From: Spirochaetota bacterium | Lineage (GTDB): Bacteria; Spirochaetota; B62-G9; DRHN01 | Direction: 5' to 3' | Assembly: GCA_020342115.1 (NCBI GenBank) | Contig: CP070841.1 | Coordinates: forward strand, 3,486,212-3,525,495 | Length of the DNA stretch: 39,284 nt | Shown: positions 1 to 39,284 of the stretch, piece after piece | How the letters are laid out: the number at the start of each line of letters is the position of its first letter | Position numbering within the stretch: the stretch's first letter is position 1 | The notes under the pieces: generated by a model | What the model was told of the DNA's origin: nothing | Databases searched by the model: none | The model's input: the letters and a program-made list of their open reading frames with translations, nothing else | Translations under genes and position numbers: made by a program

Positions 1-2
1 CC

Positions 3-1052
3 ATGCAGGATAACGAAGATCCTTCAAGAACAGCAACTCGTCTGAAGAAGCTTTATGATGTTTCCGGTGCAGGAGATTGGATCAAAAAAGATGAGTTTAT
101 TGCTGTAAAGACTCACTTTGGAGAGCATGACAATAATACATTTCTGCATCCTATGTTCGCGAAAGTGGTCTGTGACAAAGTAAAAAATAAGGGAGCACTC
201 CCGTTTCTTGTGGAAACATCTACCTTGTACAGGGGCCAGCGTTCGAATGCTCTGGATCACCTCAAGCTTGCGCATGAGCATGGATTCGGTATTGATCGAA
301 TGCATGCACCAATTATCATGGCTGATGGTATATTCGGTGATGCTGAGATCTCGGTAAGTATAGAGGGAACGCATTTCAAAGAGGTGAAGATTGCCAGGGA
401 GATCATCAAAGCCCAGGGATTGCTGGCTTTAAGCCACTTTACAGGACATGTGATTGGTGGTTTCGGAGCAGCAATAAAGAATGTAGGGATGGGACTTGCT
501 TCGCGACGCGGAAAGCTCAAGCAGCACTCTGTAATGTCACCCCAAATAAATAAAAACAGCTGCACGGCATGCGGTGAGTGTATAAAATGGTGTCCTAAGG
601 ACACCATATCTCTTGTTGATGGCAAAGCTTATATTGACAGGAATGGCTGCATCGGGTGCGGCGAGTGCCTTGCAGTGTGCAGGTTTGAAGCTGTTATGTT
701 TGACTGGAACAGGGGAAGCAGGGCTCTTCAGGAGATGATGGCTGAGTATGTTTCAGGCATATTAAAGATCTTAAATAATAAGGCCTTTTATATAAATTTT
801 CTCCTGAACATCACCAAAGATTGTGACTGTGCAAAATCGGGAAGCAAAGTATCAAAGGATATAGGAATTGTTGCAGGGAGTGATGTTGTTGCAGTTGAAA
901 AAGCTTCGTACGATATATTCTATCGGACGATTGGTAAATACATTCAGGTGTTCACCTATCCGGAAATCAATCCGCTCTTTCAGGTGGAGCATGCTGAGAA
1001 ACTTGGTCTTGGTACAGCAGCATATGAGATAATTGAGGTGGCGGGGCAATAG
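3..1052 (+). CDS. DUF362 family 4Fe-4S ferredoxin-type protein (5' end cut by window)
   Basis: The frame is open from the first bases, and the visible ATG at position 3 is unlikely to be the true start: DUF362 proteins usually have a short beta-strand before the region that begins here, so the gene probably starts upstream of the window. The N-terminal two thirds is the DUF362 domain, with the typical stretch AVKTHFGEHDNNTFLHP. Two four-cysteine clusters follow: C187, C190, C193, C197 and C216, C219, C222, C226 (numbered from the visible Met). Each has CxxCxxCxxxC spacing, so two [4Fe-4S] clusters are expected. Members are cytoplasmic redox proteins whose partners are mostly unknown. It lies 58 bp upstream of efp on the same strand. 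I infer only an electron-transfer role. Confidence 0.85.
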   Translation: MQDNEDPSRTATRLKKLYDVSGAGDWIKKDEFIAVKTHFGEHDNNTFLHPMFAKVVCDKVKNKGALPFLVETSTLYRGQRSNALDHLKLAHEHGFGIDRMHAPIIMADGIFGDAEISVSIEGTHFKEVKIAREIIKAQGLLALSHFTGHVIGGFGAAIKNVGMGLASRRGKLKQHSVMSPQINKNSCTACGECIKWCPKDTISLVDGKAYIDRNGCIGCGECLAVCRFEAVMFDWNRGSRALQEMMAEYVSGILKILNNKAFYINFLLNITKDCDCAKSGSKVSKDIGIVAGSDVVAVEKASYDIFYRTIGKYIQVFTYPEINPLFQVEHAEKLGLGTAAYEIIEVAGQ

Positions 1053-1110
1053 CTATTGACAAATGAGAACAGCCAAACTAAACTTATGAAAAACTTTCGA
1101 GAGGTGTATC

Positions 1111-1668
1111 TTGGTATCAGCAAATGATCTGAGAAGAGGAATGATGATCAAGGTCGAAAACGAGCTTTATTCTGTTACAGGATTTCAATGGACTAAGCCT
1201 GGAAAGGGCGGTGCATTTATAAAGGCGAGGTTGAGAAATATTAAGAAGAATGCTATCATAGAAAAGACATTCAGGGCAACAGAAAAGATAGAAAACATCT
1301 ATATAGAGAAAAGAAGAATGCAGTATCTCTATTCAGACGGTGAAAGCTCGATTTTCATGGATCTGGAGAGTTTTGAGCAGGAGAGTATATCAAACTCTTT
1401 CATAGAAGAAGAGCGGAAATTTCTGAAGGAGGGACAGGAGGTTGATGTTAACTTCTACGAGTCGCAGATTATCTCTATAGAGCTTCCGCTTTTTGTTGAA
1501 CTGAAAGTTACACATACAGAACCGGGGCTCAGGGGAGATACACAGACGGCAACCTTCAAGCCCTCAACGCTTGAGACAGGTGCAAAGGTTCAGGTCCCCC
1601 TGTTTGTAAATGAGAACGATCTGGTCAAGATTGATACCAGGACAGGGGAATATATAGAGAGAGTATAG
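1111..1668 (+). CDS. efp: Elongation factor P
   Basis: EF-P binds the ribosome between the P and E sites and relieves stalling at polyproline. The 185-residue length is typical, and the three-domain order is clear: a KOW-like N-terminal barrel (about 1-65), a central OB domain (about 66-128) and a C-terminal OB domain with the family signature around TQTATFKPSTLETGAKVQVP. The exposed loop reads PGKGGAF, so the residue at the modified tip is Lys32. That fits lysine-type EF-P (beta-lysylated by EpmA, or unmodified) rather than the arginine type. The start is a TTG at 1111 with GAGGTG four bases upstream; the next residues, VSANDLRRGM, match the usual EF-P N terminus, and no ATG fits. The TPR gene follows 33 bp downstream, probably co-transcribed. 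Confidence 0.96.
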   Translation: MVSANDLRRGMMIKVENELYSVTGFQWTKPGKGGAFIKARLRNIKKNAIIEKTFRATEKIENIYIEKRRMQYLYSDGESSIFMDLESFEQESISNSFIEEERKFLKEGQEVDVNFYESQIISIELPLFVELKVTHTEPGLRGDTQTATFKPSTLETGAKVQVPLFVNENDLVKIDTRTGEYIERV

Positions 1669-1701
1669 TTTTTCTGACATTGCTCATTCTGGGATGAGGT
1701 T

Positions 1702-2796
1702 TTGGGAAAGGAAAAAGATTATAATAAGAAACAGGGCCTTCGGTACTTCAGAAAGAAGCAGTGGGTGAAGGCAATATCATTTTTAGAAAAGGCTCTTAAG
1801 GAAAATAAAAATCCGCAAGTATTTCTCTTTTTGGGTTATGCATCACTGTACACCGGGGATGTCGATGGAGCAAGGCGCTATTTTAAAGGAGGTTTACTTG
1901 AAAAAGAGGACGACCCGGACCTGCTAAAAGGCCTTGCGTATATCTATCTTAAGGATGAAAGACTGGAGGACGCAATAGGTCTATGGGGTGAAGTCCTCGA
2001 TAAGCGGCCTAGCGAGAAGATTGTCAAAAGGGCGCTGGAAAAGTTGAGAGAAACCGAAGATGTTAAAGAATTTGCCCAAAAAGCAAAACTAACGGAATTT
2101 CTCTCTCCCAGACTTCCTATCCTGGTAAAGTTAAAACCTTACCTGCTTGGTATTTATATAACTGTTGGAATCATCATTATAGGAGTTGTGTTTTATACAA
2201 CCCCGTTATACAAAAAAGCTCTCCAGAGATTCTATCCAGAAATCATCGAGCTTGATACTATAGAACTTCCCGAAGGGCCAAAAACCGAAGAGGATCAGAC
2301 ACAGGCTCTCTACTCACTGTCTGAAGAGGAAATAGAAAAAAACTTCGTTCAGGTAAAAAGATATGTCTATAAAGAAAAAATAAATTCAGCAATTATCCTT
2401 CTAAACAAGGTTATGCTTTCCAATGCCTCACCTATAGTAAAGGAGAGATTCGATATATTATACACCTACATTGATCCGCCAGATCCTCTCTCCATTGACT
2501 ACAACCCGCAATTCCATGAGATCATCAAAGAGCCGGGTATATATATGGGGGCTTATGTGTTATGGACAGGAAGGATAGCAAATCTGAAGAAGGAGAAGGA
2601 GAGTGCTCACTTTGACCTTCTTGTAAACTATGAGGATCAGGATACAATTGAAGGAATTGCACATGTAGACATAGACGGCGTGTACTATATCGAGAATCGT
2701 CAATCAGTAGAAGTATTCGGTTCCTATGAGAAGTATGATACTGAAACGGGCAAGCTTCTTATCCGCGGTATATTGATCAGGGACCTAAGATTATAA
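1702..2796 (+). CDS. TPR-repeat protein with one membrane helix and a C-terminal OB-like domain
   Basis: A 364-residue hypothetical membrane protein. Residues about 8-110 form tetratricopeptide repeats (for example GLRYFRKKQWVKAISFLEKA and the following LGYASLYTGDVDGARRYFKG). A single hydrophobic helix lies at about 146-168, followed by an acidic linker. The last 80 residues look beta-rich and OB-like (GAYVLWTGRIANL, then VEVFGSYEKYD). The TPR part precedes the helix and there is no signal peptide, so the repeats are probably cytoplasmic and the C-terminal part periplasmic. The start is TTG at 1702, preceded by GATGAGG. It follows efp by 33 bp. I do not know its function; TPR domains generally mediate protein-protein contacts. 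Confidence 0.8.
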   Translation: MGKEKDYNKKQGLRYFRKKQWVKAISFLEKALKENKNPQVFLFLGYASLYTGDVDGARRYFKGGLLEKEDDPDLLKGLAYIYLKDERLEDAIGLWGEVLDKRPSEKIVKRALEKLRETEDVKEFAQKAKLTEFLSPRLPILVKLKPYLLGIYITVGIIIIGVVFYTTPLYKKALQRFYPEIIELDTIELPEGPKTEEDQTQALYSLSEEEIEKNFVQVKRYVYKEKINSAIILLNKVMLSNASPIVKERFDILYTYIDPPDPLSIDYNPQFHEIIKEPGIYMGAYVLWTGRIANLKKEKESAHFDLLVNYEDQDTIEGIAHVDIDGVYYIENRQSVEVFGSYEKYDTETGKLLIRGILIRDLRL

Positions 2797-2874
2797 TTGT
2801 ATTTTCAAATCCATTATACATGTATAGGTAAAATATAAAAAGGTATGTAATTCAGCCTTAAACTCGTAATTAAG

Positions 2875-3870
2875 TCAGCCTGGAACGATCCTTCCGTCGG
2901 ACTCGACACGAGCTATGGAAGACAGACCTGAATACGCTGTTGCGATCACCTGAGCTTCAATGGTTTTTCCTTCATCGAGGTGGCCGCAAGTACCTTTGCT
3001 CTTTGCAGCTTCTAGGTCGTAAGGAAAGCCAGTGGATGGCTCCAGGATGGCTGTGTATAGACCGCGCCATCCTCCAAGAGCTCTGAATAGCCAAACATGT
3101 GGGAACACACTTTTCTGAAATGTGAGTGCGAAACCTGTCATTGAGCTTCTATCAGTAGCCGCATACCAGCCCTCTTCAATATCGATCAAATAATGCATGT
3201 CTGCTGAAGCACTCTCTTTTGGAACGATCTGCCTGAGATCTGCCTTCTCTCCATTGTGGGAGATAACATAGGGCCACCTGAAACTGCGATTAGCCTGGAA
3301 TCGGTCCTCACGCCATGGATCAGTCATTCCAGTGATTGCTGGAACATCGAGCCATGTGTGGGGGGTCACTTCAAGGGCAGGATGAATATTCCAAAGAAAA
3401 TCAATGGGAGTGGTACCAAGGTTCGTAAAAGAGTACATAATGCGAATGAAGGGATCTCTATTTTCTAAGCAGATCGTCTTCTCGAACCTGGTAGGCAATA
3501 CCCTTCCGTGGACGATAAAACGAACTTCACATCGATTGGCGCTTGATGTAAGGATTTCCCAGTATGTGGGCTGAGACCAGATCTCTCCATGATCGGGTAA
3601 AAGGGCACCATCAGGAGCTTTTGCAGGCAGATCGTTCGGGATAAGCTCATCCCATCCACCAGACCAGTTGTCATCAAACGATGCACCAAAGGGTTGTCGT
3701 GCAGGAAGGATATGGGGATGATGCCATAAAAGATTACGATCTGACGGCTTATATATGAAACTGTAGATCTTTGCGCCTAACTCTGGAAGGACATCAATAC
3801 ACAACACTTCATTCTCTATTCGTACTAAGCGAAGACCGTGATACTGCCAGTTAGTGTCAATTCTTGTCAT
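2875..3870 (-). CDS. Aldose-1-epimerase-fold (galactose mutarotase-like) protein
   Basis: This 331-residue protein has the pattern of the galactose-mutarotase-like beta-sandwich superfamily (DUF5107/DUF4432-type relatives). The N-terminal segment PELGAKIYSFIYKPSDRNLLWH is the usual strand pair with a conserved glycine-alanine-lysine. DHGEIWSQPT resembles the substrate-site histidine region, FLWNIHPALEV carries a second conserved histidine, and LEPSTGFPYDL resembles the C-terminal 'ExxTg' motif with its catalytic-type glutamate. There is no signal peptide, so it is cytoplasmic. Such proteins interconvert sugar anomers or simply bind sugars. It starts 60 bp downstream of the TIM-barrel isomerase on the same strand, probably as the second gene of a two-gene operon. 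The exact substrate is unknown. Confidence 0.75.
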   Translation of the reverse strand: MTRIDTNWQYHGLRLVRIENEVLCIDVLPELGAKIYSFIYKPSDRNLLWHHPHILPARQPFGASFDDNWSGGWDELIPNDLPAKAPDGALLPDHGEIWSQPTYWEILTSSANRCEVRFIVHGRVLPTRFEKTICLENRDPFIRIMYSFTNLGTTPIDFLWNIHPALEVTPHTWLDVPAITGMTDPWREDRFQANRSFRWPYVISHNGEKADLRQIVPKESASADMHYLIDIEEGWYAATDRSSMTGFALTFQKSVFPHVWLFRALGGWRGLYTAILEPSTGFPYDLEAAKSKGTCGHLDEGKTIEAQVIATAYSGLSSIARVESDGRIVPG

Positions 3871-3930
3871 CTGATAGTTTCCTATCCATTATTCATGTAT
3901 CGTTGATATTCTTATAGAGGTCTCTGTGAC

Positions 3931-4740
3931 TCATTTGAATAATGTCATTGTTTTTTTAAGTGATTCTTTATGATCCATGGTAGGCCAATATTCCAGCCCA
4001 ATAAGTCCTTTGTATCCTGTTTTATCGATTTCTCTGACAATATATTGATAGTTTAACTCGCAGTTAACAGGCTCATTTCTTCCGGGAACACCTGCTATAT
4101 GGAAATGTCCGATATATTGAATATTTTCTTGTATAAATGAAGTAACGTTTCCCTTCATGATTTGCATATGGTAGATGTCATACAGCATTTTCGCGTTTTT
4201 ATGATTTACTTCTTTTAAAACCTTTAGAGCAATCTCGGGGTCATCCAGAAAACAATCAGGATGATCTACTTTGGTATTCCATGGTTCTAAAAGTAATGTA
4301 ATGTCTTCCCTTTCGCATATTTTCATAGTAAGCAGGAGAGTTTCGATCATGTTTTCTATTGCTTCTTCTTTACCAATATCTTTCTTTTTATTCCCACTTG
4401 CGCTTATGAGCTGTTTACAATCCAGCTTCTTTGCAAAAGATATCATTTCTTCAAGGTTATCGAGAATTTTATTCCTGTCATGTTTATCAATCAGGGATGC
4501 CATGATGCCTCCATCCGGGTGGTTGAAGACAAAATCGGAGACTTTTAGATTAAATTTTTCATTGAGTTCTGCTATCATATCAAAGTCTTTTGGCTCATCG
4601 ATCAATTTTTTGCCATCGAAACGTGCATTGTGAAACCAGAATTCGTATGATTTAAAGCCTATTCTATAGATCCTCTCTATTCGTTTTTCATAGTCGAGAT
4701 CAGAAAAAAATGTTTCAATACACACTCCTATTTCTGACAT
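3931..4740 (-). CDS. Hydroxypyruvate isomerase-like TIM-barrel sugar isomerase
   Basis: A 269-residue xylose-isomerase-like TIM barrel. Motifs match the Hyi/OtnI group closely: LLLEPWNTK (metal-binding Glu), MLYDIYHMQIMKGN (metal-binding Asp), GHFHIAGVPGRNEP (His) and GLIGLEYWPT (second Glu). Known members isomerise hydroxypyruvate/tartronate semialdehyde or 2-oxo-tetronates. I chose the ATG at 4740 although the frame stays open to 4842. AGGAGGTCC-type Shine-Dalgarno sequence sits just upstream, the sequence from MSEIGVCIETFF on is what the family starts with, and the longer form would begin upstream of the promoter found at 4799-4826. It lies divergently from the binding-protein gene at 4945, so it probably serves the same pathway. 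Substrate is inferred from family only. Confidence 0.85.
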   Translation of the reverse strand: MSEIGVCIETFFSDLDYEKRIERIYRIGFKSYEFWFHNARFDGKKLIDEPKDFDMIAELNEKFNLKVSDFVFNHPDGGIMASLIDKHDRNKILDNLEEMISFAKKLDCKQLISASGNKKKDIGKEEAIENMIETLLLTMKICEREDITLLLEPWNTKVDHPDCFLDDPEIALKVLKEVNHKNAKMLYDIYHMQIMKGNVTSFIQENIQYIGHFHIAGVPGRNEPVNCELNYQYIVREIDKTGYKGLIGLEYWPTMDHKESLKKTMTLFK

Positions 4741-4798
4741 ACAGGACCTCCAGTTGCTTTGTAGATTCATTGGTAAAGTCAAAATCGGGGGTAAAAAC

Positions 4799-4826
4799 AG
4801 TATAGCAGTTCCAATGAACCAGTCAA
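4799..4826 (-). promoter_or_regulatory. Sigma-70-type promoter for the isomerase/epimerase pair
   Basis: Read on the minus strand, TTGACT (4826-4821) is followed after 16 bases by TATACT (4804-4799). That is five of six matches in each box. It lies 59 bases upstream of the ATG at 4740. Confidence 0.65.
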
Positions 4827-4875
4827 TTATAAATCTATGCAATAAATTAAAAATATTCAGTAAACATATTAATGT

Positions 4876-4904
4876 TTGACAAAATAATTATATTAATTAA
4901 TAAT
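4876..4904 (+). promoter_or_regulatory. Probable promoter of the first transporter operon
   Basis: A perfect TTGACA at 4876-4881 is followed after 17 bases by AATAAT (4899-4904) in a very A/T-rich stretch. The binding-protein ATG is at 4945, giving a leader of roughly 35 bases. Several A/T palindromic bits (TTAATTAA) overlap the spacer and could be operator sequence, but no regulator gene is nearby. Confidence 0.5.
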
Positions 4905-4944
4905 ACAAATATGAAGAGTAAAAAAATTTAAGGAGGTTATTACT

Positions 4945-6309
4945 ATGAGAAAAACAAGAATGTTTATGATTTTCTTTTTTGCCCTTGTGCTGCTCTTCTC
5001 GATTACCATTGTATTTGCTGGCAATGGAGAAGAGGAGGAAGGGACATCAGAGTCAGTGGAAAAGGGGCCTGAACCTGTAGAGCTTGTTTTCTGGTGGTGG
5101 GGCCAGCAGGAAGCACCTGGGCTCGAAGATTGGGTGAATGAAACTGTTGAGCTTTTTGAAAAGGAGTATCCCCATATCACTGTTGAGACTGTTCTCCAGG
5201 CAACTGAGAACGTGATCGATGACTTTATTACTGCATCTGCTGCTGGAACTCCTCCTGACCTCCAGTACTTCTGGAACGGTATCTATCATCAGGAGCAGGT
5301 ATGGATGGGCTACATCGAACCTCTCAATGACTGGATCCCGGCAGAAGAGTTGAAACATATGTATGCTTCCGAGCTTTCAAACTTTCAGGGCAAACAGTAC
5401 AGGGCAGGTTGGTATCTCCTTCCCATGACCTGGATTTACAACAAAAAGCTATTTAAAGAAGCGGGGGTGCCTGCGAACATGACACCTCCGAAGACCTGGG
5501 ATGAGTTCATTAAGGTGTGTGAAATGCTTAAAAAAGCTGGTATCATCCCTATTGGCGCTGGTTTCAAAGATGGATGGTGGGGTGAGCACAACACAGGACA
5601 TGGTCTGGTTCAACAAGAAGACCACGTTGCGGATACTACTAAACTCCTTGTCGGTGAGTATAAGTGGTCCAATCCTCGATGGCATGAGCACTGGAAGCGG
5701 CTTGAGCAACTCATAAATGCTGATTACATCAATGATGATGCGAATTCTCTTGAGCTCTATCCAGGCATGGAGCTTCTTTTAACAGGGAAATGTGCCATGA
5801 CCCAGAGCATCGGGAGCTATGTGCCTGAAGCCGAGAAACAACTTGGTGTTGAGAACGTTGGAGTAATGAAATACCCCACATTTGGCATAGGAAAGCTGGC
5901 AGAGATGCCAATAATGGATGTTCAGGGAGTTGGTATATCTTCTCAGTCGAAGCATAAAAAGGAAGCGGCCGAGTTTATTAGATTCATGCACAGACCTGAC
6001 CGTCTTACCGCAATGTGGGAGATGGTTAAAATATTTCCAGCGAATGATACCTGGGATGGGGAGAAGTATATCGAAGGACCGAATCTGCGCACAATGTGGA
6101 CATGGTTTCAAGGGGAAAACACAGCCTGGATCCCAAACATGATAGCGTGGGCCTTTGATTCAGAGGTCATGCATGTGGCTCCACAGATGATGATGACAGG
6201 AGCAACCACGGATGATATTGTAAAGCTGGCAGAGGAGGTTATTGCCCGCTGGAAAGAGGAAAATCCAGACCTTCTTGAAAGCCATAAGAAGTGGGCAGGC
6301 GTCAAGTAA
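4945..6309 (+). CDS. ABC transporter extracellular solute-binding protein (CUT1 type)
   Basis: A 454-residue family 1 solute-binding protein, MalE-like. Residues 1-25 are a classic signal peptide (basic start, long Phe/Leu/Val core, VFA cleavage before GNGEEE) with no lipobox cysteine, so the mature protein should be free in a periplasm. A short acidic linker follows, then the usual start of the fold (ELVFWWWGQQ). Later come TPPDLQYFWNG, GWYLLPMTWIYNKKLF and KTWDEFIKVC, typical of sugar-binding members. AGGAGG is eight bases before the ATG. It is the first gene of the long operon and is paralogous to the protein at 17516. Related systems bind oligosaccharides or glycosides; the ligand here is unknown, and the unusually Trp-rich sequence could suit an aromatic cage. 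Confidence 0.92.
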   Translation: MRKTRMFMIFFFALVLLFSITIVFAGNGEEEEGTSESVEKGPEPVELVFWWWGQQEAPGLEDWVNETVELFEKEYPHITVETVLQATENVIDDFITASAAGTPPDLQYFWNGIYHQEQVWMGYIEPLNDWIPAEELKHMYASELSNFQGKQYRAGWYLLPMTWIYNKKLFKEAGVPANMTPPKTWDEFIKVCEMLKKAGIIPIGAGFKDGWWGEHNTGHGLVQQEDHVADTTKLLVGEYKWSNPRWHEHWKRLEQLINADYINDDANSLELYPGMELLLTGKCAMTQSIGSYVPEAEKQLGVENVGVMKYPTFGIGKLAEMPIMDVQGVGISSQSKHKKEAAEFIRFMHRPDRLTAMWEMVKIFPANDTWDGEKYIEGPNLRTMWTWFQGENTAWIPNMIAWAFDSEVMHVAPQMMMTGATTDDIVKLAEEVIARWKEENPDLLESHKKWAGVK

Positions 6310-6346
6310 GTATTATACACTAAATAGTATTAAACTGGAGAAGAAG

Positions 6347-6367
6347 GGGGCTCTGTTTTAGAGCCCC
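6347..6367 (+). other. Stem-loop between binding-protein and permease genes
   Basis: GGGGCTCT pairs perfectly with AGAGCCCC around a five-base loop (8 bp stem). It lies 38 bases after the binding-protein stop and 11 bases before the permease ATG. The bases after it are TTATAATTA rather than a T-run. It is more likely a partial terminator or RNA-stabilising hairpin that raises binding-protein output over permease than a full stop. A similar element lies at 18861-18892. Confidence 0.7.
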
Positions 6368-6378
6368 TTATAATTATT

Positions 6379-7251
6379 ATGATCAGATACAAATGGTGGC
6401 AGCCTCTATTGTATCTTACGCCGATGGGACTCGCAATTCTTTTTGTGTACGGTTATCCTATTATTAGACTTTTTGATTTCTCTATGAGGAGAATCAGAGG
6501 GGCGAGTGGCCCATTTATAGGTTTTGACAACTACAGATTTGTTCTGCGAAACCCTATTTTTCAGGAAGCAGTCAGGCATAACCTGTTTCTCCTTGTCGGT
6601 GTCCCGATTCTTATTATTATTGCCCTGATCTTTGCTTCACTGCTGTTTGAGCAGCTTAAAGGATGGAAGTTTTATCGTTTCGCATTTTTTTTACCATACA
6701 TTCTTGCAGTTCCTGTGATAGGGATTGTTTTCAGTTATCTGCTGATGCTTCATGGAGCGTTAAACGAAACTCTGAGGTTTCTTCGCCTTGATTTTCTGGC
6801 TCTTGACTGGATAGGGAGTCCAAACATTGCCTTAAAAACTCTCCTTGCTATTATAGTCTGGAAGGAGATGGGGTTTGGCATAGTGCTTTTTTTTGCTCGG
6901 CTTATGAGTGTTTCTGAAGAAATATACGATGCTGCAAAGATCGACGGTGCAAACTGGTGGCAGACGCTCTGGTATATAACAATACCACAGCTTCAAATAG
7001 TAATAGAATTCTTTGCAATTGTAACAATAATCAACCTGCTTTCATGGATTTTCGCCTATGTCTATACGATAACAAGAGGAGGTCCAGGCACATCGACACA
7101 GGTAATGGAACTATGGATTTTTAATAAAGTGGCTCGTGGTGCACCAAATCCCGGCATGGGTGCGGCCGCTTCGGTCATACTGTTTCTTGGAACAATTGTT
7201 CTCATATTTACCCTCCTGCGACTCAGAATGAGGGTGGGAGAAGAAGAATGA
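6379..7251 (+). CDS. Sugar ABC transporter permease (MalF/UgpA type)
   Basis: A 290-residue inner-membrane permease with about six hydrophobic helices (first at about 10-30). The cytoplasmic EAA loop that docks on the ATPase lies near residues 182-205 (IYDAAKIDGANWWQTLWYITIP). The N-terminal signature GYPIIRLFDFSM and the FIGFDNYRFV segment are characteristic of CUT1 permeases. The ATG at 6379 fits homologues, although no strong Shine-Dalgarno is seen because the hairpin occupies that region. The next permease overlaps its stop by four bases (ATGA), implying translational coupling. No ATPase is encoded nearby, so a shared MsmK/UgpC-type ATPase elsewhere is likely. Confidence 0.92.
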   Translation: MIRYKWWQPLLYLTPMGLAILFVYGYPIIRLFDFSMRRIRGASGPFIGFDNYRFVLRNPIFQEAVRHNLFLLVGVPILIIIALIFASLLFEQLKGWKFYRFAFFLPYILAVPVIGIVFSYLLMLHGALNETLRFLRLDFLALDWIGSPNIALKTLLAIIVWKEMGFGIVLFFARLMSVSEEIYDAAKIDGANWWQTLWYITIPQLQIVIEFFAIVTIINLLSWIFAYVYTITRGGPGTSTQVMELWIFNKVARGAPNPGMGAAASVILFLGTIVLIFTLLRLRMRVGEEE

Positions 7252-8105
7252 AAGAAATGAGCAAGAGAACTGGAGTTAGTTTCGAAAGAGCTACTCAAAA
7301 GGCAATAAAGCAATTGCTGCTCATCATAGTGGCATTTATTGCCCTTTATCCACTCTACTGGTTGATCATCACTGCATTTAAGACTCAGGCAGATTACCTG
7401 GTTAACAAATTTGGCCTCCCGTGGCCAATAATGATAGGTAACATAGTAACCGCTTTAAGGGGAGGACGTTTTGCAAGATGGTTTTTAAACTCAACGATAA
7501 TTACAGCAGGTTCAACACTTGCGGGAACAACAATCGCCTGCCTTGCTGCATTCGCTTTTGCAAAAATGCCCTTCAGAGGAAGCAATGCAATACTCAATTT
7601 TGTCATCTCTCTGATGGTGGTGCCTCCTGTTGTGATGATTGTACCACTCTTCATTCTTTACGCCCAGATCGGGTTTACGTCCACCTATCAGGGCATTATT
7701 GTTCTCTACGTTGGGCTTACGATGCCTTTTTCTGTATATCTGCTCACGAACTTTTTCAAAACGATTCCTCATGATATAGTCGACTCTGCAATGATGGATG
7801 GATGCAGCCATTTTGGAATATTGTGGCGTATATACGTTCCCCTTTCAGCACCAGCTTTGGTAACCCTTATTATTGTCAATGCTCTCTGGATATGGAACGA
7901 ACTGCTCCTCGCATTGGTATTTCTACCAAAAGATAAGATGAGAACCCTTATGGTAGGAATAACCGCATTTAGATCGAGGCTTAACCTCGATATTCCTGTA
8001 ACAATGGCTGGATTGTTGTTGAGCACATTGCCGATGATAATACTCTATGTTGTTTTTCAGCGATTCTTTATCCGTGGACTCACCGCTGGTGCAACAAAAG
8101 GCTGA
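7248..8105 (+). CDS. Sugar ABC transporter permease (MalG/UgpE type)
   Basis: A 285-residue partner permease. An N-terminal membrane helix (LLLIIVAFIALYPLYWLIITAF) is followed by the CUT1 signature KTQADYL and FxLPWP, then five more helices. The EAA loop is at about 177-197, reading DSAMMDGCSHFGILWRIYVP, with the canonical Glu-Ala-Ala reduced to Asp-Ser-Ala but the DG retained. It ends with FIRGLTAGATKG, typical of the family. The ATG at 7248 overlaps the previous stop as ATGA; a second in-frame ATG occurs three codons in. It forms a heterodimer with the preceding permease. The next gene begins 94 bp downstream. Confidence 0.92.
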   Translation: MKEMSKRTGVSFERATQKAIKQLLLIIVAFIALYPLYWLIITAFKTQADYLVNKFGLPWPIMIGNIVTALRGGRFARWFLNSTIITAGSTLAGTTIACLAAFAFAKMPFRGSNAILNFVISLMVVPPVVMIVPLFILYAQIGFTSTYQGIIVLYVGLTMPFSVYLLTNFFKTIPHDIVDSAMMDGCSHFGILWRIYVPLSAPALVTLIIVNALWIWNELLLALVFLPKDKMRTLMVGITAFRSRLNLDIPVTMAGLLLSTLPMIILYVVFQRFFIRGLTAGATKG

Positions 8106-8199
8106 TTGGCTAACCTTCTAATAGTTCTTGAGAGATCTCGTCTTCATTTCGATAGTATGAAGAATTGTATTAAGAAGTATAGAAAGAGGAAATAGTAAC

Positions 8200-9312
8200 G
8201 TGAAGTTTAAAGCTTCTACCTTTGAAGAGAGAATTTTAAGTGTACAGTATCAATTGAGAACACAGGAGCTGAAAGGTGCGGTAATTTCAAATGCTGAAAA
8301 TATTTTTTATTTATCAGGTCATCTTATCGGTGAAGGGTCTGGGCCTTCAATACTTTATATACCGGCAGAAGGTAAAGCAATTTTAACGGTTTCAGAATCG
8401 GAAGCTTCTCTACCAGGGATAGAACATTTTCCTGGAATCATTTTTCCATATAAAGCAAAAGATTCTGAAGATAACAGCTCAGCGCTAGCACTATCATGCT
8501 TTAAAAATGAATATGCTGAGTTTGTGTCGCTCCCACTTGGAATTGAAGCCGGTACAATATCGTTTAGAAGTGCTGAAATTCTGGGCATCACTACAGATAG
8601 AGATTGGTTTGAAATTGATCCAACGGTTTCACATATGCGCATGATAAAGGATGCAGATGAAATAGAACATATGAGGTCCGTAGTAAAAATATCCGATCTT
8701 GGACAGCAAAAAGCTAGAGAAGTTTTAGAGGAGGGTATAAGCGAGATCGAACTTCAGGCCGCATGCCGACATGTGATGGAAATTGAAGCAGGAATTCCTA
8801 TAGAAATGAAGGCTGATGTTCTTTTCGGTTCGAGGACAGTGCTTATCGGAGGGCCTGCCGGTGTGGCCGGAAGATATAGAGCTGTAGAGGGGAATCTAGC
8901 TATAGTCGACCTCCTCCCTCGAGTTGAAGGATATTACGCTGATACCACGCGCACTCTCTGGTGTGGACCAAAGCCTCTCAAAAAAGAAAAGATTATGAAT
9001 GATCTTTTTTCAGTTAAGGCTGAACTTGAAAAAATGCTTAAACCAGGTGTGGAAGCCGCGGTCCTTGATGGGATCGCGAGGAGCAAGCTCTCAAAAGTCG
9101 GTTCTTTTCCTCACCATACAGGACACGGTATTGGAATCTCCTCATTTGAGGCTCCATTTATAACTCCAGATTCTCACTATGTACTTGAAGAAGGAATGAC
9201 CATTACACTCGAGCCCGGAGTCTATTTTGAAGAATGGGGTGCGAGGATAGAAGATGATTACCTGATAACGAAACATGGCTTTGAAAGGCTTTCAGAATCA
9301 TCGGAGGTTTGA
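8200..9312 (+). CDS. M24-family metallohydrolase (creatinase/prolidase fold)
   Basis: A 370-residue 'pita-bread' protein with the creatinase N-terminal domain (about 10-150) and the M24 catalytic domain (about 160-365). All five residues expected for a dinuclear metal site can be aligned: D237, D248 (YYADTTRT), H309 (HHTGHGIG), E338 (TLEPGVYF) and E351 (ARIEDDY), with near-prolidase spacing. It is therefore probably a metal-dependent Xaa-Pro-type peptidase. Creatinase itself lacks most of these ligands, so plain creatinase activity is less likely. Ectoine- or amide-hydrolase relatives in this fold are also possible. The start is GTG at 8200 with AGAGGA 10 bases upstream. The downstream alcohol dehydrogenase follows almost directly. 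Its role within a methylated-compound pathway is inferred from context only. Confidence 0.85.
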   Translation: MKFKASTFEERILSVQYQLRTQELKGAVISNAENIFYLSGHLIGEGSGPSILYIPAEGKAILTVSESEASLPGIEHFPGIIFPYKAKDSEDNSSALALSCFKNEYAEFVSLPLGIEAGTISFRSAEILGITTDRDWFEIDPTVSHMRMIKDADEIEHMRSVVKISDLGQQKAREVLEEGISEIELQAACRHVMEIEAGIPIEMKADVLFGSRTVLIGGPAGVAGRYRAVEGNLAIVDLLPRVEGYYADTTRTLWCGPKPLKKEKIMNDLFSVKAELEKMLKPGVEAAVLDGIARSKLSKVGSFPHHTGHGIGISSFEAPFITPDSHYVLEEGMTITLEPGVYFEEWGARIEDDYLITKHGFERLSESSEV

Positions 9313-9314
9313 AG

Positions 9315-10346
9315 ATGAGTTCTACCTGTAGAGCTGTAGTGTGGAAAGGCAAAGGTCATCTCGAAGTAGTAGAGAGACAAATCCCCAAACCCGATCCAAA
9401 AATGGTACTTTTAAAAGTCAGGGCTGCGGGTATATGCGGGACTGATCTTCACATACTTTCCGGTACACATCCACACGCGCACCCCCCTCTGGTTCCTGGT
9501 CATGAGTTTGCAGGTGAAGTTTATAAGATAGGCAAAGGGGTTGATAAAAAATTAATTGGAGCACGGGTTGGATCAGATTCTTATGTAGGGTGCGGTGAAT
9601 GTATGTACTGCCGCTCTAAGAAGACACAGCTCTGTGAGAAGGGAACGCGTGAGCTTGGGGTTAATATTGACGGGGGTTGGACAGAGTATCTAACAGTGCC
9701 AGTTGAAAACCTCTATTTAATTCCTGAAAACGTTGATTTTACAGACGTAGGGGCTGGCTGTATATTGAACTGTCCCATGGCTGCTGTAGAAAGTGTGAAG
9801 ATCAATCCATCTGATATGGTTGTTATAATTGGTGACGGGCCTTCAAGTCTGGTCATGATTCAGCTTGCTAGGTTAAAGGGAGCATCAAAAGTGATTATTG
9901 CCGGTCATAGAGAGAGAAGGCTTTCGCTTGCACTTGAGTTTGGAGCTGACCATGTGATTAATACATATGAAAATGATTTGATCGAATTCATCAGTGAACT
10001 TGGCAGTGCCCCTCAGGTAGTTATCGATGCTGTTGGAAAAGCAGAAACAGTTGGGATGGCACTTACTATTGCCGAACGTGAGGGGAGGGTTCATCTTTTT
10101 GGCTTACCAGAAGGCCCCTTAAACAATATCTCAATGGATATACTATTGTGGAAGGAGATCACTTTAACAGGATCTACCGGGGCTCCAGGTCTCTGGCCTC
10201 CTGTGATGGAGTTGCTATCTAGGGGATACCTTAAGGTTGCACCAATAATAAGCCACCGATTCAGAATCGAGGAGGCTCCCAAAGCAATAGAGTTTATAAA
10301 TGATAATCCGAAGCAAGTAATCAAGGCAATATTTGAAATGCAATAG
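9315..10346 (+). CDS. Zinc-dependent medium-chain alcohol/polyol dehydrogenase
   Basis: A 343-residue MDR-superfamily enzyme, nearest in pattern to sorbitol/threonine dehydrogenases. Catalytic zinc ligands are visible as C41 (GICGTDLH), H63 and E64 (PGHEFAGE). The structural-zinc lobe has C93, C96, C99 and C107. The Rossmann glycine motif is altered to GDGPSSLV (usually GxGPxG), then GASKVI follows. It should oxidise a secondary alcohol with NAD(P). The in-frame TTG at 9309 is possible, but GGAGG at 9303-9307 is seven bases from the ATG at 9315, so I chose the ATG. It begins two bases after the M24 gene's stop and is translationally coupled. Substrate is unknown, probably a polyol or sugar derivative. 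Confidence 0.9.
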   Translation: MSSTCRAVVWKGKGHLEVVERQIPKPDPKMVLLKVRAAGICGTDLHILSGTHPHAHPPLVPGHEFAGEVYKIGKGVDKKLIGARVGSDSYVGCGECMYCRSKKTQLCEKGTRELGVNIDGGWTEYLTVPVENLYLIPENVDFTDVGAGCILNCPMAAVESVKINPSDMVVIIGDGPSSLVMIQLARLKGASKVIIAGHRERRLSLALEFGADHVINTYENDLIEFISELGSAPQVVIDAVGKAETVGMALTIAEREGRVHLFGLPEGPLNNISMDILLWKEITLTGSTGAPGLWPPVMELLSRGYLKVAPIISHRFRIEEAPKAIEFINDNPKQVIKAIFEMQ

Positions 10347-10383
10347 TAATTATTTTTATTGAGTATAGAGTAGGTGGAAGAGT

Positions 10384-11220
10384 GTGAGACTTAGCTGTCT
10401 GCCAGTATCATATTTTGGAAAGATTATTACGGGAGAGATGTCTGTTAAACAGTGGGCCATACAGGCAGCAGAAGTAGGTCTTGATGCAATAGATTTGAGT
10501 ATCCTTTTTTTTAAGGATAAGGATCCGTCATATTTTTTTAAAATAGGAAGCGAAATTAGGACTTTAGGGATAGAGCTGGCTATTTTAAACACATATCCTG
10601 ACCTAACTCATCCAAATGCATCCGAAAGAAGGAAGCAACTATCTCAACTTGAAAAGGACATTGCCATTGCAAAAACACTGGGTGCCAAAATGGTCAGAGT
10701 AACAGCCGGGCAGGCACATCCAGAAACATCCAGGAAATATGGCATCAGGTGGGCAATTGACGGTCTCATGCAGTCTCTTGATATAGCAAATGATTATGGA
10801 ATAAAACTTGTATATGAAAATCATTCAAAACCAGGCTGCTGGGATTATCCGGACTTTTCACATCCTTCAGATATATTTTTAGAAATAGTAAAAGGTATAA
10901 CAGGAACAAACATAGGTGTACTTTTTGATACTGCAAATCCTATTGCATATGGGGATGATCCCTTGCCTCTCCTTGAAGAAGTAATTGATATTGTAACCTG
11001 TATTCATGCAGCCGATACGAAAAGATTGGGGGCTCTGGAACCAGTTCCATTAGGTACAGGGCTGGTTCCTTTTCTTGATATTTTCAACACATTAAAACTC
11101 TCTGGTTTTAACGGGTTGATAAGCATTGAAGAAGCAAGCGGTCTCGGAAAACATGGAGTTGTGAATGCCGTAGAGTACATAAGGAAGGTATGGGAGAATG
11201 CGAAGGAAGACAATGAATAA
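10384..11220 (+). CDS. Sugar phosphate isomerase/epimerase (xylose-isomerase-like TIM barrel)
   Basis: A 278-residue AP-endonuclease-2-fold TIM barrel. The metal ligands expected of the family are seen in order: LVYENHSKPG (Glu), VLFDTANP (Asp), CIHAADTK (His) and ISIEEASGLG (Glu). Members isomerise or epimerise keto-sugars, inositol derivatives (IolE, IolI, MocC) or tagatose-type substrates. It is not closely like the Hyi-type enzyme at 3931. The start is GTG at 10384 with AGGTGG seven bases upstream. It lies between the alcohol dehydrogenase and a class III aminotransferase, consistent with oxidation, isomerisation and transamination of one carbon skeleton. Substrate is unassigned. Confidence 0.82.
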   Translation: MRLSCLPVSYFGKIITGEMSVKQWAIQAAEVGLDAIDLSILFFKDKDPSYFFKIGSEIRTLGIELAILNTYPDLTHPNASERRKQLSQLEKDIAIAKTLGAKMVRVTAGQAHPETSRKYGIRWAIDGLMQSLDIANDYGIKLVYENHSKPGCWDYPDFSHPSDIFLEIVKGITGTNIGVLFDTANPIAYGDDPLPLLEEVIDIVTCIHAADTKRLGALEPVPLGTGLVPFLDIFNTLKLSGFNGLISIEEASGLGKHGVVNAVEYIRKVWENAKEDNE

Positions 11221-11241
11221 AATTCAGAAGGGAATAGTCAA

Positions 11242-12591
11242 ATGAGACTTGAAGATCATTATCTTTTTCAAAGAGATATTGAGCATGATTATCCAGTCGC
11301 AGTAAGGGGTGAAGGGGTGTGGGTATGGGATAAAGATGGAAAAAAGTACCTTGATGCATGTGCAGGGGCTAATGTGACTGGAATCGGGCACGGGGTTAAA
11401 GAAATAGGCACTGCAATGGCATCTCAGGCCAATGATATTGCTTATGTACCTCCTCAACATTTCCTTGTGGAACCTTCTCTGAAACTTGCAGAAAAACTCA
11501 TATCCATGGCTCCTGATGGGTTTTCTCGGGTGATGCTACTATCTGGTGGTTCAGAGGCTGTGGAAAATGCTTTTAAAATAGCTCGTCAGTATCATGTGCT
11601 TTCGGGTAACAGTTCCAAATATAGAGTAGTCTCAAGATGGCAGGGATTTCATGGTAACACATTGACTGCAGATGCTGTTGGTGGACATACCATGAGGAGA
11701 TCGATTTATACGCCAATGCTCATGAGTGTTCCCCACATTGTTCCTGCCTGCTGTTATAGATGTGCATTTGGCTTCAGATATCCAGGTTGTAATATTGAAT
11801 GTGCGAAAGAGCTTGAGCGTGTAGTTATTCAGGAGGGACCAGAATATATTGCAGCTTTTATCGCTGAAACAATTGTTGGGGCTGCGGCAGCAGCTGTGAA
11901 TCCAGTTCCTGAGTATTATCCTATAATAAGGGAGATATGTGATAAATATAGCATACTCTGGATTGCAGACGAGGTCATGACAGGAGTAGGGAGAACAGGA
12001 AAATTTCTAGCAATTGAGCACTGGGGTGTTACACCCGATCTTGTTGTACTGGCAAAGGGTTTATCAAGCGGATATGCTCCGCTTGCAGCTATTCTTATTC
12101 ATGACAGGGTATTTCGAGCATTCAGGGAAACTAAATCACCTTTTATTGGCGGGCACACATACAATGCACATCCAGTGACTGCAAGTGCTGGACTCGCTGT
12201 TTTAAATTACTTAGAGAAACATAGGCTTATTGAGGGGGTGAAAGAAAAAGGCCCTTTGCTTCGCAGGGGCCTTGAATCCGTAGATAGTAAGGAGCCAATG
12301 ATCGGTGATGTACGTGGGAGAGGCCTCATGTGGGGATTGGAGTTTGTAAAAGACAAAAAGACAAAGGAACCTTTTAATCAAGAGCTGAAGCTATCGTTCC
12401 ATGTAATGCACAAAGCTATGGAAAAGGGGCTTATCATCTACCCTGTTTCAGGGTGTGCAGATGGAAGAAGTGGAGACGGCGCTCTGATATGTCCTCCTCT
12501 CATAATAAATAAAGAGGAAATCGATGTAATAGTTCAGAAACTTGAAGAAACAATTTCTGAGACAAGGCGAGAAATTGGAGGATTATTATGA
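11242..12591 (+). CDS. Class III PLP-dependent aminotransferase
   Basis: A 449-residue omega-amino/ornithine-type aminotransferase. Motifs: LLSGGSEAVENAFKIAR (phosphate and cofactor region), SRWQGFHGNT, LWIADEVMTGVGRTGKF (Asp that contacts the PLP nitrogen) and VLAKGLSSGYAPL with the Schiff-base lysine K272. A four-cysteine loop near residues 169-190 (CCYRCAFG, then CNIECAKE) occurs in many unassigned class III members. It should transfer an amino group between a terminal or amino-acid amine and a keto acid. The ATG at 11242 is 21 bp after the isomerase stop. The downstream cupin overlaps it by four bases. Confidence 0.92.
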   Translation: MRLEDHYLFQRDIEHDYPVAVRGEGVWVWDKDGKKYLDACAGANVTGIGHGVKEIGTAMASQANDIAYVPPQHFLVEPSLKLAEKLISMAPDGFSRVMLLSGGSEAVENAFKIARQYHVLSGNSSKYRVVSRWQGFHGNTLTADAVGGHTMRRSIYTPMLMSVPHIVPACCYRCAFGFRYPGCNIECAKELERVVIQEGPEYIAAFIAETIVGAAAAAVNPVPEYYPIIREICDKYSILWIADEVMTGVGRTGKFLAIEHWGVTPDLVVLAKGLSSGYAPLAAILIHDRVFRAFRETKSPFIGGHTYNAHPVTASAGLAVLNYLEKHRLIEGVKEKGPLLRRGLESVDSKEPMIGDVRGRGLMWGLEFVKDKKTKEPFNQELKLSFHVMHKAMEKGLIIYPVSGCADGRSGDGALICPPLIINKEEIDVIVQKLEETISETRREIGGLL

Positions 12592-12965
12592 TCATTGTCC
12601 ATGAAGAGAGCGCTCCCGGATTGGATATAAAAGAACCGTTTAAGAGGACACTTAAAGTTCTGCTTTCTCCTCTTATCAATAAAGAACTTAAATCGATTGC
12701 TGCCGGTTTAACAATTATCCCCTCAGGTGGTAAGTCAGATAACCATGAGCACCCGGAAGGTGAGATGTTCTATGTGGTCTCTGGTAAGGGAAGCATTCAG
12801 GTGGGTGAGGAAGTAGAGGTGTTGATCCCGGGTACAGCGGTCTGGGTACAACCAGGAACCAGCCATCAACTATGTAATGATAGTGATGCAACATTGAAGA
12901 TTCTCTGGGTCTTAAGCCCCCCGGGAAGAGAAAAAGCTATAATCGACAAGATGCACAAAACGTAA
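12588..12965 (+). CDS. Small cupin-domain protein
   Basis: A single-domain cupin of 125 residues. The first conserved motif gives H53, H55 and E59 (DNHEHPEGEMFYV) and the second gives H93 (QPGTSHQLCN), so the usual three-His/one-Glu metal site is complete. The ATG overlaps the aminotransferase stop as ATGA, showing tight coupling. Such small cupins act as sugar or keto-acid isomerases, lyases, or sensors of pathway intermediates; the sequence does not distinguish these. A gap of 57 bases follows, with a short palindrome (AGGTTTTTAAAACCT) and AAGGAG before the next gene. Confidence 0.85.
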   Translation: MIIVHEESAPGLDIKEPFKRTLKVLLSPLINKELKSIAAGLTIIPSGGKSDNHEHPEGEMFYVVSGKGSIQVGEEVEVLIPGTAVWVQPGTSHQLCNDSDATLKILWVLSPPGREKAIIDKMHKT

Positions 12966-13022
12966 TGAGAATCGATTTTAATGTTTAGAGGTTTTTAAAA
13001 CCTGCATAAGGAGTATAATTAT

Positions 13023-14459
13023 ATGAAACCTCCCTTTTTTGATATACTATCGAATCAAGAGATCATTCAAATAGATAGTGAATCAAAGCGTATCTTAGAA
13101 GAATCTGGTGTAAAAGTACTACACGATGAATGCCTTAACCTACTAGAAGAGATAGGATGTAAAGTTGATAGAACATCTCAGATAGTACGCATTCCATCAA
13201 ATGTAGTACAAAAAGTTGTTGAAGCAATACCTTCGAGTTTTTCATTATTTGGAAGAGACCCTGCAAAGAGAATTGAGCTCGGTGGTGAGAATGTTTATTT
13301 CGGTCCCGGGGGTTTTGCAGTTTTCGTAGAAGATTTGAATACAGGGAAAAGACGTCGCGCATTTAGACAGGACCTCATAGACCATCTCAAAGTCTCAGAT
13401 GCATTGTCCGGATGTGAATTTAACCATGTAAATGTCTTTCCGTCAGACATTCCGGAGAAAAATGCAGATCTCTATATATGGGCGGATGCTTTGATCTATC
13501 AGACAAAGCCAATAATGAGTGAGAACTATAATACAAGATCTGTAGAAGCTCTTGTTGAGATAGGCACAATTTTGAGAGGTGCACGAAAGGCTTTGATTGA
13601 AAAGCCTTTCCTCTGCCTCGATGTATGTGTGCTTTCGCCCTTAACCCACGACACACGTCAGGTTGATCTACTGCTTGCAGGAGCAAAATACGGGCTGCCT
13701 ATAAGTATCAACTCAGGTCCAATAGCTGGAGCAACGAGCCCAGTTACTCTTGCTTCTGTTGTGTCCCAGGCCAATGCAGAGATTCTCAGTGCCATTGTCA
13801 TTACCTTTGCCGCCACACCAGGAACACCGGTTCTCTACAGTAGCTGGGGCAGACACATGGATATGCGTTACTGCAATGTTACTATGGGGGGGCCGGAGTT
13901 TGCTTTATTAAAGGTATGTATTTCACAGATGGGGAGGTATTATGGAATACCAACACGTGGTGGAGGTGCACTATCAGACAGCCTCTTGGTGGATACCCAG
14001 GCTGGATACGAAAAGATGCTTACCACCCTGATCCCGGCAATAGGTGGGCTTAACTATATCTCGGGAATGGGACTAAATGAAACTGAAAATCTTCAAAGCC
14101 TTGCCCAGCTTGTAATCGATAATGAAATTGTTTCAATGGTAAAAAGGATTTTGAAAGGAGTAGAGGTGGACCGAGATCGCTTAGCAACCGAGCTTATCAT
14201 CCAGAGAGGTCCAGGAAGTCATTTCCTTGATACCGATCACACCCTTCGTTTTTTTAGACAGGAGTTCTTTTATCCCGAGATTTCCAATCGAATGAAGTAT
14301 GAGCCCTGGTCTGAAGGCGGAGCCCTTTCAGCAAGAGATCGTGCTCAAGAGAAAGCGAGAAAACTGCTTCAGAATAACCCTGAATCAGAGCTTGATTCAC
14401 GAGTTATCAAAGAGATTTATGAGATAGTAAAAAGAGAAGAAAGAACTAATAAAAATTAA
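13023..14459 (+). CDS. MttB-superfamily corrinoid methyltransferase, copy 1
   Basis: A 478-residue trimethylamine:corrinoid methyltransferase-family protein (COG5598). The frame runs uninterrupted, so unlike true MttB it carries no in-frame amber/pyrrolysine codon and belongs with the non-Pyl group (glycine betaine, proline betaine, carnitine and related demethylases such as MtgB, MtpB, MtcB). Family landmarks: an N-terminal helical segment (EIIQIDSESKRILEESG), GATSPVTLAS then NAEILSAI in the central barrel, and a Q326-A-G-Y-E segment placing it in the 'QxGxE' sub-lineage with the proteins at 14474 and 35321. It should move a methyl group from a methylated amine (or a similar donor) to a Co(I) corrinoid protein. 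AAGGAG precedes the ATG. The second copy starts 14 bp downstream. Confidence 0.9.
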   Translation: MKPPFFDILSNQEIIQIDSESKRILEESGVKVLHDECLNLLEEIGCKVDRTSQIVRIPSNVVQKVVEAIPSSFSLFGRDPAKRIELGGENVYFGPGGFAVFVEDLNTGKRRRAFRQDLIDHLKVSDALSGCEFNHVNVFPSDIPEKNADLYIWADALIYQTKPIMSENYNTRSVEALVEIGTILRGARKALIEKPFLCLDVCVLSPLTHDTRQVDLLLAGAKYGLPISINSGPIAGATSPVTLASVVSQANAEILSAIVITFAATPGTPVLYSSWGRHMDMRYCNVTMGGPEFALLKVCISQMGRYYGIPTRGGGALSDSLLVDTQAGYEKMLTTLIPAIGGLNYISGMGLNETENLQSLAQLVIDNEIVSMVKRILKGVEVDRDRLATELIIQRGPGSHFLDTDHTLRFFRQEFFYPEISNRMKYEPWSEGGALSARDRAQEKARKLLQNNPESELDSRVIKEIYEIVKREERTNKN

Positions 14460-14473
14460 GAAGGGGTATAAAA

Positions 14474-15910
14474 ATGGGAAGTTGCTCACTGTCATTCGAA
14501 CCTATGAATATTCTAACAGAAAAGGATTGTAATCTTATCCATGAAACAGCAATGGATATTTTAAATAAGGTAGGTGTGCACATTCCGCACCAGAAAACCC
14601 GTTCTATACTGATTGACGCAGGTGCCCATGGAGGTACTGGAGAAAGGGTTTATATTCCGGAAAGCGTTGTTCTCAATGCGATCAAGAGTGCTCCATCAGT
14701 CGTGTCTCTCACCGGTCTTGATCCGACCCATAAAGTAGATATCGGAGGATCCAATGTGTATTTCATGTCAGGGGCCGGACTTCTTGATGTACTGGATCTT
14801 GAGGGCAATATTCGGCCATCGACTCTTGAGGATGTAGCTGATTTCACCCGTCTTTGTGATGCGCTTGAATATCTTGACGTTAACCATGGCGTTATAGATC
14901 CAGCCGATGTCCTTGGACCGGGTTTGTATCCTCTTGCAGCATCGAGGATAATTCCAAACACATCTAAGCCAACAGCCCTTGTGATTGATACAGGCAAGGA
15001 TGTAGAGGCTATTGCAGAGATGGCATCCGTTGCGCTTGGATCAGCTAAGGCTGTCAGAGATCGTCCCTTTTTCACCATACATGATTCAAATGCCAGACCT
15101 CCACTCCATCATGATCCTAAGAACTCTGAGGTTATTATTGAAGCATGTAGTAGAGGATTTCCAACAGGGCTATCCGTATGGCCAATGATTGGTCTCAGTT
15201 CTCCGATTACAATAGCAGGTACCATGGCACAGAAGTATGCGAATTTTTTTGCCGGCCTCGTACTTGCACAGAGTATTAATCCGGGCAATCCATTTCTCTT
15301 TCCTGTGGTATGTGGTGGGGTGGAAATGCGCACAGGGAATGTAGTGAGTGCGTCGCCAGATATAGCACTCGTAGGAATGGCAGGTGCCCAGATGGCCCGT
15401 TTTTATAACCTTCCTTCAGTCACTGTTATTGCTACTGACGCCAAGGTACCTGATGCTCAATCCGGTGCAGAGAAGGCATTTCTCTTGACCACTCAAGCAC
15501 TGGCAGGAATCAATCTTATTCATGGCTGTACAAGTGAGATGGATGGAATGATGATTGCCTCATTGGAGCAGTGCGTAATTGACAATGAGATAATGATGAT
15601 GGTACGGCATCTCATTTCCGGTTTTATTGTGGATAGAGAAAACCTTGCATTTGAAGTTATCAAAGAGGTCTCTATTGGAGATGGCAACTACCTCGCTCAT
15701 CAGCACACACTTGAGCGTTTCAGGAAATTGCTGTTTGAACCAAAAGTATTTACAAAGGACAGGAGAGCAGATTGGATTTCAAAGGGATCATTGTCTGCAA
15801 GGCAGCAGGCTCGAATGAGGGCTGAAAAGATTTTAGTCGAGCACTTTCCTTCACACATGTCAAAGGAGCAGGTAGCGGAAATTGAAAAGATTGCTGAGTC
15901 ATACAGATGA
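14474..15910 (+). CDS. MttB-superfamily corrinoid methyltransferase, copy 2
   Basis: A 478-residue non-pyrrolysine MttB homologue, 14 bp behind copy 1 and last in the long plus-strand operon. It opens with LTEKDCNLIHETAMDILNKVG, equivalent to the helical start of the other copies. SSPITIAGTMAQ lies in the barrel, and the 'QxGxE' variant appears as Q329-S-G-A-E. Although it is the same length as copy 1, the two are clearly divergent, not a recent duplication, so they may take different substrates or successive methyl groups. AAGGGG is placed before the ATG. It ends ten bases before the convergent URO-D gene with no obvious terminator between. The methyl donor is unknown. Confidence 0.9.
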   Translation: MGSCSLSFEPMNILTEKDCNLIHETAMDILNKVGVHIPHQKTRSILIDAGAHGGTGERVYIPESVVLNAIKSAPSVVSLTGLDPTHKVDIGGSNVYFMSGAGLLDVLDLEGNIRPSTLEDVADFTRLCDALEYLDVNHGVIDPADVLGPGLYPLAASRIIPNTSKPTALVIDTGKDVEAIAEMASVALGSAKAVRDRPFFTIHDSNARPPLHHDPKNSEVIIEACSRGFPTGLSVWPMIGLSSPITIAGTMAQKYANFFAGLVLAQSINPGNPFLFPVVCGGVEMRTGNVVSASPDIALVGMAGAQMARFYNLPSVTVIATDAKVPDAQSGAEKAFLLTTQALAGINLIHGCTSEMDGMMIASLEQCVIDNEIMMMVRHLISGFIVDRENLAFEVIKEVSIGDGNYLAHQHTLERFRKLLFEPKVFTKDRRADWISKGSLSARQQARMRAEKILVEHFPSHMSKEQVAEIEKIAESYR

Positions 15911-15920
15911 AGGGGGATTG

Positions 15921-16982
15921 TTACTTCCCGACATCATGTAACTTCATCCAAGCTTGGCAGATTGCATCGATATTATCGAGGGGAACATCCCTGCTAGGTA
16001 TCGCATAGAGCATCAGCCCTCCCTTGGAAGTTCCCACTGATTCGACAATCTCCCGAACCTGGTTTTCGATTTCTTCCGGTGTAGCATATGGTAGCATCTG
16101 CTCGTCTATATCCACAAGGGCACACAATTTTCCCCTGTATTCCTTTGCAATGCCTTGAATCGTATTGGCTCGCACCTGAGGATCGTGCAGTGACACGCCG
16201 CATTCAAAGAGATCGTTAACAATATCTAGAACATTGCCGTCAGAGGAGTACCAGACATGGACTCCCTCCTTTCGGCAGTACTGAAACATTTTCATATAGA
16301 AAGGTTTGAGCCACTTACGAAAAGTTTTGGGACTAATAAGGAGGCCATTTTGAGTACCAATATCACCATGAAACCAGATCACGTCGATATCTATCTCCAG
16401 CCAGAGGTCTATATACCTCATGTTATATGAAAATACCATATCGATAAGCTCGTGTAATTCAGGGGGCTCTGTGACAAAGTCAACAAGCAGGTTTTCAAGG
16501 CCTCGTAAAAACTGAAGCCGGTCAAAAAAACCGCCATGGGCGAATGATTCTGGAAATCCAATGACCGGAAGACCTGCATCCCGTTCAATCTTCTTTTCCT
16601 TTTTGAGTCTCTTCCAGTCGGCCTGTTCGGCAGGGTCGGGAACCTTAAGAGACCGCAATCCATTCCAGTTTTCGAGGGGATGACCGATGACCTGCCCAAG
16701 TATTCCATCCTGAGCGTTGTACCAAGTACATCCCCAGTCGTCTATTACTGTTTGCCCTTCGATATACAGAGGATTGGTCGCTACGGGAGATATCTGGCCT
16801 TTTTCGTACCCCTCAAAAATGTCGGGATACCGTAATATAAGCTCCTCCAGATTGACCCCATGTTGCTTCCATACTGCAGGCAGGAGCTCGAAGATAATGG
16901 GAATCCACTGTGGTCGGTTAAACTCAATAGCACGCAGGAAGTTATCCCGTGATGATATGTTTCGGTTTAAGCAGGGTGTCAT
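15921..16982 (-). CDS. URO-D-fold methyltransferase-type protein, copy 1
   Basis: A 353-residue member of the uroporphyrinogen decarboxylase superfamily, here most likely of the MtaA/MtbA/CmuA type, which moves methyl groups between corrinoid proteins and a thiol or pterin. Landmarks are RDNFLRAIEFNRPQWIPI at the N terminus, DVIWFHGDIGTQNG, ISPKTFRKWLKP and GGLMLYAIPSRDVPLDN. The usual zinc segment HxCG or HSDG reads WYSSDGN, so the expected histidine is missing; zinc-dependent chemistry may be altered. GGAGG lies upstream. An in-frame TTG at 16991 is three bases from it and the ATG at 16982 twelve, so the start is uncertain; I chose ATG. It is convergent with MttB copy 2. It could have a function other than methyl transfer. 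Confidence 0.8.
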   Translation of the reverse strand: MTPCLNRNISSRDNFLRAIEFNRPQWIPIIFELLPAVWKQHGVNLEELILRYPDIFEGYEKGQISPVATNPLYIEGQTVIDDWGCTWYNAQDGILGQVIGHPLENWNGLRSLKVPDPAEQADWKRLKKEKKIERDAGLPVIGFPESFAHGGFFDRLQFLRGLENLLVDFVTEPPELHELIDMVFSYNMRYIDLWLEIDIDVIWFHGDIGTQNGLLISPKTFRKWLKPFYMKMFQYCRKEGVHVWYSSDGNVLDIVNDLFECGVSLHDPQVRANTIQGIAKEYRGKLCALVDIDEQMLPYATPEEIENQVREIVESVGTSKGGLMLYAIPSRDVPLDNIDAICQAWMKLHDVGK

Positions 16983-17034
16983 GTCATGCAATTACCTCCA
17001 CTTGTATCGCTGCAATTATTGGAATGGAAAAGTC

Positions 17035-17379
17035 TTAACAATCCAGTGTGTCAGCCGGTGAAATGATAGATACATATTCTGATACAGTCAAAGAAATATT
17101 ATTAAGTACGGCAATAACCTTTGCAGTAGGATAATCATCCATAGTAAGAATGACGGATATATTATTCATATATTGTAAAGATAAAGCACAATAATTAATT
17201 TGCCTGGAATTTGAATGGTCATATGCACACATTACTCTTTTAAAACCAGTAAAACTTCCTCCAGCGATGTTGTTATCTCGGGTTAAATATTTTTTTGTAA
17301 GCAATATGACCCTGCCTTGATTTTTCCAATTTAAAATATAGTATCGCAATAATAAGAGATAAAAAAGAATTGACAACAA
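17035..17379 (-). pseudogene. Possible gene remnant (perhaps of a LacI/PBP1-like sensor domain)
   Basis: An open stretch of 114 codons ending 44 bp before the URO-D gene, on the same strand. Its only upstream start is a TTG with no ribosome-binding site. The last 80 residues read like real protein (AGGSFTGFKRVM, then ISVILTMDDYPTAKVIAVL and ISLTVSEYV). They faintly resemble the end of LacI-type effector domains ('disvigfDd.p.a....P.lTtv'). The region is too short for an intact regulator and has no DNA-binding domain. It may simply be a chance open frame; I include it because the divergent position before a sugar transporter is where such a regulator would sit. Confidence 0.2.
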
Positions 17380-17397
17380 TCAATAATCATATACACT
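17370..17397 (+). promoter_or_regulatory. Probable promoter of the second transporter
   Basis: A perfect TTGACA (17370-17375) is followed after 16 bases by TACACT (17392-17397; four of six). It lies about 120 bases upstream of the binding-protein ATG, leaving a leader that contains the inverted repeat ACACC/GGTGT. The -35 hexamer is identical to that of the first transporter. Confidence 0.45.
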
Positions 17398-17515
17398 ATA
17401 TTTAATTTTTACTTTGAGTATTTAATTGATCGGTATTATCACTATTATCATGAAATAATTCAACGTACACCATACACAAGGTGTCATTAGTTTAAATTAA
17501 ATAAGGAGGTTCGGT

Positions 17516-18844
17516 ATGAGAAGCATTAAGCTTTTAAGGGTATTCATTTGTCTTGCTATTTTGTTCAGTGTTTGTGGGCTGATTTATGCAAGCGATAAAG
17601 AAGAGGAAGTCACCCTGGTATTCTGGTGGTGGGGCGAAACAGAACTCCAGGGATTGACGGGCTGGCTTGATGATACGATAGCCATATTCGAGGAGGAGCA
17701 TCCGAACGTTACGGTCGAGGCTACTTTACTGGATACGTTAAGTGTGTTTAGTGATTTCCCCACAGCTTCCGCAGCTGGAGAACCACCTGATCTACAGTTC
17801 GCGTGGAATGGAATATATGTTATGGAGTGGGCATGGTTGGGTTATGTCGAGCCGTTGGATGAGTGGATACCGAAGAACGAGCTCAAACACATGATTGCAA
17901 CACCGCTTTCGAACTTTAAAGGAAAACAGTACCGTGCAGGATGGTATCTGTTTGGTCATGGCTGGCTTTATAACAAGTCATTGTATCAGAAAGCCGGTGT
18001 ACCAGAAAGTTTGACTCCACCCAAAACCTGGGACGAGTGGTTGGAGGTGTGCCAGATACTAAAAGATGCAGGAATTACTCCTATTTCATTGGGAACCCAG
18101 GATCAACTGGTTGGAGACTGGTTGATTTCCCTGTTTTTGATTCAACAGCTGGATTCTATCAGAGATCCCATTAAACTCTGTGTTGGAGAGCTGAGATGGG
18201 ATGATCCTCGCTACTATGAGTACTGGGTTCGAATTAAAGAGCTATGGGACAAAGGCTACATAAATGACGATGTAAGCTCTCTGGAGCTCTATCAGGCTCA
18301 GGATCTATTTACCAAGGGCGATGCAGCGATGACCATAGCAGTGGGTACTATTATTCCGGCTATGGAGAAAGCACTCGGTAGAGAAAATATTGGTGTTATG
18401 AAGACACCGACCTTCGGGGTAGGAAAGTTAGCCGAGAAGGATATAAGCTATACCCAGGGAGTGATTATTTCTCCTGGTTCCAAACATAAGGATCTTGCAG
18501 CAGAGTTTATAAGACTCATGCACAGGGAGGACAGATATAATGCCCTGTGGGATGACTTAGGAGCTATTCCAGCAGATGACAGGTTTAATCCTAACAAGAT
18601 AGACGACCCGTTGATAAGAGAGACTTGGAACTGGGTTGAGAATTCGACCATATATGTAGGAGATACCATTCCGTGGGCTATACTGGGAGAAGCAGCGTAT
18701 GTTGGCTGTCAGGAGCTGTTTGCCGGGATGAAATCTCCCAGGGAATTAGGCGAAAAAGCACAGAGACTTGCTGAACAGTGGAGAGAACAGAATCCAGACA
18801 TGCTCCAGAACTACTTTGACTGGTTAGAAGGGCTGTCTGATTAA
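17516..18844 (+). CDS. ABC transporter extracellular solute-binding protein, paralogue 2
   Basis: A 442-residue CUT1-type binding protein. The signal peptide is residues 1-26 (cleavage after IYA, before SDKEEE). Cys20 lies inside the core but its context (FSVC) is not a standard lipobox. It is plainly paralogous to the protein at 4945: both share FWWWG near the mature start, SAAGxPPDLQ, WNGIY, the KGKQYRAGWYL/QGKQYRAGWYL segment and TPPKTWDE. They differ through the ligand-facing middle, for example TQDQLVGDWLIS here against FKDGWWGEHNTG there, so the ligands may be related but not identical. AAGGAGG precedes the ATG. It leads a three-gene transporter set. Confidence 0.92.
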   Translation: MRSIKLLRVFICLAILFSVCGLIYASDKEEEVTLVFWWWGETELQGLTGWLDDTIAIFEEEHPNVTVEATLLDTLSVFSDFPTASAAGEPPDLQFAWNGIYVMEWAWLGYVEPLDEWIPKNELKHMIATPLSNFKGKQYRAGWYLFGHGWLYNKSLYQKAGVPESLTPPKTWDEWLEVCQILKDAGITPISLGTQDQLVGDWLISLFLIQQLDSIRDPIKLCVGELRWDDPRYYEYWVRIKELWDKGYINDDVSSLELYQAQDLFTKGDAAMTIAVGTIIPAMEKALGRENIGVMKTPTFGVGKLAEKDISYTQGVIISPGSKHKDLAAEFIRLMHREDRYNALWDDLGAIPADDRFNPNKIDDPLIRETWNWVENSTIYVGDTIPWAILGEAAYVGCQELFAGMKSPRELGEKAQRLAEQWREQNPDMLQNYFDWLEGLSD

Positions 18845-18860
18845 ATTGTTGTGACATTAT

Positions 18861-18892
18861 GGGGGCTGTTATTTTAATAATGACAAGCCCCC
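18861..18892 (+). other. Stem-loop between second binding-protein and permease genes
   Basis: GGGGGCTGTTATT pairs with AATGACAAGCCCCC through one bulged A and one G-U pair, around a short TTAAT loop. It begins 16 bases after the stop codon and lies 65 bases before the permease start. No clean T-run follows. Its position matches the hairpin at 6347-6367, and the G/C-rich base of the stem is alike, so the arrangement is conserved between the two transporter copies. Confidence 0.65.
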
Positions 18893-18957
18893 ACTACTTA
18901 ATTACATTTATAGCTAGATATTGTTACCATTAACAAATTACACCTACAATTAATCAA

Positions 18958-19839
18958 TTGATACTAAGAACGAAAAAATTCACCCCTTATATCTACTTGT
19001 TTCCTGCCATTCTAATTCTGGGACTGATTTACGGTTACTCATTGGTGAGGGTATTCGATTTTTCCACAAGAAGGATCAGAGGCATAACCGGTGTATTCAT
19101 AGGTCTTGATAATTATAAATTTGTAATTAGTGACCCCGTATTCAGGAAGGCAGTTCTAAATAACATAAATCTTTTTGTGTTGATTCCGATATTGGTGTTT
19201 TTGGCAATTATTATTTCATATTTATTATTTGAGCAGCTCAGAGGCTGGAAAGTTTATAGAGGTGTAATTTTTATGCCTTATATTTTACCAATACCAGTGG
19301 TAGGGGTCATTTTCGGGTATATGTTCACTTTACATGGGGTTGTTAATAGTTTTTTAAAACTTGTTAAGTTAGATTTTTTAGCCATCGATTGGCTGGGAAG
19401 CCCCAAATTTGCGTTGTGGACTTTAATGATCATCATTTTATGGAAAGAATTGGGTTTTGGGATAATTCTTTTTTTGGCACGGCTTATGAGCTTGGAAAAA
19501 GAGATTTTTGAAAGCGCCGAGATTGACGGTGCAGGCTGGTGGGGTAAATTATTTTATGTAACCATTCCTCAGATGAGAACAATAATTGAGTTTTTTGCTA
19601 TTATTACTGTGATAAACATGCTCAGCTGGGTTTTTGCCTACTCCTATACGGTTACGCTTGGTGGTCCCGGGGATGCTACTATGGTAATGGAGCTGTTCAT
19701 ATTTAATAAGCTTGGAAGAAGTCAATTACCGATGCCTGGGATAGCGTCTGCTGCGTCAGTGTTTCTGTTTTCTGGGACAGCCGTTTTGATATTCTTTTTG
19801 TTCAGAATTCGAAAAGAGATCGGGCAGGAAGAAACCTAA
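18958..19839 (+). CDS. Sugar ABC transporter permease (MalF/UgpA type), paralogue 2
   Basis: A 293-residue permease aligning end to end with the one at 6379: ATRRIRG-type motif (DFSTRRIRGITG against DFSMRRIRGASG), FIGLDNYKFV, the shared helix LRGWKVYRG/LKGWKFYRF, and the EAA loop FESAEIDGAGWWGKLFYVTIP. About six membrane helices are evident. The start is taken as TTG at 18958, because homologues begin within one or two residues of there, but no ribosome-binding site is visible. The stop codon overlaps a palindromic repeat (19838-19855). The DNA is noticeably richer in A/T, especially at third positions, than the first copy. A 164 bp gap full of small hairpins separates it from its partner permease. 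Confidence 0.9.
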   Translation: MILRTKKFTPYIYLFPAILILGLIYGYSLVRVFDFSTRRIRGITGVFIGLDNYKFVISDPVFRKAVLNNINLFVLIPILVFLAIIISYLLFEQLRGWKVYRGVIFMPYILPIPVVGVIFGYMFTLHGVVNSFLKLVKLDFLAIDWLGSPKFALWTLMIIILWKELGFGIILFLARLMSLEKEIFESAEIDGAGWWGKLFYVTIPQMRTIIEFFAIITVINMLSWVFAYSYTVTLGGPGDATMVMELFIFNKLGRSQLPMPGIASAASVFLFSGTAVLIFFLFRIRKEIGQEET

Positions 19840-19967
19840 TGTGGACAAGCCACATGCTTGATTCAAATACTTTATTGCCAGACTGGCAAGAAAATCAAGG
19901 TTAAGGTACTAATGAGGGTTACTCTCATTTTTGATTAAAATTATTTTTTTGCTAGAATAGCAAAAAA
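19838..19967. repeat. Cluster of short palindromes between the permease genes
   Basis: Four small hairpins lie in 130 bases. AATGTGG-ACAAG-CCACAT (19838-19855) is the reverse complement of units at 30557 and 30630. TTGCCAG-A-CTGGCAA (19875-19889) is followed by GAAAATC, whose complement GATTTTCTTGCC recurs at 30461. AATGAG/CTCATT spans 19911-19929, and TTTTTTGCTA-GAA-TAGCAAAAAA spans 19945-19967. An imperfect direct repeat around TTAAGGTA(C/T)TAAT (19901 and 19974) flanks the last two. The motif pair shared with 30463-30648 marks a dispersed repeat family of REP-like or small non-autonomous type; no transposase accompanies it. Confidence 0.65.
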
Positions 19968-20003
19968 TGAGGATTAAGGTATTAATAAGCTAAGAAGGAA
20001 AGG

Positions 20004-20846
20004 ATGCAGAACACAAAGCTATTAAATTACAATTATGGTAACTTTTTTAAATACCTTTTAATAATTTTAGCCTCTCTAGTTTGTATTTATCCTCTCTTTT
20101 GGCTGATTACCGTATCCCTCAAGACCCAGGCTCAGTATTTAGCCAGTAAGTTCAGTCTGCCCTGGCCTTTATATTTTCAAAATTTTATATCAGCCGTAGA
20201 TAATGAAAAATTTTTTCTATGGTTTATGAACTCTGGCATTCTCACTGTAGGCTCGGTTGCTCTCTGTACCATAATATCTCTTTTAGCTGCGTATGCTATT
20301 GTATTCATGAGTTTTAGGGGAAAGCAGATTATCATGAATAGCATAATCTCATTGATGGCGGTCCCAATTGTGGTAATGATAGTGCCTCTATATATTTTGT
20401 TTGTTCGTATCCATCTTATGAGTACCTATCCAGGAGTGATACTGATATATTCTGCAGTATGCATCCCTTTCTCTATATATCTTTTAACCAGCTTTTTCAA
20501 GAGTCTTCCCGGAGAATTATTGGAAGCTGCTATTATCGATGGTTGTAGTAACTTAAAAGTTTTGTCAAAGGTAATCATTCCTTTATCGGGCCCACCGGTA
20601 CTTACTCTCATTATAGTAAATGCATTATGGGTATGGAACGATCTATTAATTGCATTAGTGTTCCTGCCCAGAACGGACATGAGAACTCTAATGGTGGGGT
20701 TGACAGTGTTCAAATCAAAATTTAATTTAGATGTTCCGCTCACTATGGCAGGTTTACTTATAGTATCTTTGCCTATGATTATTATTTATATAATCTTTCA
20801 AAGATACTTCATCCGGGGTTTAATCTCGGGAGCATTGAAAGGATAA
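20004..20846 (+). CDS. Sugar ABC transporter permease (MalG/UgpE type), paralogue 2
   Basis: A 280-residue permease, counterpart of the one at 7248. Shared features are KTQAQYLxxKFxLPWP near the N terminus, MSFRGKQ, IPFSIYLLTSFFK, the loop LEAAIIDGCSNLKVLSKVIIP in the EAA position, and the ending FIRGLISGALKG. AAGAAGGAAAGG precedes the ATG. Unlike the first system, where the permease genes overlap by four bases, here the gap is 164 bp with palindromes. That suggests insertion of repeat DNA after duplication or transfer. It ends 12 bases from the convergent isochorismatase-family gene. Confidence 0.92.
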   Translation: MQNTKLLNYNYGNFFKYLLIILASLVCIYPLFWLITVSLKTQAQYLASKFSLPWPLYFQNFISAVDNEKFFLWFMNSGILTVGSVALCTIISLLAAYAIVFMSFRGKQIIMNSIISLMAVPIVVMIVPLYILFVRIHLMSTYPGVILIYSAVCIPFSIYLLTSFFKSLPGELLEAAIIDGCSNLKVLSKVIIPLSGPPVLTLIIVNALWVWNDLLIALVFLPRTDMRTLMVGLTVFKSKFNLDVPLTMAGLLIVSLPMIIIYIIFQRYFIRGLISGALKG

Positions 20847-20858
20847 GAAAGGCGAGCT

Positions 20859-21587
20859 TTATTTTTCTATCTTAAATTTTTTCATATGATCTAGAATCCA
20901 ATCTGAATCTCTCACCTGACAGTACATTTCTCCGAGCACCCGTGTGGAGGCGCGGTGGAACTCCTCATCGGGAGATGCTGTTCCATCTTCAACATATGTC
21001 ACAAGATAGCCTAGATCGCACCCATTACGAACTGTATCCTCGACGCATGAGTTACCCCAGACACCGCAGGCGATGAAAGATTTTATGCCCTGATATCGGA
21101 AGATATTATGAAGATTTGTTGAGAGAAAAGTGCTTCCTGTTACTTTGGAGAGAACAGTTTCACCTGGAAGTGGTTTTAATTCTTCAATTATTTCTATCTC
21201 AGGGCTCCCTATATTAGGTTGAAGAAGCCTTCCCATATCTTCAGCATGTTGATCAAAACGGAGCCTCCAGATTGGAGGCATATCTGAAGCATTTTCAAGC
21301 CGGCTTGCAAAGAACACATGAACGACGGTAAGATCATGTTTGCGAAAAAATGCGAGCAGTTTCTGTATAGCTGGAATGACGGTGTTGTACACGCGCCTGT
21401 AGTAATAGACCTGGGAATCATTAGTTGTGCCAGTGCCTCTTGCACCAATAAGAAGCCACTCCCTGTTTGCATCGAAATTCTGCATATCGATAATGACAAG
21501 AGCTGTTGTTATGGGATTAATCCACTCCTCATCGGAAATTCCGAACCAGCCATTCGGATTGAGTTTTAACCCGTATTTAACGATCAT
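20859..21587 (-). CDS. Isochorismatase-family cysteine hydrolase
   Basis: A 242-residue alpha/beta hydrolase of the isochorismatase-like family. The catalytic triad is visible as D34 (VIIDMQNF), K148 (LSKVTGSTF) and C181 (GVWGNSCVEDT), so it should be an active amidohydrolase-type enzyme. Members include N-carbamoylsarcosine amidase, nicotinamidase, ureidoacrylate hydrolase and isochorismatase; it is not closely recognisable as any one. The 25-residue N-terminal extension before the first core strand is somewhat long. The start at 21587 has AAGGGG nine bases upstream. It follows the minus-strand MttB gene by 57 bp, suggesting co-transcription and perhaps release of a methylated amine from an amide or carbamoyl precursor (inference). 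Confidence 0.88.
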   Translation of the reverse strand: MIVKYGLKLNPNGWFGISDEEWINPITTALVIIDMQNFDANREWLLIGARGTGTTNDSQVYYYRRVYNTVIPAIQKLLAFFRKHDLTVVHVFFASRLENASDMPPIWRLRFDQHAEDMGRLLQPNIGSPEIEIIEELKPLPGETVLSKVTGSTFLSTNLHNIFRYQGIKSFIACGVWGNSCVEDTVRNGCDLGYLVTYVEDGTASPDEEFHRASTRVLGEMYCQVRDSDWILDHMKKFKIEK

Positions 21588-21644
21588 TAGCGTAACCCCT
21601 TATTTCTTTTTAAGTGAGTTATTCGCAATTCTCATCCCTCAAGT

Positions 21645-23054
21645 CTAAGCAATAATCTCTTCCAACTTTTCAACTGTCCCTGGATCAATGTACTGAGCAC
21701 GGGGCTCAGAAAGGATTTTCTGTGCCTTTTCATGGGCTTCCATATAGACATCCTTCGACCCATCCTTAATCCAGCGCTCATAGAGTGTCCTGCATGAAAT
21801 CTCGGGATACCAATTTTCATTTTTGAAATGTTTGATCGTATGTTCCTCCTCGAGAAATGACCCCCATGTACCGATCTTATTGATTACATCAACTGCTAGG
21901 TGGTCATCTGTGACCTCGATTCCCCTTTGAAAACGGCGGAGCATACTGAAAACCTCATGGTCAAGAACAAGGGATTCATAAGACACGGTAAGTCCGGTAG
22001 AGAACATCCCAAGGTTTACAATTACATCAATTCCGGCGCTGATACAGGCCATAGCTGATAAAGCCTTTTCCCAGCTACACTGCTGGTCTACGATATGAGC
22101 ATCTGTATCAAACCCAATTGAATGGCTTGGGATCCCATAGAAACGGGCCATCTGTGCTCCTGCAAGGCGAAGCAACATGGTCTCAGGAGTAGCAATGATT
22201 GGGTTTCCCTCTCTCATGTTAAAGAGGGTGTGTGCATTGCAGTACACCACAGGGAATCCCTCCTTCAGTATTTGTGAAATGGCAATGCCAGAAAGAACCT
22301 GTGCATTATGCTGTACTAAGTGGCCTGCAAGAGTGACGGGTGACGTTGCCCCGGCCATTGGAGCAGGGAGTATGTAAAAGGGTACACCGTTTGCGACAGT
22401 GTTCATAACGATTTCGCTTGCAGAAGGTGTCCATTCTTGAGGCGCTGATGGAGAGATATGACATGAAACAACCGGCTTTGATCCAATATCATCACTACCG
22501 ATGGCGATTTTTATCATCTGATATACTGCATCTGCAATGACACCCGTATCAGGAGCAATAATGATATGTTTACATGTATTTTGAAGTAGCATTGAAACTG
22601 CATGGGCTTCTGCCTTTTGTTGCTGTACATCCTGGGGCAATCCCTGGACTCCAACTATACTGATGTCACTCAACTGATCGGCAATCCACGCGAAATCTCC
22701 GACCTCCTTTTTTGTAATTGGTTTTCTTTTTCCTGTATTATAGTCCAGTGTAAATGTCCCATCGAAACCATTCACTGCATGAGTGATTCCCTTTCCTATC
22801 TCAATTGGGCTTTCTCCATCCCGTGCGTATAGTTTGATCGTGTTAGGTGCTTTCTTAATAAGGTCTTCTACAATCTGACCTGGGAATTTTGCAACTTTAT
22901 GCTCCCAATCAATTTTCACACCTGCGCTTCCTAATTGTTTTAATAGCTCATCATTGAGTATTCTGGATCCAGTGTGCTCCAGTACTTCAAGTGATGCTGT
23001 ATGAACCGCCTCTACTTCCTTCTTGGTTAATGCCTTGTAGAATTCAATTTTAAT
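21645..23054 (-). CDS. MttB-superfamily corrinoid methyltransferase, copy 3 (apparent AUU start)
   Basis: A non-pyrrolysine MttB homologue. Taking the first GTG (22919) gives only 424 residues, without the conserved N-terminal helices. The frame remains open 45 codons further and encodes KIEFYKALTKKEVEAVHTA and VLEHTG, which match MKLQILEVLSDEEIKKIHEA and ILEQCG of copy 4 residue for residue. The codon in the Met position is ATT at 23054, preceded by AAAGGAG at nine bases. No ATG, GTG or TTG lies between it and the upstream TGA. Counted from ATT, the protein has 469 residues, and its conserved Q325 and W328 (DQQCSWEK) carry the same numbers as in copy 4. It belongs to the 'QxxWEK' sub-lineage. 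It ends with TAG, followed at once by another stop. Either AUU initiation is used or the start has been lost. Confidence 0.82.
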   Translation of the reverse strand: MKIEFYKALTKKEVEAVHTASLEVLEHTGSRILNDELLKQLGSAGVKIDWEHKVAKFPGQIVEDLIKKAPNTIKLYARDGESPIEIGKGITHAVNGFDGTFTLDYNTGKRKPITKKEVGDFAWIADQLSDISIVGVQGLPQDVQQQKAEAHAVSMLLQNTCKHIIIAPDTGVIADAVYQMIKIAIGSDDIGSKPVVSCHISPSAPQEWTPSASEIVMNTVANGVPFYILPAPMAGATSPVTLAGHLVQHNAQVLSGIAISQILKEGFPVVYCNAHTLFNMREGNPIIATPETMLLRLAGAQMARFYGIPSHSIGFDTDAHIVDQQCSWEKALSAMACISAGIDVIVNLGMFSTGLTVSYESLVLDHEVFSMLRRFQRGIEVTDDHLAVDVINKIGTWGSFLEEEHTIKHFKNENWYPEISCRTLYERWIKDGSKDVYMEAHEKAQKILSEPRAQYIDPGTVEKLEEIIA

Positions 23055-23063
23055 TGTATGCCA

Positions 23064-23070
23064 CTCCTTT
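23064..23070 (-). promoter_or_regulatory. Shine-Dalgarno serving the ATT start
   Basis: AAAGGAG on the minus strand lies nine bases before the ATT at 23054-23052. An in-frame TGA overlaps its first bases, so translation of this frame cannot begin further upstream. This site decides the start of MttB copy 3. Confidence 0.65.
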
Positions 23071-23232
23071 CAGATTTATTATATATAAGCGCAGGGTCAA
23101 AATCTACAATATATTAAATGCAAGACCATATTCTTTTTTTAATTAAAAAAGGTTGACCAAGCCTCACGAACACATAAAATATGAATTATAAGTAAAGGAT
23201 TGAGAATGATATTGGTGCCTGGCATTACACGT

Positions 23233-23260
23233 TTGACAACAGTAAAGATATAGTTATAAT
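23233..23260 (+). promoter_or_regulatory. Consensus sigma-70 promoter
   Basis: TTGACA (23233-23238) and TATAAT (23255-23260) are both perfect matches with a 16-base spacer. The nearest plus-strand gene starts at 23586, so a transcript would carry a leader of about 320 bases, unless the promoter instead serves a small RNA. Confidence 0.7.
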
Positions 23261-23585
23261 GAATAAACTCGAATGTATGTAACTTTATAAAGCAATGAAG
23301 TAATCATTATAGTGAACTTGTCCCGGTAGATTTAACAATTCACATCAGAAGTGGATCGAAGCTTTCTCATATGAGATCATCTCAGATTAAACCATTTTTC
23401 ATCTCATCAACAGCTTAGCAAAGCAAGATGGCAAGTTCCAAGTAGTTGTTATGAAACGCAGAAAGGTAAAAAGGCTGAAAGGATACCCTATGTACCTCAA
23501 CTGCAGATAGTAACACTATAACTCCAAATATACTTCCTGATAATTTGAAACGATTAATTCCATTAGTGAAGGAGGAGTTACTAGT

Positions 23586-24689
23586 ATGAACTCAAAGGAG
23601 AGAATGCAGACAGCAATGGAGCATGAGGAACCAGACAGGGTACCATTCATGGCGACCTTTGTACCGGAAGTAGAGCTTCTGTTAAAAAAGAAATATTGTA
23701 GAGAGCTCGAAAAGATCGATATCCATACTGAAATGAAGTATCAGGGTATGAACGAGCTCGATATACTTTTCGGGCACGATATGCTTCTTTTAACATTCGG
23801 AATATCAACAGGGTACTACCGAAATACTCCATCCGATACCTACATTGATGAATGGGGAATCAAATGGAAAAAGTCACCATATGAAACGATCAATGGGATT
23901 GGACACTATACTGAGATCGTCGGGTTTCCACTTGAGGATAGTAGCAAGGTCGATTCATATAAACCTCCCAATCCGGATGACGAAGATATGGGTTATGCTG
24001 AAAGGATCATCGAGCAGTTCGGGACGGAGAAGTATATCTGTGGTATAATCGACTGCTCAATATTCGAAGCGCTGAAGTATCTCAGGGGAATCACCCAGAG
24101 CCTCATTGATCTTGTGGCAGAAAAGGATATTGCTCATAAGATAATGGACATATCAGTGGAATACCATCTGCAGCTGGGCTATAAGCTCATCGACCGGGGA
24201 GTAGATATACTCTGGCTTGCAGATGATATAGGCGGCGAACATGCATTGTTGATGTCTCCTGAGACATTTCGTGAAATGATCAAACCAAAAATGGGATATA
24301 TGATCGGAGAGCTGAAGCGCCATAACTCAAATGTGAAGGTTGCCTTTCATAGCGATGGGTATATCGAGCCTGTGATCGATGATCTCATAGAGATAGGGGT
24401 TGATCTTCTTAACCCTATTCAACCTGAGTCGATGAACCCGTCCTTTATTAAAAGACGATACGGAGATCGCATCAGTCTCTGGGGAACAGTAAGTACACAG
24501 GTGACCTTTCCATTTAAGAGTCCTGAGGATATTGCCAACGAGGTGAAGGAAAGGATCAAAACCTGTGGTCCAGGTGGAGGATTTCTGATCGCACCTACAC
24601 ATAATCTCCAGCTTGATGTACCTCTTGAAAATATTGATGCATTCTATAAAGCTGTAAGTGAGTACGGGAGCTATCCGATCAGATTATAG
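23586..24689 (+). CDS. URO-D-fold methyltransferase-type protein, copy 2
   Basis: A 367-residue uroporphyrinogen decarboxylase-superfamily protein. It begins NSKERMQTAMEHEEPDRVPF, the standard opening of MtaA/CmuA-like and unassigned URO-D-fold proteins of C1 metabolism. The zinc segment reads FHSDG (H255), with aspartate where methanogen MtaA has cysteine. The C-terminal segment CGPGGGFLIAPTHNLQLDVP is typical. DEWGIKWKKSPYE near residue 90 is also a family hallmark. Expected role: transfer of a methyl group to or from a corrinoid protein. GGAGGAG precedes the ATG. It is the first gene after the strong promoter and is followed 202 bp later by MttB copy 4. True haem biosynthesis (HemE) is unlikely given the context and motifs. 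Confidence 0.85.
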   Translation: MNSKERMQTAMEHEEPDRVPFMATFVPEVELLLKKKYCRELEKIDIHTEMKYQGMNELDILFGHDMLLLTFGISTGYYRNTPSDTYIDEWGIKWKKSPYETINGIGHYTEIVGFPLEDSSKVDSYKPPNPDDEDMGYAERIIEQFGTEKYICGIIDCSIFEALKYLRGITQSLIDLVAEKDIAHKIMDISVEYHLQLGYKLIDRGVDILWLADDIGGEHALLMSPETFREMIKPKMGYMIGELKRHNSNVKVAFHSDGYIEPVIDDLIEIGVDLLNPIQPESMNPSFIKRRYGDRISLWGTVSTQVTFPFKSPEDIANEVKERIKTCGPGGGFLIAPTHNLQLDVPLENIDAFYKAVSEYGSYPIRL

Positions 24690-24891
24690 GATATGTCTGT
24701 TTGATTTTTATGAATTAAGAGGTCAAAATTAGAGTACCATTTAATATGATGTGAAAGAAGGTATTGGTAGAGGGTAATGTGACTACCAAATAGGGGTGAA
24801 ACCTAACATGTTCCATCTGGGTACCATCTTTTATTCAGAAAGATATACTATAGAAAGCTACAATGTATAATTCATTATATGGGAGTTTAAT

Positions 24892-26319
24892 ATGAAACTT
24901 CAAATATTAGAGGTACTGTCAGATGAAGAGATAAAAAAGATTCATGAAGCATCGATCGATATTCTTGAGCAGTGCGGAGTAAAAATTTACAACAAACGTA
25001 TGCTCGATTATCTAGCTGAAAAGGGTATCGTTGTAGATTCAGAAAATCAGATTGCCCACTTTACACGTACAGCTATCGAGGATTCGCTTAATTCGATTCC
25101 CAGAACTTTTGAAGTATTTAACAGGGAAGGTAAGTTTGCATTTGTTTTGGGCGATGGCATTTCAAAAATTGCTGCAGGGCATAATGCTATATTCTGGGTT
25201 GATACCGATACTGGTAAAACCCGTTATGCAACAGTTAATGACGTTGAACTATGTGCACGTATCTGTGATGATTTAGAGTATATTGATATGGTTGGGACTC
25301 CTGTTATGCCACAGGATGTAAAAGACCCAAAATCAACCTTGCTCTATGGTGTAAAAGCGGTAATAGAAAACAGTAAAAAACCTGTGTTTTTTTCTACTGA
25401 CAATGAAAAGGTTAATAACTCGGTTATCGGTCTATTAAAAGCTGCTTTTGTGGGAGATATTAAGAATGAAGTTTACGGTATATCACAGCTTTCACCAACA
25501 TCGCCACTCTACTGGGAAGAGAACGTAATAAATGCCATCATGGATACAGTTGAAACTGGAGTACCGTTGGCTATTCTTCCCGAGCCAAATGCGGGTGTGT
25601 CGGCACCCTATACACTAGCTGGCCTGCTCACAATGAACAACGCAGAATGTCTATCAGGGCTTGCTATGATTCAGATGCTGAGGCCCGGCACAAAAGTTCT
25701 GTATGCCAATTCTTGGACCACAACTGACATGAGTAATGCTGCAGCTCTCGTGGGATCAACGGAAACATCTATATGTCGAATAGCTGGAGCACAGCTTGCA
25801 AGATTCTATAATGTGCCTTCTCACACTACAGCGCCGAACTCTGATAACCATGCACATGACGAGCAAAATGCCTGGGAGAAAACATTTAGTATGTTCTGTT
25901 CAGTTGGTGCTGGTAACGACCTCGTAGTCAACTGTGGCATGTTTGCAACCGGAATGACATTCAGCCATGAGCAGTTGATTATGGATGAAGAGATATCGGC
26001 TATGTCTAAAAGGATTGCCGAAGGTATACAGGTATCTGATGATACAATAGCGGCTGATATGATTACAAAGATTGGTCCCGGGCCTGCTGGTGATAAATAT
26101 TTAACTGCGGAACATACACTTGAGTGGCTACGATCTGATGAATATTTATTTCCCCGAGTTTCAGTAAGGGGTGCATTTGCTCTCTGGGAATCGACCGGTA
26201 GCAAGGATACATATCAACTGGCACGTGATAAGGTTAAAGAGTATAAAAAAATGAAACCTGCTCGGATAGATACAGTAAGAATGGAAAAACTTAGTGAAAT
26301 AGTAAAAAGTTTCATTTGA
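24892..26319 (+). CDS. MttB-superfamily corrinoid methyltransferase, copy 4
   Basis: A 475-residue non-pyrrolysine MttB homologue of the 'QxxWEK' sub-lineage (Q325, W328, E329). With copies 3 and 5 it shares MPQDVK near residue 140, the SAPYTLAG/NAECLSGL barrel motif and a YANSWTTTDM segment. The 'QxGxE' group reads differently at these places. The ATG has GGGAG upstream. The 202 bp gap before it contains an imperfect stem (TGGTAG, CTACCA) but no clear promoter. An imperfect hairpin follows the stop. It sits between a URO-D gene and a DegT aminotransferase. The substrate is unknown; closeness to copy 3 suggests related donors. Confidence 0.9.
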   Translation: MKLQILEVLSDEEIKKIHEASIDILEQCGVKIYNKRMLDYLAEKGIVVDSENQIAHFTRTAIEDSLNSIPRTFEVFNREGKFAFVLGDGISKIAAGHNAIFWVDTDTGKTRYATVNDVELCARICDDLEYIDMVGTPVMPQDVKDPKSTLLYGVKAVIENSKKPVFFSTDNEKVNNSVIGLLKAAFVGDIKNEVYGISQLSPTSPLYWEENVINAIMDTVETGVPLAILPEPNAGVSAPYTLAGLLTMNNAECLSGLAMIQMLRPGTKVLYANSWTTTDMSNAAALVGSTETSICRIAGAQLARFYNVPSHTTAPNSDNHAHDEQNAWEKTFSMFCSVGAGNDLVVNCGMFATGMTFSHEQLIMDEEISAMSKRIAEGIQVSDDTIAADMITKIGPGPAGDKYLTAEHTLEWLRSDEYLFPRVSVRGAFALWESTGSKDTYQLARDKVKEYKKMKPARIDTVRMEKLSEIVKSFI

Positions 26320-26348
26320 ACACATAGTTTTATGGGAGAAACTGTGTT
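26319..26348 (+). other. Stem-loop after MttB copy 4
   Basis: AACACATAGTTT pairs with AAACTGTGTT, giving ten base pairs with a two-base bulge (TA) and an eight-base loop. It overlaps the stop codon of the MttB gene and has no T-run, so it is more likely an RNA-processing or attenuating element than a full terminator. Confidence 0.45.
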
Positions 26349-26382
26349 TATTAGTGTGAATGATGCATAAGGAGGATTGATA

Positions 26383-27675
26383 ATGGATTACAAAAAGAGT
26401 GATCTGGCAATTAATGGAGGTCCGAAGGCAAAGACCACACCGAATATTCCGATGTTTCCAGGGGGTTTAGAGATAGGGGAAGAAGAGAAGAGAGAAGTCA
26501 TGGAAGTTTTGGATGCAAAATGGCTTTTCAGGTACTACGGGCCAAAAGAGTTTCCATCGAAGGTAAAGAAACTGGAAGAGGCATATGCTGAGTATCTCGG
26601 GGTAAAACATTGTCTGGCAGTTAACTCCTGTACTTCCGCTTTGATTACAGGGCTTAATGCAGTGGGGATTGAACCTGGAGATGAGGTGATAGTGTCGTCG
26701 TACACATTTTTTGCATCAGTTGCTTCAGTCGTTGCTGCAAAAGCAGTACCTGTAATTGCTGAAGTGGATAAATCACTAACAATGGACATAGAAGATGTAG
26801 AGAAAAAGATTACATCAAGAACTAAAGTTATATTACCGGTACATATGAGAGGGATGCCTGTGAGAATGGACAAGATTATGGAGCTGGCAAAGAATCATGA
26901 TCTTAAAGTAGTTGAGGATGTAGCACAGTCGAATGGAGGAAGCTATAGAGGGAAAAAACTTGGTAGCTTTGGGGATGTCGGCTGTTTCTCGTTACAGTTT
27001 CATAAAGTTGTTACTTCAGGAGAGGGAGGAATTATCTCAACAGATAATGATTTGCTCTATACAAGAGCCCAGGCCTACCATGATGTAGCGGCGTGCTGGA
27101 GAAAGGACAGGTTTGCGCCTCCAGAGTTTGAAGGTGAAATATTCTTTGGTGTGAACTTCAGGATGAGCGAACTCTGTGGTGCAGTCGCATTGGCGCAGTT
27201 CGGAAAACTCGATAACATAGTGAAGGCTATGCAGAGGAACAAGAGACTGATAAAAGAGAAAATAAAAGGAATAAGGGGATTAGATTTTAGAGAGGTTACA
27301 GATGAGGAAGGAGATGTTGCTGTGTGTTTGATCATGTATCTCCCTGAGTCTGCAATAGTAGAGGGGTTTACCAAAGCGTTGAATGCTGAAGGTGTTGAAG
27401 CAGGCGGAATATACAATAAGGGTGTTCCTGATTGGCATATCTATGCCCACTGGAAGATGCTGATGGAGAAGCTGATGCCCTCAAAGAGAGGGTGCCCATT
27501 TAATTGTCCTCTGTCTCCAAACGGATCTGAGATACAATATACAGAGGACATGTGTCCAAATACGCTTGATTGGCTGGAGCGCTCTGTGCATATAGACATA
27601 CCTCCTCAAATGACAGAGAATGAGTGCGAACAGATAGCAACTGCAATTGAGAAAGTTTCAGGTGTTCTTTTGTAA
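26383..27675 (+). CDS. DegT/DnrJ/EryC1/StrS-family PLP aminotransferase, copy 1
   Basis: A 430-residue sugar/cyclitol-type aminotransferase. Motifs: AVNSCTSALITGLNAVG (PLP phosphate pocket), PGDEVIVSSYTFFASV, VVEDVAQSNGG (Asp-Gln pair contacting the ring) and the Schiff-base lysine K208 in FHKVVTSGEGG. The opening LAINGGPKAKT resembles AHBA-synthase and scyllo-inosose aminotransferase relatives. A cysteine-rich turn (CPFNCPLSP) near residue 370 is shared with the paralogue at 30666. Family reactions aminate or deaminate keto-sugars or keto-cyclitols. I chose the ATG at 26383 over the in-frame TTG at 26377, because GGAGG is seven bases before the ATG. The gene follows MttB copy 4 in the same direction. 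Confidence 0.92.
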   Translation: MDYKKSDLAINGGPKAKTTPNIPMFPGGLEIGEEEKREVMEVLDAKWLFRYYGPKEFPSKVKKLEEAYAEYLGVKHCLAVNSCTSALITGLNAVGIEPGDEVIVSSYTFFASVASVVAAKAVPVIAEVDKSLTMDIEDVEKKITSRTKVILPVHMRGMPVRMDKIMELAKNHDLKVVEDVAQSNGGSYRGKKLGSFGDVGCFSLQFHKVVTSGEGGIISTDNDLLYTRAQAYHDVAACWRKDRFAPPEFEGEIFFGVNFRMSELCGAVALAQFGKLDNIVKAMQRNKRLIKEKIKGIRGLDFREVTDEEGDVAVCLIMYLPESAIVEGFTKALNAEGVEAGGIYNKGVPDWHIYAHWKMLMEKLMPSKRGCPFNCPLSPNGSEIQYTEDMCPNTLDWLERSVHIDIPPQMTENECEQIATAIEKVSGVLL

Positions 27676-27682
27676 TGTGTAA

Positions 27683-27712
27683 CTGAATGATAATTGTATT
27701 ATATTCATTCAG
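27683..27712 (+). other. Stem-loop after DegT gene
   Basis: CTGAATGA and TCATTCAG form a perfect 8 bp stem with a 14-base A/T loop, eight bases past the stop codon. It has no T-run. Possible weak terminator or processing site between the DegT and URO-D genes. Confidence 0.45.
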
Positions 27713-27761
27713 GTATTCATATTAAATCACAAAGCGAATTTTCATATTCAATAAACTTAAA

Positions 27762-28901
27762 ATGTTGATGGAGTCAATAGCTGAAGTAGATCATAATGAA
27801 ATTGAGAAGAGAAAGGAAACGATTTCCAGAATGTGGGAATATAAGAAAATCGATCATATTCCAATTGGAGTATGGATCGATGATTTCAGTCAATATACAC
27901 TAAGAGAGCAGTGTGAAGATGGTCTGAAGCAGTTTGAGACAATGGTTAATTGTGCTAATAGATGCCTGAGGAATCTACCCGATGATTATATACCATATGT
28001 AAGAATCTGGCCTGGATACATGACAATTGCGACTATGTTCGGAATGGAAATCTACTGGAGTGATGATCCCAATCAGGCGCCGGGAACAAAGGGGCATATA
28101 ATAGAAGTTATGGATGATGTCTATAACCTCAAAATGCCTGATGCAAAGAAGGATGGACTCATGCCGCACAATTTAAAGTGGTTGAGTTATGCAGACAAAA
28201 ACTTGCCAAAAGACGTATACATTGCGGGCATTGACCTGGGCGGTCCACTCAATACAGCGAAGGATCTGCTGGAAACAAACCTTCTCTATACTTCATTCTT
28301 AGATTCCCCAGATGCCATGCATTACCTGCTTAAGCTTGTTGCTGAACTGCAAAGAAAATGCAATGAAGAGATTATTAGAGCGGTGGATGGGCTTCAGCGA
28401 CTGACATGTACAGATTTTGATCCTATCTGGGCTCCTCTTCCGTATAAGGGCTTTGTATCTGATGACGTATGCTCTGCTCTTAGTCCAGATATTTTTAAGA
28501 TTTTCAGTATTCCATATAATAATATGATATTCGATGGATTTGATGGAGGGCGTTTGCACAACTGCGGGCCAAACCCTTCTGCAAATCTGTACCATCGACA
28601 TGATATTAAAAGATTCGGCTTGAACTGCTCATATAAATATTCGAAAGATGATATTCAAGTATTGAAAAGCGTATTTAGCGGAAAGGGTATAATAGAGTTT
28701 AATTTTGATAACGGAGAAAGTGCTGATGAAATTTTAAAGGGATTTGAAGAGATTGCAAATGTACTCTCTCCTGATGTCATAGGAATGCCTGTACTCTTTT
28801 TAAACGAGTCCTGGAGGGATGAGGATCTGCGTAGCATTTATGCTGATCTCCGAAAGATTTCTGATGATTACGCAGGCGCAATAGAATGGACTTGTGAATA
28901 G
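27762..28901 (+). CDS. URO-D-fold methyltransferase-type protein, copy 3
   Basis: A 379-residue, divergent member of the uroporphyrinogen decarboxylase superfamily. Of the three in the window only this one keeps the canonical zinc-type motif: HNCG at H266-C268, as in MtaA-like methyltransferases. Support for the fold also comes from the N-terminal KRKETISRMWEYKKIDHIPI, a typical 'R..a.~~~k~DriPv' opening, and the segment LSPDIFKIFSIPYNNMIF. The third cysteine expected near the C terminus is not obvious (FLNESW there). The start is uncertain: ATG at 27762 or 27768, neither with a good Shine-Dalgarno. It lies between a DegT aminotransferase and the fucose-isomerase-like gene. Methyl transfer to or from a corrinoid is the likely role but is not proven. 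Confidence 0.72.
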   Translation: MLMESIAEVDHNEIEKRKETISRMWEYKKIDHIPIGVWIDDFSQYTLREQCEDGLKQFETMVNCANRCLRNLPDDYIPYVRIWPGYMTIATMFGMEIYWSDDPNQAPGTKGHIIEVMDDVYNLKMPDAKKDGLMPHNLKWLSYADKNLPKDVYIAGIDLGGPLNTAKDLLETNLLYTSFLDSPDAMHYLLKLVAELQRKCNEEIIRAVDGLQRLTCTDFDPIWAPLPYKGFVSDDVCSALSPDIFKIFSIPYNNMIFDGFDGGRLHNCGPNPSANLYHRHDIKRFGLNCSYKYSKDDIQVLKSVFSGKGIIEFNFDNGESADEILKGFEEIANVLSPDVIGMPVLFLNESWRDEDLRSIYADLRKISDDYAGAIEWTCE

Positions 28902-28964
28902 AAAGAGAGATGTATACGAGATAACTGGTTAAGAGAATATAAGAATTATTACTATTAGTTATAC

Positions 28965-28993
28965 TTGATATTTTAACATCTATTTTTTACAAT
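28965..28993 (+). promoter_or_regulatory. Sigma-70-type promoter upstream of the isomerase-like gene
   Basis: TTGATA (28965-28970; five of six) and TACAAT (28988-28993; five of six) with a 17-base spacer. Transcription would begin close to 29000, just ahead of GGAGG and the ATG at 29024. It indicates that the second half of the cluster can be transcribed separately. Confidence 0.6.
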
Positions 28994-29023
28994 CTATACT
29001 TTGAGATTTTTACTGGAGGTCTC

Positions 29024-30436
29024 ATGCAAGGTAAGCCTAAAATTGGAATAATTTTTATAACATCTGGATGGTTTCGGGATGTTGGGCTTCAGAGCCCATC
29101 TTCTAGCCTTACAAATGAAGTGGATAATATTGCAAAAGAAATTGTTAAAAGGCTTTCTAAGTTTTTAGTTCCTGTTTACAGGGGGGTCCTCTATTCCGAA
29201 GACGAAGCCAGGCATGCAGCAGAAGAGATAAAAAACGAAAATGTTGACGGCATCATTATAGCGCCACTGATGTGGTGCGAGGATCAAATTCTCCGAGCAG
29301 CCTTAAAGCAACTACCGAGGCTTCCATCCCTTCTGTGCCTTTTTCTACCCTCAAAATATCTACCCGATTTTGTCGAATATCAGCAAATGTTGAAGGGATC
29401 GGGTTTAGTAGCAATACTGCAGCTGAGCGGATTTCTAAAAAGAGAGGGTTATCTTTATAAGACTGTAACAGGTTATTATGAAGATACTGATATTTATGAT
29501 GAAATAAGGGAGCATTGTCTTGCTTTCAAAATTCTTTCGAGCATGAAAAATGTAAAATGCGGGGTTTTGCCTTTTCGATGCAACCAGATGTCTACTACAT
29601 ATATCGATGAGTTTACTGTACGAAAACTCTACGGTATTGAACTGCACTACCTTGAATTGCAGCGATTTCAAAAAGAAGCTCAGAAAGTCTCTAAAGATGA
29701 TATTGATAAATTCAAGAAAATCCTAAAAAGTGAAGGTCATGTAGTTGAGGTTGACCAAAGAAATCTTACTGAAGGAATAAGGTACGCTATTGCCATGGAA
29801 AAAATTCTTACTGATGAGGGAATTAGTATCCTTGCTATGAACGATATAATTGAGGAGATGCATGACTGCTTTGGTTTGCGACCATGTCTCACCAGTCCCG
29901 GACTTTCATCAGCAGGTATTGTTGTTACCATGGAAGCAGACATTGCAGCAGGTATTGCAATGTATGTGCTCAGTAAATTTACTGCCAAATCACCATTTTA
30001 TGCCGAGCTTTACACTGCTGACCTTGAAAACAATGCATTTCTCATGGGGCATCCCGGTTATCACGATAATATTCATCACGATGAGGATTATCCTGTAAAA
30101 ATTGTTCCGGATGTTGAATATAAGAACTCGGATCCATTTACCGGTGCATGCTCCTTTTTCAAATATATGCCCGGACCCGTGACTGTGGTTAATTCAGTGT
30201 ACAATGGTGAGAGGCTCAGGTGGACAGTTTTTGAGGGTCATTCTCTTCCGGGCCCTCCAAAGTTGGAGGGCTCCAGTCATATCTTCTGTAAGATCGAAAA
30301 ACCGATAAAAGAGTTTTGCACCAGCGTAGTTCAGGTTGGTGTAAGCCAGCACTGGATTGTTGTTCCCGGTCACATTATGAAAAATCTTGAAAATCTCTGT
30401 ACATGGTTGAATATAGAATACATTGCTGTTGAGTAA
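29024..30436 (+). CDS. L-fucose/L-arabinose isomerase-family protein
   Basis: A 470-residue protein of the FucI/AraA superfamily (COG2407 type). The N-terminal domain begins KIGIIFITSGW and continues with NVDGIIIAPLMWCEDQ. In the C-terminal half, VTMEADIAAGIAMYVL holds E304, in the place of the first metal-binding glutamate. E328 (FYAELYTADLENN) lies 24 residues on, where FucI has an aspartate, and H343 (MGHPGYHD) follows. With these ligands it should bind Mn and isomerise an aldose or ketose, but the Asp-to-Glu change and low overall likeness leave the substrate open. GGAGG is upstream of the ATG, with a promoter at 28965-28993. It is followed by a hairpin-rich gap and a DegT/Gfo-Idh pair, suggesting a sugar-derived substrate. 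Confidence 0.82.
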   Translation: MQGKPKIGIIFITSGWFRDVGLQSPSSSLTNEVDNIAKEIVKRLSKFLVPVYRGVLYSEDEARHAAEEIKNENVDGIIIAPLMWCEDQILRAALKQLPRLPSLLCLFLPSKYLPDFVEYQQMLKGSGLVAILQLSGFLKREGYLYKTVTGYYEDTDIYDEIREHCLAFKILSSMKNVKCGVLPFRCNQMSTTYIDEFTVRKLYGIELHYLELQRFQKEAQKVSKDDIDKFKKILKSEGHVVEVDQRNLTEGIRYAIAMEKILTDEGISILAMNDIIEEMHDCFGLRPCLTSPGLSSAGIVVTMEADIAAGIAMYVLSKFTAKSPFYAELYTADLENNAFLMGHPGYHDNIHHDEDYPVKIVPDVEYKNSDPFTGACSFFKYMPGPVTVVNSVYNGERLRWTVFEGHSLPGPPKLEGSSHIFCKIEKPIKEFCTSVVQVGVSQHWIVVPGHIMKNLENLCTWLNIEYIAVE

Positions 30437-30462
30437 CAGACTAATTTTATCCGAAATTCTGA

Positions 30463-30648
30463 TTTTCTTGCCACACCCCCTATTTTTAAAAGGGGGTAGG
30501 GCAAGAAAACATATAAATCACAAATATGGCTTGCCGTATAATGTTGCTTGCTACATAATGTGGCTTGTCCACATTAGCACATTAAATTCAATTTTCTTGC
30601 TGTTTCTGCAAGAAAATATAAAAATTAAGAATGTGGTTTGTCCACATT
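30463..30648. repeat. Hairpin-rich repeat cluster in the 229 bp gap
   Basis: Five hairpins stand in a row. The first is TTTTCTTGCC...GGCAAGAAAA with an inner CCCCCT/AGGGGG stem (30463-30509). Then come ATATGGC-TT-GCCGTAT (30525-30540), TAATGTGG-CTTGT-CCACATTA (30556-30576), ATTTTCTTGC-TGTTTCT-GCAAGAAAAT (30591-30617) and AATGTGG-TTTGT-CCACATT (30630-30648). Two unit types thus alternate: 'TTTTCTTGC' stems and 'AATGTGG' stems. Both also occur at 19838-19890 in reverse orientation. The first hairpin may act as terminator of the isomerase-like gene, and the last ends 17 bases before the next ATG. Confidence 0.75.
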
Positions 30649-30665
30649 AGGGAAGGAGATTTTAA

Positions 30666-31922
30666 ATGCCTGGACCAGGGTCGTATTTAATCGGTGAAGA
30701 AGAAAAACAAGCACTAATGGAAGTCATTGATGCTGGATCTCTTTTTCGTTATGGAGACCGGTCTGATCCAAAGTTCCTTGCAAAGGTTTGGCAGCTTGAG
30801 AAGGAGGTTTCGAAGCGTTTTAATATTAAATATGCAGTGGCGATGAATTCCGGCACATCTGCACTATGGATCGCACTCGGAGCACTCGGTATAGGCCCTG
30901 GAGATGAAGTAATAGTGCCTGGATACACGTTTATTGCATCCATCACATCTGTAATCTATGCGAGGGCTGTTCCTGTGCTTGCAGAAGTAGATGAGACCCT
31001 TGACCTGGATCCCGAAGATGTTAAAAAGAAAATAACACCACGAACAAAGGCAATTATACTTGTACACATGCTCGGTAATCCGGGCCGCATAGATGAGATT
31101 AAGAAGATTGCTCGAGAAAATAATCTGAATCTAATAGAGGATTGTGCGCAGGCTTTCGGGGCGCAGTACAAGAGGAAATATGCTGGTAACTACGGGGATA
31201 TTGGAACATACAGTTTTAACATATTTAAAACGATCACATGCGGCGATGGAGGAATGATCGCGACAAATAACGAAGAACTGTATAAGCGTTCATTCGCCAT
31301 ACATGATCAGGGGCATCTTCCACTGAGGCAGGGAGTTGAGCAGGGATCGAGAACAGTGATTGGTCTCGACTTCAGAATGACAGAGCTCTCGGCTGCTGTT
31401 CTTCTTGTGCAATTGAAACGGATTGATGATATCAAAAGAAGATTAAAGCAAATGAAGCAGAGGTTCAAGGATGGAATCAAAGATATGAACGGGCTTGCTT
31501 TTCGAGCATTGCCAGATCCTGAAGGTGAGCTTGGAACTATCCTTACTGTTTTTATGCCGGATGAAGGTATAGCGAGGAAGGTGGGGAATGAACTTGGAGG
31601 TGGAGTAGTTGCGGACTCTGGATGGCATGTTTACAATAATATGGAGCATATCCTCGGGAAGAAGGTCGTAGATAGCGTGGGCTGTCCCTTTACATGCCCG
31701 TATTATACTAAAAGTGGAGGAAATGTTGAATATTTCAAAGGAATGCTTCCAAAGACAGATTCCCTGATAAACAGGGCGATAAATATCAGCATCGGTGTTT
31801 TTGATAAGGGTTTAGGCTCTGGATTTGGAGTTACCATTGAAAGTACTGACGATGAAATTGATCAAGCGATCGACAGGTTCAGGAAAGTTGTGGGTAAATA
31901 TCTTGGGGGTGTTAACTCATGA
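30666..31922 (+). CDS. DegT/DnrJ/EryC1/StrS-family PLP aminotransferase, copy 2
   Basis: A 418-residue paralogue of the enzyme at 26383. The lysine that binds PLP is K188 (FNIFKTITCGDGG); AMNSGTSALWIALGALG, PGDEVIVPGYTFIAS and LIEDCAQAFGA are the standard motifs. The C-terminal turn reads CPFTCPYY and continues into INISIGVFD, as in a well-populated unassigned DegT subfamily. Compared with copy 1 it lacks the first 25-odd residues (the NGGPK opening). GAAGGAG precedes the ATG. The Gfo/Idh/MocA dehydrogenase overlaps its stop by four bases. Such pairs act in 3-amino-sugar or amino-cyclitol routes (oxidation to a keto group and amination, or the reverse); a catabolic direction fits here. Confidence 0.92.
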   Translation: MPGPGSYLIGEEEKQALMEVIDAGSLFRYGDRSDPKFLAKVWQLEKEVSKRFNIKYAVAMNSGTSALWIALGALGIGPGDEVIVPGYTFIASITSVIYARAVPVLAEVDETLDLDPEDVKKKITPRTKAIILVHMLGNPGRIDEIKKIARENNLNLIEDCAQAFGAQYKRKYAGNYGDIGTYSFNIFKTITCGDGGMIATNNEELYKRSFAIHDQGHLPLRQGVEQGSRTVIGLDFRMTELSAAVLLVQLKRIDDIKRRLKQMKQRFKDGIKDMNGLAFRALPDPEGELGTILTVFMPDEGIARKVGNELGGGVVADSGWHVYNNMEHILGKKVVDSVGCPFTCPYYTKSGGNVEYFKGMLPKTDSLINRAINISIGVFDKGLGSGFGVTIESTDDEIDQAIDRFRKVVGKYLGGVNS

Positions 31923-33061
31923 TCATGGTAGGAGTTATAGGAACCGGTTATATGGGCACGATTCACCTGGAAGCTTTATCGAGGGTCGGGGGTGTTAAGG
32001 TAAAGTCTGTGTGTGATGTCAACCTTGAGCTGGCAAAAGCTTCTTCTCAAAGGTACAATATTGAGAATGCATACGATGATCTTAAGAAGATTATAGATGA
32101 TAATGAGATTGAAGTTATTCATAACTGTGCGCCAAATAAATACCATTACTCCATAACAAAAGCGGCTCTTGAGAGAGGAAAGCACATATTATCTGAAAAG
32201 CCTCTAGCTATGACATTAGAGGATGGCGATGACCTTGTAGAGCTGGCACAAAAAAAGGGTGTAATAACAGGAGTCGATTTTTGTTATCGGTATTACCCGT
32301 TGGTGCAGGAAATGGCTGTCAGAGTGAGGAGAGGGGATCTTGGAGATGTGAGACTGGTAATGGGATCCTATTTGCAGGACTGGCTATCCAGGCCTACTGA
32401 TTATTCATGGAGATTAGAGAAATCGGAGTGTGGTGACTCAAATATTACAGCTGACGTAGGCAGTCATTGGTTTGATCTGATTCAGTTTGTTACAGGATTA
32501 AAGGTAACCGAGGTTATAGGTGATTTAGCGACCATTATCCCAATAAGGAAGCGCCCAAAACGCCAGGTGCTTGCTTTTGAAGAGGTGAAGGATGTAGAAA
32601 CTGAGGATTTCAAGGTAGAACTTGAGGAATATTCATCTGTACTGTACAGACTTTCGAATGGGGCTCCTGGTTCATTTACCACTTCACAAGTTTGTGCAGG
32701 GAGAAAATCGGATACTGAGTTTCAGATTTACGGAAGCAAATGTTCTTATGCGTGGAACCATAAAAGGTCAAATGAGATGTGGATAGGATACAGGGAAAAG
32801 GCAAATGAGATTTTAATAGAAAACCCGATACTTCAACAAGACAATACGTCTAAATATGCAACACTCCCGGCAGGACATCCGTTAGGCTACCATGATGCGG
32901 TGCTTAATCTATTCAATGATTTCTATGATATTGTGAAGCATAATAAAGAGACATCAGCGATATCAAGACCGACATTTGAGACCGGATACGATGAAATTAA
33001 AATAACAGATGCTATTCTGATGAGTAATAGAAAAAGGCAATGGGAAAAAATACAATGGTAA
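31919..33061 (+). CDS. Gfo/Idh/MocA-family NAD(P)-dependent oxidoreductase
   Basis: A 380-residue dehydrogenase. The N-terminal Rossmann fold has GTGYMG at about residues 8-13. ILSEKPLAMT holds the conserved K94 of the EKP motif, and DVGSHWFDLIQF carries the catalytic-type His that follows the conserved Asp. A C-terminal mixed-sheet substrate domain follows. Members oxidise a sugar or cyclitol hydroxyl to a ketone (inositol dehydrogenase, glucose-6-phosphate 3-dehydrogenase, MocA of rhizopine breakdown). The ATG at 31919 overlaps the DegT stop as ATGA; an ATG two codons later is an alternative. Translational coupling with the aminotransferase argues for consecutive action on one intermediate. 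Confidence 0.93.
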   Translation: MIMVGVIGTGYMGTIHLEALSRVGGVKVKSVCDVNLELAKASSQRYNIENAYDDLKKIIDDNEIEVIHNCAPNKYHYSITKAALERGKHILSEKPLAMTLEDGDDLVELAQKKGVITGVDFCYRYYPLVQEMAVRVRRGDLGDVRLVMGSYLQDWLSRPTDYSWRLEKSECGDSNITADVGSHWFDLIQFVTGLKVTEVIGDLATIIPIRKRPKRQVLAFEEVKDVETEDFKVELEEYSSVLYRLSNGAPGSFTTSQVCAGRKSDTEFQIYGSKCSYAWNHKRSNEMWIGYREKANEILIENPILQQDNTSKYATLPAGHPLGYHDAVLNLFNDFYDIVKHNKETSAISRPTFETGYDEIKITDAILMSNRKRQWEKIQW

Positions 33062-33115
33062 ATGGTATGGATGCTACTAAATTTTTAGGATTGATTTTAT
33101 ATCTCCAGTGTTAAC

Positions 33116-34561
33116 ATGGTATTTTTTATTGAAAAATTAACAAGACCAACGGTGTTGAATAATGAAGAAATTTTAAAAATCCATGAGAATTCACTGAAAG
33201 TGTTGGAAGATACCGGGATGTATATAGATAACGACGAGGTATTGAAGACGTGCCTTGACATGGGATTGAATGCAGAACTCAACAAGAAGATTGTAAAATT
33301 TCCTCGTGATGTTGTTGAAAAAAGTTTACAGAGTATTCCCAAGGAAATAAAACTGTATAATCGTTCAGGTGATCTGGCTACGGAGTTGGGAAGAGTCAAA
33401 GGTAACTTTACAAGCGGCCATAATGCAATTTATGTATATGATTATGATACCAATGAGAGAAGAAATGCCACAAAAGATGATGTAGGTAAATTCGCAGTAT
33501 TATCAGACTATCATCCAGATATCGATATCGTAGGAATTCAGGCTATGCCTCAGGATGTCAAAGCAGAATCTTCTCTTGTACATGCTGTGGATGCAGTGTT
33601 TAATAACACTGAAAAACATATCTTTTTTTCTCCTGAGAGAGCAGAAGTTGCTGATGCAATTTTTAATATTGCAGAAGTAGCGACAGACAGCAGCGACCTG
33701 GGTGGCAGGTCTCCTCTGACCTGCCAGTTATCACCGACATCACCCCTGACATGGGAAAAAGGTGCAATCGAAGCACTGAGTTCAACAGTAAAAAAGGGAG
33801 TGCCTCTGTGCCTTCTTCCACAGCCATTTACCGGGGTTACTTCTCCATATACTTTAGCCGGGCACATCACAATACATAATGCAGAAACCCTTTCAGGTAT
33901 TGTTTTCAGTCAGCTGATTAATCCAGGGTCTGCTGTCATTTATGGAAGCGCCTGGTCCACTTTTGATATGAGAACGGCCAATGTATTGATCGGTTCACCC
34001 GAAACAGTGCTATTGAGAATAGCGGGATCACAGATGGCTGAGTTTTATCACATACCTTATCATACTATTGCTCCTGACACTGACGCACACATAATGGATG
34101 AACAGCTGGCCTGGGAAAAATTTGCAACTACGTGGGGTGCATATCTTGCAGATTCGGACCTCATAGTGAATGGGGGTTTATATAGTACCGGGCTCACTGT
34201 GAGCTTTGAACAATTGATATTGGATAGTGAAATGGTTTCGTATATAAAAAGACTGTTCCGCGGTATTAAAGTAGATGATGATACACTCGCACAGGATGTA
34301 ATTGAAAAACTCGGACCGAGGGGTAACTACCTGGCAGATGAACATACACTGATGCATCTCGGTCAAGGAGAACACTGGGAGCCAATGGTATCGACGAGGG
34401 AAATATATGAAAATTGGAAGACAAAGGGAATGAAAGACATTGTGCATAAGGCTCATGAGAAGGCAACCTCAATAATGGAGAATCACAGAGTGAGTGAGCT
34501 TTCGGATAACAAGAGAAAAGAGATCGTAAAAATAATTGATAATTTTGAGAGCAGTATATGA
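33116..34561 (+). CDS. MttB-superfamily corrinoid methyltransferase, copy 5
   Basis: A 481-residue non-pyrrolysine MttB homologue in the 'QxxWEK' sub-lineage (Q330, W333, E334). It shares MPQDVKAE, TSPYTLAG/NAETLSG and GSAWSTFDMRTAN with copies 3 and 4. It lies 54 bp after the dehydrogenase and directly ahead of the only corrinoid-protein gene (41 bp gap), the arrangement seen for mttB-mttC pairs, so these two are the likeliest cognate partners. The ATG at 33116 has only a weak Shine-Dalgarno. The N terminus (FFIEKLTRPTVLNNEEILKIHEN) is a few residues longer than in copy 4. Substrate is unknown. Confidence 0.92.
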   Translation: MVFFIEKLTRPTVLNNEEILKIHENSLKVLEDTGMYIDNDEVLKTCLDMGLNAELNKKIVKFPRDVVEKSLQSIPKEIKLYNRSGDLATELGRVKGNFTSGHNAIYVYDYDTNERRNATKDDVGKFAVLSDYHPDIDIVGIQAMPQDVKAESSLVHAVDAVFNNTEKHIFFSPERAEVADAIFNIAEVATDSSDLGGRSPLTCQLSPTSPLTWEKGAIEALSSTVKKGVPLCLLPQPFTGVTSPYTLAGHITIHNAETLSGIVFSQLINPGSAVIYGSAWSTFDMRTANVLIGSPETVLLRIAGSQMAEFYHIPYHTIAPDTDAHIMDEQLAWEKFATTWGAYLADSDLIVNGGLYSTGLTVSFEQLILDSEMVSYIKRLFRGIKVDDDTLAQDVIEKLGPRGNYLADEHTLMHLGQGEHWEPMVSTREIYENWKTKGMKDIVHKAHEKATSIMENHRVSELSDNKRKEIVKIIDNFESSI

Positions 34562-34602
34562 TTTAACAATCCAGCTGATAGGAGGAGAAGATAAAAAATT
34601 CA

Positions 34603-35244
34603 ATGCAACCAACAATAGAAACTCTACGAAAGGCGATCCAAGAATATAACAGTGGGCTGGCCTTGAAAACAGCACAAGAGATTGTAGATCAAAAGATTGA
34701 TCCACTTGTTGCCATTAATGCAATGACTGAGACTATCAGAGAAATAGGTGAAGCTTTTGGGCAGGGAAAATTATGGTTGCCTGACCTTGTTGGAGCTTCA
34801 GATGCGATGCAGGCTGCGTTACCGGTATTGGATGAAGAGATACAAAGAAGGGGTGAGCATAGAGATACGAGAGGTGTGGTCATTGTTGGCGCTGTATTCG
34901 GTGATATACACAGTATTGGCAAGACGATGGTTGCAGCACTGCTGACAGCATCCGGATTTCAAGTGGAAGATTTAGGTGTTAACATTCAATCAGAGCAATT
35001 TATTGAGGCAATAAAGAGCCACAATGCAGATATTCTGGCAATGTCCGCACTCATGACGACAACCATTGCGGAGCAAAAGAAGGTAATTGAAGTGCTTAAA
35101 GAAACAGGCCTGAGGGAAAAGGTAAAAGTTATGGTTGGAGGAGCAGCAGTAACCGAGGAGTTTGCAAAAGATATTGGGGCTGATGGATATGATCCTACTG
35201 CACCGGGTGCTGTAGAGCTTGCAATGAAACTGATCGGAAAATAA
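34603..35244 (+). CDS. Methyltransferase cognate corrinoid protein (MttC/MtbC-like)
   Basis: A 213-residue methyl carrier. Residues about 1-85 form the helical cap domain (IETLRKAIQEY, then IDPLVAINAM, LWLPDLVGASDAM). Residues 87-213 are the cobalamin-binding Rossmann domain. The DxHxxG signature is present as D101-I-H103-S-I-G, so H103 should replace dimethylbenzimidazole as the lower cobalt ligand. GGAAVTEEFA later in the fold closes the nucleotide-loop pocket. It accepts a methyl group from an MttB partner and passes it to a second methyltransferase. GGAGGAG is 15 bases from the ATG, a rather long spacing. It sits between MttB copies 5 and 6 and is the only corrinoid protein in the window. 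Confidence 0.95.
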   Translation: MQPTIETLRKAIQEYNSGLALKTAQEIVDQKIDPLVAINAMTETIREIGEAFGQGKLWLPDLVGASDAMQAALPVLDEEIQRRGEHRDTRGVVIVGAVFGDIHSIGKTMVAALLTASGFQVEDLGVNIQSEQFIEAIKSHNADILAMSALMTTTIAEQKKVIEVLKETGLREKVKVMVGGAAVTEEFAKDIGADGYDPTAPGAVELAMKLIGK

Positions 35245-35320
35245 AAAGAGCTTATATTCTGATAGTGGTATTCGGGAAAATTAATAGATTCAATTCTCAC
35301 TCGCACAGGAAATAAAACGT

Positions 35321-36769
35321 ATGTTGAGAGGCTTTGAACGTAAAATTAAACCTATGGATATAGTATCCGCACGCGAGGTTGAACAGATACACAAAGAAAC
35401 CCTAAAGGTCCTTGAGCGAACAGGTATAAACTTTCTGCATCAAAATAGCCTCGAGCTCATGAAGGATGGAGGCTGCAGCGTAGATTCTGATACAAAAAGG
35501 GTTAAAATCCCAGGCTGGCTGGTTGAAGAATGCATTAAGAAAACTCCAGGCAGCTTCGAGTTAAAGGCTAGGGATCGAAAGAATGATTTGAACGTTGGAG
35601 GGAATAGGCTATACTACCTTGCTGGTGCTGGAATGAGAATTGCAGACCTGGATACTTGGGAGGCTAGAGCAGCAACGCTGAAAGAATTGGATGAGGCTAC
35701 AGTTGTCAATGATGCGCTTGACAGTGTGCATCTCGTTGCTGATACAGGACCCTATACGGATATCGTTGACGTGCCTCCTATTATGGCTTCACTGTTTGAT
35801 ATTGCAAGTCATCTCAGGAATACGACAAAGATCACAATTGTTGATAACGGCAACAATTATGAGACCTTTCACATAAAAATGGCAGAGGTTGTGGGTTGCG
35901 ACATGCTCCCCTTTATAGGTTCATCGGCACCTCTGACTTATGATGAAGCGACATGTGAAGCAGTTTTCAGATATTCAGAAGTCAGTTTTCCCTTCTTCCT
36001 GATAAGCAGTGATATGATGGGAGGTACTAGCCCTGCTACTATAGCTGGATCCTTGGTTACGACGAATGCCGAGATACTGGCAGGAGTAGTATTGATTCAG
36101 TTATTGAAACCTGGGACCGGGATAATAGCGGGAGATTATGCAATGCCACTGGATATGCGATCCGGACATCCATGTTTTTGCGATCTGGGCTCAGCGCTCC
36201 ATACCGCGGCATTTACCCAGATAATGCGCAGGTATGATATACCAGCGTTTGCAAACTGTCCTGGCATGAGCAGTTCAAAAGAAATAGATGTTCAATCCGG
36301 TTATGAGAGGGCTATGTCAACTCTTGCAGCTGCGTTATTCGGAGCACATATGATTGTTCTTCACGGTACGATCTATGGTGAGTATTCTTATCACCCTGTA
36401 GGGGCAGTACTGGATGATGATATAGCTACCTGGGCAGGACGTATGATTGAGGGATTTTATGTGAATAAAGAAACTCTTGCCGGAGATCTCATTGATGAGG
36501 TTGGACCTATCCCCGGCTCGTTTCTTAACACTCCACACACGAGAAAATGGTGGAAGAGTCAACGATTCATGCCCAAAACAGCTGATAGGTTGTCATATCC
36601 TGAGTGGATGAAGGCTGACAAAAAAACCGCCATAGAGTACGCAAAGGACAGAGTGGAAGAAATACTTTCCTCACACAGGGTGCCTCCTTTAGCGAAAGAC
36701 CAGGATGAGGAAATAAATAACATTTTAAAAGAGGCTCAGGAATATTACAAAAAGAAAGGCTTGCTGTAA
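35321..36769 (+). CDS. MttB-superfamily corrinoid methyltransferase, copy 6
   Basis: A 482-residue non-pyrrolysine MttB homologue of the 'QxGxE' sub-lineage (Q325-S-G-Y-E), thus nearer copies 1 and 2 than its neighbour copy 5. The N terminus has SAREVEQIHKETLKVLERTGI; the barrel motif reads GGTSPATIAG then NAEILAGVVLIQLLKPG. The ATG at 35321 follows AGGA at eight bases; the first ten residues are not conserved, so a start at the Met of PMDIVS is also possible. It is 76 bp behind the corrinoid-protein gene and the last methyltransferase of the cluster. An MttB of each lineage therefore flanks the shared carrier, which may serve both. Confidence 0.92.
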   Translation: MLRGFERKIKPMDIVSAREVEQIHKETLKVLERTGINFLHQNSLELMKDGGCSVDSDTKRVKIPGWLVEECIKKTPGSFELKARDRKNDLNVGGNRLYYLAGAGMRIADLDTWEARAATLKELDEATVVNDALDSVHLVADTGPYTDIVDVPPIMASLFDIASHLRNTTKITIVDNGNNYETFHIKMAEVVGCDMLPFIGSSAPLTYDEATCEAVFRYSEVSFPFFLISSDMMGGTSPATIAGSLVTTNAEILAGVVLIQLLKPGTGIIAGDYAMPLDMRSGHPCFCDLGSALHTAAFTQIMRRYDIPAFANCPGMSSSKEIDVQSGYERAMSTLAAALFGAHMIVLHGTIYGEYSYHPVGAVLDDDIATWAGRMIEGFYVNKETLAGDLIDEVGPIPGSFLNTPHTRKWWKSQRFMPKTADRLSYPEWMKADKKTAIEYAKDRVEEILSSHRVPPLAKDQDEEINNILKEAQEYYKKKGLL

Positions 36770-36891
36770 TTAGGAGAACATATATAATGTTGTTTTATAA
36801 ATAAATGCAAGATTCAATTTTAGAGTAAGTATTTATATTTATAGCATAACAATTTAAATCAGAGTTATAAATTAGAAAGGCATTTCATAAC

Positions 36892-37998
36892 ATGGGAAAA
36901 GAGTTAGAAATAGAACTAAGAAATATTACAAAAGTGTTTGGCAGTGTTGTAGCCGTAAATGATGTTGATGTTAAGATTAAATTTGGTGAATTTTTTTCTT
37001 TATTAGGACCTTCAGGTTGTGGAAAAACCACAACGCTTCGAATGATCGCAGGACTGGAGAAACCAACCAGGGGAAGAATTTTTCTTTTTGGGAATGATGT
37101 CACAGACACTCCTGCGTATCTTCGGGAAGTAAATACGGTTTTTCAGGATTATGCAATATTTCCTCATATGAATGTCTACGAAAATATCTATTTTCCTTTG
37201 AAAATGAGAAAAATATCCAAGGACCTCGCTCACCCAAAGATCGTAAATATCATGAAGCTCGTAAATATGGGAGGATTTGAGAAAAGATATTCAAGCCAGC
37301 TCTCTGGCGGACAGAGACAGAGAATAGCATTGGCGCGAGCTCTGGTGAATGAACCAAGGGCGCTACTGCTTGATGAACCCCTCGGGGCGCTGGATTTCAA
37401 GTTAAGGGTTGCCATGCAGAATGTCCTGAAAGATATTCAGAGGAGATTGAGTATCACCTTTGTATATGTGACGCATGATCAAACAGAGGCAATTACGATG
37501 AGTGACCGTATTGCGGTCATGAAAGATGGTCTGATTCATCAAATAGGAACACCAGAGGAAATATATAATGATCCTAAAACTGCTTTTGTTGCTTCATTTA
37601 TTGGTGAGATGAATTTCTTAAATGGGAAAGTGGAAAAAATATCTTCAGACACTATTGACGTTTTAGTAGCAAATCAAAAAATACAATGTAAAAGTCCCGA
37701 TATTGAGATGGCTCAAGGTGATGATGTGCTTGTTTGTGTGCGTCCAGAAAAGATCCATATAAATCCTTCGAGTAAGATGCACAATGTGCTCAAAACAAAG
37801 ATAAGCAGGGTTGTTTTCAGAGGAGACGACTATGAAATAACTTCGATTTTCAACGATTCTTCAATTCGTTCGGTTGTTGGCTATACAACCTGGGATAAAT
37901 CGCATACAGTTGGGACCGAGATAAAAATTGGATGGGAAGCTTTTAATTCTATAGTGTATCCACTTAACATGCAGGATGATATTGTGAAATACGCATGA
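36892..37998 (+). CDS. potA: ABC transporter ATP-binding protein, PotA type
   Basis: A 368-residue ATPase with Walker A GPSGCGKTT (about 39-47), Q-loop FQDYAIFPHM, signature LSGGQ (137-141), Walker B ending in D161-E162 and the switch histidine in VTHDQTEA. The C-terminal 130 residues form TOBE-type regulatory barrels (VCVRPEKIHI). Together with the two permeases downstream this is a spermidine/putrescine-family (PotABCD) importer, a group that also takes up other cationic or quaternary-amine compounds, so the true ligand is uncertain. The 122 bp gap before it is A/T-rich without a convincing promoter. It is not the usual MsmK-type ATPase of CUT1 sugar systems, although cross-use with the orphan permeases cannot be excluded. 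Confidence 0.9.
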   Translation: MGKELEIELRNITKVFGSVVAVNDVDVKIKFGEFFSLLGPSGCGKTTTLRMIAGLEKPTRGRIFLFGNDVTDTPAYLREVNTVFQDYAIFPHMNVYENIYFPLKMRKISKDLAHPKIVNIMKLVNMGGFEKRYSSQLSGGQRQRIALARALVNEPRALLLDEPLGALDFKLRVAMQNVLKDIQRRLSITFVYVTHDQTEAITMSDRIAVMKDGLIHQIGTPEEIYNDPKTAFVASFIGEMNFLNGKVEKISSDTIDVLVANQKIQCKSPDIEMAQGDDVLVCVRPEKIHINPSSKMHNVLKTKISRVVFRGDDYEITSIFNDSSIRSVVGYTTWDKSHTVGTEIKIGWEAFNSIVYPLNMQDDIVKYA

Positions 37999-38040
37999 CA
38001 GAATTATTCTGATATGAAGTAGAGGGGTTTAAAATTTCGA

Positions 38041-38904
38041 ATGAAAAAATCGAAAAGATCTAAAATACCAAGCTCATATGTTCTTGGTATACCAATCTCT
38101 ATATGGCTAATAATACTTGTAATAACTCCTGTAATACTGATGTTTATCATGGGTTTTAGATTAAAAGAGGGATACGATGTAACAGATACCTTTACACTGG
38201 CAAACTATATGCAGTTTGCCAAGAACCCTTCATACTGGAAAGTGTTACTGAAAACTTTCAGAATGTCTCTTACAGTTTCGTGCTGTGCAATTTTACTTTC
38301 ATATCCTCTTGCCTATTTTGTCTCCAGAAAAATGAAAAAATTTAAAGAATTGCTGTTCATGTTAATAATCATACCCTTGTGGGTTAGTTATCTGGTCAGA
38401 ATAATTGCCTGGAGGACCATTCTGGGAAACAGGGGGTTAATTAACACTTTATTGATGACAGTTGGATTGACCAATGAACCTTTGAAATTCTTTTTATATA
38501 ATGAAATTGCCGTTGTTATCACTTTAACGTATATCGCGGTTCCCTTTGTATTTATCCCATTGTATACAGTATTGGAAAAGATACCTAAAAATTTGCTTGA
38601 TGCATCGAATGATCTTGGAGCAAATGAATTCAGAACTTTTTTGAATGTTATACTTCCTATATCCAGTCCTGGACTGCTTACTGGATTTATGCTTTCATTT
38701 TTAATTGCATTGGGCGACTATATTATACCTGCGCAACTGGGTGGATCTAGAGGAATGATGTTCGGGAATATTGTCTGGTCCCAATTTGGGTTTGCATCAA
38801 ATTGGCCCATGGGATCGGTAATGGGTTTCGTTTTATTCTTTATTGCCGCTATTATTTTAGCAATCAGTCAAAAATTCGGCTATAGACAGGGAACAATAGA
38901 ATGA
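38041..38904 (+). CDS. potB: ABC transporter permease, PotB type
   Basis: A 287-residue integral membrane protein with about six helices. The first is residues 13-38 (VLGIPISIWLIILVITPVILMF), and the typical YPLAYFVSRK lies after the second. The ATPase-docking loop at about 180-207 reads PKNLLDASNDLGANEFRTFLNVILP. The ending GDYIIPAQLGGSRGMMFGNIV is characteristic of PotB/PotH-type permeases. The ATG at 38041 is 42 bp after the ATPase gene with AGAGGGG upstream. It pairs with the partial PotC-type permease that follows 25 bp later. Confidence 0.9.
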   Translation: MKKSKRSKIPSSYVLGIPISIWLIILVITPVILMFIMGFRLKEGYDVTDTFTLANYMQFAKNPSYWKVLLKTFRMSLTVSCCAILLSYPLAYFVSRKMKKFKELLFMLIIIPLWVSYLVRIIAWRTILGNRGLINTLLMTVGLTNEPLKFFLYNEIAVVITLTYIAVPFVFIPLYTVLEKIPKNLLDASNDLGANEFRTFLNVILPISSPGLLTGFMLSFLIALGDYIIPAQLGGSRGMMFGNIVWSQFGFASNWPMGSVMGFVLFFIAAIILAISQKFGYRQGTIE

Positions 38905-38929
38905 AGCTGTGTCTTTATAAGGATAAAAA

Positions 38930-39284
38930 TTGAAACAAATTAAAGAGAAAAGCAAAGAGTCGCGATCCCCATTTTTGAAAATTTATACAATACTAATTTA
39001 TCTATTTCTCTATCTGCCACTTTTTGTAGTATTAATTTTTTCTTTCAGCCCTTCAAAAACTATATATGGAATGTCTGGTTTGACACTCAACTGGTATGGT
39101 AAACTGTTTTCTGATCGTGGATTATTACTATCACTCTTGCACTCTCTTGAGGTTAGTATTATTGCCGTTAGTATTGCGATAGTTTTAGGGACATTTGGAG
39201 CGTTCTTCCTTGTAAGAGTTAAATTTCCGGCCAAAGGGCTCTTTACTACTATTTGTCGATTGCCTCTTGTATTGCCAGGAATCA
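38930..39284 (+). CDS. potC: ABC transporter permease, PotC type (3' end cut by window)
   Basis: An open frame from a TTG at 38930 (AAGGA eight bases before) runs off the end of the window, giving the first 118 residues. It has a hydrophilic start, a first helix (YTILIYLFLYLPLFVVLIFSF) and then the PotC hallmark SPSKTIYG and LNWYGKLF, followed by a second helix and VKFPAKGLF. It is the expected partner of the PotB-type permease 25 bp upstream. A substrate-binding protein (PotD type) probably follows beyond the window. An in-frame ATG (in YGMSG) is too far in to be the start. Confidence 0.85.
   Translation, partial: MKQIKEKSKESRSPFLKIYTILIYLFLYLPLFVVLIFSFSPSKTIYGMSGLTLNWYGKLFSDRGLLLSLLHSLEVSIIAVSIAIVLGTFGAFFLVRVKFPAKGLFTTICRLPLVLPGI

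Follow-up and report, generated by a model that had tools for sequence, protein, structure and literature searches.

A putative AUU start codon in an MttB-superfamily methyltransferase gene of a Spirochaetota bacterium

The window considered here is the whole 39,284-nucleotide stretch of Spirochaetota DNA that was analysed, and on its minus strand, at positions 21645 to 23054, lies the gene termed MttB copy 3, which encodes a corrinoid methyltransferase of the non-pyrrolysine MttB superfamily (PF06253). Counted from an ATT at 23052 to 23054, the frame runs through 469 open codons to a TAG stop (21647-21645), and it is bounded upstream by an in-frame TGA at 23070 to 23072. Between the TGA and the ATT stand only the codons AAG GAG TGG CAT ACA, with ATG, GTG, TTG and CTG all absent. 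A Shine-Dalgarno (SD) sequence, AAAGGAG (23064 to 23070), is placed nine bases 5' of the ATT, the spacer being TGGCATACA. The first canonical in-frame start is a GTG at 22917 to 22919, which codes for residue 46; it is preceded by an SD of AGGA only and follows the first helix-strand-helix of the protein. An earlier note, made on this DNA from its letters, had described an N terminus encoded in frame upstream of the first GTG, with no ATG, GTG or TTG between it and the TGA, and both statements hold: 45 codons of conserved N terminus precede the GTG at 22919. Just 3' of copy 3, on the same strand, an isochorismatase-family hydrolase gene with an ATG start occupies 20859 to 21587 (PF00857, 108 bits), and the two genes are probably co-transcribed. 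A further frame, opening at a TTG at 23100, ends at a TAA (23052-23050) that overlaps the copy 3 ATT by one base. Translational coupling through this frame was considered and set aside, as the TTG has no SD and no such overlap is seen in the orthologue L009.

The copy 3 product matches PF06253 with 315.9 bits over residues 3-469 (gathering cut-off 25). Against TIGR02369, the model of the pyrrolysine trimethylamine methyltransferase, it scores 415.1 bits, below the equivalog cut-off of 525, and the frame contains no TAG that might serve as a pyrrolysine codon, nor any other internal stop. It is thus by Pfam and by fold a non-pyrrolysine member of the MttB superfamily, outside TIGR02369. An AlphaFold2 model, built from an alignment of chosen homologues (A1), has a mean pLDDT of 94.5, with the blocks covering residues 11-60 at 98; its N terminus consists of a helix (11-27), a strand (30-32) and a second helix (35-43), all at pLDDT of about 98. 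Foldseek matches the model over the whole chain to solved MttB and MtgB structures (7xcl, 9yce, 2qne and 4yyc; TMq 0.91-0.95). Copy 3 therefore has both PF06253 and the full-length fold (9yce, 2qne, 7xcl) in common with MtgB, MtpB, MtcB and MtyB of the non-pyrrolysine MttB superfamily, while the solved members of the superfamily are only about 30% identical to it and differ from it in start codon.

Three orthologues are available for comparison, at L009, L010 and L218, with 68%, 64% and 57% identity to copy 3, respectively; the last is truncated (G005:C508). All three carry ATG in the alignment column of the copy 3 ATT, six codons before a conserved Lys-Val/Ala-Leu, behind the SD sequences AAGGAG, AGGAGG and AAGGAG. 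Copy 3, L009 and L010 form one group in the tree with support of 100/100. The TPR-protein gene beside L010 shares 62% identity with the gene at window positions 1702-2796; also adjacent are EF-P and ferredoxin-type genes, similar to genes at the window's left end, and a 31%-identity relative of the gene at 29024, so that synteny with the copy 3 locus is partly shared. Among the 392 genomes of the phylum that were searched, the only full-length orthologues were L012 and L013, which are the L009 and L010 loci themselves. Two DNA searches added no strain copy of the copy 3 region, and no genome of the same species was found; the nearest named relatives of the source genome in the searches are metagenome-assembled (MAG) spirochaetes.

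The source genome, in which the window lies on a 3.53 Mb scaffold, holds 40 matches to PF06253, of which four are C-terminal fragments. The start regions of the other 36 were read, and in four of these the N terminus falls within gaps of N. In the 32 that are readable a canonical ATG, GTG or TTG stands near the family start in 31, copy 3 being the sole exception, and all 24 of the homologues in A1 have a canonical start in the same region (23 ATG, 1 GTG). The earlier note had placed the ATT nine bases after AAAGGAG in the position of an initiator codon, and the coordinates and the orthologue column agree on this; moreover, its Gln325 and Trp328, numbered from the ATT, carry the same numbers in copy 4 (24892-26319) numbered from its ATG. 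Since the ATT sits in the exact initiator column of three out of three orthologues, its position is not a matter of chance. The same ATG in every orthologue also implies that the ATT is derived in the lineage of the window, and that a lineage-specific change from ATG to ATT has occurred rather than the retention of a conserved regulatory AUU.

The gene itself shows no decay. Relative-rate counts of unique changes in copy 3 and L009 against three outgroups gave 19/34, 22/37 and 20/30, and those in copy 3 and L010 gave 33/37, 33/42 and 27/39. Copy 3 has the fewer unique changes in all six comparisons (19-33 as against 30-42), with chi-square above 3.84 in one of them. There is no sign of relaxed constraint on copy 3, to the extent that these counts would register it, a very recent loss being invisible to them. 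Copy 3 is probably an intact and functional methyltransferase gene.

That AUU can serve as a start in this organism is indicated by infC, which encodes initiation factor IF3. In the source genome this gene (L081:1483; G000:C1:1712590) has an ATT behind GAGGTGA and lacks a canonical start in or just before its conserved N terminus, which implies that AUU initiation exists here. The gene was located in six of eight genomes of the order, and six codons ahead of the IF3_N match stands ATT in five (G000, G001, G002, G005 and G006) and ATC in the sixth, G007; in G002 an in-frame TTG is also present two codons before the match. As read from its sequence, the AUU start of infC would agree with the known habit of this gene, whose near-cognate start is described as kept in other bacteria and as serving autoregulation (PMC9410913).

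How unusual copy 3 is within the scaffold was gauged over 1.88 Mb (53% of it), in which 1275 gene-like ORFs were found, 1114 of them within the length and score limits. Thirty-seven of the 1114 have a coding-like stretch of at least nine codons before the first canonical start, and copy 3 ranks second among them by score; the one ORF above it (L174:753-2045) belongs to a gene that an in-frame TGA breaks in two, and most of the 37 proved on reading to begin at a normal ATG, with nothing remarkable upstream of it. An SD match of at least seven bases at the best canonical start is seen in only 69 of 704 gene-like ORFs. No excess of ATT was found at SD-spaced positions that lack a competing canonical start (3/73 in the 1.88 Mb), a count of limited sensitivity in that its filter drops infC, a known positive. 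A stricter count over 1.08 Mb found ATT at 4 of 35 SD-spaced positions, two of them in one gene, again with no clear excess. A lineage-wide surplus of ATT starts is not supported by either count.

Two other loci with ATH codons near an SD were noted along the way. The gene for a metallo-beta-lactamase-fold hydrolase at L126:11707-12333 (minus strand) has an ATA behind AAAGGAG, and carries ATC where five out of five close-matching relatives carry ATG. At window positions 34582-34603, where a corrinoid-protein gene has its ATG (34603), an in-frame ATA further upstream lies nearer to an AGGAGG than the ATG does.

The assembly deserves a description of its own. It is a MAG whose contigs are joined by gaps of N, and 153 of the 155 N runs in the sampled part of the scaffold are exactly 100 long. 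Overlapping contig ends diverge by 0-9%, as expected for a mixture of strains, so errors or minor alleles are likely near edges. Some overlaps are near-identical (e.g., L134/L177, L136/L207 and L175/L181), three of them being exactly 141 bases; the 100-N joins together with these overlaps suggest short-read contigs from a strain mixture. At one contig end the V-ATPase subunit D gene, atpD, reads ATT at L076:1527 and ATG at L122:445 in the overlapping contig end, and the first ~140 bases of that overlap contain only two differences, both T versus G. Across 17 pairs of overlapping ends (6747 aligned bases) there are 199 transitions, 101 A/C or G/T, 54 A/T and 22 C/G substitutions, with the counts for the pair L118/L194 inflated because a gapped alignment was treated as gapless; nothing striking in the way of a G-to-T signal appears in this spectrum. 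A scan of 1.08 Mb for genes split in the same frame, with pieces containing N skipped, returned 19 pairs that by eye are mostly ordinary operon boundaries. L174:753-2045 (minus strand) is interrupted by its one TGA and L080:10353-11210 (minus strand), which adjoins an N gap, by one in-frame TAA, each a probable nonsense base. A uniformly high error rate was considered and dropped, as two likely nonsense cases are too thin a basis for a rate.

Three other explanations of the copy 3 ATT have to be weighed. The ancestral ATG may have mutated recently to ATT in a gene that is redundant within a family of about 40 members and now silent or nearly so, its decay yet to come. The derived state of the ATT, set against ATG in three out of three orthologues, fits this account, as do the many paralogues and fragments of MttB that the genome contains, which make redundancy of copy 3 plausible. 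Against it stand the 469 open codons, the absence of any surplus of unique changes and the retained SD; in addition, the evidence of infC that AUU is usable in this genome means that a change from ATG to ATT need not silence the gene. On balance we regard such a loss as unlikely. It is quite unlikely that the organism really has ATG and that the ATT is a consensus error or a minor-strain allele of the metagenome assembly. A single base separates ATT from the ancestral ATG, the contigs have strain-variant ends, atpD shows precisely this pair of codons at one contig end, and the in-frame stops of L174 and L080 show that suspect bases occur elsewhere; yet the copy 3 ATT lies in a gap-free window of 39 kb and more than 16 kb from its nearer end, whereas 141 bases separate that of atpD from a contig edge, and neither a variant copy of the region in its own genome nor any other sign of error in copy 3 was found.

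Initiation at the internal GTG, which would yield a protein of 424 residues, is hardly credible. The codon at 22919 is the first canonical one in the frame and has its weak AGGA upstream, but a start there would discard residues 1-45 and with them the helix-strand-helix of residues 11-43, which is a confident part of the fold, as well as the conserved columns L9, L25, G29 and G45. None of the homologues in A1 starts at that position, and the strong AAAGGAG would be left idle.

The reading that we favour, at a probability of roughly 0.6, is that an ancestral ATG became ATT in this lineage and that copy 3 has remained intact, the AUU serving, after a strong SD, as a weak start. The alignment, the state of the sequence, the absence of decay and the ATT of infC are what the analysis shows; initiation at the AUU, a reduced yield and an effect of IF3 are inferences. 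The AAAGGAG, retained at the usual spacing, would position the 30S subunit on a weakly structured leader, whose fold is put at -6.5 kcal/mol (z 1.13), compared with -17.5 and -13.5 for the leaders of two orthologues that have ATG. The fMet-tRNA would then read the AUU as a near-cognate start, as is required for infC in this genome. The product would be the full-length protein with an N-terminal Met, made in much reduced yield, perhaps one-tenth of that from AUG if published reporters in another bacterium are a guide, and initiation might be tuned by IF3. In Staphylococcus aureus, reporters for starts at AUU or AUA, each with an extended SD, gave about 10% of the output of AUG in poor medium (PMC13009471). 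It is important to emphasize what counts against AUU initiation: the ATT is conserved in none of the three relatives, and a recent start loss would leave an identical intact ORF. The earlier note had proposed AUU initiation and had named beforehand an ATG at the orthologous codon as evidence against it. Such an ATG is present in all three relatives, so the proposal is supported in part; what speaks for it is the strong SD, the intact and constrained ORF, the place of the N terminus in the fold and infC at AUU.

Genes other than infC that start at AUU are known, though rare. Escherichia coli pcnB is reportedly limited by its AUU start; like copy 3 it is a gene not involved in initiation, and it differs in that its limitation has been reported, while the AUU of copy 3 is known here from sequence alone. 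Two sources give pcnB as having an AUU start outside infC (PMC4245954, PMC9410913). The S. aureus genes cvfC1 (AUU) and ccpN (AUA) likewise combine a near-cognate start with a strong SD, and their starts are presented as mapped by Ribo-Ret and conserved (PMC13009471), unlike that of copy 3 with its ATG orthologues. Within this genome and order, infC resembles copy 3 in having an ATH start after a strong SD and a conserved N terminus with no canonical start inside it or directly ahead of it, but it keeps its near-cognate start across the order, whereas the copy 3 ATT occurs in one genome only. Copy 3 thus has an ATT in the initiator column at SD distance, with no canonical start in or ahead of its conserved N terminus, and its orthologues do not share the ATT; judged by its sequence, copy 3 probably adds a new member to the small known group of AUU-start genes.

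A broader conjecture is that this spirochaete lineage tolerates AUH starts outside infC, and that ATG starts drift to ATT, ATC or ATA behind strong SDs (copy 3, perhaps also the L126 hydrolase gene and atpD), setting single methyltransferase paralogues at a low, IF3-tuned dosage; we consider it very doubtful. For the gene at hand, gene finders limited to ATG, GTG and TTG would trim the copy 3 protein by 45 residues or call the gene broken. If the AUU start is real, a catabolic enzyme would join the short list of bacterial AUU-start genes outside infC, and copy 3 would offer a simple case of a start-codon change within a large paralogous family in which the SD has been kept.
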